Positions 1-64,000 of a stretch of 64,000 bases of DNA are shown here, in pieces; position 1 is the first letter of the stretch; each line of letters opens with the position of its first letter. Below the pieces are notes generated by a model. That model had not been told where the DNA came from and ran no database searches. It saw only the letters and a list, made by a program, of their open reading frames with translations. This DNA comes from Melioribacter roseus P3M-2. Lineage in GTDB: Bacteria; Bacteroidota; Ignavibacteria; Ignavibacteriales; Melioribacteraceae. The position numbers were made by a program, and so were the translations under genes. Where the stretch lies: contig NC_018178.1 of the NCBI RefSeq assembly GCF_000279145.1, forward strand, positions 2,214,001 to 2,278,000, given 5' to 3'.

Positions 1-2
1 GT

Positions 3-1811
3 TCTAAAATCGTATTCCTCTTCCAAAAGGACGGCACAACCAATATCGGCACTGTCGACATCAACGGAAAGAATTTTAAACAATTGACGTTTTTCAATAA
101 CGGCGAACAGGTTTACAATCCCAAATTCTCGCCTGACGATTCATACATAGTCTTCGGTTACTCTCTTAAAAATACGAGGGAAATTGCACGGGTGGATACA
201 AACGGAACCGGATACGATATTATAATTCAAAATGGTTACGACAACCGCGACCCCGTTTTTGACAGTAACGGCAATCTGATTTTCGCCTCGGATATGACAG
301 GCATTTTCAACCTTTATCGATACGATTTTGAAACCCAAAAAACAACCAGAATATCGAATGTGGTAGGCGGAGCTTTTCAGCCGGATATCGACGGAGAAGG
401 AAATGTTATTTATGCCGGGTATACTTCCGACGGATTTAAGATATTCCTTCTGGATAAAGAAAGTCAGTCAAAAGTAGACGACGACAAAAAATACGTATGG
501 ATTGGAAATCCCCCTTTGGGGAACGACAAACCGAAAGGCGATTTGGCTCGATTCAATATAGAAAGGTTGAAGAATTACAACGATTACGAACTGCCGGACG
601 TAAAACCGTCCAGATACTCGGGCTATTTTTCGCGTTTCAGCATTATACCGTTTATACGTTACGATAATTATATTACTTCGAACAGTTTTGCAGACAGAAT
701 AAAACCGGGTATTTACGCTGCTTCGAGCGACTATTTGAACAGATTCAGTATATTCGGCGGAGGCGCAATCAACAAAAAATTCGAACGAGATTTGTTCCTC
801 TCGTTTGAGTACAGAGATAAGCTACCGTTGTTGTTTAATCTGGGACTTAAACCAGAAGTCGGCATAGAGCTTTACAGCGTAAGCCGAAAAACAAATACGG
901 ATATAATCTTCGACTCGCTCGATACCTCGTTGAGAACGAGTACTGATGTAACCTATAATTTATTCGAAGCCGATTTCTTCGCGCGTCAGAAAATTATTAC
1001 AGCGGGAAATATGTTGGAGTTCAGATACGTCTACAGCAGTTACACAGCCACTCTGGAAGCGTTTATATTTCCGAATACGAGTCTGCTCTATCCTTCGACA
1101 AACGATACCTATTATATAGGCAACGATTTCCAATTGAAATTCAGCCACGACGGAATAATTCCGACAAAAGATGCGGATATAAATCCGGTCGGAAGAAAAA
1201 TAGAGCTTAAATACGATTATGAATTTAACCGCTATAACCCGGACGGAACGTATGAAGTGGCGGACGGCATATTGAAACCGGTCTACAAAAACTACAATTT
1301 CCAAAGAATCGAATTAAACTGGAAAGAATATATGCGCGTCTACATGGAACATACTCTCACGGCTCAAATACGAGCGGGGAGTATTCTGGGACCCGATGTG
1401 CCGGAGTTCTTCGATTTTTATCTGGGCGGTTTGATCGGCATGAAAAGTTATCCGTTCTATGCTGTCAGCGGCAATGAAGTCGCATGGATAAATCTTACAT
1501 ACCGCTTCCCGCTCTTTAAGGATATCGATACGCGGCTGGGTCATCTATATGTCGACAAGATTTACATGTCGGTTTATGCCGATTTCGGCAATGCGTGGAA
1601 CGGCAATAGCGTTAAACTGAACGACTTTAAAAAGGGAGCGGGACTCGAACTTAGAATAAAAATGAACTCGTTCTACCTTTTCCCGACGAGTCTCTTTTTA
1701 AATGCCGCATATTCGTTCGACAGATTCACCAGAACGATTCTTAATGAAAATGTTACTTACGGGAAGGAATGGAATTTTTACGGCGGTATATTGTTCGATT
1801 TTAATTTCTAA
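3..1811 (+). CDS. Outer-membrane beta-propeller/surface-antigen-like protein (5' partial)
   Basis: The reading frame is already open at base 3, so the true start and signal peptide lie outside the window; an in-frame TTG at 84 is not a real start. The visible N-terminal third has repeated blades of the TolB/PD40 type, with motifs such as PKFSPDD, DPVFDSNGNLIF and QPDIDGEGNVIY. From about residue 200 to the end there is alternating aromatic/polar sequence of an outer-membrane beta-barrel, finishing in FDFNF with a terminal Phe as in Bam-recognised barrels. This architecture, a periplasmic propeller plus a surface-antigen-like barrel, is common in Bacteroidota and Ignavibacteria. The substrate is unknown. 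The next gene follows after 6 bp, so the two are probably co-transcribed. Confidence 0.75.
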   Translation, partial: SKIVFLFQKDGTTNIGTVDINGKNFKQLTFFNNGEQVYNPKFSPDDSYIVFGYSLKNTREIARVDTNGTGYDIIIQNGYDNRDPVFDSNGNLIFASDMTGIFNLYRYDFETQKTTRISNVVGGAFQPDIDGEGNVIYAGYTSDGFKIFLLDKESQSKVDDDKKYVWIGNPPLGNDKPKGDLARFNIERLKNYNDYELPDVKPSRYSGYFSRFSIIPFIRYDNYITSNSFADRIKPGIYAASSDYLNRFSIFGGGAINKKFERDLFLSFEYRDKLPLLFNLGLKPEVGIELYSVSRKTNTDIIFDSLDTSLRTSTDVTYNLFEADFFARQKIITAGNMLEFRYVYSSYTATLEAFIFPNTSLLYPSTNDTYYIGNDFQLKFSHDGIIPTKDADINPVGRKIELKYDYEFNRYNPDGTYEVADGILKPVYKNYNFQRIELNWKEYMRVYMEHTLTAQIRAGSILGPDVPEFFDFYLGGLIGMKSYPFYAVSGNEVAWINLTYRFPLFKDIDTRLGHLYVDKIYMSVYADFGNAWNGNSVKLNDFKKGAGLELRIKMNSFYLFPTSLFLNAAYSFDRFTRTILNENVTYGKEWNFYGGILFDFNF

Positions 1812-1817
1812 ACGGGT

Positions 1818-2669
1818 ATGAAAATGAAGAAAATAATATTGATATTGTTTATTGCCGGCGCCGTTGGAGCTCAGTCAAAATTGACCGGCAAATTATATCT
1901 CGATTCCGGGATTTCTTTCAAAGAGACTTCGGTTGAATTTGACGACTATGTAGTATCCGCGCAAAAGAAGAAAGCTCCTTTTACCGCTGCGCTCCTTTCG
2001 TTTGCCGTTCCTGGAGCCGGACAATTTTATTCCGAGAGCTATTTGAAGAGCGCGCTTTTTGTGGCTGTGGAAGCCGCGGCAATTACGGTAGGCTTGATAT
2101 ACGACAAAAAAGGAGACGACCAGACGATTAGATTTCAGAATTTTGCCGACGAACATTGGGACGTAGCGCGTTATGCAAGATGGACTATTGTTCACGCAAA
2201 CGAAATCAATCCCTCAATCGATCCGTCTAATTATTTTGTGTTTAATCCGGACGGCACTGTGAATTGGAAAGAATTGAATAAATTGGAAAATGCATTGGGC
2301 GGGTATTATTCACACCGTCTTGCGCCGTACGGAGATCAGCAGTATTACGAAATGATCGGCAAGTATCCTCAATTCAATGTGGGCTGGGACGATTTCGGCG
2401 ATGAAAATACGCCTTATAAGTACGGCGATCCGCTTACTGAAAATTTCATTTTTTATTCAAAAGAACGCGGAAAAGCCAACGATTTCTATAACGTGGCTTA
2501 TAAAGCCGTTCTCGTTATTTTTACGAATCACATAATAAGCGCCATCGACGCTGCGCTTACGGCTCACAGCTTTAATAAAAATATTAAGGTCAATGCGGAA
2601 CTAAATAAAATTAATGTCGGTTATAGAACTTTCTATTATCCTCAATTAAATTTGCAATATAATTTTTAA
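1818..2669 (+). CDS. Secreted/envelope DUF5683-like protein
   Basis: A 283-residue protein with a cleavable-looking signal sequence (MKMKKIILILFIAGAVGAQS). Residues about 50-90 carry the FAVPGAGQFYSES motif followed by a hydrophobic stretch. A Pro-Gly-x-Gly-Gln-x-Tyr segment before a membrane-like helix is typical of DUF5683-type envelope proteins of the FCB group, whose function is unknown. The remainder is rich in aromatic residues and includes a second hydrophobic segment near residue 235. It starts 6 bp after the upstream barrel protein and ends 15 bp before der, so it probably belongs to the same transcript. Assignment rests on motif recognition only. Confidence 0.6.
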   Translation: MKMKKIILILFIAGAVGAQSKLTGKLYLDSGISFKETSVEFDDYVVSAQKKKAPFTAALLSFAVPGAGQFYSESYLKSALFVAVEAAAITVGLIYDKKGDDQTIRFQNFADEHWDVARYARWTIVHANEINPSIDPSNYFVFNPDGTVNWKELNKLENALGGYYSHRLAPYGDQQYYEMIGKYPQFNVGWDDFGDENTPYKYGDPLTENFIFYSKERGKANDFYNVAYKAVLVIFTNHIISAIDAALTAHSFNKNIKVNAELNKINVGYRTFYYPQLNLQYNF

Positions 2670-2684
2670 TATACCTGATAAAAT

Positions 2685-3998
2685 ATGAATGAACCGGTAA
2701 TTGTAATAGTAGGTCGTCCGAACGTAGGAAAGTCGACGCTTTTTAACAGATTGACCAGAAGTAAAACTTCGATAGTAGACGACGCGCCCGGAGTGACGCG
2801 CGACCGTATTTACGGCGAAGCCGAATGGAACGGCAAGAAATTTCGAGTTATCGATACGGGCGGATTGGTGCCGAATTCTCAAGACCTGTTTGAAGCGGCT
2901 ATCAAAGAACAGGTGGAAATAGCTTTCCAGGAAGCCGATGCAATTTTCTTTGTCGTTGACGGCAAAAGCGGCCTGACTCCGCTCGATATTGAAATCGCTC
3001 AAAATCTCCGCAAGTTTACAAAACCGAATTTTTTACTCGTGAATAAGGCGGACAGCCCCGAACTCGAAATTATTAAAAACGATTTCTACAGACTCGGTAT
3101 CGAAAAAATTTACGATATTTCAGCCATTAACGGAAGAAACCTGGGTGATTTGCTCGACGATTTAATCGAAAGTCTCGATTTTTCAAATGTAACTGATAAA
3201 CCCGACCCTCGTTTGCGACTCTCGATTATAGGTAAGCCCAACGTGGGAAAATCGTCCCTTGTAAATTCGCTGCTTGGCTACGACCGTTCGATCGTTACTG
3301 ACATTCCCGGAACTACGAGGGACAGCATCGATTCCGTTCTGAAATATTACGGACAGGAAATCATTCTTGTCGATACAGCCGGATTGAGAAGAAAATCGAA
3401 AATAAAAGAAAACGTGGAATTCTTTTCGAACGTGCGCACTTTCAAAGCTCTATGGAACAGCGACGTGGCGGTGTTACTCATCGACGCTCAACTCGGAATT
3501 GAAAATCAGGATCAAAGGATTATACAGGAAGCGGTTCGAAGGCGTAAAGGATTGATTATTGCCATCAATAAATGGGACCTTATCGCAAAAGATACCAACA
3601 CGGCTAAGGTTTTTGAAGAGGCTGTCCGCAGAGAACTAGGGACGCTCGATTATGTGCCAGTCATTACAATCTCGGCATTGACAAAGCAAAGAATTTATAA
3701 ACTGATCGACCTGGCGCTCAAAATCCATGACGAACGAAAGAAAAAAATTCCAACGAATCAGTTGAATGAAATACTCCTTCCGGAAATTCAAAAAACTCCA
3801 CCCCCTGCCACTCCGACGGGTAAAGAAGTTAAAATAAAATATATTACTCAGGTGGGCGACCACTACCCGATTTTCCTTTTCTTTGCAAACGAACACAAAT
3901 ATGTTCCCGAACACTATAAACGTTTTCTGGAAAGATTGATTCGAAAGCATTTAGGTTTCGAAGGCGTCCCGATGACAATCAGCATAAAGGATAAATAA
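2685..3998 (+). CDS. der: Ribosome assembly GTPase Der (EngA)
   Basis: Der is the tandem-GTPase factor needed for maturation of the 50S ribosomal subunit. The 437-residue protein has two complete G domains: the first with GRPNVGKST at residues 10-18 and NKAD, the second with GKPNVGKSS near residue 182, a DxxG-type DTAG motif and NKWD. A C-terminal KH-like domain follows (from about residue 350). Length and order match the family exactly. It starts with ATG 15 bp after the preceding gene. Confidence 0.97.
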   Translation: MNEPVIVIVGRPNVGKSTLFNRLTRSKTSIVDDAPGVTRDRIYGEAEWNGKKFRVIDTGGLVPNSQDLFEAAIKEQVEIAFQEADAIFFVVDGKSGLTPLDIEIAQNLRKFTKPNFLLVNKADSPELEIIKNDFYRLGIEKIYDISAINGRNLGDLLDDLIESLDFSNVTDKPDPRLRLSIIGKPNVGKSSLVNSLLGYDRSIVTDIPGTTRDSIDSVLKYYGQEIILVDTAGLRRKSKIKENVEFFSNVRTFKALWNSDVAVLLIDAQLGIENQDQRIIQEAVRRRKGLIIAINKWDLIAKDTNTAKVFEEAVRRELGTLDYVPVITISALTKQRIYKLIDLALKIHDERKKKIPTNQLNEILLPEIQKTPPPATPTGKEVKIKYITQVGDHYPIFLFFANEHKYVPEHYKRFLERLIRKHLGFEGVPMTISIKDK

Positions 3999-4075
3999 TA
4001 AATTTACACGCCGTAGCATACCCAAAACATGCCGGAATTGTTTATATTTATCTGAGATAATTTGCAGGTTATGTT

Positions 4076-5437
4076 TTGTACTCGCCAAAAAATATCGTTA
4101 TTATAGGAGGTAACGCCGCAGGACCGGCTGCCGCTGCAAAGGCTAAACGAGTTAACCCGGATTCAAATGTAATATTATTTGAAGCTGGCCGTTTCATTTC
4201 GACCGGCACGTGCGAACTGCCTTATGCTCTTTCGGGCGAAATTTCCGACGCAATGAAATTGGTGTTTTTCGATTCGGAAAGCTTCGAACAAAAAGGCGTT
4301 AAAGTTTATGTCGACCATCTTGTCGAAAAAATCGACAGACGCCGAAAAACCGTTACCGTTTTAAATAAAGCTTCTAATCAAAAAATTGAATATCCATACG
4401 ACAGATTAATTCTTACAACGGGTTCTAAACCGGTATACATCCCGAAATTCGATAAATCGCTCGACAATCTCTTCACATTGAAAAGCGTATCCGACTTAAT
4501 TAAACTGGATAAATTTTTAAGCAATAACAGCCAGATAAGAAACGTTGCCGTTATTGGAGCCGGTTATATCGGATTGGAAACGGCCGAAGCATTCAGAAAA
4601 AAAGGTTTTGCAGTCAAACTATTTGAAAGAGAAAATTTACCGTTGCCCAATTCTGGCGTTGAAATCGGCAATATTATAGCGGAAATCCTGAAAGAAAACA
4701 ATATCGAATTTTACGGACAGGCTGTTGATATCGAACCGGTTATAAAGGACAATACGGTAAAGGCAATAAAACATCAGGGCTGGACTATCGAAGTCGATAT
4801 GGTATTGCTTGCCGCGGGCGTAAAACCTAATAACAATCTGGCTGCGGCTGCGGGACTGACACTGGGCGAATTCGGAGGATTGAAAGTCGATTCGCGCTGC
4901 AAGACCTCGGACCCGAACATTTTTGCCGCGGGCGACAATATCGAAGTTAAAAACAGTATTACGAACAGATACGATTATATACCCCTTGCGACAATCGCCA
5001 GGGACTACGGTCATATTGCAGGCGAAAATGCAGCCGGCGGGAATGCTATAGCGCGCGGCATTGTTCCGAACGTCGCCTTGAAACTTTTCGATTACTATAT
5101 TGCCACAGTAGGAATCAACCGCGCTAAAGCGCGTAAATATAATCTTAATGTCGAATCCGTTTATGCCACGGCTCCCAATCTTGTAAAGGTTATGCCCGGC
5201 AGCCGGAACGGCTTCGGTAAAATATTATTCGATAAGTATACCGGCAATATTTTCGGAGCTCAGTTTATCGGCGGAAAAGAAGTTGCAGGACATGCGGATA
5301 TCGTTTCCGTTTTTATTAATAATAAAATACCTGTATATAAATTGAGCGATATCGATTATAATTACACGCCGCCGCTGTCTCCGTTTATAAATATATTGTC
5401 GATTTTGGGAAGAAAAGCAAAAGAGGTAAAAAAATGA
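4076..5437 (+). CDS. CoA-disulfide reductase/NADH oxidase-like flavoprotein
   Basis: A 453-residue FAD- and NAD(P)H-dependent pyridine nucleotide-disulfide oxidoreductase. It has the N-terminal FAD motif GGNAAGPAAA (about residues 11-20), a single active-site-type Cys46 within TGTCELPYAL, an NAD(P)H-binding motif GAGYIGLETAEAF near residue 160 and the FAD motif AAGDN near residue 283. A single redox Cys in this place is the hallmark of CoA-disulfide reductases, NADH oxidases and persulfide reductases, and the sequence alone cannot separate these. The start is TTG at 4076; an ATG at 4071 is out of frame and soon stops. The 3' end overlaps upp by 4 bp, implying translational coupling. With bshC in the window, a role in low-molecular-weight thiol redox balance is possible but is an inference. 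Confidence 0.82.
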   Translation: MYSPKNIVIIGGNAAGPAAAAKAKRVNPDSNVILFEAGRFISTGTCELPYALSGEISDAMKLVFFDSESFEQKGVKVYVDHLVEKIDRRRKTVTVLNKASNQKIEYPYDRLILTTGSKPVYIPKFDKSLDNLFTLKSVSDLIKLDKFLSNNSQIRNVAVIGAGYIGLETAEAFRKKGFAVKLFERENLPLPNSGVEIGNIIAEILKENNIEFYGQAVDIEPVIKDNTVKAIKHQGWTIEVDMVLLAAGVKPNNNLAAAAGLTLGEFGGLKVDSRCKTSDPNIFAAGDNIEVKNSITNRYDYIPLATIARDYGHIAGENAAGGNAIARGIVPNVALKLFDYYIATVGINRAKARKYNLNVESVYATAPNLVKVMPGSRNGFGKILFDKYTGNIFGAQFIGGKEVAGHADIVSVFINNKIPVYKLSDIDYNYTPPLSPFINILSILGRKAKEVKK

Positions 5438-6060
5438 ACAATCTTACCGTAGTGGATAATCCACTGGTAAAAAGAGATATAACGGTCCTTCGTAATAAAG
5501 ATACAAGACCTGCGGATTTCCGCGCCGCTCTGGGCAGAATTTCTTATTCCATTGCAGTTGAAATTTCTAAAAATTTTCAATTGAACGAAATCGAAGTGGT
5601 CACGCCTCTGGAGACGACAATCGGTTATGAATTGCAAAAGCAGGTCGTTCTGGTGCCGGTATTGCGCGCAGGACTCAGTATGGTCAATTCTTTTCTGGAT
5701 ATGATACCAGAGGCTAAAGTGGGACACATCGGTTTGCAGCGCAACGAAAAAACTTTAATGCCAGAAGATTATTATTATAAAACTCCGAAGGACATTGGCA
5801 GCTCCGTTACAATAGTTCTCGATCCGATGCTTGCCACCGGAGGAAGCGCCGCGGCGGCTTTCAAATATTTGAAAGAACGGGGCGCCGGCGAATCTTACCT
5901 TGCGTGTCTGATAGCAGCGCCGGAAGGCGTAAAAAAAATGTATGACGAACATCCCGACATAAAAATTTATACGGCAGCATTGGACAGGGAATTGAACGAG
6001 GTCGGCTATATCGTTCCGGGTTTGGGAGACGCCGGCGACAGAACGTTCGGCACTTTCTGA
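5434..6060 (+). CDS. upp: Uracil phosphoribosyltransferase
   Basis: Converts uracil and PRPP to UMP in pyrimidine salvage. The 208-residue length is that of the family. The PRPP-binding loop LDPMLATGGSAAAA is visible near residues 128-141. The C-terminal uracil-binding segment (GYIVPGLGDAGDRTFGT) is intact. It overlaps the upstream flavoenzyme by 4 bp (ATGA). No strong terminator is seen in the short gap before the following gene. Confidence 0.96.
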   Translation: MNNLTVVDNPLVKRDITVLRNKDTRPADFRAALGRISYSIAVEISKNFQLNEIEVVTPLETTIGYELQKQVVLVPVLRAGLSMVNSFLDMIPEAKVGHIGLQRNEKTLMPEDYYYKTPKDIGSSVTIVLDPMLATGGSAAAAFKYLKERGAGESYLACLIAAPEGVKKMYDEHPDIKIYTAALDRELNEVGYIVPGLGDAGDRTFGTF

Positions 6061-6149
6061 AGAACTTATACGGCGCTGAATCTGTATAACGTTTTGACAA
6101 TTGTTTTTTATCGATATTTTCGCTTTATTTAAGTAAAACTTTGCTTAAC

Positions 6150-8339
6150 ATGGAAACGGTAATCGGAATTAAACATAAAAAAATGCTCGACGAGCTTCTT
6201 GAAGTTTGCCGAAAAAATTTACGGGTAGTAAACGAAGCTCTTATCGAAAAAGCATTTCATTTGAGCTACGAGTCGCATAAAAACGACTTTCGAGCTTCCG
6301 GTGAACCGTATTTCAATCATCCCTACGAAGTGGCAATGATTCTTGCCAGAGAAATTCCGCTCGACGACATATCGATAGTCGGGGCGTTGCTGCATGACGT
6401 GGTTGAAGATTCCGACATAAACATCGAATTTATTGAAAGAGAATTCGGACAGGAAGTTGCAGAGATTGTCGACGGCGTTACGAAAATAGGCGGAGTGTTT
6501 AAGGAACAGGAAATTGTCAAAGCCGAAAATTACAGAAAGCTCTTGCTCTCTATGGTAAAAGATGTGCGCGTAATTCTGGTTAAATTTGCCGACCGCCTCC
6601 ATAACATGCGCACGCTCGAATTTGTAAGCCCTCAAAAACAACGCCGCATTGCGAAAGAGACGCTCGAAATTTATGCGCCCTTTGCCCACAGATTCGGTCT
6701 CGGCGCCATTAAATGGGAAATGGAAGACCTGGCATTCAAGTATCTCAACAGAGAAGCTTATGACAGTATTGCTCAAAAAATTTCGGATACGCGAAAGGAA
6801 AGAGAGGCTTTTCTGAACAAAGTTATTAAGCCTGTATCAGAAAAACTGAAAGAATATAACCTGAAATTCGAAATAAGCGGAAGACCCAAACATCTCTACA
6901 GTATCTACAGAAAAATGGTAACTCAGAATCTTCCGTTCGAACAAATATATGACAAGCTTGCTATCAGAATTATTCTGGAAAACGACGATAAAAACAGTTG
7001 TTATCTCGTGCTTGGAATTGTGAACGAGCTTTTCAAACCGATACCCGACCGTTTTAAGGATTTTATTTCGATTCCGAAAAAGAACAACTATCAATCGATT
7101 CATACTACCGTTATCGGTCCGGAAGGTAGACTCGTAGAGGTTCAGATTCGAACGCGTAAGATGCATGAAATTGCCGAACGCGGCGTGGCTGCTCACTGGA
7201 AATACAAAGAGAATATTACTAGCGCCGACAAAGAACTCGAAGAATGGGTAAGCTGGGTAAGGGATATTTTCGAAAACGCTTCCAAAGACGAGGCTACCAA
7301 AGAAATACTCGCAAGTTTTAAACTGAATCTTTATCAGGACGAAATTTATGTTTTTACTCCAAAAGGAGAACTCAAAAGGCTGCCTATCAATTCCACTCCG
7401 GTCGATTTCGCTTATGAGATTCACAGTAACGTGGGCAACCACTGTATAGGCGCTAAAGTCAACGGCAAAATTGTTCCATTGAATACAATTCTCCACAGCG
7501 GCGACCAGGTCGAAATCATCACTTCAAAAAATCAGCATCCTAACAAAAGCTGGTTGCAGTTTGTCAAAACGCATAAAGCCAAAAGTCATATTCGCAGATA
7601 CCTGAATAAAGAAGAAGAACGGATAATCGAAAACGGTAAGGAGATATTCGAGAAAAAAGTCAAAAAATATAAACTCGCCCTGACTCCCGACGATTTAGTT
7701 AAGCTTTCGAAAAAGCTCAAATTCGACAACGTCAAAAGCTTTTATAAAGCGATTGCCTCAAACAACGTAGACCTCGACCGGATTTTGAATCCTGCGCTCA
7801 ACGTACAGGCTCAGGAGAGCCAGAAAGAAAGCGGCGAACTTGAGTTCGATCGTTTTGTCGATATAGCGCGCCATACTGCCGGCGGTGTAATCGTTGAAGG
7901 CGAACAGAAAGGTCTGTCGATAAGTTATGCAAAGTGTTGCAATCCGATTCCCGGCGACCCGATAATCGGTTATGTTACAATCGGCGAGGGAATTAAAGTG
8001 CACCGTAAAGATTGCAAAAACCTGATTAATATGTTAAAGAGCAACGAAGAAAGGGTAGTGCCGGTTAACTGGCCTAAAACCGACGGCTCTTACTTTGTTG
8101 CGGGCATTATCATAAAAGGCGAAGATATGCCCGGTATTCTGAAAGATATTTCGAATAGTATTACGACTTTTGAAAACACTAATATTAAATCGGTCAATTT
8201 CAGCACTGCCGATTCGATGTTTAAAGGAACAATCACCGTTTATGTAAGGGATCTGAATCACCTTAATAAACTGATAGAGCGACTCAAAAAGAACAAAGGC
8301 GTCTACTCCGTAGAACGGTTTGACGCCGACAATCAATAA
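6150..8339 (+). CDS. rel: Bifunctional (p)ppGpp synthetase/hydrolase (Rel/SpoT)
   Basis: Synthesises and degrades the stringent-response alarmone (p)ppGpp. With the ATG at 6150 the protein has 729 residues; an in-frame TTG at 6141 would add three residues but ATG is preferred. Domains in order: HD hydrolase (HNMR and HDVVED motifs, about residues 45-155), synthetase (GRPKHLYSIYRKM, then RFKDFI, then VEVQIRT), TGS (from about residue 395), a zinc-finger/RIS region with KCCNPIPGD, and a C-terminal ACT domain (from about residue 655). The complete HD box plus an RxKD synthetase motif argue that both activities are retained, as in single-copy Rel enzymes. Confidence 0.96.
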   Translation: METVIGIKHKKMLDELLEVCRKNLRVVNEALIEKAFHLSYESHKNDFRASGEPYFNHPYEVAMILAREIPLDDISIVGALLHDVVEDSDINIEFIEREFGQEVAEIVDGVTKIGGVFKEQEIVKAENYRKLLLSMVKDVRVILVKFADRLHNMRTLEFVSPQKQRRIAKETLEIYAPFAHRFGLGAIKWEMEDLAFKYLNREAYDSIAQKISDTRKEREAFLNKVIKPVSEKLKEYNLKFEISGRPKHLYSIYRKMVTQNLPFEQIYDKLAIRIILENDDKNSCYLVLGIVNELFKPIPDRFKDFISIPKKNNYQSIHTTVIGPEGRLVEVQIRTRKMHEIAERGVAAHWKYKENITSADKELEEWVSWVRDIFENASKDEATKEILASFKLNLYQDEIYVFTPKGELKRLPINSTPVDFAYEIHSNVGNHCIGAKVNGKIVPLNTILHSGDQVEIITSKNQHPNKSWLQFVKTHKAKSHIRRYLNKEEERIIENGKEIFEKKVKKYKLALTPDDLVKLSKKLKFDNVKSFYKAIASNNVDLDRILNPALNVQAQESQKESGELEFDRFVDIARHTAGGVIVEGEQKGLSISYAKCCNPIPGDPIIGYVTIGEGIKVHRKDCKNLINMLKSNEERVVPVNWPKTDGSYFVAGIIIKGEDMPGILKDISNSITTFENTNIKSVNFSTADSMFKGTITVYVRDLNHLNKLIERLKKNKGVYSVERFDADNQ

Positions 8340-8340
8340 T

Positions 8341-8769
8341 ATGTCTGTCACTGAATCCCGGATAATGTCTCTCGATTACGGCGAAAAGCGCGTGGGCGTT
8401 GCAGTTACCGATCCGCTCAATATTTTTGCATATCCCGTAACAACTCTCGACAACGACTCCAATCTGATAGCTAATATTTTGAAATTGATAGACGAGTATA
8501 ACGTAATTAAAATTATTATCGGTAATCCGTTAAAAGAGAACGGCGAAGAATCGAAAGTTTCCTTGATAGTTAAAGATTTTTCCCGGAAGCTTCGCAATGC
8601 CTGCGGAATAGAAATTGAATTGGTAGACGAAAGATACACTTCGCATATGGCGCAGAGGAGAATAATCGAAAGCGTGCCGACTAAAAAAAAGAGAAAAGAC
8701 AAAGGATTGATCGACAAGAATGCCGCGGCGATTATGCTGGAAGATTATCTCAGAAAAAAATCAAATTGA
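8341..8769 (+). CDS. yqgF: Putative Holliday junction resolvase YqgF (RuvX)
   Basis: A 142-residue RNase-H-fold nuclease of the YqgF family, implicated in 16S rRNA 5'-end processing and/or Holliday junction resolution. Visible motifs are MSLDYGEKRVGVAV at the start, IIGNPLKENGEES in the middle and VDERYTSHMAQ, with a final D in KNAAAIMLEDYL, giving the family's acidic triad. The ATG at 8341 is 1 bp after the rel stop codon, so the two are probably coupled. A TTG 21 bp upstream lies inside rel and is less likely. Confidence 0.92.
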   Translation: MSVTESRIMSLDYGEKRVGVAVTDPLNIFAYPVTTLDNDSNLIANILKLIDEYNVIKIIIGNPLKENGEESKVSLIVKDFSRKLRNACGIEIELVDERYTSHMAQRRIIESVPTKKKRKDKGLIDKNAAAIMLEDYLRKKSN

Positions 8770-8795
8770 CATTTTTAGTTATATAAGCTATTTTG
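8766..8795 (+). promoter_or_regulatory. Possible promoter for the BMC gene pair
   Basis: TTG at 8766-8768 followed after 20 bp by TATTTTG at 8789-8795. This resembles the TTG-N20-TAnnTTTG pattern seen elsewhere in the window but is one base short in the -7 box. It lies in the 60-bp gap between yqgF and the first shell gene. Confidence 0.4.
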
Positions 8796-8829
8796 ATGTC
8801 GAAATTTAAACACAATATGGAGCCCTCAT

Positions 8830-9111
8830 ATGACACTCGATGCACTTGGCATGATCGAAACCAAAGGATTGGTAGGAGCCATTGAAGCAGCCGACGCTAT
8901 GGTAAAAGCTGCCAAAGTGGAATTAATCGGAAAAGAAACTATCGGCGGCGGTTATGTAACCGTTATGGTGCGCGGCGACGTTGGAGCCGTTAAAGCAGCT
9001 ACGGACGCAGGCGCGGCAGCCGCTCAACGCGTCGGTGAATTGGTTTCGGTTCACGTAATTCCTCGTCCTCATACAGATGTGGAATTGATTCTTCCCAAAC
9101 GTTCCAAGTAA
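8830..9111 (+). CDS. BMC-H microcompartment shell protein (single BMC domain)
   Basis: A 93-residue hexamer-forming bacterial microcompartment shell protein of the PduA/EutM/CcmK family. The whole chain is one BMC domain: [20 protein letters not shown] at the start, a pore loop TIGGG at about residues 38-42, [17 protein letters not shown], and the closing [12 protein letters not shown]. The gly-rich pore loop resembles small-metabolite pores of PduA type. It is followed after 7 bp by a second BMC gene. No other shell (pentamer, trimer) or core enzyme gene is adjacent, so this is a satellite locus. The two hexamers look like a tandem duplication, with the domains nearly identical over the second half. 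Confidence 0.95.
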
Positions 9112-9118
9112 TTGAATT

Positions 9119-9715
9119 ATGCAATTGGCTTTAGGGTTGATTGAAACCAGGGGCTTGGTGGCTGCTATCGAAGCGGCAGACGCTATGCTCAAGGCAGCCA
9201 ATGTTAAATTGCTCCGTAAAGAAAAAGTAAAAGCGGGACTGGTTACAGTTGAAATTATCGGAGAAGTTGCCGCAGTTAAAGCGGCCGTGGACGCAGGCGC
9301 AGCCGCCGCTCAACGCGTGGGAGAACTGGTGTCGGTTCATGTAATCCCGAGACCCGACGAACAAATCGATATACTGCTAAAACCGGACGACGAAAAAACA
9401 ACGCCAAAACCCGAAAAACCTATCGAACAACCGGTAAAAGAAAAATCAGATAATCCGGATGCCGTTCACAAACATCTGGAATCGTTAAAACATGAAGCTA
9501 TAAAAGAACTCGAAAACGAGGAACCGGAAGAGGACGATTTTTTCGGAAACGGAGATATAACCGAAGTGCCGCCCTTGGAAGAATTGTCGAAATTAAACGT
9601 GCACAAACTGAGAAGATTGGCTCGCGCTTTCCCTAATTTCCCGATAAAAGGAAGGGAAATTTCGAAAGCCAACAGAGAAACTTTAATCGAGTTGTTCAAC
9701 ACTCTCAGAGGTTAA
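9119..9715 (+). CDS. BMC-H shell protein with long C-terminal extension
   Basis: A 198-residue protein. Residues 1-82 are a BMC-H domain closely similar to the upstream gene product (shared [20 protein letters not shown]), but its pore loop reads KVKAG instead of TIGGG. Residues about 85-155 form a charged, proline-containing, probably disordered linker rich in Lys, Glu and Asp. Residues about 155-198 form a compact basic tail ([19 protein letters not shown], then a helical ETLIELF segment) resembling Rho N-terminal/SAP-like helical domains. EutK- and PduK-type hexamers also carry C-terminal additions, but of different kinds. The tail might bind nucleic acid or cargo, which is an inference. 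It is followed by a strong terminator. Confidence 0.92.
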
Positions 9716-9738
9716 TTGAGACTCCAAATTTATTTATG

Positions 9739-9768
9739 AAAAAAGGCTTTTGATAAAGCCTTTTTTTA
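9739..9768 (+). terminator. Rho-independent terminator after BMC pair
   Basis: AAAAAAGGCTTT (9739-9750) pairs with AAAGCCTTTTTTT (9756-9768) around a short loop and ends in a T tract. It separates the microcompartment genes from the YbbR-like gene. Confidence 0.9.
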
Positions 9769-9778
9769 TATTTAAACC

Positions 9779-10690
9779 ATGAAGAACAAACTTTTACCGA
9801 TTATCTCCGTAGTTATAATTTCAATTGTGCTATGGGGTTCAATCGCCCTTTCGGAAGATTATATCTGCGGCATCAACGCTCCCGTTGAACTTTCGGACCT
9901 TCCGCAACAATATGCCCCGTTTTTTTTGTCGGGCGAGTCCGTTTATGTTCGCTTAAAAGGCAAAGGGTGGGAATTGGCAAAAATTTGTATGGGCGGAGAA
10001 CATAAATTTTATGTTTCGTCTCCGCAAAGCAAAGGCAGACATACGATGAATTTGAAAAACGAATTTGAAAACAATCCCTGGATCGGTTCGTCGGTATCTG
10101 TCGTTGAAATAATCCCTTCGGAAATAAAATTGAGGATTGAAGACAGGGTAACTAAAAAAGCGCCCGTAGAGAAAAATTTCAAAATAAGCTTCGCGCAAGG
10201 ATTCGGGCTGGCGTCGGAAGTGGAATTTATTCCTGATTCTGTAGTAGTTTCCGGTCCCGAATCGATTTTGAAGAATGTCGAATCCGTAAAAACCGATACG
10301 ATAAAATTCGAAAATGTCAACGAATCCCAGGAAGGGGAAGTAGACCTGCTTTTAGTAAACGGCATCGAATACTCGACGGACAGATGCAAATTCAAATTCG
10401 ACGTTGAAAAAATTATCGTACTCGAATTCAAGGATATTCCGGTAAAGATTTTGAACACGCCGCCGGACAAAGAATTGCTGATATTTCCCGTTAAAATTAA
10501 TGTTATACTGAGAGGCGGCTTGAATAAACTCGGAAGACTTTCCAAAGAAGATATAAAAGTGTTCGCCGATTACAGAGACGCGCTTGGGGATGATGAAGAA
10601 ATGCTCGTTCCGCGTATTATCATTCCTAAATATACCGAATTGGTCGGCGCTGTTCCTTCTAAATTAAAATATATCATCAGAGAGAGATAG
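9779..10690 (+). CDS. YbbR-domain (CdaR-like) membrane-anchored protein
   Basis: A 303-residue protein with one N-terminal membrane anchor (LLPIISVVIISIVLWGSIA, about residues 5-23), followed by extracytoplasmic repeats of YbbR type, seen as VxVxxIIPSEIKLRIE and later FKDIPVKI segments. YbbR/CdaR proteins regulate the diadenylate cyclase CdaA in Firmicutes. No cdaA is present here, so the role is only suggested by the fold. It is 4 bp upstream of tmk and probably co-transcribed with it. Confidence 0.7.
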   Translation: MKNKLLPIISVVIISIVLWGSIALSEDYICGINAPVELSDLPQQYAPFFLSGESVYVRLKGKGWELAKICMGGEHKFYVSSPQSKGRHTMNLKNEFENNPWIGSSVSVVEIIPSEIKLRIEDRVTKKAPVEKNFKISFAQGFGLASEVEFIPDSVVVSGPESILKNVESVKTDTIKFENVNESQEGEVDLLLVNGIEYSTDRCKFKFDVEKIIVLEFKDIPVKILNTPPDKELLIFPVKINVILRGGLNKLGRLSKEDIKVFADYRDALGDDEEMLVPRIIIPKYTELVGAVPSKLKYIIRER

Positions 10691-10693
10691 CTT

Positions 10694-11317
10694 ATGTTCA
10701 TTACCTTCGAAGGACTTGACTTTTGCGGCAAGTCGACTCAAGTTAAGCTGCTCAAAGAATACCTGGAAAATAAAAACGAAAAAGTCCTGGTTATAAGAGA
10801 ACCCGGCGGCACCGACATTTCCGAAAGTATCCGTTCTATTCTCCTGGACAAAAAAAACATCGGGATGTGCGACGAAACGGAGTTGTTGCTTTTCTCGGCA
10901 AGTCGGGCTCAACTGGTAAAAGAAAAAATTCTTCCCGCTCTCGAAAAAAATATTTGGGTGATTTCGGACAGATTTCACGATTCAACAATTGCCTACCAAT
11001 CGTACGGCAGAGGCTTGCCCGGAGATTTTGTAGAAAAACTACAAAGTTTTGTAATAGGGCAAGCTGTTCCGGCGCTAACTTTTTTTATCGATTTACCGGT
11101 CGAAGAGGTTTTCAGAAGAATGTCGATTGTAAAAAAACACGAGCTCGACAGAATCGAAACCTCGCAAAGAGAATTCTATGAAAACGTAAGAAAAGGTTAT
11201 CTCCAACTTTCCCAAAAAGAGAAACGATTCAGAAAAATCGACGGCATGTTGACAATCGAAGAAATACACAAAGTAATCATTGAAGAAATCGAAAAGAAGA
11301 TTCGGGTAGAAGCATGA
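10694..11317 (+). CDS. tmk: Thymidylate kinase
   Basis: Phosphorylates dTMP to dTDP for DNA synthesis. The 207-residue protein has the P-loop GLDFCGKSTQ near residue 7 (most family members have a small or acidic residue where Phe-Cys lies here), the dTMP-binding REPGGTD, the DRF motif in SDRFHDSTIAYQSYGRG, and a C-terminal helix. It overlaps the downstream protease gene by 4 bp. Confidence 0.95.
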   Translation: MFITFEGLDFCGKSTQVKLLKEYLENKNEKVLVIREPGGTDISESIRSILLDKKNIGMCDETELLLFSASRAQLVKEKILPALEKNIWVISDRFHDSTIAYQSYGRGLPGDFVEKLQSFVIGQAVPALTFFIDLPVEEVFRRMSIVKKHELDRIETSQREFYENVRKGYLQLSQKEKRFRKIDGMLTIEEIHKVIIEEIEKKIRVEA

Positions 11318-12966
11318 AAACGAAACGACAATTAATAATTGTTTTGTTAATTGCATTTTTGTTCAGCGGATTTTTCCGCAGCGACAGCGACATCTATTTT
11401 AAAATAAACAAAAGCATCGATATATTCGGACGGGTTTATAAAGAGCTATCGTTAAATTACGTAGACCCGATCGATCCCGAAAAGTTAATGCAGTCCGGCA
11501 TAGAAGGCATGCTCGAATCGCTCGATCCCTACACAAACTTTATAGACGATGTTCATCAGAAGGATATCGATATAATTACAAAAGGCACATACGGCGGCAT
11601 CGGAGCGACGGTCGGATTGCGTAACGACAACATAACAATTGTCGATTTGATCGAAGGATATTCGGCGCAGCGGCAGGGGATGAGAATCGGAGACGTAATT
11701 ATCAGGGTCGATTCCGTGGATGTATCGAAAGATAATTATGAAACTCTGAGCGAACTGCTCAAAGGCGAACCCGGGACTTTGGTTACGGTTACTGTAAAAC
11801 GGGAAGGTTCGAGCGAACCGATAGTGTTCAATCTGGTTAGAGAAGATATCGAAATAAAAAATTTATCGTACTACGGATTTTATCCGGAAAATTCAAATAA
11901 CGCTTATCTGAAATTGAGCGGTTTTTCCCGCTCAGCCGGGGAAGAGGTTAAAAAAGCCTTGATTGAACTCGGCGGGAAAAAGGAGATCAAAAGTATCGTA
12001 CTCGATTTAAGAGGCAATCCGGGCGGATTGTTGAACGCCGCTATAGAAGTGGCGGAAAAGTTTTTGAAAAAAGGAGACTTGATCGTTTCGGTAGAAGGCA
12101 GAGACACGACCCAAATCAAAAAGTATTATTCGGAGGAAGAGCCGATAGCCGGGGACATTAAAATGGCTGCGCTAATCGATCAGGGGTCCGCATCGGCTTC
12201 CGAAATAGTCGCGGGCGCATTGCAGGATCACGACCGCGCCGTTTTAATCGGAGAGAATTCATTCGGTAAAGGGTTGGTTCAAACCGTCGTTCCTCTTTCA
12301 TATAACACTTCTCTTAAAATTACTACGGCTCGATATTATACTCCGAGCGGACGTTCGATACAAAGAATTAATTACACCGACGAAAAAATTCTACTTGAAA
12401 ACAGAAAAGAGAAAAACGGGGAAATATTTAAGACCGACAATAACAGAAAGGTTTATTCGGGCGGAGGAATAACGCCAGATTCGACAGTGGATAATACCAC
12501 TAAATCCGACCTAATTCAAAATTTGTTGGCTGAAGGAATGTTCTTCCGTTTCGCGACTAATTTATTCAACAACAATATTAATACCGATTTCGAATCTTTG
12601 CCTGATAAATTCCTTATCGATAAATTCAAGGAATATTTGTTAAACAGTGATTTTAAATACGAATCGCCTTCCCTCCGTTTAATTAGAGAACTGTTGAAAA
12701 AGGCAAAGAGCGAAGGGCTTTCAGAGAATCTTATAGCGCTCTTGAAAAATGAAGAGAAGAATCAGGTTTCGGCGTTAGACGAGCAGATTGAAAAATACGG
12801 GAGCGAAATAGCCGGATTGATCAGGGAAGAGCTGCAAGCAAGAAGCAACGGAAGAGTCGCGCGTATAATCGAGTCTTTGAAGCACGATGCGCAATTCAAT
12901 ACGGCGCTATCCGTTCTGAATAACGAAAAATTGTATAAAAAATTGTTGAACCCTGATGTTAACTGA
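11314..12966 (+). CDS. S41 C-terminal processing protease with PDZ domain
   Basis: A 550-residue periplasmic serine protease of the CtpA/Prc family that trims or degrades proteins from their C-terminus. Features: N-terminal signal/anchor (LIIVLLIAFLFSGFF), a PDZ domain at about residues 85-165, and the peptidase core. By alignment to E. coli Tsp the catalytic Ser is S294 in GSASASE and the general base is K319 in FGKG, with Gln323 in the VQ that follows. About 150 extra residues after the core are helical and charged. The 3' end overlaps the next gene by 11 bp. Confidence 0.93.
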   Translation: MKTKRQLIIVLLIAFLFSGFFRSDSDIYFKINKSIDIFGRVYKELSLNYVDPIDPEKLMQSGIEGMLESLDPYTNFIDDVHQKDIDIITKGTYGGIGATVGLRNDNITIVDLIEGYSAQRQGMRIGDVIIRVDSVDVSKDNYETLSELLKGEPGTLVTVTVKREGSSEPIVFNLVREDIEIKNLSYYGFYPENSNNAYLKLSGFSRSAGEEVKKALIELGGKKEIKSIVLDLRGNPGGLLNAAIEVAEKFLKKGDLIVSVEGRDTTQIKKYYSEEEPIAGDIKMAALIDQGSASASEIVAGALQDHDRAVLIGENSFGKGLVQTVVPLSYNTSLKITTARYYTPSGRSIQRINYTDEKILLENRKEKNGEIFKTDNNRKVYSGGGITPDSTVDNTTKSDLIQNLLAEGMFFRFATNLFNNNINTDFESLPDKFLIDKFKEYLLNSDFKYESPSLRLIRELLKKAKSEGLSENLIALLKNEEKNQVSALDEQIEKYGSEIAGLIREELQARSNGRVARIIESLKHDAQFNTALSVLNNEKLYKKLLNPDVN

Positions 12967-13810
12967 ACTGCTTCTTATCTACTTGATTGCAATAGGCGCC
13001 GGCTTGCTGGGAGCGCTGGTGGGAATCGGGGGTGGAATAATTGTGGTCCCGGCGCTGACTTTGATTTTTAACATCCCCGTTCATTATGCGATAGCGGCAA
13101 GCCTTATATCTGTTATTGCCACCTCCGTCGCCGGGGCGAACAGATACGTCGAACAGGAAATTACTAATTTGAAACTCGGTATGTTTCTCGAAATCTTTAC
13201 AACTACCGGAGCTCTTATCGGAGCATTCCTGGCGCTTATTCTACACGGATGGATATTGAGCGTAATCTTCGGCGCGCTCGTATTCGTAATGGCATTTTAT
13301 TCTTTCAAAAACAGGGAAGAAAAAACAAATAATTCCGGTATTGATTACGAACCTGCTGAAAATGCTTTGTTGAATTTCGAAGATACGTTTTACGACAAAG
13401 CGGAAAAAAAGGCGGTCGAATATCGTGTGTTGCATCCGGTCAAAGGCGGATTTATTTCCATGCTTGCGGGAATCGGCTCCGGCTTGTTGGGTATTGGAGG
13501 AGGTATAATAAAAGTCTCGGTGATGAACGGATATATGAAAGTGCCGATGAAAGTTGCTGTTGCCACGAGTAAATTTATGATAGGAGTAACCGCCGCGGCT
13601 AGCGCCGTTTTGTATTTTCTAAACGGAGCGGTTAACTCGTTTATAGTGGCTCCGGTAGCTCTTGGCACAATTACCGGCGCCACTCTTGGAAGCATATTTA
13701 TGAATCGAATCCCGACAAAATATATCAAAATAATCTTTATTGTCGTTGCCGGTTATCTGTCCGTTAGAATGATAATACGCGGCTTGTCAATCGGATTAAA
13801 TTTAATGTGA
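12956..13810 (+). CDS. TSUP-family (TauE/SafE) membrane transporter
   Basis: A 284-residue integral membrane protein of the TauE/SafE (TSUP) family, which exports or imports sulfur-containing anions such as sulfite or sulfoacetate. Two related halves each contain a GIGGGII motif (LVGIGGGIIVVPAL and LLGIGGGIIKVSVM), the family signature. About eight transmembrane helices are separated by a polar cytoplasmic loop at residues about 115-155. The gene overlaps the protease gene and is followed after 6 bp by a DUF1634-like gene, a neighbour commonly found with TSUP transporters. The substrate cannot be told from sequence. Confidence 0.9.
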   Translation: MLTELLLIYLIAIGAGLLGALVGIGGGIIVVPALTLIFNIPVHYAIAASLISVIATSVAGANRYVEQEITNLKLGMFLEIFTTTGALIGAFLALILHGWILSVIFGALVFVMAFYSFKNREEKTNNSGIDYEPAENALLNFEDTFYDKAEKKAVEYRVLHPVKGGFISMLAGIGSGLLGIGGGIIKVSVMNGYMKVPMKVAVATSKFMIGVTAAASAVLYFLNGAVNSFIVAPVALGTITGATLGSIFMNRIPTKYIKIIFIVVAGYLSVRMIIRGLSIGLNLM

Positions 13811-13816
13811 GTCGAT

Positions 13817-14175
13817 ATGAATTTGAACAGGTATATATCGAAAGTATTATCGGCCGGGATATACATGACCGTATTTTTCTACCTTTGCGGAATTATTCTT
13901 GTGGTTGTTAACGGCAACACAAAAGACTTTTTCTCTGTCGCAGGGATTGTTTCCTTAAAGGATTTCATCTCGAGATTAATTTCTTTCGACCCGGCGCCGT
14001 TTTTCTATCTCGGCACGCTTGTACTGATAACGACTCCGATATTAAGAGTTTTTTTTCGTGTTACTACTTTTACAAAATAGGAGACAAGAAATTTTTCTTT
14101 ATTACTATTGCCGTAGTTGTTATATTAGCGATGAGCATTTCCATAGGGCTGAGTTTTTCATTAAATCTCGGGTAG
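13817..14175 (+). CDS. DUF1634-like membrane protein, needs -1 frameshift at T8 run
   Basis: As written, the frame starting at 13817 stops at 14080 after 87 residues, just after TTPILRVFF. A -1 shift in the eight-T run at 14049-14056 continues into another open frame to the TAG at 14173-14175. That frame adds SCYYFYKIGDKKFFF plus a third hydrophobic helix (ITIAVVVILAMSISIGLSF). The joined product of about 119 residues has the three-helix plan and length expected for DUF1634 proteins, which typically sit beside TSUP transporters as here. The break could be programmed slippage, transcriptional slippage, a homopolymer base-call error or a true mutation. Confidence 0.65.
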
Positions 14176-14187
14176 AAGGGGGTAGAG

Positions 14188-14478
14188 TTGAAGCGCTACA
14201 AAATTTTTATCGGCAAAGATCCGCAATATTCCAAATGTCCAAAATGTAATTCCCAATATACACTTCATCGCTCCAGGGCAAGAAATATGGCGGAGCAAAT
14301 CGTCAAGAAAACGACATTTTATAAAATATACCGCTGCCGGGAATGCGGATGGCGCGGATATATGTCCACTATTGTTCTCGCGTCCGAATCGATTAAAGCG
14401 GTTCTTGTCTATGGAATTTTAATTCTCTTTACTGCTTATTTTGTGAGATTATTAATCGGCAGATTTATTGCGAATTAG
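14188..14478 (+). CDS. Small zinc-ribbon membrane protein
   Basis: A 96-residue protein starting at TTG 14188, with a GAAGGGGG Shine-Dalgarno-like tract upstream at the end of the preceding reading frame. It has two CxxC knuckles (CPKC at about residues 17-20 and CREC near residue 50), forming a probable zinc ribbon. One C-terminal transmembrane helix follows (AVLVYGILILFTAYFVRLLI). No specific function is recognised. It lies 12 bp after the frameshifted DUF1634-like gene and ends 1 bp before the convergent uvrC-like gene. Confidence 0.65.
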   Translation: MKRYKIFIGKDPQYSKCPKCNSQYTLHRSRARNMAEQIVKKTTFYKIYRCRECGWRGYMSTIVLASESIKAVLVYGILILFTAYFVRLLIGRFIAN

Positions 14479-14479
14479 T

Positions 14480-16138
14480 TCAAGCTTTTGAGGGAAAGAT
14501 TAAATTCGAAGCCAGTTCATTATAAGAATTTATACGGCTTAAATCATGAATCTTAATTTTACTTCTGTTTTTAATAAGCCAATTAAGGGTAATCTTTAGT
14601 CTTTCCAAGTCTTGCTCGGTTATTTCTTTAAATAGTTCTACGGCGCCGTCGAAATAATCTTTTAAGATTTCGTCAAAATATTTATCGGATTCGGATATAA
14701 AATTCCGTATAAAAAGTTTTCCTTCGAGTAAAAGTAAATAGTCGTTTTTGTTCTCTCCGGCAATCTCAATCAAAGTCTTCGCTTTATTAACCGGTTCGCT
14801 CAATATCGAGGCTTTATGCAATTGCTTGAAAATCAAATTTATTACGTCTCTTATTTCCGCCGCTTCTTCGAATTTTTTTTCTTCGCTTAGCGCTTTCATC
14901 TTTTGCAATAACCTGTCAAGCGCAGACTGATTTTTCCCGCTCAAAAATTCGCGCGCCATTTCCAGTTCCTTATCGTATTCCTTCCGATCCTCATTGACGC
15001 AGGGAGCTGTGCAGCGTTTTATGTCGAACAAATAACATTTTTTTTTCTTCGAGAATTCTTTCTCCTCGCATTCTCGAAGTTTGTAAGTTTTGTCGATGAT
15101 TTCTTTAATCAGTCGAGCGATATCGCGGTTGGGATAAGGTCCGTAATAATCATTCCCGTCGAAGTCGAATTTGGTTGTTACTTCGACGACGGGGTAATTC
15201 TCCCGCGAGGTTACTCTTATAAAATAATTGCGGGTATATTTTTTCAATAATTTATTATAAGCGGGTTTATGTTTTTTAATCAGTTCGGCTTCGGCCAATA
15301 ATGCAGTAAGCTCGGAATTTGTGCCCAGAAACTCAATCTTGTCGGCTTTCGTAACAATCTTTTTTGTTTTGCGGGGAGCATTGTTTACGAAATAATTGGA
15401 TAATCTTTTTTTAAGAGATTTGGCTTTCCCGATATAAACCACATCTTCTTTTTTATTTTTGAAGAAATACACGCCGGGCGTATCGGGAATTTTAACGTAG
15501 TCGTCAGCCAGACTTTTTTTTATGATTCTATAGGATTTAGAGTTTGTCAGAGTTTGAAAGCGAATAAGATCCGATACCGTTTCGACATGATGTTCGTCAA
15601 TTAGAAGGTCGAACATTTTTATTAATATTTTTGCCGTGGCCATCGCGTCGCCGAGTCCGGTATGTACTTTTCTGTGGCGAATTTTCAAATGCCTGGTGAG
15701 ACTTCCGAGCGCTTTGCTGGGAAGTTCGGGATAAATACGTTTTGCCAGCTGTAATGTACAAACGGCGGGATTCTCCGGCATCTCAAGTCCTGTTTTTAAG
15801 CATTCGTATTTCAAGAAGGAATAGTCGAATTTGAGATTATGCGCTACAAGAACCGAATCGCCGAAGAAATCCAATATATCATTATATACGTCTTCAAAAT
15901 AGGGAGCCTGCGCCACGTCGTCGTCGGTTATGCCGGTTAATCGGGTTATAAAAGGAGGTACTTGTCTGCCCGGATTTATATACGAAGAATACGTATCGAT
16001 AATTTTTTTATTCCTTATCTTTACAATTCCGATTTCGATAACTCTTTCGTTTCGCGCGGATACTCCTGTGGTTTCGAAATCGAATACGCAATATTCGGCT
16101 TTATCCAGTTTTATTTCCGTTAGTTCCATGTCCCGCAA
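14480..16138 (-). CDS. DnaQ-like exonuclease fused to UvrC-type GIY-YIG nuclease
   Basis: A 552-residue fusion. Residues about 10-185 are a DEDDh 3'-5' exonuclease of the DNA polymerase III epsilon type (FDFETTG, VAHNLKFDYSFL, HTGLGDAMATA). Residues about 215-300 are a GIY-YIG endonuclease domain (PGVYFFKNKKEDVVYIGKA). A cysteine-containing region (KKKCYLFDIKRCTAPC) and a UVR motif (EEKKFEEAAEIRD) follow. The C-terminal RNase-H-like and HhH parts of full UvrC are absent, so it resembles Cho-type proteins and known DnaQ-UvrC fusions thought to act in DNA repair. An alternative start is the ATG 9 bp downstream. Confidence 0.88.
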   Translation of the reverse strand: MRDMELTEIKLDKAEYCVFDFETTGVSARNERVIEIGIVKIRNKKIIDTYSSYINPGRQVPPFITRLTGITDDDVAQAPYFEDVYNDILDFFGDSVLVAHNLKFDYSFLKYECLKTGLEMPENPAVCTLQLAKRIYPELPSKALGSLTRHLKIRHRKVHTGLGDAMATAKILIKMFDLLIDEHHVETVSDLIRFQTLTNSKSYRIIKKSLADDYVKIPDTPGVYFFKNKKEDVVYIGKAKSLKKRLSNYFVNNAPRKTKKIVTKADKIEFLGTNSELTALLAEAELIKKHKPAYNKLLKKYTRNYFIRVTSRENYPVVEVTTKFDFDGNDYYGPYPNRDIARLIKEIIDKTYKLRECEEKEFSKKKKCYLFDIKRCTAPCVNEDRKEYDKELEMAREFLSGKNQSALDRLLQKMKALSEEKKFEEAAEIRDVINLIFKQLHKASILSEPVNKAKTLIEIAGENKNDYLLLLEGKLFIRNFISESDKYFDEILKDYFDGAVELFKEITEQDLERLKITLNWLIKNRSKIKIHDLSRINSYNELASNLIFPSKA

Positions 16139-16212
16139 AATAATATATTGATTATTCGTCCGTCTGTTTTATATTGTAATTTACATTACTAAAATATACG
16201 GAGAAAATTTAA

Positions 16213-17277
16213 TTGAAAAGACTATTCAGAAGACAAACCGAAAAGGCGGGGTTGCCGCCGGGCAGTCTTGTCTATACAGGTTACAAATCCGCAGAAAAAG
16301 TAAAAATAAAACTTATTCGATACAACGAATCCGATTACAGTGAATATGATATCGAAAACGTCGGCGAGCTCGAAAGCTTTAAAAATACAGAAGGTATTAA
16401 ATGGGTAAATATTACCGGATTGCATCAGGTGGATATATTCGAAAGTTTCGAAAAAATGTTCGGCATTCATCTGCTTACCCTTGAAGACGTACTTAACGTC
16501 AACCAGCGTCCGAAATTCGACGACTATGACAATTATTTATTTGTTGTATTGAGAATGCTGAGTTTTAACAAGGGAACAAATGAAATTGACAACGAGCAAT
16601 TAAGTCTTATAGTTACAAAAGAATTCGTATTTACGTTTCAGGAAAAAGAAGGCGATGTGCTCGATAATCTCAGAAACAGGATTAAAAACAACAAAAACAG
16701 AATTAGGCGTCTAGGAACCGACTATCTTGCATATTCGATTATCGATACGGTTATAGACCACTATTTTTATCTGCTCGAACAGATAGGCGAAAAAATCGAG
16801 GCGCTTGAAGAAAAAATGGTCAAAGAACCCGAAGACGGCAACGTCGAAGAAATTCATAAACTTAAAACCAATTTGATACTTGTAAGAAAATCGTCGTGGC
16901 CGGTAAGAGAAATGGTCGACAATATTTTGCAGAGCGAATCAGAATTGCTGAGCGACGCCACATATAATTATTATCGGGATGTGTACGACCACGTAATCCA
17001 GATTATCGATATAATCGAAACATACAGGGAAATGGTTGCGGCGGTCATGGATATCTATTTATCGAGCTTGAGCAATCGGATGAACCAGGTAATGAAAGTT
17101 CTTACAATTATTGCAACTATTTTTATACCCCTTACTTTTATAGCAGGCATCTACGGAATGAATTTCCGTTATATGCCCGAACTTGAACACCCGTACGGTT
17201 ACCCGATTGTTTTGTTTGTAATGCTTGTTATCGGATTGTTTATGCTCTATTATTTCAGAAAAAAGCGTTGGTTATGA
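16213..17277 (+). CDS. corA: CorA-family magnesium/cobalt transporter
   Basis: A 354-residue CorA channel. It has a large N-terminal cytoplasmic alpha/beta domain, a long helical stalk (about residues 170-290) and two C-terminal transmembrane helices. The signature YGMNF follows the first of these (TIFIPLTFIAGIYGMNF, near residue 318). The C-terminal basic end (FRKKRWL) is typical. The start is TTG at 16213, preceded by a purine-rich CGGAGAAAA Shine-Dalgarno-like stretch. It is divergent from the uvrC-like gene across 74 bp. Confidence 0.93.
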   Translation: MKRLFRRQTEKAGLPPGSLVYTGYKSAEKVKIKLIRYNESDYSEYDIENVGELESFKNTEGIKWVNITGLHQVDIFESFEKMFGIHLLTLEDVLNVNQRPKFDDYDNYLFVVLRMLSFNKGTNEIDNEQLSLIVTKEFVFTFQEKEGDVLDNLRNRIKNNKNRIRRLGTDYLAYSIIDTVIDHYFYLLEQIGEKIEALEEKMVKEPEDGNVEEIHKLKTNLILVRKSSWPVREMVDNILQSESELLSDATYNYYRDVYDHVIQIIDIIETYREMVAAVMDIYLSSLSNRMNQVMKVLTIIATIFIPLTFIAGIYGMNFRYMPELEHPYGYPIVLFVMLVIGLFMLYYFRKKRWL

Positions 17278-17334
17278 ATCCGTAATTCTTTATAATTATT
17301 GTTCCGAATTTATTTTAAATTAAAAAAGAAAGTT

Positions 17335-18141
17335 ATGAATATTAATATATTGTTTATAGGCGACATAGTAGGACAACCCGGGCTCGATATTGTTCAGATG
17401 TGGCTGCCCGGCTTACAAAAAAAATACAGAGCCGACCTTACGATCGTAAACGGCGAAAATGCCTCCGACGGGAAAGGGTGTACCGAAAAGGAAGCAAAGG
17501 CGCTCTTTGATCTCGGCGTCGATGTAATAACCGGCGGAAATCATACGTGGGATAAACATCAATCTCAGGAATATTTGCGTAAAGATAACCGCGTCATTAG
17601 ACCTCTTAACTACCCCAAAGGCACTTACGGCAACGGTTACTACATTGCCGACACCAACAAGGGAAAAGTAGCGGTAATTAATTTGCAAGGCAGAGCCTTT
17701 ATGGCTCCAATCGACTGCCCTTTCAGAACGAGTGAATGGGCGCTGTCAAAACTCGAGGGGACAACAAAGGTTATAATTGTCGATTTTCATGCGGAAGCTA
17801 CCGCTGAAAAACTTGCAATGGCGAATTTCCTCGACGGAAAAATCTCCGCTTTAATCGGTACTCATACTCATATTCAAACTGCAGACGAAAGAATTTTTCC
17901 TAACGGCACGGGTTATATTACGGATTGCGGAATGACGGGTCCGTACGATTCGGTAATCGGCATGAAAACCGACGCGGCGATTAACCGCTTCCTTTATCAA
18001 ACTCCTCAAAAATATCAGGTGGCGAAAGATAATGTGCATTTGTGCGGATTGTTTTTGAAGGTAGACGCTGATACGGGCAAGACAATTGAAATCGAGAGAA
18101 TCCTTATTCCGGAATTTAATAAAACGGTTCCTGCAAATTAA
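17335..18141 (+). CDS. YmdB-type metallophosphoesterase
   Basis: A 268-residue protein of the TIGR00282/YmdB family of calcineurin-like phosphoesterases. Characterised members hydrolyse 2',3'-cyclic nucleotides. Metal-binding motifs are FIGDIVGQPG at the N-terminus, VNGENAS, GGNHTWD, and the later DFHAEAT and GTHTHIQTAD. The ATG at 17335 is preferred over an in-frame TTG 36 bp upstream because homology-like sequence begins at MNINILFIGD. It stands between corA and folD, with small gaps to each. Confidence 0.9.
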   Translation: MNINILFIGDIVGQPGLDIVQMWLPGLQKKYRADLTIVNGENASDGKGCTEKEAKALFDLGVDVITGGNHTWDKHQSQEYLRKDNRVIRPLNYPKGTYGNGYYIADTNKGKVAVINLQGRAFMAPIDCPFRTSEWALSKLEGTTKVIIVDFHAEATAEKLAMANFLDGKISALIGTHTHIQTADERIFPNGTGYITDCGMTGPYDSVIGMKTDAAINRFLYQTPQKYQVAKDNVHLCGLFLKVDADTGKTIEIERILIPEFNKTVPAN

Positions 18142-18228
18142 ATTCTCTTTTTTCTGCGTATTATTTTTCTCTTTGGAATGAAATGAATAATTTTCGAATG
18201 AGATTTTAAATAAATTGAGCGTTATTAA

Positions 18229-19113
18229 ATGGCTGTTATATTAGACGGTAAAAAAATAGCATCGGATATCAAAGCCGAACTCAAAGAAAGCATTCGAAAA
18301 CTGAAATCCGAAGGGAAAACGGTTCCGGGATTGGTTGCAATTCTGGTAGGCGATAATCCCGCCTCTAAAGTATATGTCTCCTCTAAAAGCAAAGATTGCG
18401 AAGAGATTGGCATAAAATCGAAAGTTGAATCATTACCCGAAGATACGACCGAAGATGAATTGCTTAATTTAATTCGAAAATATAACAACGATCCTGAATA
18501 TCACGGAATTCTTGTTCAATTGCCTTTGCCGGGGCATATCGACGAAAATCGAGTAATCGAAACCATTGTCCCTTCGAAAGATGTTGACGGATTTCATCCG
18601 CAGAACGTTGGAAATCTTGTTATCGGAAAAGACACTTTCTATCCGTGCACTCCTTACGGCATAGTTGAAATTCTTAAAAGATATGATATCGAAACGAGCG
18701 GAAAACACGTCGTAGTGGTCGGCAGAAGCAATATAGTCGGCAAGCCGGTGGCAAACATGATGTTGCAGAAAAAAGAAGGAGCTAATTCGATTGTTACCGT
18801 ATGTCATTCGGCCGCCAAAGACCTGTCGCGTTTTACTAAAGAAGCCGATATTCTGATTGCCGCCATAGGCAGACCTAAATTTATTAAAGCGTCAATGGTA
18901 AAGGAAGGCGCGGTTGTAATCGATGTCGGCATTAACAGAATTGAGGATAAAACTACTAAATCAGGATACCGGCTCGTAGGAGATGTGGATTATGAAGAAG
19001 TTTTTGAAAAAGCTTCATATATTACTCCGGTGCCGGGCGGAGTAGGGTTAATGACGCGCGCAATGCTATTACGCAACACTTTCGAAGCATACCAAAAGAT
19101 AATGGGTAATTAA
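18229..19113 (+). CDS. folD: Methylenetetrahydrofolate dehydrogenase/cyclohydrolase
   Basis: FolD interconverts methylene-THF, methenyl-THF and formyl-THF for one-carbon metabolism. The 294-residue protein has the family signatures [14 protein letters not shown] (catalytic Lys in the YxSxK-like motif), [22 protein letters not shown], and the nucleotide-binding [13 protein letters not shown]. The [14 protein letters not shown] end is intact. deoC begins 1 bp after its stop, so they are likely co-transcribed. Confidence 0.96.
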
Positions 19114-19114
19114 T

Positions 19115-19984
19115 ATGGAATCGAATCTTCTTGACAAAATAATTTCACAAGTGCTCGTTGAAAAATCGCTACAGGAATTTTATTGTAAAGGCGGAACATG
19201 CGAAGGCTGGGAGCGTAATGTAGTCGATCAGCCGATTGCAGTTAAAAATATTATCGACAACGGAGCCGACCGTATTGCCGCAGGTATGGGCGTAGGAGAC
19301 GAAATTCCCGATAAGTCGATTGCGCGTATGATCGATCACACGCTTTTAAAACCGGAAACCACGCCCGACGATATAAAAAAATTATGCGAGGAAGCCAGGA
19401 CATATCATTTCGCGTCGGTATGCGTTAATCCTTGTTTTGTTTCCTTATGCAGAGAGTTGCTGCAGGGCTCGGATGTTAAAGTTTGTACGGTTATCGGATT
19501 CCCGCTCGGAGCGACAACTACCGAAGTAAAAAGATTCGAGGCGGAGCAGGCATTGAAAAACGGAGCGCAGGAAATCGATATGGTTATCAACGTAGGTATG
19601 CTTAAACAGGGTAATTATGACTATGTCTTCAACGATATTAATCAGGTCGTGCTCGCGGCAAAAAAATACAACGCCGTATGCAAAGTTATTATCGAAACGG
19701 CTCTCCTTACCGATGAAGAAAAAGTTAAAGCATGTATAATAAGCAAAGAAGCCAAGGCTGATTTTGTAAAAACATCAACGGGATTCAGTAAAGGAGGCGC
19801 AACCGCAGGCGATGTTGCGTTGATGAAATACGTAGTAGGATCATCGGTAGGCGTGAAGGCGTCCGGGGGAATCAGAACTGCCGAGGACGCCATGTTGATG
19901 ATTAAAAGCGGAGCCGACAGAATAGGCGCAAGCGCTAGCGTTAAAATCGTAAAAGGCGAATCGAATACAGGCGGCGGTTATTAA
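19115..19984 (+). CDS. deoC: Deoxyribose-phosphate aldolase with N-terminal extension
   Basis: Cleaves 2-deoxyribose 5-phosphate to acetaldehyde and glyceraldehyde 3-phosphate. From about residue 66 the protein is a standard class I DERA ([11 protein letters not shown]), with Schiff-base Lys219 in DFVKTSTGF and the second lysine K248 in GVKASGGI. The first 65 residues are extra. Residues about 4-19 ([16 protein letters not shown]) form an amphipathic helix with paired hydrophobics every 3-4 positions, like encapsulation peptides that target enzymes into microcompartments. A linker with CKGGTC follows. With BMC-H genes 10 kb away, an association with a microcompartment is plausible but inferred. 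It overlaps the next gene by 1 bp. Confidence 0.93.
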
Positions 19985-20214
19985 TGGTTCTCGATTTAAT
20001 CGTTTTGAAAACCGACGACGGCTACACTGCCGAAATTCCTTCTATGAAAGGTTGCGAAAGCTGGGCTCATTCCGAAGACGAGGCTATTGATAAAACTTTG
20101 GAACTCTTACGGTTTTATCTGCATGTTAAATCCGATTTTAAATTCAAAATAGACAGGGCAAGGAAAGAAGGAAATCAAATTGTTTATAAGGTAATCTTCA
20201 ACAAAGATTTATGA
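19984..20214 (+). CDS. HicB-like (UPF0150) small protein
   Basis: A 76-residue protein with the partial-RNase-H fold pattern of HicB antitoxins: a DGYTAEIPSMKGCESWAHSEDEAIDKTLELLRFYL-type segment in which the pattern YxAxxPxxxGC and the following EA helix are visible. There is no C-terminal DNA-binding domain and no hicA toxin gene beside it, so it is probably a solitary HicB-like protein rather than a toxin-antitoxin pair. It is packed between deoC (1-bp overlap) and trmH (4-bp overlap). Confidence 0.7.
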   Translation: MVLDLIVLKTDDGYTAEIPSMKGCESWAHSEDEAIDKTLELLRFYLHVKSDFKFKIDRARKEGNQIVYKVIFNKDL

Positions 20215-20801
20215 GAAAATTTCGTACCGAAAGCAGAATAAAAAAAATTTCCGAAACGATCAGGAATCGTCAGTTTTCGCTTAGAGTCGTAATTGAAAAT
20301 GTACACGACCCGCACAACGTAAGCGCAGTATTCAGAACGTGTGACGCGGTCGGAGTTCCGAAAGTTTCACTGATTTATACAGTGGAAGAATTTCCTAAAA
20401 TAAGCAAGGTAACTTCGGCTTCGGCTAACAAGTGGATCGAAACCGAAAAATTCAATAGTATCCAAGAAGGTATCGACTCTCTACATAAGGAAGGCTTCAA
20501 AGTTTATGCAAGCTATCTCGATAAAAATGCAATCAATCTTTATGACCTCGATTTGACGGGCAAAGTAGCTCTGGTTTTCGGAAACGAACACAGAGGAATT
20601 TCCGAGGAGATGAAAGAACAAGCGGACGGACTTTTCTACATACCGATGTACGGAATGATTCAAAGTTTGAATATTTCGGTAGCCGCGGCAGTTACTCTTT
20701 ACGAAGCTCAACGACAGAGAAAAGTAAAAGGAATGTACGACAAAAGCGAGCTCACCGAGGAAGAAATAAATAAACTTATCGACGATTGGTGCGAAAAATG
20801 A
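20211..20801 (+). CDS. trmH: TrmH-type tRNA 2'-O-methyltransferase
   Basis: A 196-residue SPOUT-family methyltransferase, probably methylating G18 of tRNA. Motifs: VIENVHDPHNVSAVFRTCDAVGV near the N-terminus (with the catalytic Arg region), VFGNEHRGISEEM, and the knot segment MYGMIQSLNISVAAA. The C-terminal basic tail is short. It overlaps the HicB-like gene by 4 bp and aroA by 4 bp, suggesting tight translational coupling. Confidence 0.88.
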   Translation: MRKFRTESRIKKISETIRNRQFSLRVVIENVHDPHNVSAVFRTCDAVGVPKVSLIYTVEEFPKISKVTSASANKWIETEKFNSIQEGIDSLHKEGFKVYASYLDKNAINLYDLDLTGKVALVFGNEHRGISEEMKEQADGLFYIPMYGMIQSLNISVAAAVTLYEAQRQRKVKGMYDKSELTEEEINKLIDDWCEK

Positions 20802-22078
20802 TTCAAAAATTCGAAAAAGTAAATAAAATTAAAGGCGAACTTCGACTGCCTGGCGACAAGTCGATTTCTCACAGATCCGTAATGTTTGCTTCGATGGCTG
20901 AGGGCAAATCGCTGATCAAAAATTGCTCTAACTCCGCAGACGTTAATTCTACAATTGAATGTTTTAAAAAATTGGGCGCTCTTATAGAAAAGAAAGGCGA
21001 ATTATTAATAGTCAACGGAGCGGGCAGCCGTAATTTCAAAGAACCCCCGTCTGAATTATATGCCGGCAATTCAGGCACAACGGCGCGTTTGATTACCGGT
21101 ATTTTGGCGGCGCAGAATTTTAAAACGGTAATAACGGGAGACGAATCTCTTTCTAAACGGCCGATGAAAAGAATTATAGAACCGCTGAGTCGAATGGGAG
21201 CCGCAATCGAAGCCTCCGATACGGGAACTCTCCCCATTACAATTTATCCTTCGGATAATCTTCATGCTATCGAGTATGAATTGAAAGTACCGAGCGCGCA
21301 GGTTAAAAGCGCCGTCATTCTTGCGGCATTGCACCTGGATCAAACAACGGTTATTTACGAGCCGGTTCCCACTCGAAATCATACCGAAATAATGCTCGGA
21401 CTGGAAACAGAGTTATATAAGAACGGAAAAAAGATTTACGCTTCTGCAATAAATTATCCCGAGCCCTTTGAAATGACAGTCCCGTCGGATATATCCACGG
21501 CGGCTTTCTTTATTGCGCTTACTCTCCTTGTACCCGGTTCGGAGCTTGTCATAAAAAACGTTTCGTTAAACGAAACGCGTACGGGCATCCTTGCCGTATT
21601 GAAAATGATGGGCGCCAATATTTTGATTGAAAACGAAGCATCCGAAAACGGAGAAAAAACGGGCGACATCCGCATTTTATCGAGCGATCTTGTTAATACT
21701 GAAATCTCGGAAGAAATCATTCCAAACATCATCGACGAAATCCCGATATTATCCGTAGCCGGAGTTTTTGCGGAAGGAAACTTCAGAATAAACCATGCAA
21801 AAGAATTACGATATAAAGAATCCGACCGGATAGCCGCGCTTTGCAGCAATTATAAAAAACTCGGACTCGACGTTGAAGAATTCGAAGACGGTTTTGAAGT
21901 AGGCGGAAATATTAAGAATAACCATGTCTTATTCGAAAGCTACGGAGACCACCGCATAGCTATGGCGTTTGCCGTTATGTCGATGGCGCTCGAACGGGGC
22001 GGGAGCGTAAACGAATTTGAATCTGTCGCCGTTTCAAATCCCGATTTTCTTAAACAATTAAATGAGATTGTCGCGTAA
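20798..22078 (+). CDS. aroA: 3-phosphoshikimate 1-carboxyvinyltransferase (EPSP synthase)
   Basis: Transfers enolpyruvate from PEP to shikimate 3-phosphate in aromatic amino-acid synthesis. The ATG at 20798 overlaps the trmH stop (ATGA) and is preferred to an in-frame upstream codon. Motifs are LPGDKSISHRSVMFAS, YAGNSGTTARLITG, SKRPMKRIIEPL, and the C-terminal KESDRIAAL and GDHRIAMAFA. The length of 426 residues is normal. It ends exactly where the convergent bshC gene ends (stop codons TAA and TTA abut). Confidence 0.96.
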   Translation: MIQKFEKVNKIKGELRLPGDKSISHRSVMFASMAEGKSLIKNCSNSADVNSTIECFKKLGALIEKKGELLIVNGAGSRNFKEPPSELYAGNSGTTARLITGILAAQNFKTVITGDESLSKRPMKRIIEPLSRMGAAIEASDTGTLPITIYPSDNLHAIEYELKVPSAQVKSAVILAALHLDQTTVIYEPVPTRNHTEIMLGLETELYKNGKKIYASAINYPEPFEMTVPSDISTAAFFIALTLLVPGSELVIKNVSLNETRTGILAVLKMMGANILIENEASENGEKTGDIRILSSDLVNTEISEEIIPNIIDEIPILSVAGVFAEGNFRINHAKELRYKESDRIAALCSNYKKLGLDVEEFEDGFEVGGNIKNNHVLFESYGDHRIAMAFAVMSMALERGGSVNEFESVAVSNPDFLKQLNEIVA

Positions 22079-23704
22079 TTACAGCTCGAGTATTTGATGC
22101 TCGAATTTATTAATCGACAATTCGTTATAAATCCATCTGAGTATGTCGAGTCCGTATTTATTCGCAAAGAAAGTAAAATTCAATTCCCGTTCCTGTAGAT
22201 TTTCATTCGGATATAAAACGTTTTGTATCTTATTGAGTTGCCTTATCGTTACCTCGTGCTTCCTTCTTTCGGCGTCGTTGGCTTTTGTTCTTAAGTTCTT
22301 CAAACTTTCGTTGATCCGATTCCCGGTCTTTTCGGTTAAATCGAGCATCGTTTTGTCGATCGCGCTAAGATGTTTTCCCAGTTCGTTTAGAACGGCGCTA
22401 ATTTTTTCCTGAGCGTCTTCAAAGAGAGCGTCGATATTGTTGCCGCTGTTTCGGGCAATTATCTTTTCAATTAAATCTTCCTGCGGACTGAATGCCTCTT
22501 CTATTTTCAACTGATATTTATTCAACAGAGATTGTATGTTATTTTCAAGAATCGTCGCTGAAGCTCTCGGGTATATATACGGCGAGATAATCCCGAAAAA
22601 ATTATATAAAGGCGTCAACTGTGCAAAGTAACTTATTTCGGCAGGTCCAGCTATATAGAAACCCGTAGGCAAAAGGTAATCCTGGCATATCGGTCTCAAT
22701 AACACATTGGGGCTGAAACGTTCCGGAGCAAATTCCAGCTGCGCAGTCATATCGTCGTATGAAAATTTTTTCCTTCTGCCTTTTAACCGGAAGCCTTCGT
22801 CTGTCGGTTCTATAGAAAGTCTTTCGTTTTCGTCGATGTAAAAAAGATTTACAGGTTTAACTTTTACCTGAGCGTGGTAAATCTCTTCCAGTTCGGCGCT
22901 GCGCTCGACCAATGAAACGGTATGCTCTTTATAGTCGCTTAGTTCTTTCTTGAATACCGGAGTTAATAATTTTTTTACTTCCGGATCGGAAGGATTAAAT
23001 ACAACCAATCCGTACTCGTCGAACAATCGGATTAGTAAATTCCTGAAGCTTTCCAAAAAAGTGGCGTCGGGTTGATAAAACGATTTGAGCAAATCCATTA
23101 ATGTCATTTTAAACTCCGATTCACGGAGAGAAGAAGATAATTCTTCCAGCAGTTTCCTTAGATTGTCGTTAAATTTTATATTGCCCACGCTCCCTCTGTT
23201 AACGGCTTCGTCGAGTCCGTCGTCGTACATGAGAGTCCTGAGCGAATTATCCCGGTCGAGTATATTAATTTTTCTTACTTCGTCGAAATCGTGGTCGTCG
23301 GCTTCCAACCAGAATACGGGAACGAAATTGAATTTATCGTATTTATCATTTAAGTATGTCGCCAGTTTGATGGCTGTAATAGTCTTGTAAAACGTATAAA
23401 GCGGTCCTCCGAAAATACCCAATTGCTGTCCGGTAACAATCGCTATTGTATTTTTCGAATTTAGTTCCTCTATGTTGGAAAGCGTAAGTTTCGAAGCGCG
23501 GATGTTTTTGTACTGTTCTTTGATTATTTCCGTTACTTTTTCTCTGTGTGGTCGTTCGTATGAATGAAGAGAATCGAATAGCTTTTGATATCCCTGTTCG
23601 TCGCGAAAGTTTTTGCCGTAAAATTTTTCTACGTTTTCGAATTCATAAAGATAATCGAGAAATAAATTCGGATGTCCGGGTATGTCCGAATAATTTATGT
23701 ACAT
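22079..23704 (-). CDS. bshC: Bacillithiol biosynthesis cysteine-adding enzyme
   Basis: BshC joins cysteine to glucosamine-malate in the last step of bacillithiol synthesis. The 541-residue protein matches the family in length and pattern: VTGQQLGIFGGPLYTFYKT, VFWLEADDHDFDEV, LRPICQDYLLPTGFYIAGPAEISYFAQL, and a long C-terminal coiled coil. Bacillithiol occurs in Firmicutes and in parts of the Bacteroidota/Chlorobi group. No bshA or bshB is in the window. Confidence 0.93.
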   Translation of the reverse strand: MYINYSDIPGHPNLFLDYLYEFENVEKFYGKNFRDEQGYQKLFDSLHSYERPHREKVTEIIKEQYKNIRASKLTLSNIEELNSKNTIAIVTGQQLGIFGGPLYTFYKTITAIKLATYLNDKYDKFNFVPVFWLEADDHDFDEVRKINILDRDNSLRTLMYDDGLDEAVNRGSVGNIKFNDNLRKLLEELSSSLRESEFKMTLMDLLKSFYQPDATFLESFRNLLIRLFDEYGLVVFNPSDPEVKKLLTPVFKKELSDYKEHTVSLVERSAELEEIYHAQVKVKPVNLFYIDENERLSIEPTDEGFRLKGRRKKFSYDDMTAQLEFAPERFSPNVLLRPICQDYLLPTGFYIAGPAEISYFAQLTPLYNFFGIISPYIYPRASATILENNIQSLLNKYQLKIEEAFSPQEDLIEKIIARNSGNNIDALFEDAQEKISAVLNELGKHLSAIDKTMLDLTEKTGNRINESLKNLRTKANDAERRKHEVTIRQLNKIQNVLYPNENLQERELNFTFFANKYGLDILRWIYNELSINKFEHQILEL

Positions 23705-23734
23705 TATTGACCTCAGACTTAATGAAAAATATTT

Positions 23735-23742
23735 TATATTTG
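23735..23742 (+). promoter_or_regulatory. Possible -7 box for ROK kinase gene
   Basis: TATATTTG matches the Bacteroidetes-type -7 element TAnnTTTG, 87 bp before the ROK start. No TTG is found at the 20-bp spacing used by other promoters here, so the call is weak. Confidence 0.3.
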
Positions 23743-23829
23743 TCGAAGTAATAATATGAAGATTTTACAGTGTCAAAATAATAAAAAATCCAATAGACTA
23801 AAATCGATAATTTGATAAGGGGGAACTTA

Positions 23830-24795
23830 ATGTCGCGGGAATTTATTATCTCCGTAGACCTCGGAGGAACAAAAATATTGACTGCTCTGGTCGATAAAGA
23901 TAATAATATCGTATCGCGTATAAAAATTCCTACTTCTTTGAAAAAAGGAGCGGACGGTTTGGTCGACTCGATCTCCGAGTCGGTAACAGCGATAATAAGG
24001 GAAAATAGCCTGACCGAAAAAAATATTAAAGCCGTGGCAATGGGCGTACCCGGTACGGTTAATCCCTTTACTGGAATAATAGATACCGCTCCGAATCTCG
24101 GGATCAATAATTTCAATATAAAAGAAGCTCTCTCTTCAAAAATTTCGATGCCCGTTTTGATTGAAAACGACGTTAATCTGGCAGGACTGGGAATCAAGAA
24201 ATTCGAGTTCGGGGATGAAGTGAAGAATATGCTGGTGGTGTTTATCGGAACGGGAATAGGAGGCGCTCTGTTCTTCGACGGTAAAATCTACAGAGGTTCC
24301 AGTTTCTACGCCGGCGAAATTGGTCATATGCTGGTTGACAAAAAAGGCGCGTTTGCCACAAAACCCAAAAGAAGAACTTTCGAAAAGACTGCCAGCAGAA
24401 CTGCAATTGAGGAAACTATTATTAAAGAAATCCGTAAGGGAAAGGATTCGATACTAAGAAAGTACGTAGAATCCGGAAAGAAATTAAAAAGCAAAGTATT
24501 GCTCGAGGCGTTAAAAAAGCAGGATAAATTGACGGTGAAGGTTCTGTCGAAAGCGGCGACAGTTACGGGTACTGTACTCGGTAGTTTAACAACTTTACTG
24601 AATTTCGATACCATTGTTCTGGGGGGCGGGGTAGTGGAGGCAATGGAGGACTTTATACTCCCGATTATTAAAGCCTCGTTTTACAACGGCGTTTTACCGG
24701 CTCCGGGTAAGATTGTCGAAATAAGAGCTACTAAATTGGGGGACGACGCTGCAATCTACGGCGGTATTGCCCTGGCGGAGGAATTCCTGAAATAA
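23830..24795 (+). CDS. ROK-family sugar kinase without zinc motif
   Basis: A 321-residue ROK protein, glucokinase-like by overall pattern. The ATP-binding DLGGTKILTALVD starts at residue 9, followed by GVPGTVNPFTG, the sugar-binding ENDVNLAGLG, GTGIGGALFFDG and GEIGHM. The family's usual CxCGxxGC zinc site, expected shortly after GEIGHM, is absent; the segment reads DKKGAFATKPKRRTFEKTASR. The C-terminal DTIVLGGGV and AAIYGGIALA are normal. The start is ATG 23830, preceded by AAGGGGGAAC. ROK kinases without the zinc motif exist, so it may still be active. The substrate is uncertain. Confidence 0.85.
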   Translation: MSREFIISVDLGGTKILTALVDKDNNIVSRIKIPTSLKKGADGLVDSISESVTAIIRENSLTEKNIKAVAMGVPGTVNPFTGIIDTAPNLGINNFNIKEALSSKISMPVLIENDVNLAGLGIKKFEFGDEVKNMLVVFIGTGIGGALFFDGKIYRGSSFYAGEIGHMLVDKKGAFATKPKRRTFEKTASRTAIEETIIKEIRKGKDSILRKYVESGKKLKSKVLLEALKKQDKLTVKVLSKAATVTGTVLGSLTTLLNFDTIVLGGGVVEAMEDFILPIIKASFYNGVLPAPGKIVEIRATKLGDDAAIYGGIALAEEFLK

Positions 24796-24799
24796 TAAT

Positions 24800-26752
24800 T
24801 TACCCGAGTTGTTCTTTGTATTTTTCTTCAATCGATTCAAGCTGAGTAGATAATTCCGTCCATTCTTCGAAAGACAGTTCGAGCTCTTTTTTAATGTTAT
24901 TATAAGCGATGTTTTTTTCTTTTAAGAATTCCGGATTGTTAAATGTCTTGGGGTCGGCCAGTTCTTTTTCCAATTCAAGTTTAGTTTGCTCGAGTTCGTT
25001 TATTCTTTCTTCGCAATGGTATAATCTTTCCCTTAATTCTTTCGTTTCTTTATATTTTAATTGACGCAGCTCGGCTTCTTTTCTTTTGGTTTCTTTTCTG
25101 AACGATTTGTTGGACTGATTCTGTCCTGCAGATTCTTCGAACGCTCGTTCTTCTTCTTTTTTCGATAAATAATAATCGATGCCGCCGTAATGAACTCTGA
25201 GGGATTTGTCTCTTAATTCATAAACCTTGTTAATTATCGGTTTCAGAAAATCAATATCGTGGGATACGATTATCAATGTGCCTTTGAAATCCGCCAGAGC
25301 GTTTTGCAGAATTTCTTTGGATGAATAATCGAGATGGTTCGTCGGTTCGTCGAGAATTATAACATTGCTTTTTGTAAGCAGGAGACGCGCCAAAGCGAGC
25401 CTGCTTTTTTCTCCGCCCGAGAGAACTTTCACTTTCTTAAATATCGAATCCCCCGTAAAAAGGAACGAACCGAGCAACGACCTTAATTGACCCGGAGTCA
25501 GTTCGTCGTTTACCGTTTGCAATGAATCGATCAGGTCGTCTTCTCCATTTAAAGATTCGGTAACTTCCTGTTCGTAGTAGGAGACTATTGTGTTATGTCC
25601 GTAAATTACTTCCCCGGAAGAGGGCTCAATTCTTTTGGCAATTACTTTTGCTAACGTAGTTTTGCCGGCTCCGTTGGGACCGACAATTGCAATTTTTTCT
25701 CCACGTTCTATTTTGACGTCAATATTTTCGAGCACTTTTAAGACGCCGTACGATTTTGAAATCTTTTTTAATTCAACGGGAATTGCGCCGCTCTGTTCCA
25801 CTTCGGGAATACGGAAATTTATATGTTTTTCGTCGTCTTCGAGCTCGACCCTTTCGAGTTTTTCCAATTGCTTTATGCGGCTTTGGACCTGTCGAGCTTT
25901 TGTAGCTTTATACCTGAATCTTTCGATAAAGCGTTCTGTTTCTTTGATTTTCTTTTCGAGATTTTTTTCAGCTTCTTTTAATTGTATTTCTCTTTCTTTA
26001 CGAAATCTTAAATATTGATCGTATGTGCCGGGGAAAAAATTAATTTTTCTGTTAAATATTTCGAGAGTTTTGTTTGTAACGTTATTAATAAAATGTCTGT
26101 CGTGCGAAACGATTATCAAAGCGCCGCGGTAATTTTTAAGAAAGCCTTCTAACCACATTAATGTGTCGATGTCAAGGTGATTCGTCGGTTCGTCGAGAAG
26201 TATTAAATCGTTTTCTCCCAATAAAATCTTAGCCAATTGAATTCTCATTTGCCATCCGCCCGAAAACTCTTCGGTTCTGCGATTGAAATCGGTATTTTTG
26301 AATCCCAAGCCCGTAAGTACTTTTTCGGCTCTCGCTTCAAGCGAATAATAATCGTTTTGCTCCTTAAGATGATGTATCTCTCCCAACTCCTCAATAAGCT
26401 CCTTTTTTTCCGCTTCGGTTATGTCGGCGGATTCCAATTGAGAAATTATCGACGCTTCTTTTTCTTCGAGTTGTTTAATGTCGGGCATCGAGGATTTTAC
26501 TTCTTCAAGAAGCGTTCTTTCCTTGAATCTTATCAAATCCTGAGGCAAGTAACCGATTCTTGTCCCTTTTTGAATAAGTACTTTGCCGGTTTCAGGCAGT
26601 TCCAATCCGCATATTATTTTCAACAAGGTGGACTTGCCCTTGCCGTTGGAACCGACAAGAGCAATTTTATCGTCTCGATTGATTTTAATATTTACGTCTT
26701 CGAATAAGTTGTCGCCCGTAAATTGAACGGATAAATTTATTATGTCAATCAT
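24800..26752 (-). CDS. ABC-F family ATPase
   Basis: A 650-residue soluble protein with two ABC cassettes and no membrane segments, as in ABC-F translation factors (EttA/Uup/YdiF type), which act on the ribosome. Walker A motifs are GSNGKGKST and GPNGAGKTT; signatures are FSGGWQMRIQLAKIL and LSGGEKSRLALARLL; both cassettes have LDEPTNHLD. A charged linker of about 80 residues separates the cassettes. A Lys/Glu-rich C-terminal coiled coil (from about residue 555) resembles the Uup tail. It is co-oriented with and 6 bp downstream of the PorZ-like gene. Confidence 0.94.
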   Translation of the reverse strand: MIDIINLSVQFTGDNLFEDVNIKINRDDKIALVGSNGKGKSTLLKIICGLELPETGKVLIQKGTRIGYLPQDLIRFKERTLLEEVKSSMPDIKQLEEKEASIISQLESADITEAEKKELIEELGEIHHLKEQNDYYSLEARAEKVLTGLGFKNTDFNRRTEEFSGGWQMRIQLAKILLGENDLILLDEPTNHLDIDTLMWLEGFLKNYRGALIIVSHDRHFINNVTNKTLEIFNRKINFFPGTYDQYLRFRKEREIQLKEAEKNLEKKIKETERFIERFRYKATKARQVQSRIKQLEKLERVELEDDEKHINFRIPEVEQSGAIPVELKKISKSYGVLKVLENIDVKIERGEKIAIVGPNGAGKTTLAKVIAKRIEPSSGEVIYGHNTIVSYYEQEVTESLNGEDDLIDSLQTVNDELTPGQLRSLLGSFLFTGDSIFKKVKVLSGGEKSRLALARLLLTKSNVIILDEPTNHLDYSSKEILQNALADFKGTLIIVSHDIDFLKPIINKVYELRDKSLRVHYGGIDYYLSKKEEERAFEESAGQNQSNKSFRKETKRKEAELRQLKYKETKELRERLYHCEERINELEQTKLELEKELADPKTFNNPEFLKEKNIAYNNIKKELELSFEEWTELSTQLESIEEKYKEQLG

Positions 26753-26758
26753 AAATTC

Positions 26759-28978
26759 TTATTTCCGAATAACTGCTACTTTGGACACCGCCACATTATT
26801 GGCGTCTCTGTCGTACGCTACAATAATATATATTCCGGAGGAGACGTAATTGCCGTCGTTGTCTCTGCCGTCCCAGTATGCAATTCTTCCTCCGGGGGCT
26901 TTGAAGTCTCTTATCAGTTTGTTATTGATATCTATTATTTTTATATAGGAATCGTCGATTAACCCGTCGATTGTCAGAGTGTTTTCGGCGGAATTATTGA
27001 CGACAAAAGGAGACGGATAAACGAAAATCTCTCCGAAAGATTCGGCGGGCTGTAAAAATGTAGTTTCGATTTTTACAAGTCCGTAATCTGTGCCCGCATA
27101 AACAATCCCTCTCTTTTTATCGATTGTAATTGAACGTATCATGTCGTCGGGCAGGGGACTGTTGAGAGACGTAAAATAATTGATAACTTCGAATCCGTCG
27201 GATGAAAGCTGCAATAAACCTTTGTTTGTGCCTACCCATTTTTGATCCACGGCGTCGACGGCTATCGAAGTTACCGAAAGTCCCCTGAGAGAAGGGATGG
27301 AGATATTTAGCACCGAAGGATTTGAGGGATCCGGTATAATGTTCATACCGAGACTTGTGCCCACCCACAATTGTCCTCTGTTATCGACTTTGAGCGCCGT
27401 TATTGTGTTCGTAAGAAGTCCGTTTAATTGACTGATATAGCCCTGTTTGTCGTCGTTTGTGTTTGAGAAAGTTCCGTTTTCGTTATAGTAATAGAGACCG
27501 ATTCTTCCCGAAAACAAACGGAACCATTTAGTATCGAACTGGTCGATTTCCAACTCGTATGCCAAATCGTTCGAAGACAGCAACGGTTTTGTGAACGAAT
27601 AGCCGTACCAGTTGCCGTCGGTTGTCAGAACGTAAAGCTGCTGCAGGAAAGTGTTCTGAAGGTTTGTCAGCCAGACGTTGCCTTTGGAATCTTCTTCCAT
27701 ATCTGTGATTACAACAAAATTCGGATCGTTCGGGACTCCCGCCAACGGACTGTTTGAGCTGTTGTAAGCCGTGAGCGCTCCATCCTTATAAACGGCAAAA
27801 CCTCTTCCCCAGGTGCCTAAGTATACTGCATTTGAAGTTCTTGAAGCGCGCACGCTGAAAACGTCGTTGGTTTGAAGCGAGGGAAATTTCTGATAATTCA
27901 CTACGTCCCACCGGTTGCCGTCGAATACCATAGCTCCGATGCCTTGCCCGTCTTTTCCTGTGGCAATCCACAGGTTGCCATCAAGGTCTACGTCCATATT
28001 TAAAAACGAATTGCTTGGCGGGTTGTCCGGCTTTATTATTCTTTCGATTCCGTTGTCAAGTTCAATTACGCCTGCCGTTGTGCCAATATAGATATTCCCG
28101 TTATAAACCGTGACCGATTTAAAATCATAAGAATTATTGTTGTAGATTAACGATTCATTCGAACCGTCGTAGAGGTAAATCGAATTTTTTGTGGCTGCGT
28201 ATATAAGACTGCCGTCCACGTAAACGTCGACAACGGGAACAGTTTGCAAAGTTAAAATATCCCAGGATGAATTGAATTCGTAAACGCCGTTGTCGGTAGC
28301 CGCAATTACTCTATTGTTATAGATATCGAATTTTCGAATCGTACCGAAGAAGCCCGAAGACGGCGACGAATAATTATCCCATGACTCGGGCGCGACAAGA
28401 TTAATTGTCCCCGGTTTTTGAACTGCAATACCGGAGGAAGTAGCCGTAAAAATTCTCTCTTTTTTGATTACCGCATTTACGTTAATTTCCGTGGAAAAAT
28501 TTCCGAATTTTGTAAAAGTGTCGTAAAGCGAATAATTATTTTTATTAATCAATACAACGCCGAAAGAAGTGGCTACGAAAATTGTGTCGCCTCTGGCATA
28601 AAGATTATTTACTCTTTTTTGAGATTTATCGGACTTATATATATCGAGGATGTTTTTTGTCTCGCCGTTTTCAGTGTCGTAAAAAATTACATAACCCTCT
28701 TCTGTGCCGAACCAAATGTTCTTATCGGAATCGACTAAAATCGAAGTGAAATTCTGACTGTTGAGCTTGTCGGCTTTGTTTACGATTACGAACGAAGAAT
28801 CGCTAGGATTGAACAAGTAAGCTCCTCCGGTTGTGGCAACCCATACTCCTTCATCGGACGTAGTTAGATCGACCACATTATCCATATTAGCATAGACTTC
28901 CCAGTTTAATATGTTCTGGGCGTAGATATTCACACAAACAAACAAGAATAACAAAAGGCTTTGGGTTAATCTAAACAT
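26759..28978 (-). CDS. PorZ-like propeller protein with C-terminal sorting domain
   Basis: A 739-residue secreted protein. The signal peptide is FRLTQSLLLFLFVCVNIYAQ. About a dozen repeats of the two-component-regulator-propeller type follow (WVATTGGAYLF, NIWFGTEEGYVIF, LWVGTSLGMNI, KWVGTNKGLLQL), probably forming two beta-propellers. The C-terminal 85 residues (EIFVYPSPFVV, then WDGRDNDGNYVSSGIYIIVA) are a FlgD-like/type A domain of the kind recognised by the type IX secretion system. This order matches PorZ, a surface component of that system, though other propeller exoproteins share parts of it. It heads a two-gene unit with the ABC-F gene. Confidence 0.78.
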   Translation of the reverse strand: MFRLTQSLLLFLFVCVNIYAQNILNWEVYANMDNVVDLTTSDEGVWVATTGGAYLFNPSDSSFVIVNKADKLNSQNFTSILVDSDKNIWFGTEEGYVIFYDTENGETKNILDIYKSDKSQKRVNNLYARGDTIFVATSFGVVLINKNNYSLYDTFTKFGNFSTEINVNAVIKKERIFTATSSGIAVQKPGTINLVAPESWDNYSSPSSGFFGTIRKFDIYNNRVIAATDNGVYEFNSSWDILTLQTVPVVDVYVDGSLIYAATKNSIYLYDGSNESLIYNNNSYDFKSVTVYNGNIYIGTTAGVIELDNGIERIIKPDNPPSNSFLNMDVDLDGNLWIATGKDGQGIGAMVFDGNRWDVVNYQKFPSLQTNDVFSVRASRTSNAVYLGTWGRGFAVYKDGALTAYNSSNSPLAGVPNDPNFVVITDMEEDSKGNVWLTNLQNTFLQQLYVLTTDGNWYGYSFTKPLLSSNDLAYELEIDQFDTKWFRLFSGRIGLYYYNENGTFSNTNDDKQGYISQLNGLLTNTITALKVDNRGQLWVGTSLGMNIIPDPSNPSVLNISIPSLRGLSVTSIAVDAVDQKWVGTNKGLLQLSSDGFEVINYFTSLNSPLPDDMIRSITIDKKRGIVYAGTDYGLVKIETTFLQPAESFGEIFVYPSPFVVNNSAENTLTIDGLIDDSYIKIIDINNKLIRDFKAPGGRIAYWDGRDNDGNYVSSGIYIIVAYDRDANNVAVSKVAVIRK

Positions 28979-29079
28979 ATTTTACCGCAAGTTATTATAA
29001 TTGATAATAAAAGATAATATTTAAACTACATAATTGCATTTAACGAGAAAAAAATAGGAAATGAAAAAAAGATCAGAAA

Positions 29080-29901
29080 TCAAGCGGTGTTCCTGTGAAG
29101 CATTTTTCTCATGGCGTCGAGATGGTTCGGAGCTAAATTGAATTTACCCAGATTGTCTTCGTCGTTTTTTTTACCACCGTGAAAATCCGAGCCTCCGCTT
29201 TCCAGAAGACAATATTGATTTACGATGCCTTTATAAAACCCGATTTGATTGTCGTTATGGCTAGGATGAATTACTTCAATGCCGTCGAGACCCGCTTCGA
29301 TAATATTGACAAGAATCGATTCCTTGATGAAACCCGGATGAGCGATAAACGAAAGTCCGCCGGCGTCTTCAATCAGTTTCAAAGCGCTTTGCGGTGAGAA
29401 ATGAATTTTCCTTTCGTATGCGGGTCCTTTGTCGCCGATATATTTTTCGAACGCTTCGAAGTAATTGTCGATAATTCCGAGGTCGACCAGCGTATAAGCA
29501 ATATGGGGCCTGCCGATGGCGGAATTTTGAGCTCTGTCAATAACGTCGTCGATTTTAATATTCATTCCGAGATTTCTCAGCTTGTCGACAATCCTTTTGG
29601 CGCGGTGGTAGCGTTCTTCTTTGAAAAAAGCGAGATATTTTTTCAGCTCTTCGTTTTTATAGTCGATAAAGTAAGCCAGTAAATGAACTTCAACATTGTC
29701 GATGTCGGTGCTTATTTCGAGTCCCGGAATTACTTCTACTCCGAGATCTTTTCCGCATACAATAGCTTTTTCCAATCCGTCGATCGTGTCGTGATCGGTA
29801 ATGCTGATTGTGCGCAAACCTTTTTCGTAAGCCATTTGAACAATTTCCTCGGGCGAATAGGCGCCGTCCGAGTAGGTAGTATGTATATGCATGTCAATCA
29901 T
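29080..29901 (-). CDS. PHP-domain phosphoesterase
   Basis: A 273-residue metal-dependent phosphoesterase of the PHP family. Metal-ligand motifs are DMHIHTTYSDG at the N-terminus, ITDHDT, GLEIST, a middle HIAYTL, SFIAHPGF, and SGGSDFHG near the C-terminus. Related enzymes hydrolyse 3',5'-nucleoside bisphosphates or trim RNA 5' ends (RNase AM). The exact substrate is not established by sequence. It follows the Crp/Fnr-type regulator gene with a 1-bp gap in the same direction. Confidence 0.88.
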   Translation of the reverse strand: MIDMHIHTTYSDGAYSPEEIVQMAYEKGLRTISITDHDTIDGLEKAIVCGKDLGVEVIPGLEISTDIDNVEVHLLAYFIDYKNEELKKYLAFFKEERYHRAKRIVDKLRNLGMNIKIDDVIDRAQNSAIGRPHIAYTLVDLGIIDNYFEAFEKYIGDKGPAYERKIHFSPQSALKLIEDAGGLSFIAHPGFIKESILVNIIEAGLDGIEVIHPSHNDNQIGFYKGIVNQYCLLESGGSDFHGGKKNDEDNLGKFNLAPNHLDAMRKMLHRNTA

Positions 29902-29902
29902 A

Positions 29903-30583
29903 TTAGCCGTATAGTTCCTTGAATTTTTCGTAGTCTACAATTCTTATATTCGGTCCGTCGATCTCGATCAAACCTTTTTTGGCAAAAGAATGGAGAGTTC
30001 TTGAGATTGTTTCTCTCGAAGTGCCCGCCATATTTGCAATATCCTGTTGAACGGGCAATTTTTCGAGTTCGACTTTGCCTTGTTTTATTTTGCCGATACT
30101 TTCGGCAAGTTCGAGTAAGACCGTCGCCACTTTACCTTCGGCGTCTTTGAGCGAGAGCGCTTTTATTTTAACGTCGGCAGACCGAAGGCGGCGCGTGAGT
30201 TCTTCGAGAAGCGCCAGGGCTACGTCGTGATGCTCCTTGAGCAATTCGATAAATTCGTTCCTCTGTATAATAAAAATCTCCGAGTCTTCGATTGCTGTAA
30301 CCGTAGCCGACCTGGCTTGTCCGTCGAGAATTGCCATCTCGCCGAAAAAATCATTCTCCGAGAGTATCGACAGGATAACTTCTTTGCCGTCCTCGCTCGT
30401 ACGCGATACTTTGACTTTGCCACTCAGAATAATGAACAGCGCAGTGCCGGATTCGTCTTCTTTCAATATTACTTCATTCCTGGAATATATCTTACGAGCG
30501 CCGGAAATTTCAATACTTTTTAGAGTGTCATCAGGCAAATTCGAAAAAATCGGCACGTATCTAAGGAAACTCCCCGCCTCCAT
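29903..30583 (-). CDS. Crp/Fnr-family transcriptional regulator
   Basis: A 226-residue regulator. Residues about 10-125 form a cyclic-nucleotide-binding-type beta-roll (LSGKVKVSR, NDFFGEMAILDGQARSATV). The segment FFGEMAILDGQARSATV carries the Glu and Arg-Ser expected for cNMP binding. A C-terminal winged helix-turn-helix (QQDIANMAGTSRETISRTL) follows. There are no clustered N-terminal cysteines for an iron-sulfur cluster, so it is closer to Crp than Fnr. It is divergent from gap across a 319-bp intergenic region. Ligand and targets are unknown. Confidence 0.9.
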   Translation of the reverse strand: MEAGSFLRYVPIFSNLPDDTLKSIEISGARKIYSRNEVILKEDESGTALFIILSGKVKVSRTSEDGKEVILSILSENDFFGEMAILDGQARSATVTAIEDSEIFIIQRNEFIELLKEHHDVALALLEELTRRLRSADVKIKALSLKDAEGKVATVLLELAESIGKIKQGKVELEKLPVQQDIANMAGTSRETISRTLHSFAKKGLIEIDGPNIRIVDYEKFKELYG

Positions 30584-30613
30584 ATCCCTTCCCGAAGTTA
30601 ATTTAAGAATGAT

Positions 30614-30637
30614 TTTATAAAAATAACTTTTTATAAA
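30614..30637. promoter_or_regulatory. Perfect palindrome upstream of crp-like gene
   Basis: TTTATAAAAA (30614-30623) and TTTTTATAAA (30628-30637) are perfect inverted repeats around TAAC. The site is 31-54 bp upstream of the crp-like start codon on the minus strand. It could be an operator or a leader hairpin; it does not match the classical TGTGA-N6-TCACA site. Confidence 0.45.
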
Positions 30638-30830
30638 TCATTTGACAAGTAATTTTATATGTTGTAAAAGTAAGGAAAATAATATAAACGGATTGTATAT
30701 CCATTATTTGAATTTAATAAAAAACAAGCCGTTTTCCTAAATTAATTAGAACTAATGTTCGCTTTGGTTTAACTAAAACGGTTAATCTAAAAATACTATT
30801 AAAAAATTACAGAATCTTAACGCCTCTAAA

Positions 30831-30861
30831 TTGAAAAAGGGGAGATAATTATCTATATTTG
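30831..30861 (+). promoter_or_regulatory. Bacteroidetes-type promoter of gap
   Basis: TTG at 30831-30833 and TATATTTG at 30854-30861, separated by exactly 20 bp, match the TTG / TAnnTTTG promoter form. The gap start codon is 42 bp downstream. Confidence 0.7.
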
Positions 30862-30885
30862 TGTCCGAATTTATACACAAATTCG
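30857..30885. promoter_or_regulatory. Overlapping operator-like dyads at gap promoter
   Basis: ATTTGTGT (30857-30864) and ACACAAAT (30875-30882) are perfect 8-bp inverted repeats 10 bp apart, overlapping the -7 box. CGAATTT (30866-30872) and AAATTCG (30879-30885) form a second, offset pair. Position over the transcription start suggests a repressor site or a leader hairpin. The regulator is unknown. Confidence 0.5.
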
Positions 30886-30899
30886 TAATTGGAGGATAA

Positions 30900-31961
<1,062 letters not shown>

Positions 31962-31980
31962 TATCGACTAAATTTAAGGA

Positions 31981-32020
31981 AAGACGCAGTCGACGGAAAA
32001 GCCGCGCTGCGTCTTTTTTA
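31981..32020 (+). terminator. Rho-independent terminator between gap and pgk
   Basis: AAGACGCAG (31981-31989) pairs perfectly with CTGCGTCTT (32007-32015), with a T tract to 32019. pgk begins 32 bp further on with no evident promoter in between, so this may act as an attenuating rather than a complete stop. Confidence 0.88.
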
Positions 32021-32051
32021 TATCGGGTAAAGAAAATCGATGGAGGATAAA

Positions 32052-33251
32052 ATGAAAAAATTAAGTATCGACAAAGTAGACCTCAAAGGAAAAAGAGTTC
32101 TGGTTCGCGTGGATTTCAACGTGCCTTACGATGAAAACATGAATATTACTGACGACTTGAGAATTAGAGCCGCGTTGCCGACAATTAAAAAAATAATGTC
32201 CGACGGCGGAAAAGCAATTTTAATGAGTCATCTCGGCAGACCCAAAGGGAATCCGAATCCCAAGTATTCCTTAAAACCGGTTGCAGCTCGTTTGAGCGAA
32301 TTGCTCGGAAAAGAAGTGAAATTCGCCCCTGATTGCATAGGCGATGAAGTAAAAGCCATGGCTGATTCTCTGCAGGAAGGCGATGTATTGTTGCTGGAGA
32401 ATTTGCGTTTTCACGCTGAAGAAGAGAAGAACGACCCCGAATTTGCAAAACAGCTTGCAAGTTTAGGAGACGTTTATATTAACGACGCCTTCGGAAGCGC
32501 GCACCGCGCTCATGCTTCCACGGAAGGCGTTACAAAATATATCGACGTATGCGCCGCCGGTTACCTGATGCAAAAAGAATTGGACTATCTCGGCGGAGCC
32601 ATCGCAAATCCCGAACGCCCGTTTACGGCTATTCTGGGCGGTTCGAAAATATCGGGCAAGATTGACGTCATCGAAAATCTCCTGCCGAAAGTAGACAACC
32701 TTTTGATCGGCGGAGGAATGGCTTATACGTTTTATAAAGCGATGGGTTACGAAATCGGTAAGTCTCTGCTTGAGGAAGAGAAGATTGACCTTGCCAAAGA
32801 AATGCTCGAGAAATTCAAAACATCCGGAAAGAACGTATTGCTGCCGAAGGACAACGTGGTAGCTCCGGAATTCAATAACGACGCTCCCGCCGAAGTAGTC
32901 GACTCGGATAAAATACCCGCCGACAAAATGGGGCTCGATATAGGACCGAAAACAATAGAAGCTTTCAGAAAAGTAATCCTCGAAAGCAAAACAATAATCT
33001 GGAACGGGCCGCTCGGCGTTTTCGAATTCGATAATTTTGCAAAAGGCACCTTTGCAATTGCAGAAGCGCTTGCCGAAGCTACGGCTAAAGGAGCAAAAAC
33101 CATAATCGGAGGCGGCGATTCTGCCGCGGCAATTAAAAAAGCAAATCTCGAAGATAAAGTCTCTCACGTTTCGACCGGGGGAGGCGCCTCGCTTGAATTC
33201 CTCGAAGGCAAAGTCCTGCCGGGCGTTGCCGCTTTGAACGACGACAATTGA
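32052..33251 (+). CDS. pgk: Phosphoglycerate kinase
   Basis: Catalyses ATP formation from 1,3-bisphosphoglycerate, the step after GAPDH. The ATG at 32052 lies 7 bp after a TGGAGG Shine-Dalgarno; an ATG 12 bp upstream overlaps that sequence and is rejected. The 399-residue protein has [13 protein letters not shown] near the N-terminus, [16 protein letters not shown], the hinge [16 protein letters not shown], and the nucleotide-binding WNGPLGVFE and GGGDSAAAI. The neighbouring gap gene supports the pathway role. Confidence 0.97.
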
Positions 33252-33263
33252 TAATTTATGCCG

Positions 33264-33297
33264 GGGCTGACTCCTTTCGATGAGTCAGCCCGCATTT
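33264..33297 (+). terminator. Hairpin terminator after pgk
   Basis: GGGCTGACTC (33264-33273) pairs with GAGTCAGCCC (33282-33291). The 3' T tract is weak (GCATTTAATTTC). Confidence 0.65.
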
Positions 33298-33367
33298 AAT
33301 TTCTTCGATGTAGGGCATTTCTCGTAAAAAAAAATTATTTTCGTATATAAAAAAGAGCGATTAATAA

Positions 33368-34288
33368 ATGGGACTTGATTCAAGAGATTATTATCGGCCG
33401 TCTGGTTTCGGAGGCTTTTCCTTCTTCCCGAAGGTAATAAAAAATTTACTGATTATTAATGTAGTTGTATTTTTAATTCAGTTAATATTCGAGAACTTTA
33501 CATTCGGGGGTATTCCCGGATGGTATTTCTTAAACAGATATTTCGCGCTTAATCCGATCTCGGGCTTCGATCAACTCGGAGAGCCTTATAATTTCCAGAT
33601 ATGGCAATTTATAACTTACCAGTTTATGCACGGCAGTTTTACCCATATTCTGTTTAATATGTTTATGCTCTGGATGTTCGGAATGGAAATTGCGAATTTA
33701 ATGGGCCCGAGAAAGTTTTTGATATTTTATCTGGCGTGCGGAATAGGCGCCGGACTCTTCCAGATATTATTGTCGCCTCTGCTGGGTTCGGTCTCGGCGC
33801 CGACAATCGGAGCTTCGGGCGCGGTTTTCGGAATAATGATCGCATTTGCAATGTTTTTCCCCGACCGATATATTTTGTTCTATTTCCTTATCCCTATCAA
33901 AGCCAAATATTTGATCGCAATTCTTGTATTGTTCGAATTCGTTTCCGTAAACGAGCCCACAATCGTAGCTCACCTGGCTCACATCGGCGGAGCAGTTACG
34001 GGATTCCTTTTCATTATGCTCGACCGCAACTATCATTTCAGATTCGATAATTTGTTCAATTTATTTAAACGGAGCAAAAGTTTCGGCAGCTCCGCTAAAT
34101 TCAGAAAGCCGCGTAAATTCAAAGGAACTGAAATCGAAGAAGCCGAATTCTATGAATTGGATTCCGACGAAGAAGAAATTACACAGGAAGAGATCGACAG
34201 AATTCTGGACAAAATTAGCCAAAGCGGGTACCAAAATTTGACGGAACGTGAAAAGAGAATTCTTTTTGAAGCCAGTAAAAGAAAATAA
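33368..34288 (+). CDS. Rhomboid-family intramembrane serine protease
   Basis: A 306-residue rhomboid with about six transmembrane helices. Features: QFMHGSFTHILFNMFMLWMFG (the HxxxN-type segment of helix 2), the catalytic Ser in TIGASGAVFG, and the catalytic His in AHLAHIGGAVTGF. After the last helix a soluble tail of about 90 residues carries acidic residues and ends in a conserved helical segment (EIDRILDKISQSGYQNLTEREKRIL-type), as seen in FCB-group rhomboids with a DUF6576-like tail. Substrates are unknown. Confidence 0.9.
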   Translation: MGLDSRDYYRPSGFGGFSFFPKVIKNLLIINVVVFLIQLIFENFTFGGIPGWYFLNRYFALNPISGFDQLGEPYNFQIWQFITYQFMHGSFTHILFNMFMLWMFGMEIANLMGPRKFLIFYLACGIGAGLFQILLSPLLGSVSAPTIGASGAVFGIMIAFAMFFPDRYILFYFLIPIKAKYLIAILVLFEFVSVNEPTIVAHLAHIGGAVTGFLFIMLDRNYHFRFDNLFNLFKRSKSFGSSAKFRKPRKFKGTEIEEAEFYELDSDEEEITQEEIDRILDKISQSGYQNLTEREKRILFEASKRK

Positions 34289-34594
34289 AATTATACTGTT
34301 GGCATTCTTTTTTTGCCCGCATTATTTTTCGGTTGCAAACAAAAAACTCAGATCGAAGATCGGATCGCTTCGGAGCTATACGTTCACATTTTGATAATCA
34401 ATGAAAAATACGGCGCCGAATCAGATTCCTCAAAAGTTTATAAAAAAGAACTTTTCAAAAAATACAATATCGATGAAAAACAGTTTGATGATTATTTGAA
34501 GAGTCTTGAAGAAGATAAAGAAAAGTGGGAACTATTTTTTAATTTATCGGAAGAATATCTTAACCGTTTGAAGGCGGATGGAAATATTAACTGA
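34266..34594 (+). CDS. Small lipoprotein, apparent -1 frameshift in signal peptide
   Basis: The downstream part (TTG 34313 to 34594) reads LPALFFGCKQK followed by a charged helical domain of about 80 residues. Alone it has a lipobox Cys but no positively charged n-region. In the frame one base back, TTG 34266 gives MKPVKENKIILLAFFF, an ideal n-region and hydrophobic core, up to the seven-T run at 34308-34314. A -1 shift there joins the two halves to a complete lipoprotein signal ending LFFGC. No ATG is available in either frame. The mature protein resembles no family I recognise. It overlaps the rhomboid gene at its 5' end and recQ by 8 bp at its convergent 3' end. Confidence 0.5.
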
Positions 34595-37130
34595 ATCCTT
34601 TCCGGGCAAGAGCGATTCGCAATTTGGAATAACTGATTTTTCCCTCAAAAATTTTATACAGGTTTTTAATGTCTCGTATCCCCTCGTTAATTTTTTCATT
34701 GATAAGTTCGAGCTCGCCTTTATCGAAGAGATAATCCGTTTCCAGTTCCGGCAATATCCCGATTAAAGTTTCGAGCTGAACTGAGATTACGGATTCCGGC
34801 AAACCGGTTATCGACGACATGTCTCTTAAAGAATATCTCTTTTGAACGAGCTCGTAAATTTTCCGGAAGTTTTGAGGAAGATTTTTCTCGGAAAGTTTTT
34901 TATCTAAAGAATTTTCTTCCTCTGCGGTTTTAATTACCGACAGAATTTCTTCTCCCAATTTATTGTACATATATTTTGTGAATCCGCGTATCGACATCAA
35001 CTCCGAATAAGACGATGGTTTGCGACGGGCTATTTCAATCAAAACGTCGTCGGGACAAATCATATATGCAGGCTGATTGAATTTTTGAGAGGCTTCTTTC
35101 CGTATTTCTTTCAATTTATTCAAAAGGATCAAACGGGATTCGTAATCGTTCAAATCGTCTCTTTTAATGGCGACTTTTAATTTTACAAGTCCGTTCTTGC
35201 ACTCGATTTTATTTTCGTTTTGCAAATCGGTAATCGAGTCCTCGATTTCCCAGGCGGCAAAATGAGCGCATGAGGCATACGAAGCGTAATTGCTGTAGTT
35301 AGGATCGGCGCCCGTTAATATTTTTGTTAGCGTTTGCGTATGTAAAGGATTGTTGTATTCTCTCAATACGCTGAGAATATGTCCCTTTATATAATCGTTG
35401 TCGGATAGCGCGATTTTTACGTTTGTGCAGTTATCGCACTTGCCGCATTCGTAATTATCGTTTTTCTCGCCGAAGTAATCCAGTATGAATTTCATACGGC
35501 AGTCGTTAGTATGCGCATAGTCTATCATTCGTTGCAATTTCGTGCGGTGGTGTTTAATCAGGCGTTCGTTGTCCGAAAAGTCGAACTTCAGCAGATCATT
35601 CCGAAGCCTTTCTTTAATAAATTTGATTTCAACATGGAGGGTAGGTCTCGTAAAATTAATTATGCCGCTTCGATCGAGAAGTTCGAGATTTTCCGCAATT
35701 TCTTTTTCCGTTGCGCCAATAATTTCCGACAATTTTTTTATGCTGATTTCGGTTTTACGAACAAATATTTTTTCTTTATAAAGTTTTGCCAGCAGATACA
35801 ACAGATCTTTAAGTTCGTTGTCTTCAAGCTTTTTTGCGAAGCTATCGATTTTTTCGTATGTGTGAGGTATTGCAACATAATATTTACTCGAATTGCTTTT
35901 ATCCGGTTTCATATAGCCGGATTTTTCCAGAATTTTTAGAGAAGATTCCAGAAGCGCTTTGTTAATCTTTTGTTTTTCGAGATAAGCGATTAGGGCGGGC
36001 TCCAATCGCGCCGGTTTGTCGGGGAATGTATTCAGAGCTATTTTATGGTGGTCGCAAATTGAATTATAAACCAATTCGACCTGGCTCCGATTGGGAAAAG
36101 AATTATTGATGAAATATTCCTGAATATTGACGTCTTGTTCGTCGTACAATAAAAAAATATTTGAAGGCTTGCCGTCCCTGCCGGCTCTGCCGATTTCCTG
36201 GTAATAATTTTCAAGATTGCCGGGAATATTGTAATGCACGATTGTTCTGATGTCGCTTTTGTCAATGCCCATGCCGAATGCATTTGTGGCAATTATAGTT
36301 TGCGTTCTGCCGCTTATAAAGTCGTCCTGAATGATTTTTCTCATTTCGGTGGTTAAACCCGCGTGGTAGTATGAAGAGACGACGCCGTTGTCGGTCAGAA
36401 ATTTTGCCAGTTCTTCGGTGTACCTGCGAGTAGCGGTATAGACTATTGCGGGCTTGCCGTTCTCGTTGAGTATCTTCAAAAGCGTTTCTTTTTTCCTGAG
36501 GGTTCGTATTACATTAAGATGCAGATTGCTTCTTTCGAAACCGTAGACAAAAACTCGCGGATTTTTCATCCCCAATTGGGCGACTATATCTTCGCGTACA
36601 TCCTCGGTTGCGGTAGCCGTAAAGGCGGAAATTTTCGCGATGCCGACGTATTCGCCGAATTCTTTTATTTTTCGGTAACTTGGTCTGAAATTATGCCCCC
36701 ATTCGCTAATGCAATGGGCTTCGTCGACAAAGAGGAAAGCGGGTTTAACGCTTCTGATTTTTTCGGTGAAATCTTTATTGTCTAATTTTTCGGGCGCGAC
36801 ATAGAGCAGCTTAATTTTTCCCGAATCTATATTGCGATAGGTCGAATAAATTTCTTTTGGGTCGATGGAGCTGTTAATGTAAGCGGCGACTTCTTCTTTT
36901 TGATTAATCGAATCGACCTGGTCTTTCATCAATGAAATAAGCGGCGAAATTACGATCGAAAGGGAATCGGAAAGAAGAGCGGGGATCTGATAGCAAATCG
37001 ATTTGCCTCCGCCTGTCGGCATTATTGCCAGCGTATTTCTGCCTTCTAGTATCGAGTCGATTATTTCTTTTTGACCGGGTCGAAAATTTTCGTAACCGAA
37101 AAATTCTTTTAGTATCTTTTCGGGCTTCAT
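34587..37130 (-). CDS. recQ: RecQ-type ATP-dependent DNA helicase
   Basis: An 847-residue helicase of superfamily 2 for recombination repair. It has FRPGQKEII, Walker A MPTGGGKS, the DEAH box in FVDEAHCISEWGHNFRPSY, motif VI IGRAGRDGKPS, then a zinc-binding region (CRMKFILDYFGE, YECGKCDNC), a winged-helix region, an HRDC domain (about residues 640-715, SSYSELMSIRGFTKYMYNKLGEEIL-like) and an extra helical C-terminal part of about 120 residues. It is longer than E. coli RecQ (about 610), as in Bacteroidota RecQ proteins. The 3' end overlaps the lipoprotein gene by 8 bp. Confidence 0.94.
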   Translation of the reverse strand: MKPEKILKEFFGYENFRPGQKEIIDSILEGRNTLAIMPTGGGKSICYQIPALLSDSLSIVISPLISLMKDQVDSINQKEEVAAYINSSIDPKEIYSTYRNIDSGKIKLLYVAPEKLDNKDFTEKIRSVKPAFLFVDEAHCISEWGHNFRPSYRKIKEFGEYVGIAKISAFTATATEDVREDIVAQLGMKNPRVFVYGFERSNLHLNVIRTLRKKETLLKILNENGKPAIVYTATRRYTEELAKFLTDNGVVSSYYHAGLTTEMRKIIQDDFISGRTQTIIATNAFGMGIDKSDIRTIVHYNIPGNLENYYQEIGRAGRDGKPSNIFLLYDEQDVNIQEYFINNSFPNRSQVELVYNSICDHHKIALNTFPDKPARLEPALIAYLEKQKINKALLESSLKILEKSGYMKPDKSNSSKYYVAIPHTYEKIDSFAKKLEDNELKDLLYLLAKLYKEKIFVRKTEISIKKLSEIIGATEKEIAENLELLDRSGIINFTRPTLHVEIKFIKERLRNDLLKFDFSDNERLIKHHRTKLQRMIDYAHTNDCRMKFILDYFGEKNDNYECGKCDNCTNVKIALSDNDYIKGHILSVLREYNNPLHTQTLTKILTGADPNYSNYASYASCAHFAAWEIEDSITDLQNENKIECKNGLVKLKVAIKRDDLNDYESRLILLNKLKEIRKEASQKFNQPAYMICPDDVLIEIARRKPSSYSELMSIRGFTKYMYNKLGEEILSVIKTAEEENSLDKKLSEKNLPQNFRKIYELVQKRYSLRDMSSITGLPESVISVQLETLIGILPELETDYLFDKGELELINEKINEGIRDIKNLYKIFEGKISYSKLRIALARKGFS

Positions 37131-37276
37131 ATAAAATCGGGACTAATTCTCATATTTGAATCGTTTTTTTTAGATTTAATAAAAAGTTTACAAATAAAAT
37201 AACAAATTTATCTTATTTCTTATTAAATTGTTGGTACGAATTTTGTTGCGATTCGCACAAAAAATTAAGGTAAGAA

Positions 37277-38224
37277 ATGTCCGAAGAAAAATTACGCCTG
37301 GAAGATCTCCTGGGCGAAAAATTAGCCAACGGCGATAAAGACAAAATCGACTATGTCGCTATTATCGGAGGCGGTTTGATGGGGCGCGGAATAGCTCAAA
37401 CTATTTCGGCTGCCGGCATCGACGTTGTTATAATCGAAAAAGACGAGGAAAACTGCAAGAAATCGCAGGAAAGTCTCAAAGCCTCGATGGAAAGAGAAAT
37501 TTCCAGATGGGCGATGACGCAAAGCGAAATGAAATCGATTCTGAGCAGAATTAAATGGACTACCGACCGATCGGAAATTCCGGAATGCGATCTGGTTATT
37601 GAAGCCGTCGACGAAAATTACGAACTGAAAAAACAGATTTTCAAAGAACTCGACGAAATAGCAAAACCCGATACGATTTTTATCTCGAATACCTCTACGC
37701 TCAGTTTGACTAAGATTGCCGAAGTTACAAAGAGACCCGATAAGATTATCGGTATGCACTTTTTGAATCCCGTTCCGAAAGTTCCGTTGGTCGAATTGGT
37801 GCGCGCGCTCGAGACTTCCGACAGGACGGTCGAGATTATAAAAAAATTTGCAGCGCGAATCGGTAAAACTCCTGTACAGGTATACGAGTATCCCGGTTTC
37901 GTAACAACGCGCGCAATCGTTCCTTTGCTGAACGAGGCGATGTACATTCTACTCGAAGGTATTGCATCGGCGCAGGATATCGACACGGCAATGAAATTGG
38001 GCTACAATTTTAAGATGGGTCCTCTCGAAATGGCAGATACCATGGGACTGGACGAAGTCCTTGCCTGGATGGAAACTTTATGGCACAGCCTGGGCGAACC
38101 GCGTTACAGACCGTGCCCGATTCTGCGAAAACTCGTACGGGAAAGAAAGCTCGGCAAGAAAACAGGCGAAGGTTTCTTTAAATACGACGCCGACGGAAAA
38201 ATAATTACTTCAACGATGCAATAG
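37277..38224 (+). CDS. hbd: 3-hydroxyacyl-CoA dehydrogenase
   Basis: A 315-residue NAD-dependent dehydrogenase for 3-hydroxybutyryl- or other 3-hydroxyacyl-CoA. It begins with about 25 extra residues, then the nucleotide-binding IIGGGLMGRGIAQTISAAG. Other motifs are DLVIEAVDENYELKKQIF, the catalytic region FISNTSTLSLTKIA, GMHFLNPVPKVPLVELV, and the C-terminal domain with PGFVTTRAIVPLLNEAM and GEGFFKYD. It is 9 bp upstream of ackA, which suggests a fermentative or acyl-CoA/acetate context. No partner thiolase or crotonase is present. Confidence 0.9.
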   Translation: MSEEKLRLEDLLGEKLANGDKDKIDYVAIIGGGLMGRGIAQTISAAGIDVVIIEKDEENCKKSQESLKASMEREISRWAMTQSEMKSILSRIKWTTDRSEIPECDLVIEAVDENYELKKQIFKELDEIAKPDTIFISNTSTLSLTKIAEVTKRPDKIIGMHFLNPVPKVPLVELVRALETSDRTVEIIKKFAARIGKTPVQVYEYPGFVTTRAIVPLLNEAMYILLEGIASAQDIDTAMKLGYNFKMGPLEMADTMGLDEVLAWMETLWHSLGEPRYRPCPILRKLVRERKLGKKTGEGFFKYDADGKIITSTMQ

Positions 38225-38233
38225 AGGTTTGAA

Positions 38234-39451
38234 ATGAAAGTTCTGGTATTAAACAGCGGAAGTTCTTCGATCAAATATCAATTCTTCGACACCGATGAGA
38301 AAATAGCCCTTGCCAAAGGAATGGTTGAACGAATCGGAATGTCGAGCGCGGTATTGACGCATACGCCCCACGGAAAAGAGAAGATAAGAATTGTGGGCGA
38401 AATTCTGGACCATTCGATTGCCATTGAATATGTAATTGCAGTATTGCTCAGTCCTAATCACGGCGTAATTAAAGATAAGAAAGAGATCGACGCGGTAGGC
38501 CACAGAGTGGTTCACGGCGGCGAAACTTTTTCCGGCTCGGTTCTAATTACCGATCAGGTGATGAACGCTATTAAAGAAAATATCGAACTGGCGCCGCTCC
38601 ACAATCCCCCGAATATCAAAGGAATTAATGCAACCAAAGAACAACTTCCTAATGTGCCTCAGGTTGCGGTATTCGATACTGCATTCCACGTTCAAATGCC
38701 TCCGAAAGCCTTTTTGTACGGCATTCCATATGAATTGTACCGAAAGTATAAAATCAGACGATACGGATTTCACGGAACTTCGCATCGTTACGTATCGGAA
38801 AGAGCCGCGGCTCTCTTGAATCGTCCTATTGAAGAATTGAAAATAATTACCGCTCATTTGGGTAACGGATGCTCAATGGCGGCGGTCGATTGCGGTAAAT
38901 CGGTCGATACTACTATGGGCTTCACCCCGCTCGAAGGCCTCTTAATGGGAACGAGAAGCGGCGATATGGATCCGTCCGTTATTCTCTATATTATGGGCAA
39001 GGAAGGTCTGTCTATTTCCGAAGCAAATACATTATTGAACAAGCACAGCGGATTGATCGGTTTGAGCGGCGAAAGCAGCGATATGAGAGAAATTGAAAAC
39101 GCCGTGCTCGAAGGGAATAAAAAAGCCAAAAATGCTTTCGACGTATTTACATACAGGATCAAAAAATATATCGGCGCATATGCCGCTGCAATGGGCGGCT
39201 TGGATGCGGTAGTCTTTACGGGAGGCATCGGCGAAAATTCCGATATGGTAAGAAGAGACGTCTGCGCCAATATGGAATTCCTCGGTATTAAACTCGACGA
39301 AAATCTGAACCAAAATCCCAAAGGAGAGGCTGTTATATCGTCCGAGGATTCGGAAGTAAAAGTATTGCGCATACCGACAAATGAAGAATTGGTTATAGCG
39401 CTCGACACGGAAAAAATTGTAAGAGAACAGTTAAATAACCTCCCCTCTTAA
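38234..39451 (+). CDS. ackA: Acetate kinase
   Basis: Interconverts acetyl phosphate and acetate with ATP. The 405-residue protein has the family signatures VLNSGSSSIKYQFFD at the start, GHRVVHGGETF, VAVFDTAFH, YGFHGTSHRYVSERA, THLGNGCSM-like AHLGNGCSMAAV, MGTRSGDMDPS and VFTGGIGENSDMVR. It probably forms an operon with hbd and is closed by a strong terminator. No pta or pduL is in the window. Confidence 0.97.
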   Translation: MKVLVLNSGSSSIKYQFFDTDEKIALAKGMVERIGMSSAVLTHTPHGKEKIRIVGEILDHSIAIEYVIAVLLSPNHGVIKDKKEIDAVGHRVVHGGETFSGSVLITDQVMNAIKENIELAPLHNPPNIKGINATKEQLPNVPQVAVFDTAFHVQMPPKAFLYGIPYELYRKYKIRRYGFHGTSHRYVSERAAALLNRPIEELKIITAHLGNGCSMAAVDCGKSVDTTMGFTPLEGLLMGTRSGDMDPSVILYIMGKEGLSISEANTLLNKHSGLIGLSGESSDMREIENAVLEGNKKAKNAFDVFTYRIKKYIGAYAAAMGGLDAVVFTGGIGENSDMVRRDVCANMEFLGIKLDENLNQNPKGEAVISSEDSEVKVLRIPTNEELVIALDTEKIVREQLNNLPS

Positions 39452-39508
39452 AACGGTTTCCTCGGTATGAGGAATTCTTCATAGCATAGCCTCCTTAATT
39501 TGTTAAAT

Positions 39509-39537
39509 GCAGGCTCTTACGAGCCTGCTATTTTTTT
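39509..39537 (+). terminator. Rho-independent terminator after ackA
   Basis: GCAGGCTC (39509-39516) pairs with GAGCCTGC (39521-39528) around TTAC, followed by a TATTTTTTT tract. Confidence 0.93.
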
Positions 39538-39596
39538 ATAATAACCGCAAATATTATCTTCGCATTAATAATTATAAATTATCCGCGAGGTGCTCA

Positions 39597-40388
39597 GTGG
39601 AATTGTTCTTGAAAGGAAAAACCGTTCTGGTTACTGCCGCCAGTATGGGAATAGGGAGAGCTACGGCAGAGTTGTTTATTAAAGAGGGATGCAAAGTCGC
39701 AATCTGCTCCCGCAATAAAGACAATTTGCTTAAAACCGTTTCCGAAATCCGGAATATTTTCAACGTAGAACCGATGTGGGTTGTATGCGATATCAACAAA
39801 AGCGAAGACATAGAAACAACGGTCAAAAAAGTAAAAGAAGAATTAGGCGATATCGACATACTCGTAAACAATTGCGGCGGTCCGACGCCGGGTTTCTTCG
39901 AAACTATAGACGATAAAAACTGGGAAGATGCTTTTCAGCAGGTGCTTATGAGCGCAGTAAGATTTACCCGGCTTGTTCTTCCGGGAATGAAAGCCAAAAA
40001 CTGGGGCAGAATAATTAATATTACTTCCCTCTCTGTCAAACAGCCGGTCAATAACCTGGTGTTGTCAAATTCATTTAGAAGCGCGGTAACCGCATTCGCA
40101 AAAACCTTGAGCAATCAGGTGGGAAAGTTTAATATAACCGTCAATAATGTAGCCCCGGGTTATACTTTGACGTCCAGACTCTATGAATTAGCCGTTGTGC
40201 GAGCCAAGGAAAGCGGAGTATCGCACGAAGAAATTTTATCTTCGATGGCAAACGACGTTCCGATGAAACGTCTCGGACGTCCGGACGAAGTTGCCTCTTT
40301 AATCGTCTATCTGGCTTCCGAACAAGCGGGCTATATTACGGGTTCCACTATCGCCGTAGACGGCGGAGTAATTAAATCGACATATTGA
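39597..40388 (+). CDS. Short-chain dehydrogenase/reductase with atypical active site
   Basis: A 263-residue SDR. The start is GTG 39597 with GCGAGG six bases upstream. It has an NAD(P) loop in AASMGIGRATAELF, DINKSEDIE, and NNCGGPTPGFF in place of NNAG. The active-site Ser is in INITSLSVKQP. Where classical members have YxxxK this protein reads SNSFRSAV, so the catalytic Tyr and Lys are replaced by Ser and Arg. A family of 3-oxoacyl-reductase-like SDRs shows the same pattern. The activity is therefore uncertain. The next gene begins 1 bp after its stop. Confidence 0.85.
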   Translation: MELFLKGKTVLVTAASMGIGRATAELFIKEGCKVAICSRNKDNLLKTVSEIRNIFNVEPMWVVCDINKSEDIETTVKKVKEELGDIDILVNNCGGPTPGFFETIDDKNWEDAFQQVLMSAVRFTRLVLPGMKAKNWGRIINITSLSVKQPVNNLVLSNSFRSAVTAFAKTLSNQVGKFNITVNNVAPGYTLTSRLYELAVVRAKESGVSHEEILSSMANDVPMKRLGRPDEVASLIVYLASEQAGYITGSTIAVDGGVIKSTY

Positions 40389-40389
40389 C

Positions 40390-41943
40390 ATGCAAAAAGA
40401 AATCGACTTAATCATACCGCCGGAAAACATCTTTAATTATGAATTTATTCGAAATGCGGCGGCCAAAGAGACCCGGACTAATATCGAAGAGATTACCCGC
40501 GTGTCGATAATAAAACGCTCGGTCGACGCACGCAGAAAAAATCCCGTCTACAGAATTAAAGCAGTTGTTTTTATCAATGAAAATCCTGCGGAAGAAACGG
40601 TCAATTTTGATTTTAAAAACGTAGAAAAAGGAAAGCGGGTAATAATTGTCGGTTTCGGACCCGCGGGTATGTTTGCAGCCTTACGATTCTTTGAACTCGG
40701 CATTAAGCCGATTATACTGGAAAGAGGCAAAGACGTGCGAAGCAGAAGAAGAGATTTAAGAGCCATACAACAATTCGGCATTGTTAATCCCGATTCCAAT
40801 TATTGCTTCGGCGAAGGAGGCGCGGGAACATACAGCGACGGTAAATTATATACGCGATCGACTAAAAGGGGAGACGTAAAAAGGATTTTAAATCTTCTCG
40901 TTTACCACGGGGCGCAATCCGAAATTCTGATTGATTCGCATCCTCACATAGGCTCAAATATTTTGCCTAAAGTAGTCTCTAACATACGCGAAACAATTCT
41001 GAAACACGGCGGCGAAATTCATTTCAACTCGCGGGTGACGGATTTTATTATCGAAAATTCGCGTATCGGAGGAGTAATTGTAAACGATGAGAAGGAATAT
41101 ATTGCAGAGGCTGTAATCTTAGCCGTAGGCCACTCTGCTAGAGATATCTATTACTTGCTCGACAAAAAGGGGATACTGATAGAATCGAAGCCATTTGCGC
41201 TAGGAGTAAGAATAGAGCACCCGCAAAATTTGATCGACAGTATACAGTATCACTCAAAAAAACGGCATCCGAATTTGCCGGCGGCAAGCTACAGTATTGC
41301 CTGCCAGGTGGATGATAAAGGCGTTTATTCTTTTTGTATGTGTCCGGGCGGTATAATCGTTCCGGCTTCTACGGCGCCGGGCGAGCTGGTGCTCAACGGT
41401 ATGAGTTTATCGAGACGCGATTCGCCGTTTGCAAATTCCGGACTTGTGGTGGCTGTGGACGAAAAAGATTGGGAGGAATATAAAAAAGCCGGAGTTTTTG
41501 CCGGATTGGAATTCCAGAAGTCGATTGAAATTGCCGCATTTGAATCCGGAGGAAAAAATCAAAAAGCGCCCGCTCAAAGAGTTATAGATTTTTTGAAGGG
41601 CAGGTCCTCGGATTCCCTGCCGCCGACGTCTTACATACCGGGCGCGGTTTCATACGACTTGAACGAATTGTTCCCCGAACGGATTAAAAAGAGTTTACGC
41701 GAGGCTCTGCTGATTTTTAATAAAAAGATGCCGGGCTTTATTTCCGCCGAAGCCCAAATTTTAGCAGCCGAAACGAGAACAAGTTCGCCGGTTCGTATTC
41801 CGAGAGACAGAACAACGTTTCGGCATTTACAGATCGAGGGTCTTTATCCCGCCGGAGAAGGAGCCGGCTATGCCGGCGGAATTGTTTCGGCCGCAATCGA
41901 CGGCGAAAAAATAGCCGAGGCGATTGCCGGCTATCTTATGTGA
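40390..41943 (+). CDS. COG2509-type FAD-dependent oxidoreductase
   Basis: A 517-residue flavoprotein. The first 85 residues form an alpha/beta domain with Arg-rich patterns (SIIKRSVDARRKN). The FAD-binding motif VGFGPAGMFAALRFFELG follows, then GEGGAGTYSDGKLYTR, the adenylate region AVGHSARD, and a C-terminal FAD motif GEGAGYAGGIVSAAIDG. This order matches the uncharacterised FAD-dependent dehydrogenases of COG2509. Substrate unknown. It follows the SDR gene by 1 bp. Confidence 0.88.
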   Translation: MQKEIDLIIPPENIFNYEFIRNAAAKETRTNIEEITRVSIIKRSVDARRKNPVYRIKAVVFINENPAEETVNFDFKNVEKGKRVIIVGFGPAGMFAALRFFELGIKPIILERGKDVRSRRRDLRAIQQFGIVNPDSNYCFGEGGAGTYSDGKLYTRSTKRGDVKRILNLLVYHGAQSEILIDSHPHIGSNILPKVVSNIRETILKHGGEIHFNSRVTDFIIENSRIGGVIVNDEKEYIAEAVILAVGHSARDIYYLLDKKGILIESKPFALGVRIEHPQNLIDSIQYHSKKRHPNLPAASYSIACQVDDKGVYSFCMCPGGIIVPASTAPGELVLNGMSLSRRDSPFANSGLVVAVDEKDWEEYKKAGVFAGLEFQKSIEIAAFESGGKNQKAPAQRVIDFLKGRSSDSLPPTSYIPGAVSYDLNELFPERIKKSLREALLIFNKKMPGFISAEAQILAAETRTSSPVRIPRDRTTFRHLQIEGLYPAGEGAGYAGGIVSAAIDGEKIAEAIAGYLM

Positions 41944-42012
41944 AAATTCTTTTTTGATTAAAATTCAATTTTATTTATTTTGTTGCCAGAGGGATTCTAA
42001 TTATAAACTTAG

Positions 42013-42462
42013 ATGATGATTGATAAAGAATCATATAATCTGACAGGAGCTCTGCTTGCGGTATTCGATAATATTATTCTGACGGCTTTGTTTATTGCGA
42101 GATTATACAGGCGCCCGAAAACGGAATATATTCTCGGCGTTCTATTTCTATTCTCATGTTTCCCCGCATTATTTCTGCTTATAAAAGCTCATTTATTCAA
42201 TAGACCGTTTATCTATCATCTTCAGTTGATATTGCTGTGTCTGTTCATCATTGTCGAATTTTTATTGGATTATTTATTGAAGATCGATTTCAGGAAAAAT
42301 AAAATTATAACGACACCTTATGTTGCGTTATCTTATGCCGCGCTTGGCGGAATGACCGGAGCGGCGTCGTATACGGGTATGAAATGGTTGATATTATCGG
42401 CTGTTACTTTTTTGTCGGTCGTCTTTCTCAGTTTATACGTTCATATTAAAACGGGATTATAA
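42013..42462 (+). CDS. Hypothetical four-helix membrane protein
   Basis: A 149-residue protein with about four transmembrane segments (LLAVFDNIILTALFIARLY, YILGVLFLFSCFPALFLLI, YHLQLILLCLFIIVEFLL, and two C-terminal segments with IILSAVTFLSVVFLSLYV character). It starts with ATG at 42013 followed by a second ATG. I do not recognise the family. It precedes the NTF2-like gene by 15 bp. Confidence 0.65.
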   Translation: MMIDKESYNLTGALLAVFDNIILTALFIARLYRRPKTEYILGVLFLFSCFPALFLLIKAHLFNRPFIYHLQLILLCLFIIVEFLLDYLLKIDFRKNKIITTPYVALSYAALGGMTGAASYTGMKWLILSAVTFLSVVFLSLYVHIKTGL

Positions 42463-42477
42463 AATAGGGAATGCCGC

Positions 42478-42822
42478 ATGGAAGCGATTGAAGTCGTTAA
42501 AGAATGGGTGAAACTTTTCAATAAAGCAGACGCGGGCGGATTGTCGGAGCTCTACAGCGAAGACGCTGTTAATTACCAAATCCCAAATGAACCGGTCGAA
42601 GGCAAAAGCGCAATCAGGGATATGTTTAAGAAAGAATTTGCCGAAGCCGAGATGGTCTGCATTGTGGAGAATCTGCTTCAGGACGGAAATTGGGCTGCGC
42701 TTGAATGGCGCGATCCGCTGGGGTTGAGAGGGTGCGGATTCTTTTACATCGAGGACGGTAAAATAAAACTTCAAAGAGGGTATTGGGATAAGCTGAGCTT
42801 TATGAAAACACACAATAAATAA
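42478..42822 (+). CDS. NTF2-like/SnoaL-fold protein
   Basis: A 114-residue protein with the cystatin-like alpha+beta fold pattern of the NTF2/SnoaL superfamily: an N-terminal helix with WVKLFNKADAGGLSELYSEDAV, then VEGKSAIRDMFKKEF, and strands including WAALEWRDP and GCGFFYIEDGKI. Such proteins act as isomerases, hydrolases or binding domains. The specific function cannot be deduced. Confidence 0.8.
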   Translation: MEAIEVVKEWVKLFNKADAGGLSELYSEDAVNYQIPNEPVEGKSAIRDMFKKEFAEAEMVCIVENLLQDGNWAALEWRDPLGLRGCGFFYIEDGKIKLQRGYWDKLSFMKTHNK

Positions 42823-42929
42823 ATTCGCTTTAACGAGGGTACAAGACATAGTTAGAAGCAATTACTCGATTATTATATATTCTAATTCTTCTTAATTAGC
42901 CATATAAATCAACAAACAAAGAGGGACGC

Positions 42930-43463
42930 ATGAAACCAACAGCAATCTTTTTTTTGACGCTTCTGATATCCGGAACTCTTCAGGCGCAATCTCCGGTCGG
43001 GCAAGGCACATACACGCTAAACGGTTCCATATCGTACGAAAGCAGAACTAATGACGGCAGCACCTTTAATCAATTTCGTTTCGAGCCGCAAATCGGATAT
43101 TTCTTCGTCGATAATTTATATACCGCAATTTCATTGACTTATTTTCATTACGGATTTGAAAGCAATTCTGACAATTATTACGGTTTCGGTCCGGCGATTC
43201 GGTATTATTTCGATTTAAGCAAAAAATTAAAACCATATCTCGGAGCTGGGATGACTTATATGGAAATGAAAAACGGCTCGTCTTCAAACTATACTGAAAT
43301 CAAGTTCTCGGGCGGAGCTGATTATTTTATTACCAATTATTTTGCAATTGAAACTGCGATAAATTACAGTAGGATTAAATTGGGGGAATCGAACTTATAT
43401 TCCGGAAATGACGTAACCAAAATAATAAATTTCAGTATCGGAGTGAATTTCTTTATTCATTGA
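42930..43463 (+). CDS. Small outer-membrane beta-barrel protein
   Basis: A 177-residue protein with a signal peptide (AIFFLTLLISGTLQAQS) and about eight amphipathic beta strands of the OmpX/OMP_b-brl type (FEPQIGYFFVDNLYTAISLTYF, LKPYLGAGMTYMEM, FAIETAINYSRIKLG). It ends in NFSIGVNFFIH. The function is unknown. A weak hairpin terminator follows. Confidence 0.8.
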   Translation: MKPTAIFFLTLLISGTLQAQSPVGQGTYTLNGSISYESRTNDGSTFNQFRFEPQIGYFFVDNLYTAISLTYFHYGFESNSDNYYGFGPAIRYYFDLSKKLKPYLGAGMTYMEMKNGSSSNYTEIKFSGGADYFITNYFAIETAINYSRIKLGESNLYSGNDVTKIINFSIGVNFFIH

Positions 43464-43482
43464 CGATTAAGCGAATACCGAC

Positions 43483-43512
43483 AGGCTGCTCTCAGTTACG
43501 GGCAGCCTTTAA
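43483..43512 (+). terminator. Weak hairpin terminator after barrel gene
   Basis: AGGCTGC (43483-43489) pairs with GCAGCCT (43502-43508) with a 12-base loop and a short TTTAAAT tail. Confidence 0.6.
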
Positions 43513-43577
43513 ATATTCTAAAAGAGAAAAAATATACGTAATTTAATTTGTCACAACCTCCCTTGAATCAATCCAAA

Positions 43578-43608
43578 TTGTTATTCGTCTTTCATTATAG
43601 TATATTTT
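43578..43608 (+). promoter_or_regulatory. Bacteroidetes-type promoter of mutS
   Basis: TTG at 43578-43580 and TATATTTT at 43601-43608 are separated by 20 bp. The -7 box differs from TAnnTTTG in one base. The mutS ATG is 28 bp downstream. Confidence 0.55.
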
Positions 43609-43635
43609 TATCCCAAAAAATCGAGATTTACCTGT

Positions 43636-46254
43636 ATGAGCGTTACCCCGTTAATGGCTCAGTATACGAGGATAAAGAAGGAATATCCCGATACAATCCT
43701 GCTTTTCAGGATGGGGGATTTCTACGAAACGTTTGAGGAAGACGCAAAAATTGCTTCTAAGGTTTTAGGCATTACATTAACCAAACGAGCCAACGGCGCC
43801 GCAGAGGACGTTCCGCTTGCCGGTTTTCCGCACCACGCCATCGATTCGTATTTACCCAAACTGGTGCGCGCAGGCTATCGAGTGGCGGTTTGCGAACAGG
43901 TGGAAGACCCTAAACTCGCCAAAGGAATTGTAAAGCGAGAGGTAATCGAAGTGGTCACTCCGGGTGTGGCTTTCTCGGATAAATTGCTCGACCATAAAAA
44001 AAATAATTACCTGCTTTCGATTTACGGAGACGGGGAGAGATACGGACTCGCATTTTGCGACATTTCGACAGGCGAATTTCAAACTTATGAAACGGATAAA
44101 AAGCTTTTGCCCGAGCAGCTCGGACTGATTAATCCCGCTGAAATTTTAATTCCGAAAAAATTGAAGAATTTACTCGAGCCGTTAATCGGCAGGTATGCCA
44201 AAGACGCAAGAATTACGAAAATCGACGACTGGATATACGACTTCGACTATTGTCAGGATTTGATACTTAATCATTTCGAGGTCAAAACCTTGAAAGGCTT
44301 TGGAATCGAAAATATGAATCTTGCAGTGTCGGCGGCGGGAGCGGCTCTCAATTATTTGCGCGAAACCCAAAAAGCCAATCTTCCGCATATAAATCGAATA
44401 TCGGTTTATAATCCGACCGAGTACATGGCGCTCGATTACGCCACAAAAAGAAACCTCGAAATTTTATTTACGATTCAAAGCGGCGAAAGGGAAGGCTCGC
44501 TAATATCGATTCTCGATAAAACCTCCACTTCGATGGGCGGACGTCTTCTTAAACGGTGGATTACAACTCCGTTAAAAAAACTCGAACCGATACTGAAAAG
44601 ACAGGAATGCGTAGAAGAATTATTTGAGAATAAATCTCTCAGAAAAAATTTACGCGAAGAGTTAAGCGAAATCGGCGACATCGAAAGATTGATTGCCAGA
44701 GCATGCACAGGCAGAATTAATCCGAGGGAAGTAATCAATCTGAAAAATTCTCTCAAAAAAATTCATTTGATAAAACAACTGCTCGATCAATCGTCTGCCG
44801 AAACGCTTCGGCAAATAAACGACAATATGAATCCTCTTGAAGAATTGGTGGCAAAAATTGAAAACGCAATCAATGAAGAGCCTCCTGCCTCGCTCCACGA
44901 CGGCGGAGTTATTAAACCGGGATATAATCCCGAACTTGACGAATTGCGCAGTCTGGCGTTCAACGCCAAAGAATGGATTGCGAACTTGCAAAAAGAAGAA
45001 AGGCAAAAGACGGGCGTTTCTTCTTTGAAAGTCAGTTACAATAAAGTGTTCGGTTATTATATCGAAATAAGCCATGCCAATAAAGATAAAGTTCCTGCTC
45101 ATTACATCAGGAAACAAACACTCGTTAACAGCGAGCGTTATATTACTCCCGAGTTAAAAGAATACGAAGAAAAAATTCTAAATGCCCAGGATAATATCGC
45201 CAAGTTGGAATTCGAATTGTTCGAACAGATCAGATACCAGATTGCTGCGGCTACCGAGCGGGTACAGACGAACGCCCGCTTGATTGCAATGCTCGATTGT
45301 TTCCTCTCGTTTGCAGAATGCGCGGAGCAGTACAATTACGTCAAACCGACGGTCGACGACTCCGATGTTATCGACATAGTTGACGGCAGGCATCCGGTAG
45401 TGGAACAGATTTTGCCTCCCGGCGAAAAATTTACTCCCAACAGTTGTCGTTTATCTTCTTCGGAAGACCAGATAATAATTCTAACCGGTCCGAATATGGC
45501 GGGAAAGTCGGTTTATTTGAGGCAGATCGGTTTAATCGTACTGATGGCGCAAATCGGTTCTTACGTCCCCGCAAAAGAAGCGCGAATCGGTATAGTCGAC
45601 AGAATTTTTACGCGTGTCGGAGCCAGCGATAACATAACGACGGGAGAAAGTACGTTTTTAGTCGAAATGCAGGAAGCCGCAAATATTTTGAACAATGCTA
45701 CAAATAAAAGTCTCATTCTGCTCGATGAAATAGGAAGAGGTACGAGCACCTTCGACGGCATTTCGATTGCATGGGCTATTACGGAATATTTGCACGAAAA
45801 TCCTGAAATTGCCGCAAAGACTCTCTTCGCCACGCATTATCACGAGTTGAACGAAATGGCGGAGATTTTTCCCAGAATAAAAAATTATAAAGTCGATGTG
45901 AGAGAGTACGGCGATAAAGTTATCTTTCTGCATAAAGTCAAACCGGGCGGCGCAGACCACAGTTACGGAATTCAGGTGGCGCAGATGGCGGGATTGCCGG
46001 TTTACGTAACAAACCGCGCCAAAGAAATTCTGCTCAATCTCGAGAGTAAAGAGCTGACTCCTTATGAAATTAAAAAAGAAAAAATTTCCCGCATCAGAAA
46101 AAACGACGAAATGCAAATAAGTCTCTTTGAAATGAAAGACGAAGAATTGCGTAAAGAAATTGAAGACTTGCCGATCGATTCTATTACGCCGATTGAGGCG
46201 CTCAACAAATTGAACGAATTAAAAAGAAAAATTAAAGAAGAGAAAAAAACATGA
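43636..46254 (+). CDS. mutS: DNA mismatch repair protein MutS
   Basis: Recognises mismatches and starts repair. The 872-residue length is normal. The N-terminal mismatch-binding motif is GDFYETFEEDAK (Phe-x-Glu type). The ATPase domain has Walker A GPNMAGKSVYLRQ, LVEMQEAA, Walker B LILLDEIGRGTSTFDG, and ATHYHELNEM. A C-terminal helix-turn-helix dimer region follows. It overlaps the downstream lipoprotein gene by 4 bp. Confidence 0.97.
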   Translation: MSVTPLMAQYTRIKKEYPDTILLFRMGDFYETFEEDAKIASKVLGITLTKRANGAAEDVPLAGFPHHAIDSYLPKLVRAGYRVAVCEQVEDPKLAKGIVKREVIEVVTPGVAFSDKLLDHKKNNYLLSIYGDGERYGLAFCDISTGEFQTYETDKKLLPEQLGLINPAEILIPKKLKNLLEPLIGRYAKDARITKIDDWIYDFDYCQDLILNHFEVKTLKGFGIENMNLAVSAAGAALNYLRETQKANLPHINRISVYNPTEYMALDYATKRNLEILFTIQSGEREGSLISILDKTSTSMGGRLLKRWITTPLKKLEPILKRQECVEELFENKSLRKNLREELSEIGDIERLIARACTGRINPREVINLKNSLKKIHLIKQLLDQSSAETLRQINDNMNPLEELVAKIENAINEEPPASLHDGGVIKPGYNPELDELRSLAFNAKEWIANLQKEERQKTGVSSLKVSYNKVFGYYIEISHANKDKVPAHYIRKQTLVNSERYITPELKEYEEKILNAQDNIAKLEFELFEQIRYQIAAATERVQTNARLIAMLDCFLSFAECAEQYNYVKPTVDDSDVIDIVDGRHPVVEQILPPGEKFTPNSCRLSSSEDQIIILTGPNMAGKSVYLRQIGLIVLMAQIGSYVPAKEARIGIVDRIFTRVGASDNITTGESTFLVEMQEAANILNNATNKSLILLDEIGRGTSTFDGISIAWAITEYLHENPEIAAKTLFATHYHELNEMAEIFPRIKNYKVDVREYGDKVIFLHKVKPGGADHSYGIQVAQMAGLPVYVTNRAKEILLNLESKELTPYEIKKEKISRIRKNDEMQISLFEMKDEELRKEIEDLPIDSITPIEALNKLNELKRKIKEEKKT

Positions 46255-46862
46255 AACTACTTTATTACGTATTGTTTTTGTCCGTTTTTATTATCTCGTG
46301 TTCGGATAAATTATCGCCCGAAGAAACGGCGTACATAAAGAAAATTGAAGAACATCGCGGGCAAGTTAACGAATTTATGAAATCGGACCCCCGCTCACCG
46401 TTTAATTTCAAAAATAAAGTGGAATTTCACGAACTGAATTATTTCGATGTAAATCCAGAATTCGTTTTCAAAAGTAAATTGTATGAATATCCGGAAAAAG
46501 ATACGGTTATAATATACGGAACTAAAGGAGAGCCGAGGGAAACGATTAAATACGGTTATGTGAAATTTCACTACGGAGGAGAAGAATATAAAGTAAATGT
46601 ATACGAATCGACCGGAAGCGACGGGACAAAATATTATTCAATCTGGTTCACTGATAAAACTACGAACAAAGAATCCTATGGGGTGGGCAGATATCTCGAT
46701 TTTGAAAAACAGGATGATCCGAATTATATTTACACTATCGATTTTAATCTTGCTTATAACCCGTATTGCGCGTACAACCCGAATTATTCCTGTGCAATAC
46801 CTTCGAAGGAAGATTATATTCCGTTGGAAATAAGGGCGGGCGAAAAAAAATTTCATAATTAA
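46251..46862 (+). CDS. DUF1684-family lipoprotein
   Basis: A 203-residue protein with a lipoprotein signal (LLYYVLFLSVFIISC). The C-terminal signature IDFNLAYNPYCAYNPNYSCAIP followed by ENxxP-like and IRAGEK is characteristic of DUF1684. Family function is unknown; a hydrolase or metal-binding role has been suggested from the conserved Cys pair, but this is not established. It overlaps mutS by 4 bp and precedes the DAHP synthase gene by 14 bp. Confidence 0.85.
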   Translation: MKLLYYVLFLSVFIISCSDKLSPEETAYIKKIEEHRGQVNEFMKSDPRSPFNFKNKVEFHELNYFDVNPEFVFKSKLYEYPEKDTVIIYGTKGEPRETIKYGYVKFHYGGEEYKVNVYESTGSDGTKYYSIWFTDKTTNKESYGVGRYLDFEKQDDPNYIYTIDFNLAYNPYCAYNPNYSCAIPSKEDYIPLEIRAGEKKFHN

Positions 46863-46876
46863 GGAGGTAATTTAAA

Positions 46877-47890
46877 GTGGTTGTAATACTCGAAAAAAAC
46901 GCTACAAAAGAGCAGGTTCAAAACGTAATAAATCATTTGGAAAATTACGGCTTCAAAGTTCATATTTCCGAAGGAGCCGAAAAAACTATAATAGGCGCAA
47001 TCGGAGTTCAGCCCAATTTCGACATACGAAATATCAGCATCCTCGAGGGAGTGGAAGACGTTTACAGGGTTACCACTCCGTACAAACTTGCCAGCCGGAG
47101 TTTCAAAGAGGAAAATACTGTAATAAAAATTAAGGACGTGGAAATTGGCGGCAATAAAATAGCAATGATGGCGGGTCCATGCTCGGTCGAAAACGAAGAT
47201 CAGATTTTCAAACTTGCCGAAACCGTAGCCAAATCCGGCGCAAAAATTTTAAGGGGCGGCGCGTTCAAACCGAGAACCTCGCCTTATTCGTTTCAAGGTT
47301 TGGGCGTCGAAGGTTTGAAAATGATGCGCGCGGCAGCCGATAAATATAACCTGCTTGTAATAACCGAAGTAATGCAGATAAGTCATATCGAGTTGATCGA
47401 ACCGTACACCGATATTTTCCAGGTGGGCGCGCGCAATATGCAAAACTTTCCGTTGTTGAAGGAACTGGGCAATGTGAAGAAACCGGTTATGTTGAAACGC
47501 GGCATTGCCGCTACGATCGAGGAATGGCTCATGTCTGCCGAGTATATTTTGAGCGGCGGCAATCCGGATGTGATGCTCTGCGAAAGAGGAATCAGAACAT
47601 TCGAAACTTACACGCGAAATACTTTCGACCTGTCGGCTATTCCGATTGTCCATAAGAAGAGTCATTTACCGGTAATAGCCGATCCTTCTCATGCTACCGG
47701 ATTGCGCGATCAGGTGCCGCCGATGGCAAGAGCCGCCGTAGCCGCTGGAGCGGACGGTTTAATGATCGAGATACACGACGACCCAGAAAGGGCTCTTTCT
47801 GACGGCCCTCAGGCTTTATTACCCGATACTTTTATAAATCTGATGAAAGAGCTCGATGCTATAGCAAAGGTAATTAACAGGTCATTATAA
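46877..47890 (+). CDS. aroF: 3-deoxy-7-phosphoheptulonate (DAHP) synthase
   Basis: Condenses PEP and erythrose 4-phosphate, the first step of the shikimate pathway. The 337-residue protein starts at GTG 46877 behind an AAGGAGG Shine-Dalgarno. It has an N-terminal ferredoxin-like regulatory domain (residues 1-65), then the type I-beta catalytic barrel with MMAGPCSVENEDQ, RGGAFKPRTSPYSFQG, ITEVM, GARNMQNF, KRG and DPSHATG. The N-terminal domain is often a feedback site for tyrosine or phenylalanine. tyrA follows after 1 bp. Confidence 0.95.
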   Translation: MVVILEKNATKEQVQNVINHLENYGFKVHISEGAEKTIIGAIGVQPNFDIRNISILEGVEDVYRVTTPYKLASRSFKEENTVIKIKDVEIGGNKIAMMAGPCSVENEDQIFKLAETVAKSGAKILRGGAFKPRTSPYSFQGLGVEGLKMMRAAADKYNLLVITEVMQISHIELIEPYTDIFQVGARNMQNFPLLKELGNVKKPVMLKRGIAATIEEWLMSAEYILSGGNPDVMLCERGIRTFETYTRNTFDLSAIPIVHKKSHLPVIADPSHATGLRDQVPPMARAAVAAGADGLMIEIHDDPERALSDGPQALLPDTFINLMKELDAIAKVINRSL

Positions 47891-47891
47891 A

Positions 47892-48980
47892 TTGCACTTT
47901 AAAAAAATAGCTTTTCTCGGTTTGGGATTAATCGGCGGGTCGTTAGCCAAAGCGCTTAAATCGGCAAATCCCGGTTTGTTAATTTCGGCTTACGACCGCC
48001 GCGATGTGCTCGAAAAAGCGCTCAACGAAAAGGCAATCGACCGCGGACTCGATACAGTAGAAGATGCATTGGACGACGATTTGATATTCCTTTGCTTCCC
48101 CGTCGACAAATCGATAGAAACTTTTAAGAATTTGATTCCGAAACTGAAGCCGGGGCAGACAATATCGGACGTCTGCAGCGTAAAAGAAATATTCCATCAA
48201 ATATGGAACGAATGCGGCGGCAATTGCAGCGGGTTTTATATCGGCGGTCATCCTATGGCGGGAAAAGAAAAAAACGGTTACGAGCATTCCGATTCTACCT
48301 TATTTGAAAACAGCGTTTATATTTTAAGCGACTCGTCAAAAAACTATCCGACGTTGAATGAATTTGCGGATCTTATACATTCAACCGGCGCGCATATTAC
48401 TTTCTTGAATCCGAAAGTGCACGATATAATAGTTGCTGCAGTCAGTCATTTGCCGCAATTACTTTCGGTATCGTTGATTAACTCCGCAGTTATTAAAGAC
48501 AGCGATATTAATTTCTTCGATTTCGCAGCAGGCGGATTCAGAGATATGACTCGCATTGCCGCCAGCGATTTTAACCTCTGGGAGCCGATAATCAGATACA
48601 ATCAAAAAAATATTTTACAGGCTATAGATAATTTTTCGTACGATCTTACGGAATTGAAAAACGCTATAGAAAAGGGAAACTACAAACTATTGGCGGAAAA
48701 ATTCGAAAGCGCCCGCAAAAAAAGAGACGAAATTCCAAAGAATACTAAAGGCTTTATCAACCCGCTCTTCGACATTTTTGTCTTTGTTAAAGACCAGCCG
48801 GGAGTGCTTGCCAAAATAACCTCTGCGCTCTATGAAGCGGGAATTAATATAAGGGATCTGGAACTGTTGAAAATAAGATTAGGCTCCGGCGGCACGTTTA
48901 GGATTTCTTTCGAAACTCAACAGGACGCGGATAAAGCCAAACATATTATCGAGAGCATCGGATTTACGACGCGCATTTAA
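47892..48980 (+). CDS. tyrA: Prephenate dehydrogenase with ACT domain
   Basis: Oxidises prephenate to 4-hydroxyphenylpyruvate in tyrosine synthesis. The 362-residue protein starts at TTG 47892. It has the NAD motif FLGLGLIGGSLAKAL, DVCSVKE, GGHPMAGKEKNGYEHS, the helical domain with AVSHLPQLLS, and GFRDMTRIAASD. A C-terminal ACT domain (from about residue 288, FVFVKDQPGVLAKITSALYEAGINIRD-like) suggests allosteric control. It lies 1 bp after the DAHP synthase gene, so the pair is likely one transcript. Confidence 0.95.
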   Translation: MHFKKIAFLGLGLIGGSLAKALKSANPGLLISAYDRRDVLEKALNEKAIDRGLDTVEDALDDDLIFLCFPVDKSIETFKNLIPKLKPGQTISDVCSVKEIFHQIWNECGGNCSGFYIGGHPMAGKEKNGYEHSDSTLFENSVYILSDSSKNYPTLNEFADLIHSTGAHITFLNPKVHDIIVAAVSHLPQLLSVSLINSAVIKDSDINFFDFAAGGFRDMTRIAASDFNLWEPIIRYNQKNILQAIDNFSYDLTELKNAIEKGNYKLLAEKFESARKKRDEIPKNTKGFINPLFDIFVFVKDQPGVLAKITSALYEAGINIRDLELLKIRLGSGGTFRISFETQQDADKAKHIIESIGFTTRI

Positions 48981-49024
48981 TCGTTACGGATTTCCGGAGG
49001 CAATTTATCCTTACCTTAAATAGT

Positions 49025-49032
49025 TATATTTG
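49025..49032 (+). promoter_or_regulatory. Possible -7 box of GH13 gene
   Basis: TATATTTG matches TAnnTTTG and is 38 bp before the ATG. No TTG occurs at the 20-bp spacing, so support is partial. Confidence 0.35.
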
Positions 49033-49070
49033 ATTATATTACACATCATAAACCAGATGAATAAAGCAAG

Positions 49071-52000
49071 ATGGCAAAAACTAAAGTCGCTTCGTCGCTG
49101 TTTCCGTATAATCTAAGTAAAAATTCGTATCCCAAATATGAATTTCATGTTGCGGCAGATATCCGAAAAAAATACGATATCGAAGATGAATTCTTTTCGA
49201 TAGAAGGCAATTTGGTTTTTGCAGACTTTCATGCAGTCCGCAAGCTTGTTCATAAAATCAACTCTAAGCGAAATCCTTCGGATTACGTTCAGGCAGGCAA
49301 AGTTAATGCAGCGGCATTAATCGACGAAATTTACCATTACCTTTTCAGGATTTATGAGGAAAACGTTAATCCGGGAGTAATCGAACGAGCCGCCGATTTT
49401 ATTACGAAACATTTGAGTGAAAATCAGTATAGAAAGTTGCTGTTTGAATTTTTAGAATTATTCCCTACTACCGATATATTCAGGGGGCGTATCGGAATTT
49501 ACGATTATCTCAATTCGATGACCGCCGGGAAAAAGAATACCGATATTGTACTGGAAGAGTTGATACTTCTTCATTTTGCAAATCAAAATCCCGCTAACAA
49601 AAAAATCAGAGAATTATTCGACGATAATTATTTCAAGGAGAAAGACCTTTATTACAAGAGTATAGAAATTCTGGAACAGTTCTTCAAAGAAGAAAAGCGC
49701 TTCGGATTGGAAAATCAGGATTTATTTACTTTTTTCAAAACGCCGTTTCAATACAGTCCGGAAGATATAGAAGGGCAACTCGATTTTATAAGAGAAAAGT
49801 GGGGCGTTTTATTAAATGAAGATTTTTTGAAAAAATTATTGCGCAGCAAAGATTTTATTAAAGAAGAATATATACAGGGCGGAGGTCCCGGCGGAGCGCC
49901 GGCGGTAGCTCCGAATTTCTTTGGAGTTCCGGACAATGCCGATATTCTTCGTCTCGGTAAATCAGGTTATCAGTATGCCCTCGAAGCGCAAAAAGATTAT
50001 GAAGAGCCGGAAAATTTTACCGCCGATACCGATTGGATGCCCAAAGTAGTATTGATTGCAAAAAATACTTATGTATGGCTCGATCAACTGAGTAAGAAAT
50101 ACCAGAGGCCAATAAAAAGACTTGATCAAATACCCGATGAGGAACTCGAAACTTTAAGACGCTGGGGGTTCAACGCGCTCTGGTTGATCGGCATATGGGA
50201 AAGAAGCAGCGCATCGAAAAAGATTAAACACTTGATGGGAAATGTAGACGCTATCGGGTCGGCTTATTCACTCTACGATTATATAATTGCCGAAGATCTG
50301 GGCGGAGAAGAAGCTTATCAAAACCTGAATAAAAGAGCCAGACATTTCGGCATACGTCTCGCAAGCGATATGGTGCCAAACCATACGGGAATTTATTCCC
50401 GCTGGATTGTGGAACACCCGGATTATTTCATACAGGCATCTTACCCTCCGTTCCCGTCATACAGTTTCACGGGACCTAATTTGTCGGACGATCCGTCTGT
50501 CCAAATTCGAATAGAGGACGGGTATTGGGATCGTTCTGACGCGGCTGTCGTATTCGAATGGATTAATAATCATACGGGCGAAAGGCGTTATATTTATCAC
50601 GGCAACGACGGCACTAATATGCCGTGGAACGATACTGCGCAACTGGATATGATCAAAGCGGAAGTGCGCGAAGCCGTAATTCAGAAAATATTCGAAGTGG
50701 CTCGCAAATTTTCGATTATTCGATTCGACGCGGCGATGACTTTAACCAAAAGGCACTTTTCGAGACTCTGGTATCCGGAACCGGGCAAAGGCGGGGACAT
50801 CCCCTCGAGGTCGGATTTTTCGATGACCAAAGAAGAATTCGACAGATTGTTTCCCAAAGAATTTTGGCGCGAAGTAGTCGACAGAATTAATCAGGAGATG
50901 CCCGACACTCTACTCCTTGCAGAGGCATTCTGGTTAATGGAAGGATATTTTGTAAGAACGCTCGGCATGCATCGGGTCTATAATTCGGCTTTTATGCATA
51001 TGCTGATGAAAGAAGAGAACGATAAATTCAGGGATTTGATTACGAACACACTTGAATTCGAACCTGAAATACTAAAACGGTATGTTAATTTTATGAGCAA
51101 TCCCGACGAAGAAACAGCAATAAAACAATTCGGCTCGGACGATAAATATTTCGGTGTTTGTATCTTAATGTCGACTTTGCCCGGATTGCCGATGTTTGCT
51201 CACGGTCAAATTGAAGGTCTTACCGAAAAATACGGAATGGAATATCAAAGGGCGTACTATCACGAATCGCCGAATCAATGGTTAATCGACCGGCATGAAA
51301 GAGAAATATTTCCTCTCCTCGGCAAAAGATATTTGTTCAGCAATGTTGAAAATTTCTGGCTTTACGATTTTATTGACGACTACGGGCATGTCAACGAAAA
51401 CGTAATATCTTTTACCAACAGGGAAAACGACGAGAAGACTCTCGTGTTTTATAATAATAAATACGAAGCAACCTCCGGGAAAATATTCAGATCTACGCCC
51501 AAATTGGTGCAGCGAGGAGGTAAGAAAGAATTACACGTAAAAACTCTTTCAGACGCTCTCGACATTAAATCCTCTAAAAATTATTATTACGTCTTTAGAG
51601 AACATGTAACAAATCTCGAATATCTCAAATCCGGCTATGACCTTTCGATCGACGGATTCTATATAGAACTAAAAGGATTCCAATCTGCTGTGTTTCTGGA
51701 TTTCAGAGAAATCTACGATGAATTCGGAGATTGGAAAAAGCTCGAACGTAAACTACAGGGGAAAGGCGTTCCAAGCATATCTCGAGCAATGATAGAAATG
51801 CAACTCGAACCGATACACAAAACATTCCTCGATATTTTCGAAGATGATTCATTGGAGGAATTTTACGATAATTATATTCACGGATCGGAAGATATAAACA
51901 GCGGAGAATCAATTTTAAAAGGGAGATTCAATAAATTAATCGACACCGTTTGCGCGCAATTTGAAATCGAGTCGGATAATCATTTGATATGGAAAAATTT

Positions 52001-52712
52001 CGAACTCGAAGTCGAAGCCCTGAAGTTTCTAAACGGCGCATTACAGAGGCATTTTATTGTGGATGAAAATATTCCGAATAAGGAACTGCATAAAGCAATA
52101 ATTACAAATGAATACAGAAACTACAAAGACGATACGATCCTTTATTTGATATGGCTGGTAGTATCGAATATGTCGTCGCTTTTCGAAGACGATGGAGATT
52201 TGAACAAGAAAAATTACATTAACAAGATATTGCTCGATTCGCCCATCAGGCAAATACTCAAAAGAATCGGCAAGGGCGAATTCGAATTGTTGCGGGAATT
52301 ATTGCTGCTTAAAATCTTGCAGGACATCAATAACGGAGCCATCGAAATGTTTTGCGACGGCGGGAAGAATGAACAAGTAGAGAACGGAAAATACGAGTTC
52401 AATTGTATACTCAATTTGCTGAATGACGAGTCGGTTAGAACATATATCGGTGTCAATGAATACGAAGGAGTAGTTTATTTCAGCAAGGAAAATTTCGAGG
52501 AATTTTTAGATTGGCTATTTACGCTCTCGGTAATCGAAAAAATAATTATGTATATACTCACGGAAAATGATAACGAAAGAGCCGAAGAAAATTCGGAAAA
52601 AGAAATAGTGAAAATCATTAATAACGCTTTCAAGAAATATACAGTGATTAAAAAGCTTTCGGAAGAATCCGGTTACCGACTCGATATATTTAAAGATTTT
52701 TTGAGAAAATAA
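49071..52712 (+). CDS. Giant GH13 alpha-amylase-family protein
   Basis: A 1213-residue protein without a recognisable signal peptide, so probably cytoplasmic. The central (beta/alpha)8 region (about residues 330-760) shows GH13 motifs: region I DMVPNH (433-438), nucleophile Asp553 in RFDAAMT, acid/base Glu618 in LLAEAFW, and Asp679 in SNPDEE, where the usual NHD reads NPD, as in some GlgE/maltose-transfer enzymes. About 300 residues precede and 450 follow the barrel; neither resembles a domain I know. A glycine/proline-rich GGGPGGAPAVAPNFFG stretch sits just before it. The most likely role is alpha-glucan metabolism; hydrolase versus transferase is open. Confidence 0.85.
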   Translation: MAKTKVASSLFPYNLSKNSYPKYEFHVAADIRKKYDIEDEFFSIEGNLVFADFHAVRKLVHKINSKRNPSDYVQAGKVNAAALIDEIYHYLFRIYEENVNPGVIERAADFITKHLSENQYRKLLFEFLELFPTTDIFRGRIGIYDYLNSMTAGKKNTDIVLEELILLHFANQNPANKKIRELFDDNYFKEKDLYYKSIEILEQFFKEEKRFGLENQDLFTFFKTPFQYSPEDIEGQLDFIREKWGVLLNEDFLKKLLRSKDFIKEEYIQGGGPGGAPAVAPNFFGVPDNADILRLGKSGYQYALEAQKDYEEPENFTADTDWMPKVVLIAKNTYVWLDQLSKKYQRPIKRLDQIPDEELETLRRWGFNALWLIGIWERSSASKKIKHLMGNVDAIGSAYSLYDYIIAEDLGGEEAYQNLNKRARHFGIRLASDMVPNHTGIYSRWIVEHPDYFIQASYPPFPSYSFTGPNLSDDPSVQIRIEDGYWDRSDAAVVFEWINNHTGERRYIYHGNDGTNMPWNDTAQLDMIKAEVREAVIQKIFEVARKFSIIRFDAAMTLTKRHFSRLWYPEPGKGGDIPSRSDFSMTKEEFDRLFPKEFWREVVDRINQEMPDTLLLAEAFWLMEGYFVRTLGMHRVYNSAFMHMLMKEENDKFRDLITNTLEFEPEILKRYVNFMSNPDEETAIKQFGSDDKYFGVCILMSTLPGLPMFAHGQIEGLTEKYGMEYQRAYYHESPNQWLIDRHEREIFPLLGKRYLFSNVENFWLYDFIDDYGHVNENVISFTNRENDEKTLVFYNNKYEATSGKIFRSTPKLVQRGGKKELHVKTLSDALDIKSSKNYYYVFREHVTNLEYLKSGYDLSIDGFYIELKGFQSAVFLDFREIYDEFGDWKKLERKLQGKGVPSISRAMIEMQLEPIHKTFLDIFEDDSLEEFYDNYIHGSEDINSGESILKGRFNKLIDTVCAQFEIESDNHLIWKNFELEVEALKFLNGALQRHFIVDENIPNKELHKAIITNEYRNYKDDTILYLIWLVVSNMSSLFEDDGDLNKKNYINKILLDSPIRQILKRIGKGEFELLRELLLLKILQDINNGAIEMFCDGGKNEQVENGKYEFNCILNLLNDESVRTYIGVNEYEGVVYFSKENFEEFLDWLFTLSVIEKIIMYILTENDNERAEENSEKEIVKIINNAFKKYTVIKKLSEESGYRLDIFKDFLRK

Positions 52713-52715
52713 TAA

Positions 52716-52730
52716 AACGGCAGAGCCGTT
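52716..52730 (-). terminator. Hairpin terminator for the minus-strand exporter operon
   Basis: On the minus strand AACGGC-TCT-GCCGTT is followed by TTATTATTTTCTC. It lies 50 bp beyond the stop of the barrel gene at 52782. The plus strand has no T tract after it. Confidence 0.55.
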
Positions 52731-52781
52731 ATGACTCCGCCGTCACAGGGGTTGTGTGAAGCACAGCTCATAGAGCTGAAC

Positions 52782-53306
52782 TTATAAATTGGGAGTTATT
52801 CTCAATCCCAAGCTGTTCGTCCATCCTGAGAATTCCATTCCGTTGAAATAAACGCCCATGTCGAAATTAATCGAAAGATTGTCGAGCAGTTTATAATCGA
52901 CGCCTGCGCCATACCGTGCGTACAATTTGAATTTATCGTCGGAGGGCAAGTTGTCGTAGTCATATTTCTTATATGACGTGACAAATCCGGCGGATATATA
53001 GGGAAAGATCAAATCAGTATTAAACGGTTTAACTACGGCGGTTAAACCGGTTCTGTAATCGGTTTCTTTACCGCTCAATTCTTTCATGTCGCCTTTCAGA
53101 TATTCTACTGTAAATGCTACGGTAAATTCTTCTGTAATGTCGTATCCGGCTAGCGCTCCGTAACCGACGGGAGTTTTTATATCGGTAATTCCTTTGTCGC
53201 CGATGTTGTTGAAGTGACTGAAAATAATTCCTGCCGAGACTCTGCTTTGAGAAAAAGCGGATAGCGGCAAAGTTACAAGTATCAATAACGTTAATAATCG
53301 TTTCAT
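52782..53306 (-). CDS. Small outer-membrane beta-barrel protein
   Basis: A 174-residue protein with a signal peptide (LLTLLILVTLPLSAFSQS) and alternating strands of an outer-membrane beta-barrel (YGALAGYDITEEFTVAFTVEYL, YARYGAGVDYKLLDNLSINFDMGV), ending in GLRITPNL. It is the last gene of the exporter operon, overlapping the permease gene by 4 bp. It may serve the exporter, but no specific role is recognisable. Confidence 0.78.
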   Translation of the reverse strand: MKRLLTLLILVTLPLSAFSQSRVSAGIIFSHFNNIGDKGITDIKTPVGYGALAGYDITEEFTVAFTVEYLKGDMKELSGKETDYRTGLTAVVKPFNTDLIFPYISAGFVTSYKKYDYDNLPSDDKFKLYARYGAGVDYKLLDNLSINFDMGVYFNGMEFSGWTNSLGLRITPNL

Positions 53307-54463
53307 TTTATACCTCTGTTTAATTTGTGAATTCTGATTAGAGAAGCGGCTAAGTAGAACAATAGAAGCAATGTAAGATGTAAAATCTCGGGCAGGAGGT
53401 TTGGAATGCCCGCCCCGGCTTGAGATAACCGCGTAAAAAGATTCATGTAAGGCGTGAATGGCGCTGAATAACTCAACAATTTAATTACAATAGGCATTGC
53501 ATCTAATTTCCAGCTGTATCCCGAAAAGAGAAATATGGGATACGATGTGAGAGCCATTATCTGAAGCGCGTGTAATTTTTTCTTGAAGAATGAAGAAATA
53601 AAAATACCGAAATAAACAACGCTGCCGAGGAACAGAAATCCGGTTATTGTAAGAACGATATAACTGCCTTTGAAATCAATTCCGAACAGAGGGAAAATTA
53701 TAATAGTAAAAAACAACAGATATACGGAATACAGAAGTATATAGTAAATACCCTTCGCAATAAGTGTTTGCAATATACCGTAATTATCCCCCCACAATGT
53801 GATTTCGTCGTTTTCCCTCATTTGGGCTATGCTTTCGGAAACGCCCATTAATAGCGTCTGGTGCAATATAAGAACCAAAACGGCGGGTATTAAATAATAA
53901 CCGTAGCTGTCCGACAAATTAAACAAGTTACGGATTTCAAGTTGCACGGGCTCGGATAATATCTTCGCCTGTTCCGGAGCATAGCCTTTCGATATGAAAA
54001 CAGAACTTTTAATTTCATCGTTGATAGAAGCGACGGTTTCGTTTATACCTTTATTTAAATCATTCGAAATCAAAAAACGCGATGTGTTCAGATATACTTT
54101 AATAGCGTTCTTTTCGTGTCTTTTCAATCTTTCTTCGTAATGCTTCGGAATAACAATTATTCCCTGAACCGAGCCTTCGCTTAACAACTTTTCGTCAGGG
54201 AATTCGATTTCGTATTTGACGCCGATATTAGAGTGGGCGTCGAGTAAACGAATTAATTCTCTCGAGGATTTTGTTTTGTCTAAGTCGGCCACAGCCACCG
54301 GAACGTCCCGCTCCACTTTATTGATATATACGGAGCTGTAGAAGAAAGAATAAAATAACGGAGCGAGAATGAGTATTGAAAGAAGATCAAAGTCTCTTCT
54401 AATGTTTCGCGATTCGTCGACAATAAGGCATGTTATATTTTTTATGATGTTTTTAATTCTCAT
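53303..54463 (-). CDS. ABC-2 type exporter permease
   Basis: A 386-residue membrane protein: an N-terminal helix (SILILAPLFYSFFYSSVYI), a large extracytoplasmic domain (about residues 50-190, VAVADLDKTKSSRELIRLLD), and five or six C-terminal helices with the ABC-2 pattern (FLFLGSVVYFGIFISSFFKK, ALTSYPIFLFSGYSW). This matches YhhJ/YbhR-type permeases. It overlaps its paralogue upstream by 4 bp. No ATPase is encoded nearby. Confidence 0.9.
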   Translation of the reverse strand: MRIKNIIKNITCLIVDESRNIRRDFDLLSILILAPLFYSFFYSSVYINKVERDVPVAVADLDKTKSSRELIRLLDAHSNIGVKYEIEFPDEKLLSEGSVQGIIVIPKHYEERLKRHEKNAIKVYLNTSRFLISNDLNKGINETVASINDEIKSSVFISKGYAPEQAKILSEPVQLEIRNLFNLSDSYGYYLIPAVLVLILHQTLLMGVSESIAQMRENDEITLWGDNYGILQTLIAKGIYYILLYSVYLLFFTIIIFPLFGIDFKGSYIVLTITGFLFLGSVVYFGIFISSFFKKKLHALQIMALTSYPIFLFSGYSWKLDAMPIVIKLLSYSAPFTPYMNLFTRLSQAGAGIPNLLPEILHLTLLLLFYLAASLIRIHKLNRGIK

Positions 54464-55629
54464 TTAAGTTGTTCGCTGGTAATTTTATTGATTCTGTATT
54501 TTAACGCAATATATGCCGCTGCAAATGTGATTATCGCAAAGAATATTAGCGCAGCTAATTCCGACGTCATATCTGACGGATTCGCGCCGGCGCGGATGAT
54601 TTTTATAAAGGCTTCGAGGAAGTACGTAAACGGCATTGAATAAGCCAGGGCTTTATGAACCGAGGGCATTGCCCAAACCGGGAAAGTATAACCGCTGAGT
54701 ATAAAAGCGGGGGTGTTTATGAATATTGTCAGCTCGGTTGCAAAAAGTTGATCATTAAATAACGAGGATATCAATATACCCGAATTGACGTTGACGGCGA
54801 TGAAAATAATAAATAGCAGTAATAATACGACGTACGAACCATTAACAGCTATATTGTAGAGCGGAAAAATTATAAAAAGAATTATCAACGTCATGAAAAA
54901 ATAAAGCGTAAAGTAAGGCGCGAACTTTCCCGCAAAGATTAATAAAGAGTTCCCGCGCGAAATCAAAATCAGTTCTCCAAAGGCTCTTCCGGTAAATTCG
55001 GAATTTATTATCAGCGACGTCGAAAGCATAATAGCGATCTGAAGCGTAAAAGCTATTAAGCCGGGCGGCAGGTAGCTCACGTAACTGTAGTTGGGATTAT
55101 AGAGCGAACTCGTTTCTATTTTAACCGGATTAACCAACGGGTAGGCGATTGTTTCGTTCATCGAATTCTTTTCGAATTTATTAAGCAGCGTTCCGGCCGA
55201 AAAAGTCTTGACGATTGTGGAAGCGTCTTTTAATATGAGATTGCTCGTAATAATATTAGAGCTGTTTTTGTACACAATTATCCTAGATTGCAGCCCTCGC
55301 TTAATTGAACGTTCGAAATCCGAGGGTATATAAAAGACCGCTTCCGTTTTGCCGCTATTGAAACCGTCTTCAATCATATCGATTGAAACGTATGAATCGA
55401 TTATTTCCATTGACGGGGAAGCGTCGATAAGCCGTATTAATTTTCGCGAAAGCTCGCTTCTGTCGCAGTCGTAAACCGCTACGGGCAACTCGCGTAAAAT
55501 TTCTTTTTTATATATCGAATTGAGTATCAGTATAAGAATGAAGGGCATAACAACCGCAATGAATATTGAGGTTCCGCTCATGCCCCGAATTTCTCTCTTT
55601 GCGATACGATATATTGTTTGCAAATTCAT
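54460..55629 (-). CDS. ABC-2 type exporter permease
   Basis: A 389-residue paralogue of the adjacent permease with the same plan: FIAVVMPFILILILNSIY helix, extracytoplasmic domain starting LPVAVYDCDRSELSRKLIRLID, and C-terminal helices with INTPAFILSGYTFPVWAMP. Two such permeases would form a heterodimer, as in YbhS-YbhR systems. It follows the membrane-fusion-protein gene by 3 bp. Confidence 0.9.
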   Translation of the reverse strand: MNLQTIYRIAKREIRGMSGTSIFIAVVMPFILILILNSIYKKEILRELPVAVYDCDRSELSRKLIRLIDASPSMEIIDSYVSIDMIEDGFNSGKTEAVFYIPSDFERSIKRGLQSRIIVYKNSSNIITSNLILKDASTIVKTFSAGTLLNKFEKNSMNETIAYPLVNPVKIETSSLYNPNYSYVSYLPPGLIAFTLQIAIMLSTSLIINSEFTGRAFGELILISRGNSLLIFAGKFAPYFTLYFFMTLIILFIIFPLYNIAVNGSYVVLLLLFIIFIAVNVNSGILISSLFNDQLFATELTIFINTPAFILSGYTFPVWAMPSVHKALAYSMPFTYFLEAFIKIIRAGANPSDMTSELAALIFFAIITFAAAYIALKYRINKITSEQLK

Positions 55630-55632
55630 TTC

Positions 55633-56613
55633 CTAATTCTCTAAATTTATCTGAGCCGTCATGCCCGGCAGAAGCTTGAAATTATTATCAATTGGGACCA
55701 GATGAACTTCAAAGGTTTTAAGATCGAAATCGCCTTTCCGGTTTGTAGGTTTCCAATCTGCAAAATCGCCCAAAGGGGAAATGTAATTAACCTTCACTGA
55801 CAGTTCCTTGTTGCCGAGAGCCCGAATGGTTGCCTTGAAAATTTTCCCCTTGGAGATATTTTGCATTTCGTCTTCTCGGACGTGAAGTATTACATATCGG
55901 TCGTTTTCGGGAAGAATTGAAAAAACTGGGTAGCCTGAATTAATCAGTTCTCCTATATCGGCGTAGATGTCGGTTACTTCGCCTGAAATGGGAGATTTAA
56001 TCACAAGCTCCTCATAATAAGCCAGAACTTCGTTGTAGGCGTTCTCCGCTTGAGTAACAAGTCCGCGCGCCGCCGAAATCTCTTCTTCGCGCGCGCCTTT
56101 GAGAGCCATGTCGTATTTGGCTTTTGCGGCTTCCATCTGGGCTTTTGCTGCATTGTATTTAAATTCGATTTCGTCGAATTCCTGCAGCGAAATAACATTT
56201 TCTTTATATAGCTCTTTAAATCGATTATAAGTTTTGGAAACGTATTCGTATTGAGATTTAGCCTGGAGATATAAATTCATAGCGGCTTCTTTTTCTTCAT
56301 CACGAGCGCCGTTGAGAGCCATCCGATATTTCGCATTCGCCGCTTCTAAGGCTCCTTTTGCCTGTTTCAATTTGGCTTCGAGCTCCCTGCTTTCAATTAT
56401 TGCAAGTGTGTCTCCAATATTTACTTTGTCTCCCTCGCGGACAAATATTTTCTTAAGCCTTCCGGGTATTTTAGAGGATACGTCGACTTGACGAGATTCG
56501 ACCAAACCGGTAATAATCTTTTCGTCGCCGGAGGAGATACCGGAAAATGCAATAAAGAACGCTAAACTGAAAAATACGATTGCTAAAGATGGAATTATGA
56601 TTTTCTTATTCAT
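55633..56613 (-). CDS. HlyD-family membrane fusion protein
   Basis: A 326-residue periplasmic adaptor. The start is taken at MNKKIIIPSLA (56613), just inside the end of the tolC-like gene (8-bp overlap); an upstream ATG lies deep inside that gene. It has an N-terminal anchor, a biotinyl-lipoyl half-motif (IPGRLKKIFVREGDKVNIGDTLAII), two alpha-helical hairpin repeats with duplicated AKYRMALNGARDEE / AKYDMALKGAREEE segments, and the closing lipoyl/beta-barrel (VIKSPISGEVTDIY). It links the permeases to the TolC-like channel. Confidence 0.92.
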   Translation of the reverse strand: MNKKIIIPSLAIVFFSLAFFIAFSGISSGDEKIITGLVESRQVDVSSKIPGRLKKIFVREGDKVNIGDTLAIIESRELEAKLKQAKGALEAANAKYRMALNGARDEEKEAAMNLYLQAKSQYEYVSKTYNRFKELYKENVISLQEFDEIEFKYNAAKAQMEAAKAKYDMALKGAREEEISAARGLVTQAENAYNEVLAYYEELVIKSPISGEVTDIYADIGELINSGYPVFSILPENDRYVILHVREDEMQNISKGKIFKATIRALGNKELSVKVNYISPLGDFADWKPTNRKGDFDLKTFEVHLVPIDNNFKLLPGMTAQINLEN

Positions 56614-58078
56614 GTGAAAGCTCCTGATTCTTCCAAACGTCAAAAAATTTGTCGAAATCACCCGAGGCATAAAATAGCTCGGCTAACGACTTATAATATT
56701 GGTATAAAGAGGCGGTTCTCTCGAGTTCGACTTTTTCGAGAGACAATCTGGCGTCCACGACCTCCAATGAAGTTCCCATTCCGTTCAGGAATCGTTTTTC
56801 GTTTTGTCGAAGGTTTTCTTGGGCTAATTTCATGTCGGTTTCTAACTTCTTAAATCTTTCGGAAGCGTTATTAGCTTCGGTGTATGATTTTGTAATCCAT
56901 AGATTAATCTGCTGAAACGATTCGTTCATTGTCTGTTCAACTTCGGATTCCAGATAACTTGCTTTCTGCAAATCGAGATAACTTCTGAAACCGTTGAACA
57001 AATTGATATTTAATTGAAGTCCTACTGCCCAACGCGGCTCCAGGGAAGATAAATACTCGGGATACATTTCGTATTTTCCGAAAGCGAGCAGCTTAGGTAA
57101 AAACTCGGAACGGGCAAGATTATAATTCTGTCTGGCGGCGTCTTTTTTGGTTCTAATGATGTTTAACAGCGGCTGCTTGTTAAAAGCTTCGGCTTTTAGT
57201 TCGTCAATGCGCAAATCCGTATCGTTATATGAAAGGCTGTCGGTCAGTCTTATTTCGGCATTCTGTGGAATATTTAAGAGTTGTTTGAAATTTATGAGCG
57301 CAAGCTCCAGATTGTTTTTGTCGTTAAGTAAATTTGTTTCGGCGTCCGCAAGCGCTACTTCCGCTCTTAAATAATTATTATATGAAATCAGGCCTTCTTT
57401 GTATAATTTCCAGGCGTCTTCCTTATGCTGACGGATACCCTCGAGTACCGATTGTCTGGTTTTGACTATCTCTTCTATTAGAATCACTTGAAAGTATGCA
57501 TCGGCGACTTTATAGCAAAGTTGATTTTTGACTGATTCCAATTCGAGTTCGGCAGACTTAAGCTCGCTCGATGCGTAATTCTTTGCAGCCAAAAGTTTAC
57601 CGCCCAAAAAGATGGGTTGATAGCCGACTAAGGTGGCGGTTTTAAAATCCTGTTTTTTAAAAGTCATACTGAACGGGGGGAGAAGTGAATTCAGCCCCGA
57701 AGCAATTTGTGTTCGTACCGCCGATTTTTGGGCGTCGTTAAATGCAGGGAGACCGTTTAAAATATTATAAATATTTTGTAGTTCGGTCTGCGAAGCGGCT
57801 TCCAGGCTTATGATGGCATCTTTAATCGGATTCAAGTTTATACTCATGTCGTCATTTAAGTGAGTGTACGATGCCTCCACCGAGACCGAAGGTAGAAAAT
57901 TACCCCAGGTTTTCTTCTCTTCGGCCTGTTTTGATTTAAGGCGGGACTCGTATTTTTTTACCGTAAAACTGTTTTCAAGTGCAAGCTCAATCGATTCTCG
58001 AAGAGATATTTCGAGATATTGAGCTTTTAATATGCCGGCAATAAAAAACAACGTTAAAAGAATTTTGCTTCTATGCAT
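56606..58078 (-). CDS. TolC-family outer-membrane efflux protein
   Basis: A 490-residue protein with signal peptide (ILLTLFFIAGILKAQ) and the two OEP repeats of TolC channels: LRESIELALENSFTVKKYESRL, and LARSEFLPKLLAFGKYE with long coiled-coil helices (residues about 150-290 and 340-470). It provides the outer-membrane exit of the exporter encoded downstream. The 47-bp space to the tetR gene carries a palindrome at 58094-58109 that is a likely operator. Confidence 0.92.
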   Translation of the reverse strand: MHRSKILLTLFFIAGILKAQYLEISLRESIELALENSFTVKKYESRLKSKQAEEKKTWGNFLPSVSVEASYTHLNDDMSINLNPIKDAIISLEAASQTELQNIYNILNGLPAFNDAQKSAVRTQIASGLNSLLPPFSMTFKKQDFKTATLVGYQPIFLGGKLLAAKNYASSELKSAELELESVKNQLCYKVADAYFQVILIEEIVKTRQSVLEGIRQHKEDAWKLYKEGLISYNNYLRAEVALADAETNLLNDKNNLELALINFKQLLNIPQNAEIRLTDSLSYNDTDLRIDELKAEAFNKQPLLNIIRTKKDAARQNYNLARSEFLPKLLAFGKYEMYPEYLSSLEPRWAVGLQLNINLFNGFRSYLDLQKASYLESEVEQTMNESFQQINLWITKSYTEANNASERFKKLETDMKLAQENLRQNEKRFLNGMGTSLEVVDARLSLEKVELERTASLYQYYKSLAELFYASGDFDKFFDVWKNQELSHE

Positions 58079-58093
58079 GGCTTATTCCGAAAA

Positions 58094-58109
58094 ATGAATC
58101 ATTATTCAT
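58094..58109. promoter_or_regulatory. Candidate TetR operator before tolC-like gene
   Basis: ATGAATCATTATTCAT is a perfect palindrome (ATGAAT-N4-ATTCAT) 16 bp upstream of the tolC-like ATG on the minus strand. The same half-sites and spacer recur at 58725-58740 near the tetR promoter. Confidence 0.6.
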
Positions 58110-58124
58110 AAATAATTAAAAAAA

Positions 58125-58712
58125 TTATTTCATAATTCCGTGTTTGATTAAAAACTTAAAATTTTGACGAATTTTACTCAGGGGCAATTTGCTGGGAGTC
58201 ATTGCCCACTGATGGAGCAGATTGCGTATGGAGCCGAATATGAAGTGCCGAAATATTTTTAGATCGATATTCTTGTTAAAAAATCCGGCTTTTATTCCTT
58301 CTTTGATTACTTTTTCGCCTTCGTCCAGGAATTTTTCGTAATAGAGCGAGTATTTGTCGCCTGATATTCGATTCATACTTTCCTGCTCGTTGACAAACAC
58401 AATTGCCACTGAGGGATTTTCCGTAAACATGTCGAAAATAAGGTCGATCATTGCGTCTACTTTTTCGATGGGGGAAAGAGCTTCGTTTCCTGTAATCGCG
58501 ATCAATTCGCTGTAGAGTTTTTCCCAGAGCGTGTTATAAATTTTGATTAGGATATCGTCCTTATTCTTAAAATAAAGATAAACGCTCCCGGTGGCAACTC
58601 CCGCCTGATCCGCAATCTGGGAAATTTTGGCTTTGTGGAATCCATGACGCGCGAATATATCGACCGCAGCTTCGAGAATGTCTCTCTCTTTATTTCCTTC
58701 TTTTACTCTCAT
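58125..58712 (-). CDS. TetR-family transcriptional regulator
   Basis: A 195-residue regulator. The N-terminal DNA-binding domain has ILEAAVDIFARHGFHKAKISQIADQAGVATGSVYLYFKNKDDIL, here read as the TetR HTH from about residues 10-57 (key residues G39, Y41, F44-type). The C-terminal ligand domain (helices from residue 70) resembles FadR/YsiA-like members with IFDMFTENPSVAIVFV. It heads the exporter operon and probably represses it and itself via the two palindromes. Confidence 0.93.
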   Translation of the reverse strand: MRVKEGNKERDILEAAVDIFARHGFHKAKISQIADQAGVATGSVYLYFKNKDDILIKIYNTLWEKLYSELIAITGNEALSPIEKVDAMIDLIFDMFTENPSVAIVFVNEQESMNRISGDKYSLYYEKFLDEGEKVIKEGIKAGFFNKNIDLKIFRHFIFGSIRNLLHQWAMTPSKLPLSKIRQNFKFLIKHGIMK

Positions 58713-58724
58713 GTCTTATTATTA

Positions 58725-58740
58725 ATGAATCACAATTCAA
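58725..58740. promoter_or_regulatory. Candidate TetR autoregulatory operator
   Basis: ATGAATCACAATTCAA contains TGAAT-N4-ATTCA, the same dyad and spacing as 58094-58109. It overlaps the 3' end of the tetR -7 box (58738-58745), so bound protein would block transcription start. Confidence 0.6.
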
Positions 58741-58768
58741 AAATAATCGACTGCCAAATTTTTGTCAA
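58738..58768 (-). promoter_or_regulatory. Bacteroidetes-type promoter of tetR
   Basis: On the minus strand TTG (58766-58768) and TATTTTTG (58738-58745) are separated by 20 bp. The start codon follows 25 bp downstream. Confidence 0.65.
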
Positions 58769-58774
58769 GAAAAT

Positions 58775-58805
58775 TTGGAGAATTATTTTTTATAATTTAT
58801 ATTTG
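58775..58805 (+). promoter_or_regulatory. Bacteroidetes-type promoter of porin gene
   Basis: TTG at 58775-58777 and TATATTTG at 58798-58805 with a 20-bp spacer, 37 bp before the porin ATG. It is divergent from the tetR promoter. Confidence 0.7.
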
Positions 58806-58842
58806 GTCTAAATAAAAATCAATCTATGCGGAGGTATACTTT

Positions 58843-59907
58843 ATGCGTTTCTACTTTTCCTTACTACTGTTTTTTGCTTTCGGTTTAACGTCTGTTGCTC
58901 AAACAGACGAGTTTTTCGAATCCAAAGCCACTATTGGCGGATACGGCGAACTCCATTACAATTATTCGAAAACTGAAAATTCAAAAGCTTCCAAAACTCT
59001 GGATTTTCACAGGTTCGTGACTTTCCTCAGCTATAATTTCAATGAAAAATGGTCGTTTAAGTCGGAAGTGGAGCTGGAGCACAACTTTGTGCAAAACGGA
59101 CAGGGAGAGCTTGAGCTTGAGCAAGCTTATGTGGAATACAGACACGCCGATTGGTTCGGATTCCAGGCCGGCGTCATTTTGCCTTCAGTCGGACTGATTA
59201 ACGAATATCATGAACCGCCGTTATTCTTCGGTGTCGAAAGACCGGATTATCATAACAAAATTATTCCCACTACCTGGTTTGGCAATGGAATTTCTTTCTT
59301 CGGGAATTACAAGTCGTTCGACTATAAGCTGACCATAATGGAAGGGCTCGACAGCGACAAGTTCAGCGAAACGAATGCCATCCGAAGCGGAAGACTAAAA
59401 GGTTATAAAGCCGATGCGGAGGATTTGTTGTATAATCTGCGAGTCGATTATCTCGGATTCAACGGCTTAAAAGTAGGCGGCTCTTACACATACAATAACG
59501 CCTCGGGCGACACTTCGCAAAATGCAATTTCAATTTATGAAGTTCATGCCGCTTACCGGATGAATAATCTTTACATAGTATTTGAATACGGTAATATCGA
59601 CTATGAAAAATATAATTTGAGAAAATCCAACGGATTTTATCTCGACCTCGGTTACGACATTTCCGGACTGTTGAACTGGAAAACGAAAGTAATTCCTTTT
59701 GTAAGGTATTCCGATTATAATACGGCAGCGTCGACTATTACCGGAGGCGATTCCGAAAAGGCGAATCACTATTCCTACTGGATGGTCGGCTGTTCGGTAA
59801 AACCGATCGACAAAGTGGTATTTAAAATAGATTACGGCATGCGGACTAAAGAACTCGGTTCGCAAGAAACCACTCTTTTCAATTTAGGCGTCGGATATAT
59901 GTTCTGA
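58843..59907 (+). CDS. Outer-membrane porin-like beta-barrel
   Basis: A 354-residue protein with signal peptide (LLLFFAFGLTSVAQ) and a long beta-barrel: TIGGYGELHYNY, VTFLSYNFNEKWSFKSEVELEH, QAGVILPSVGLINEYHEPPLFFGV, and YDYLD-like strands, ending FNLGVGYMF with terminal Phe. The YGELHYNY start and the EYHEPP segment occur in uncharacterised FCB porins related to OprO/P types. It is the first gene of a set followed by an FMN-binding protein and a membrane protein (8 bp to the next). Confidence 0.82.
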   Translation: MRFYFSLLLFFAFGLTSVAQTDEFFESKATIGGYGELHYNYSKTENSKASKTLDFHRFVTFLSYNFNEKWSFKSEVELEHNFVQNGQGELELEQAYVEYRHADWFGFQAGVILPSVGLINEYHEPPLFFGVERPDYHNKIIPTTWFGNGISFFGNYKSFDYKLTIMEGLDSDKFSETNAIRSGRLKGYKADAEDLLYNLRVDYLGFNGLKVGGSYTYNNASGDTSQNAISIYEVHAAYRMNNLYIVFEYGNIDYEKYNLRKSNGFYLDLGYDISGLLNWKTKVIPFVRYSDYNTAASTITGGDSEKANHYSYWMVGCSVKPIDKVVFKIDYGMRTKELGSQETTLFNLGVGYMF

Positions 59908-59915
59908 GAAAAATT

Positions 59916-60443
59916 ATGGTCCGATTTATTATTATATATTTATTGTTGTTAAGCACTGTCTGCGCCGGTATTAAGGAAGAAGCCGAAAAAACCGTCAAAA
60001 GTTTTTTCGGCTCCGGCTTTAAAGTGGAAATGATTAAATACGATATACCGGACGATATCAAAACAAGACTGGAGAATAAATACCGTCAGAAATTTTTCAG
60101 GGACAATTTGTACATATGGAAAATATACCGCGGAGATACACTGCGAGCCGTTGCGGCGCTGGACAACGTTTACGGTAAATCGCTACCGATTACCTTTCTC
60201 GTAGTTTTCGATACGCAGGCAAAAGTAATCAATGCGGAAATAATAAAATACAGAGAATCTTACGGAGGAGCGGTAAAAGAAAAAGTTTGGTTGCAGCAAT
60301 TCCGCGGGAAGGACGCTTCTTCGTCATTCGAATTCGGCAAGGAGATCAATTCCATCAGCGGCGCTACAATTTCCGCCGGGTCTGTTACCAAAGGAATAGC
60401 CAAACTAACCGAGTTGATAAATATTATTAAATCCGATTTATGA
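59916..60443 (+). CDS. Periplasmic FMN-binding-domain protein
   Basis: A 175-residue protein with a signal/anchor (IIIYLLLLSTVCAG) and an FMN-binding domain of the RnfG/NqrC type in its C-terminal half. The motif SISGATISA near residue 150 matches the site at which ApbE attaches FMN to Thr, with Thr151 the candidate. Such domains carry electrons outside the cytoplasmic membrane. No apbE is in the window. The gene overlaps the following membrane protein gene by 4 bp. Confidence 0.85.
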   Translation: MVRFIIIYLLLLSTVCAGIKEEAEKTVKSFFGSGFKVEMIKYDIPDDIKTRLENKYRQKFFRDNLYIWKIYRGDTLRAVAALDNVYGKSLPITFLVVFDTQAKVINAEIIKYRESYGGAVKEKVWLQQFRGKDASSSFEFGKEINSISGATISAGSVTKGIAKLTELINIIKSDL

Positions 60444-60931
60444 CTCTAAAACTGAAAAACCTGGATAAACACCTTAAACTTTTCCTTGCCGTATATTTGT
60501 TTACCCTTACGGCAGGCGTAAGTATCGGCGTATTGTTTGTGAGGCATACCACTCATATGTCGACCGAAGGAGTAATTGAAAGATTTAACGGATCACAGTC
60601 AGGCGACGACTTTGAGATAAAGGAAACTTATCCTAAACCCGTATCCGAGCTAATTATTACAACTCACAACCACATACTGGGACTGTCGTTCGTATTTTTC
60701 ACCGTGGGACTTATATTTTATTTTAATTCGGTTATCGGCGGGAAATGGAAAATCTTTTTTATGGCGGAGCCTCTTATTTCTCTTCTCGTATCCTTCGGGT
60801 CAATTTGGCTGATCAGATTCTACAATCCTTCTTTTGTTTACCTTACCTTTATTTCCTCTCTCTTAATGTTTGCGTCGTTTTACGTTATGGTTGCGGTCTC
60901 TTTTTTTGAAATTTGTTTTATAAAAAAATAA
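60440..60931 (+). CDS. Four-helix membrane protein with histidine pairs
   Basis: A 163-residue integral membrane protein with four predicted helices (about residues 15-35, 72-95, 104-125 and 131-160). Histidines H36 and H39 lie just after helix 1 and H76 and H78 at the start of helix 2, so both pairs face the same side of the membrane and could bind haem or metal; this is an inference. The 4-bp overlap with the FMN-binding gene suggests it is its membrane partner. I do not recognise the family. Confidence 0.65.
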   Translation: MTLKLKNLDKHLKLFLAVYLFTLTAGVSIGVLFVRHTTHMSTEGVIERFNGSQSGDDFEIKETYPKPVSELIITTHNHILGLSFVFFTVGLIFYFNSVIGGKWKIFFMAEPLISLLVSFGSIWLIRFYNPSFVYLTFISSLLMFASFYVMVAVSFFEICFIKK

Positions 60932-60983
60932 TGAAGGAATGAATAATTTTTATTATCTTTTGTCCGTAAAAAAGAGGTGAAAG

Positions 60984-61151
60984 ATGGGAAATCTAGGCGC
61001 AACTGAAATTATCCTGATAGTTTTGGTGCTTGTTTTATTATTCGGAGGCAAGAAAATACCGGAACTGATGAGGGGATTGGGACAGGGAGTAAAATCTTTT
61101 AAGAAAGCCATCAACGAAGACGACGATAAACCCGAAAACGACAAATCTTAA
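60984..61151 (+). CDS. tatA: Sec-independent protein translocase TatA
   Basis: A 55-residue protein behind a good Shine-Dalgarno (AGAGGTGA). It has the TatA plan: short N-terminus MGNLGATE, a transmembrane helix ([14 protein letters not shown]), the [20 protein letters not shown] amphipathic helix with the invariant Phe-Gly and Pro, and an acidic tail. It forms the Tat pore for folded proteins. No tatC or tatB is adjacent. Confidence 0.92.
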
Positions 61152-61165
61152 ATGCCCGCTCCGGA

Positions 61166-61196
61166 TTGAAGCTGAACCGAATCATCATTATTTTTG
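61166..61196 (+). promoter_or_regulatory. Bacteroidetes-type promoter of htpG
   Basis: TTG at 61166-61168 and TATTTTTG at 61189-61196 with a 20-bp spacer. The htpG ATG is 43 bp downstream, behind GGGGAGGAG. Confidence 0.65.
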
Positions 61197-61238
61197 CGGT
61201 AGCATTTTGTATGGTTTTTTATAATATGGGGAGGAGAT

Positions 61239-63158
61239 ATGGGAGAAGTGCATACCGCTAAAAAGTACAAATTCAAAGCCGAAGTTAAAAAACTGCTCGA
61301 CATTTTAGTCCATTCATTATATACCAGCAGGGAAATATTTCTGAGGGAATTAATTTCGAATGCCTCCGATGCTCTCGATAAATTACGCTTCGAGACTACC
61401 AGAGGCTCCGAAGTAGTCAATCCGGAATTACCCCTTGAAATCAGAATTACAATCAATAAAGAAGATAAATCGATTACGGTTTCCGATACCGGAATCGGTA
61501 TGAATTACGTTGAAATTACCAAAAATCTCGGTACGATTGCAAAATCCGGAACGGAAGAGTTTTTAAAGATGGTCGCCGATTCGAAAGACGCTACAAATAT
61601 CATCGGTCGTTTCGGAATCGGATTTTATTCCGTTTTTATGGTGGCAAAGGAAGTTATAGTCACATCGCGTTCATACCGAAAGGAAGATCAGCCTGTCGAA
61701 TGGCGCTCCGACGGCTTGGGACAGTATGAAGTATCGGTATCGGAAAAAGAATTGCCGAGAGGCACTTCCATCAAAGTATTATTAAAAGAAGACGCCGAAG
61801 AGTTTCTCGAAAAGTGGCGGCTCGAATCGATTATAAAAAAGCATTCGAATTTTATTTCGTTTCCTATTTTCGTTGAAAACGAAAAGATCAATACTGTATC
61901 TGCAATCTGGAAAGAACCCAAAAGTTCGATTACAAAAGAACAGTACGAAGAATTCTATAAATTTCTCACGCACGATACCGAGCCGCCTGCGGACATAATT
62001 CATAAGTCGATTGACGCTCCGATTCAATTTAACGCTCTGCTCTTTATCCCGAAGAAAAGCGACGAATTTTTCTGGATCGACAGGGACAATTACGGATTGG
62101 ACCTCTACGTAAGAAAAGTTCTCATTCAACACAAGAATAAAGACCTTCTGCCGGAGTATCTCGGTTTTGTTAAAGGCGTTGTCGATTCTGAAGACCTGCC
62201 CCTCAATATTTCGAGGGAGACACTCCAGGAAAATGTAATTTTCAACAAGATAGCCTCGAGCGTTACTTCAACCGTACTTTCGTATCTTGCCGAGAAAGCT
62301 AAAAACGACAGGCAAGGATATGAAAATTTCTGGAAGGAGCACGGTAAAATATTTAAACTCGGTTATGTCGACTTCGGCAACAGGGAAAAATATATCGAAT
62401 TGCTCCGTTTCAATTCGTCTTTCTGCAAAGACGAAACCGAAGTGATTTCACTCGAAGAATATGCCGGCAGAATGAAAGAAAATCAAAAGGATATTTATTA
62501 CGCAAGCGGACCCAACCGCGAAGCGATTCTGAGTAATCCTCATATCGAAATCTTTAAGAATAAAGGCATCGAAGTCCTTTGCCTCTTTGATCCCGTCGAC
62601 GAACTGGTAATAAATTCCATCGGCAAGTATAAAGATTATCCCCTTAAGTCGATTGAAAACGCAGACGCAAAAGCGCTGGAAAATATCAAAAGCGATGAAA
62701 AAGAATCGGAAGAAAAGAAAGAAGAATTAAGCAAAGACGACAAAAAACATTTCAGCAGTCTGCTTGCAAAAATGAAAAAAATACTGGGAGATAAAGTTGA
62801 AGACGTAGTCGAATCCCAAAGGCTTGTGGAAAGTCCCGCCTGTCTTGTATCGACAAGCGACGGTTTAACATCCACAATGGAAAAAATCCTAAGAATGACG
62901 AATAAAGAAATTCAACCGAGCAAGAAACGTCTTGAGATTAATCCGAACAATAAATTAATCCGCAACTTGCTGGAAGTCTTCAAGAAAGATTCGAACGACG
63001 AGGTAATAAAAGAAGTTACTGAACAGCTTTATTATATTTCACTGCTCAACGACGGCGAGTTGACCGATCCCCATTATTTTACTTCGCTGGCGAACAAATA
63101 CCTGGAAGAATCGAGTTCCTGGTATATCGATTACTCGAATAAAGGAAATAATGAATAA
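61239..63158 (+). CDS. htpG: Molecular chaperone HtpG (Hsp90)
   Basis: A 639-residue Hsp90 ATPase chaperone. The N-terminal GHKL domain has FLRELISNASDALDKLRF, TVSDTGIGMN, and FGIGFYSVFMVA. The middle domain has NLPLNISRETLQ-like PLNISRETLQEN (with the catalytic Arg). The C-terminal dimerisation domain follows a charged linker (EKESEEKKEELSKDDKKHF). Length is normal. It overlaps the next gene by 8 bp. Confidence 0.97.
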   Translation: MGEVHTAKKYKFKAEVKKLLDILVHSLYTSREIFLRELISNASDALDKLRFETTRGSEVVNPELPLEIRITINKEDKSITVSDTGIGMNYVEITKNLGTIAKSGTEEFLKMVADSKDATNIIGRFGIGFYSVFMVAKEVIVTSRSYRKEDQPVEWRSDGLGQYEVSVSEKELPRGTSIKVLLKEDAEEFLEKWRLESIIKKHSNFISFPIFVENEKINTVSAIWKEPKSSITKEQYEEFYKFLTHDTEPPADIIHKSIDAPIQFNALLFIPKKSDEFFWIDRDNYGLDLYVRKVLIQHKNKDLLPEYLGFVKGVVDSEDLPLNISRETLQENVIFNKIASSVTSTVLSYLAEKAKNDRQGYENFWKEHGKIFKLGYVDFGNREKYIELLRFNSSFCKDETEVISLEEYAGRMKENQKDIYYASGPNREAILSNPHIEIFKNKGIEVLCLFDPVDELVINSIGKYKDYPLKSIENADAKALENIKSDEKESEEKKEELSKDDKKHFSSLLAKMKKILGDKVEDVVESQRLVESPACLVSTSDGLTSTMEKILRMTNKEIQPSKKRLEINPNNKLIRNLLEVFKKDSNDEVIKEVTEQLYYISLLNDGELTDPHYFTSLANKYLEESSSWYIDYSNKGNNE

Positions 63159-64000
63159 GAAAAAAATAGTTATTACCGGAGGAGCCGGTTTTATAGGGAG
63201 CCATATAGCCGAAGCCTGGCTCGAAAAAGGCGCCGAAGTTCATATTATTGACAATCTTAGAACCGGCTTCCTTTCCAATATTGAAAAACTAGACGGGATT
63301 ATTTTTCATAATGGCAGCATAACAGACAAAGAATTGGTGTTCGAAGCGACAAAAGACGCCGATTATCTGCACCATCTGGCCGCGGTTATATCCGTGCCCG
63401 AATCGATCGAAAATCCAGAGGAATGTATCGATATAAATGTGGGCGGATTGATAAATATTCTCGAAGCGGCTAAGGTAAATAAAATTAAAAAGGTAGTGTT
63501 CAGCAGTTCCGCCGCTGTATACGGCGACAATCCCGAGCTGCCGAAATCGATCCATTCGCCCGTATTTCCCAAATCGACATACGGTATTACAAAACTCGAC
63601 GGCGAATTTTATCTTAAAATGTACCATGAACAATTCGGAGTCAACGGAATCGCTCTACGATACTTCAATGTGTTCGGAGCCAGGCAGAATCCCGCTAGTC
63701 AATATGCCGCGGCTGTGCCCATTTTTATTACTAAAGCCCTCAAGGATGAAGATATAACCGTATTTGGCGACGGAAATCAAACGCGCGATTTTATCTATGT
63801 TAAAGATGTTGTAAAGGCAAATATCCTGGCAGCCGAATCGGAGATCGAACAGGGGACTTATAATGTGGCTACGGGAGAAAGCATTACGATAAACGACCTT
63901 GCCCGGATGATTGTCGATATAACCGGAAGCAATTCGAAGATTGTGCATCTCGAAGAACGGCCGGGCGATATTAAACACAGCGCGGCTTCGATTTCGGAAA
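63151..64000 (+). CDS. NAD-dependent sugar-nucleotide epimerase/dehydratase (3' partial)
   Basis: The frame from ATG 63151 stays open to the window end (283 codons) and is cut off there. It is an extended SDR: NAD motif ITGGAGFIGSHIAEAW, VFSSSAAVYGD with the catalytic Ser, the YGITK motif (Tyr and Lys of YxxxK), LRYFNVFGARQNP, and DFIYVKDVVKANILA. This pattern fits UDP-glucose 4-epimerase or related UDP-N-acetylglucosamine epimerases of WbpP type, which build cell-surface polysaccharides. Which one is not clear without the C-terminus. Confidence 0.88.
   Translation, partial: MNKKKIVITGGAGFIGSHIAEAWLEKGAEVHIIDNLRTGFLSNIEKLDGIIFHNGSITDKELVFEATKDADYLHHLAAVISVPESIENPEECIDINVGGLINILEAAKVNKIKKVVFSSSAAVYGDNPELPKSIHSPVFPKSTYGITKLDGEFYLKMYHEQFGVNGIALRYFNVFGARQNPASQYAAAVPIFITKALKDEDITVFGDGNQTRDFIYVKDVVKANILAAESEIEQGTYNVATGESITINDLARMIVDITGSNSKIVHLEERPGDIKHSAASISE

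Follow-up and report, generated by a model that had tools for sequence, protein, structure and literature searches.

A linked porin, FMN-binding protein and four-helix membrane protein in Melioribacter roseus and its relatives, a probable extracytoplasmic electron-transfer unit

The genome of Melioribacter roseus P3M-2 (3.30 Mb, a single contig) carries three tandem genes on the forward strand, here designated POR, FMN and MEM, within the 64,000-nucleotide stretch of DNA that was analysed (the window, C1:2214001-2278000). POR (58843-59907) encodes a 354-aa protein of the Porin_4 family, predicted to be an outer-membrane 16-stranded porin with an OprO/OprP-like fold and a signal helix. FMN (59916-60443) encodes a 175-aa, RnfG/NqrC-like FMN_bind protein, for which a signal peptide is predicted from a reading of the sequence. 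Its SGAT flavinylation site, residues 148-151, is encoded at 60357-60368, and Thr151 is the residue expected to carry the FMN. MEM (60440-60931) encodes a 163-aa membrane protein of four helices, the second of which contains an invariant H-x-H (H76-N77-H78, 60665-60673) about two turns from the predicted periplasmic end. The end of FMN and the start of MEM share 4 bp (60440-60443). Upstream of POR, and divergent from it, the open reading frames read as a TetR-like regulator and an efflux-type set, while MEM is followed by a 55-aa TatA (60984-61151) and an HtpG-like gene. A preliminary description of this DNA, made from its letters alone, had recognised a barrel, a protein with an SGAT motif and a membrane protein of no familiar family, packed together with a 4-bp overlap between the last two. 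The open reading frames, the 16 strands and above-cut-off Porin_4 match of POR, the position of the motif and the searches with MEM all agree with that reading. POR and FMN belong to known families, and MEM to a family for which neither Pfam nor NCBIfam has a model.

POR matches Porin_4 in Pfam at 4.2e-12. Its AlphaFold2 model (mean pLDDT 90.1) is a 16-stranded barrel with OprO as its closest structure (4rjw; Z 27.1, rmsd 2.6, 297 aligned), and OprP (2o4v) is matched at Z 26.8. Conservation was read from an alignment of 43 of 66 sequences (65 loci and the window; alignment A6), the lumen side being assigned by strand parity. The lumen-facing residues E36, E75, E77, E79 and E93 are invariant in all 43 rows, and H38, D54, H56 and E89, also lumen-facing, are kept in 95-98%. 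Basic residues are kept in the lumen as well (K328 in 100% and R288 in 98% of the 43 rows), and in the stretch past strand 5 every row retains N120, H123, E124, P125, R133 and P134. In the model, the lumen looks like a cation- or metal-binding one, from which we infer its selectivity.

FMN matches FMN_bind (PF04205) at 2.6e-8, with 34.8 bits against a cut-off of 22, and its profile finds the solved RnfG chains, among them 9eri_G at 4.7e-10. It falls below the cut-offs of the RnfG models themselves (28.6 against 102 bits for TIGR01947 and 31.8 against 205 bits for NF045876). Across the 66 sequences of alignment A5, residues G149, A150 and T151 are invariant, and [ST]GAT is present in 65 of the 66 rows. 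We take the SGAT-type motif with its acceptor Thr to be the flavinylation site. On this reading of the sequence, ApbE would attach the flavin covalently to FMN at Thr151. Seven of 45 more distant FMN open reading frames are without [ST]GA[TS].

The three genes are kept together well beyond M. roseus. MEM was found in 37 of 97 searched genomes, the window's own included, and 34 of these genomes supplied loci with flanks, the other three being the window's own and, because a contig edge cuts MEM, G025 and G030. The order POR-FMN-MEM on one strand is present in all 34. Three of these loci have a defect: L065 has its FMN divided between two frames, L062 has only partial POR and FMN, and L063 has a stop in MEM. 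Of the 97 genomes, 39 have a strong POR match (E < 1e-80), namely the 37 with MEM together with G014 and G053, and 37 have a strong FMN match (E < 1e-50), with G014 added and G030 absent. The G053 contig stops just past POR. In G014, POR and FMN are present, the motif is TGST in place of SGAT, and MEM and ApbE were not found, a state that fits a decaying unit.

A scan of the genome contigs for MEM with a single sequence gave no match. An alignment-based scan yielded 74 named loci, which overlap in part with those of the searched genomes through shared contigs. All three genes are present at 68 of the 74, and 66 of the 68 complete loci have the order POR-FMN-MEM with no other sizeable gene between. 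The two exceptions are L110 (Fibrobacteria), in which POR is last, and L138, in which a TonB receptor lies between FMN and MEM. The six incomplete loci are L076, L094, L095, L123 and L126, with MEM near a contig edge, and L140, which has a c-haem form of MEM. With start codons assigned by rule, the FMN and MEM frames overlap at 56 of 64 loci, and at 31 the overlap is exactly 4 bp. The trio is linked in Ignavibacteria, Neomarinimicrobiota, Calditrichota, Balneolota and Rhodothermota, and in Fibrobacterota it is linked in the order FMN-MEM-POR. In Planctomycetota, FMN and MEM are linked and POR is present in part of the loci (13 of 32 FMN loci versus 12 of 13 elsewhere, some of the stretches ending too early). 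Pairwise distances correlate across the three proteins (Spearman 0.79-0.83, 43 loci), a correlation that shared ancestry alone could explain. That the grouping is a chance feature of the M. roseus genome has virtually no probability left, being refuted by the linkage of the trio across several phyla at the 34 of 34 and 68 of 74 loci given above. Co-occurrence of the three genes in relatives had been proposed as a check in the preliminary description, and these same counts bear it out.

Flavinylated proteins drive redox work outside the cytoplasm. In the M. roseus genome apbE is present once, about 1.4 kb from the other FMN_bind gene of the genome and far from the window. Among the searched genomes, ApbE was found in 35 of the 37 with MEM versus 27 of the 60 without (Fisher p 2.5e-7, on rows that are related); the two MEM-bearing genomes in which it was not found, G038 and G052, are drafts. 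ApbE also lies in the examined flank of 22 of 94 neighbour loci (the 74 named loci and 20 from Planctomycetota), with Pfam confirmation for eleven proteins. In a further set of 71 loci, made up of the stretches around Planctomycetota relatives, 13 other MEM loci and L140, FMN and ApbE are fused in one open reading frame at 27 of the 45 loci with FMN. The preliminary description had looked to apbE for support of a flavin-based electron-transfer chain outside the cytoplasm. The gene is in the genome, and many relatives have it next to the set or fused with FMN; the chain that the description had suggested gains from this and from the linkage of the trio. The available text of one survey describes the use of flavinylated proteins in respiration and in iron uptake (PMC8238504), and another reports that, of the genomes that encode the ApbE machinery, about half have none of the systems characterised before (PMC11334425).

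MEM itself resembles little that is catalogued. In addition to the lack of a Pfam or NCBIfam match for the window's protein, a Pfam scan of 34 family members gave no match below E 0.01, and the NapH, MsrQ, PepSY, DsbD, NqrB and DUF4405 families are not among their matches up to E 1. A sequence search of the PDB gave no relative and one likely chance match (E 0.028), and plasmid records contained no match for MEM or for the c-haem relative of L140. As far as Pfam can tell from the sequences, MEM falls outside the five membrane classes in the available text of PMC8238504 and the DUF4405 proteins in that of PMC11334425. The AlphaFold2 model (pLDDT 92.6) has long helices at residues 10-38, 68-94, 102-127 and 130-160. 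Naming the protein by its fold was tried and given up: the best Foldseek match had an E of 1.0 (leukotriene C4 synthase) and the best VIA-align match a Z of 8.4, to a soluble helical complex. Such matches are generic four-helix similarity, so nothing is concluded from them on the identity of MEM, and no cofactor was named by any match of either program.

The conserved residues are more informative. Both H76 and H78 of MEM are His in each of 75 aligned rows, as against only 10 of 74 rows each for H36 and H39. A further alignment of 68 rows (A4) was built without 7 of the 74 loci, at which MEM is truncated, disrupted or of the c-haem form. Other kept residues are W123 (74 of 74), G51 (73 of 75) and E110, P111 and R126 (72 of 74 each). 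Two histidine pairs had been noted at H36/H39 and H76/H78 in the preliminary description, with a haem-linked role as one option. All four residues are where it placed them, and only the second pair is conserved, so that the two pairs were rejected as haem ligands. The few Lys and Arg residues fit both termini inside, which would place H76 and H78 in helix 2 toward the periplasmic side. By our reading of the model, W123 and R126 would lie at the periplasmic end of helix 3. The window's MEM has no CXXCH and so lacks the mark of a c-type cytochrome; nor does it have conserved His ligands spread over two of its helices, the mark of a b-type cytochrome, its only candidates being H76 and H78 in helix 2. 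With one conserved H-x-H, on a single helix, one chain is unlikely to hold a bis-His haem by itself. A b-type cytochrome could still arise if the H-x-H of two chains together bound haem b and passed electrons on to FMN, a reading that competes with a quinol site in MEM and leaves an iron role untouched. The invariance of H76/H78 within one membrane helix would suit it, and FezC, a DUF4405-like protein, can, according to the available text of PMC11334425, form haem sites as a homodimer. Against this, the conserved histidines are two residues apart on a single helix, and no cytochrome is prominent among the structural matches, which is weak evidence. We consider a haem b between two MEM chains unlikely, and prefer to see in MEM an oxidoreductase with a putative quinol site.

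A second form of MEM bears on its function. Relatives are found in 57 of 246 Planctomycetota genomes, and the H-x-H stands where expected at almost every one of the 71 loci of the distant set (L239 and L257 are unclear). With matched pieces merged, a CXXCH is present in the outer loop between TM1 and TM2 at 22 of the 71 loci, all from Planctomycetota. In the examined stretches, FMN is beside none of these 22 and beside 45 of the 49 MEM genes without CXXCH (32 of 36 in Planctomycetota alone), an exclusion with a Fisher p of 1e-14 on rows that are not independent. Among the four non-CXXCH loci without FMN, L213, L243 and L249 are near contig ends and L257 is a doubtful match. ApbE matches lie in the flank of three of the 22 c-haem loci (L256, L259 and L262), and for ApbE the separation is accordingly incomplete. 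In the two c-haem proteins that were scanned, the loop has a weak, below-cut-off similarity to haem-binding profiles (0.0041 and 0.00022). In a MEM tree of 80 rows, from which 7 of the 71 loci were omitted as weak or cut matches and to which 16 of the 68 A4 rows were added, the c-haem form is one group arising by one change, with support 87/87. The exclusion of FMN and CXXCH is therefore one event and not many. A flavin in trans and a c-haem in cis thus appear to be alternatives, switched once. Among Proteobacteria, which lay outside our sample, a CXXCH-bearing membrane protein that is mis-annotated as 'elongation factor-1 alpha' presumably resembles the c-haem MEM. An exchange of flavin and cytochrome is described in other systems in the available text of Meheust et al. 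(PMC8238504).

MEM could instead merely help to assemble or anchor FMN, for example by recruiting ApbE, and carry no electrons. The FMN-linked form is small and has no cofactor motif, and its gene overlaps that of FMN, both of which would suit such a role. The Planctomycetota form, with its c-haem loop and no FMN nearby, fits a redox role better, and ApbE is also found in the 27 of 60 relatives without MEM. An assembly factor is in our view quite improbable. The coupling of MEM to FMN, together with the occurrence of the CXXCH form without FMN, speaks for MEM as a membrane redox partner, the part that the preliminary description had allowed it. We consider it very probable that POR, FMN and MEM act as one extracytoplasmic electron-transfer unit.

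The neighbours of the set in relatives point to a possible substrate. FeoB is present in the examined stretch of 10 of 49 non-CXXCH loci versus none of 22 CXXCH loci (p 0.025), and in Planctomycetota alone of 9 of 36 versus none of 22 (p 0.01). In L201 the order on one strand is FUR-POR-FMN/ApbE-MEM-FeoB, in L212 it is FUR-FeoB-POR-MEM-FMN/ApbE (Fur found by phmmer only), and in L227 it is FeoB-POR-FMN-MEM-ApbE. At L242, L245-L248 and L251, FeoB is the next open frame to FMN/ApbE, 47 bp on or overlapping, with MEM a few kb away on the opposite strand. FeoB was confirmed with Pfam in L201, L212, L227 and L242. The FeoB loci L242-L251 are close relatives, which reduces the total to about five independent cases. 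In addition, L109 has FeoB upstream (TIGR00437 over cut-off, and Pfam), L121 has the order FUR-FTR1-POR-FMN-MEM-ApbE, and Fur is near the set in L110 and L139. Among the 94 neighbour loci, Fur is present at four, FTR1 at one, FeoB at three and TonB receptors at eight. A looser clustering put TonB receptors at ten loci. They are common proteins in such bacteria, and we give little weight to them. Solute-binding proteins beside L131 and L137, considered as iron-binding, had phosphonate and thiamine types as best NCBIfam matches, below cut-off, and were left out of the iron evidence.

No iron gene adjoins most Ignavibacteria copies, and none is next to the window's own copy (FeoB, FTR1, Fur and a TonB receptor were looked for). 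A FeoB_N match is present elsewhere in the M. roseus genome, away from the trio. Against a Fur-box consensus, the stretch upstream of the window's POR contains no such site (9/14, p 0.86), and those of L110, L121 and L139 contain none either. The scan covered 43 upstreams, with L201 and L212 left out, and two reached p 0.05 (L077, 12/14 with 0/200 shuffles, and L122), about the number expected by chance.

Among the neighbour clusters that were scanned, two others recur at Ignavibacteria-type loci. One is an EamA transporter, at 17 of the 94 loci (Pfam in one). The other, at 8 of the 94, is a gene for a secreted SelR/MsrB-type protein, which shares the strand of POR and precedes it directly or with one gene between. 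The MsrB-type protein of L079, the only one scanned, matches SelR in Pfam at 7.7e-54. Both neighbours may be merely inherited gene order. The secreted MsrB-type protein could also be the electron acceptor of the unit, and more generally the unit may serve an acceptor other than iron, whether in respiration, in repair (for instance through a secreted methionine sulfoxide reductase) or in detoxification, with the porin supplying or releasing the substrate. Such an acceptor would agree with the recurrent gene before POR and with the window's own copy, which has no iron neighbour and lies beside the divergent TetR regulator and efflux-type set. In the available text of PMC8238504, flavinylated proteins serve respiration too and MsrQ-like proteins are known membrane partners. 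The MsrB-type neighbours are, however, limited to Ignavibacteria-type loci, while FeoB, FTR1 or Fur is beside the set in several distant relatives. We consider another acceptor possible but somewhat unlikely. A ferric reductase is favoured because FeoB, FTR1 or Fur adjoins several relatives, and our confidence in an iron role is lowered because the MsrB-type gene recurs before POR. The chances that the trio is an extracytoplasmic ferric reductase for iron uptake, an activity predicted from gene context, seem to us about even.

Under the ferric reductase reading, a path may be drawn from the computed gene linkage, families, folds, conserved residues, ApbE linkage and fusion, flavin/c-haem alternation and iron neighbours, in which the quinol donor, the direct contact of MEM with FMN, the iron substrate and the direction of electron flow are what we infer. 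POR, with its acidic and His-rich lumen, would admit iron, as ions or small complexes, into the periplasm. MEM would take electrons from the quinol pool on the periplasmic side, near H76/H78 and the end of helix 3 (W123, R126), and hand them to the flavin that ApbE would attach to Thr151 of FMN. That flavin would reduce Fe(III) to Fe(II), which could enter the cytoplasm via FeoB or another carrier. The more specific proposal, which we advance tentatively and at well below even odds, is that MEM is a minimal membrane oxidoreductase, of four helices and one H-x-H, which oxidises quinol periplasmically and passes the electrons either to an FMN_bind partner that carries flavin and is often fused to its ApbE or to a c-haem in its own outer loop, and which with a dedicated, acidic and His-rich, metal-selective porin makes a complete reductive iron-uptake path ending at FeoB.

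We file the trio as a variation on flavinylation-based extracytoplasmic electron transfer. A description of it was not found in the literature searched, with supplementary material outside the scope, and the word 'porin' is absent from the main text, as available, of PMC8238504 and PMC11334425. MEM may be one of the membrane partners still missing for flavinylated proteins, and is small enough for direct biochemistry, with the c-haem form as a natural counterpart for comparison. The proposal would also name proteins for which Pfam and NCBIfam have no model. If the iron role is true, a porin would share a locus with its own reductase, and perhaps be coupled to it, in Ignavibacteria, Planctomycetota and Neomarinimicrobiota, groups in which iron uptake is, to our knowledge, little studied.

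Each part of the unit has a counterpart in a known system. FMN shares its FMN_bind family and the same kind of flavin site with RnfG and NqrC, but it scores far below the RnfG cut-offs, and the neighbours that it keeps are a porin and MEM. POR has the 16-stranded barrel of OprO and OprP, but its conserved lumen positions, as assigned by strand parity, are mostly acidic or His, with R288 and K328 as exceptions, whereas OprP has an arginine ladder, according to the title of entry 2o4v. In E. coli, OmpC and FeoB form one ferrous uptake pathway, which joins a porin and FeoB as in the path proposed for POR; OmpC is a general porin, unlike POR, and the searched text of PMC7315122, from which this is taken, contains the word 'reductase' zero times. 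The closest comparison is with the membrane partners of other flavinylated proteins in the available texts, namely the NapH-like, MsrQ-like, PepSY-like, DsbD and NQR/RNF-like proteins (PMC8238504) and DUF4405 (PMC11334425). Like MEM, these are encoded with FMN_bind and often with ApbE, and they are assumed to feed electrons to the flavin, as is proposed for MEM; several of the classes are tied to iron uptake (PMC8238504). MEM differs from them in its four helices, and where they have haem-ligand pairs, Fe-S or Cys pairs it has a single conserved H-x-H.

Directly 3′ of MEM, the four-helix membrane protein gene that follows the genes for an OprO-like porin (POR) and an FMN_bind protein (FMN) in the window, lies a gene for a TatA protein of 55 aa (60984–61151). 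TatA is likewise found 3′ of MEM in L032, the locus from a genome of the same genus, as well as in the relatives' loci L033 and L064. It is no steady member of the POR/FMN/MEM set. Divergent from the set, on the minus strand, TetR-, TolC-, HlyD- and ABC-2-permease-like genes occupy 53303–58712, and their order is conserved in L032.

Other neighbors recur among the relatives. A SelR/MsrB-type secreted gene is located upstream of POR, on the same strand, in L071, L072, L074, L079, L081, L088, L089 and L103 (Pfam basis for L079 only). Rhodanese and SufE-like genes (Pfam basis for one of each) are repeatedly found 3′ of the set, beyond an EamA gene, in L075, L076, L079, L101 and L102. In L084, L091, L099 and L123, MEM and the gene for the flavin transferase ApbE are separated by a gene encoding a protein of 241–243 aa, which in L123 contains a NusG_II domain (Pfam). 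A PD40/TolB-like propeller protein (Pfam basis in L139) recurs in the flanks of the distant relatives L109, L125, L139 and L203. Elsewhere in the window's genome, FeoB_N matches occur at G000:C1:2159551-2160012 and 3087950-3088395 (L265 and L266); one open frame is short (254 aa) and one appears broken, and these FeoB genes look split, unusual or broken.

The MEM family has a second form in the Planctomycetota, with CXXCH within the TM1–TM2 loop. This form is found in L205, L206, L208, L209, L214, L237–L239, L244 and L250, and in L252–L256, L258–L263 and L140; the stretch examined around each of these MEM genes contains neither an FMN nor a POR match.

The flavin acceptor FMN_bind and its transferase ApbE are also carried on one ORF, in L196, L199, L200, L201, L203, L204, L207, L210, L212, L228–L236, L240–L242, L245–L248, L251 and L264. 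In L165 (genome G014), MEM and ApbE are both missing while POR and FMN are present, and the unit looks as if it is decaying; its motif reads TGST, as compared with the SGAT flavinylation site of FMN.
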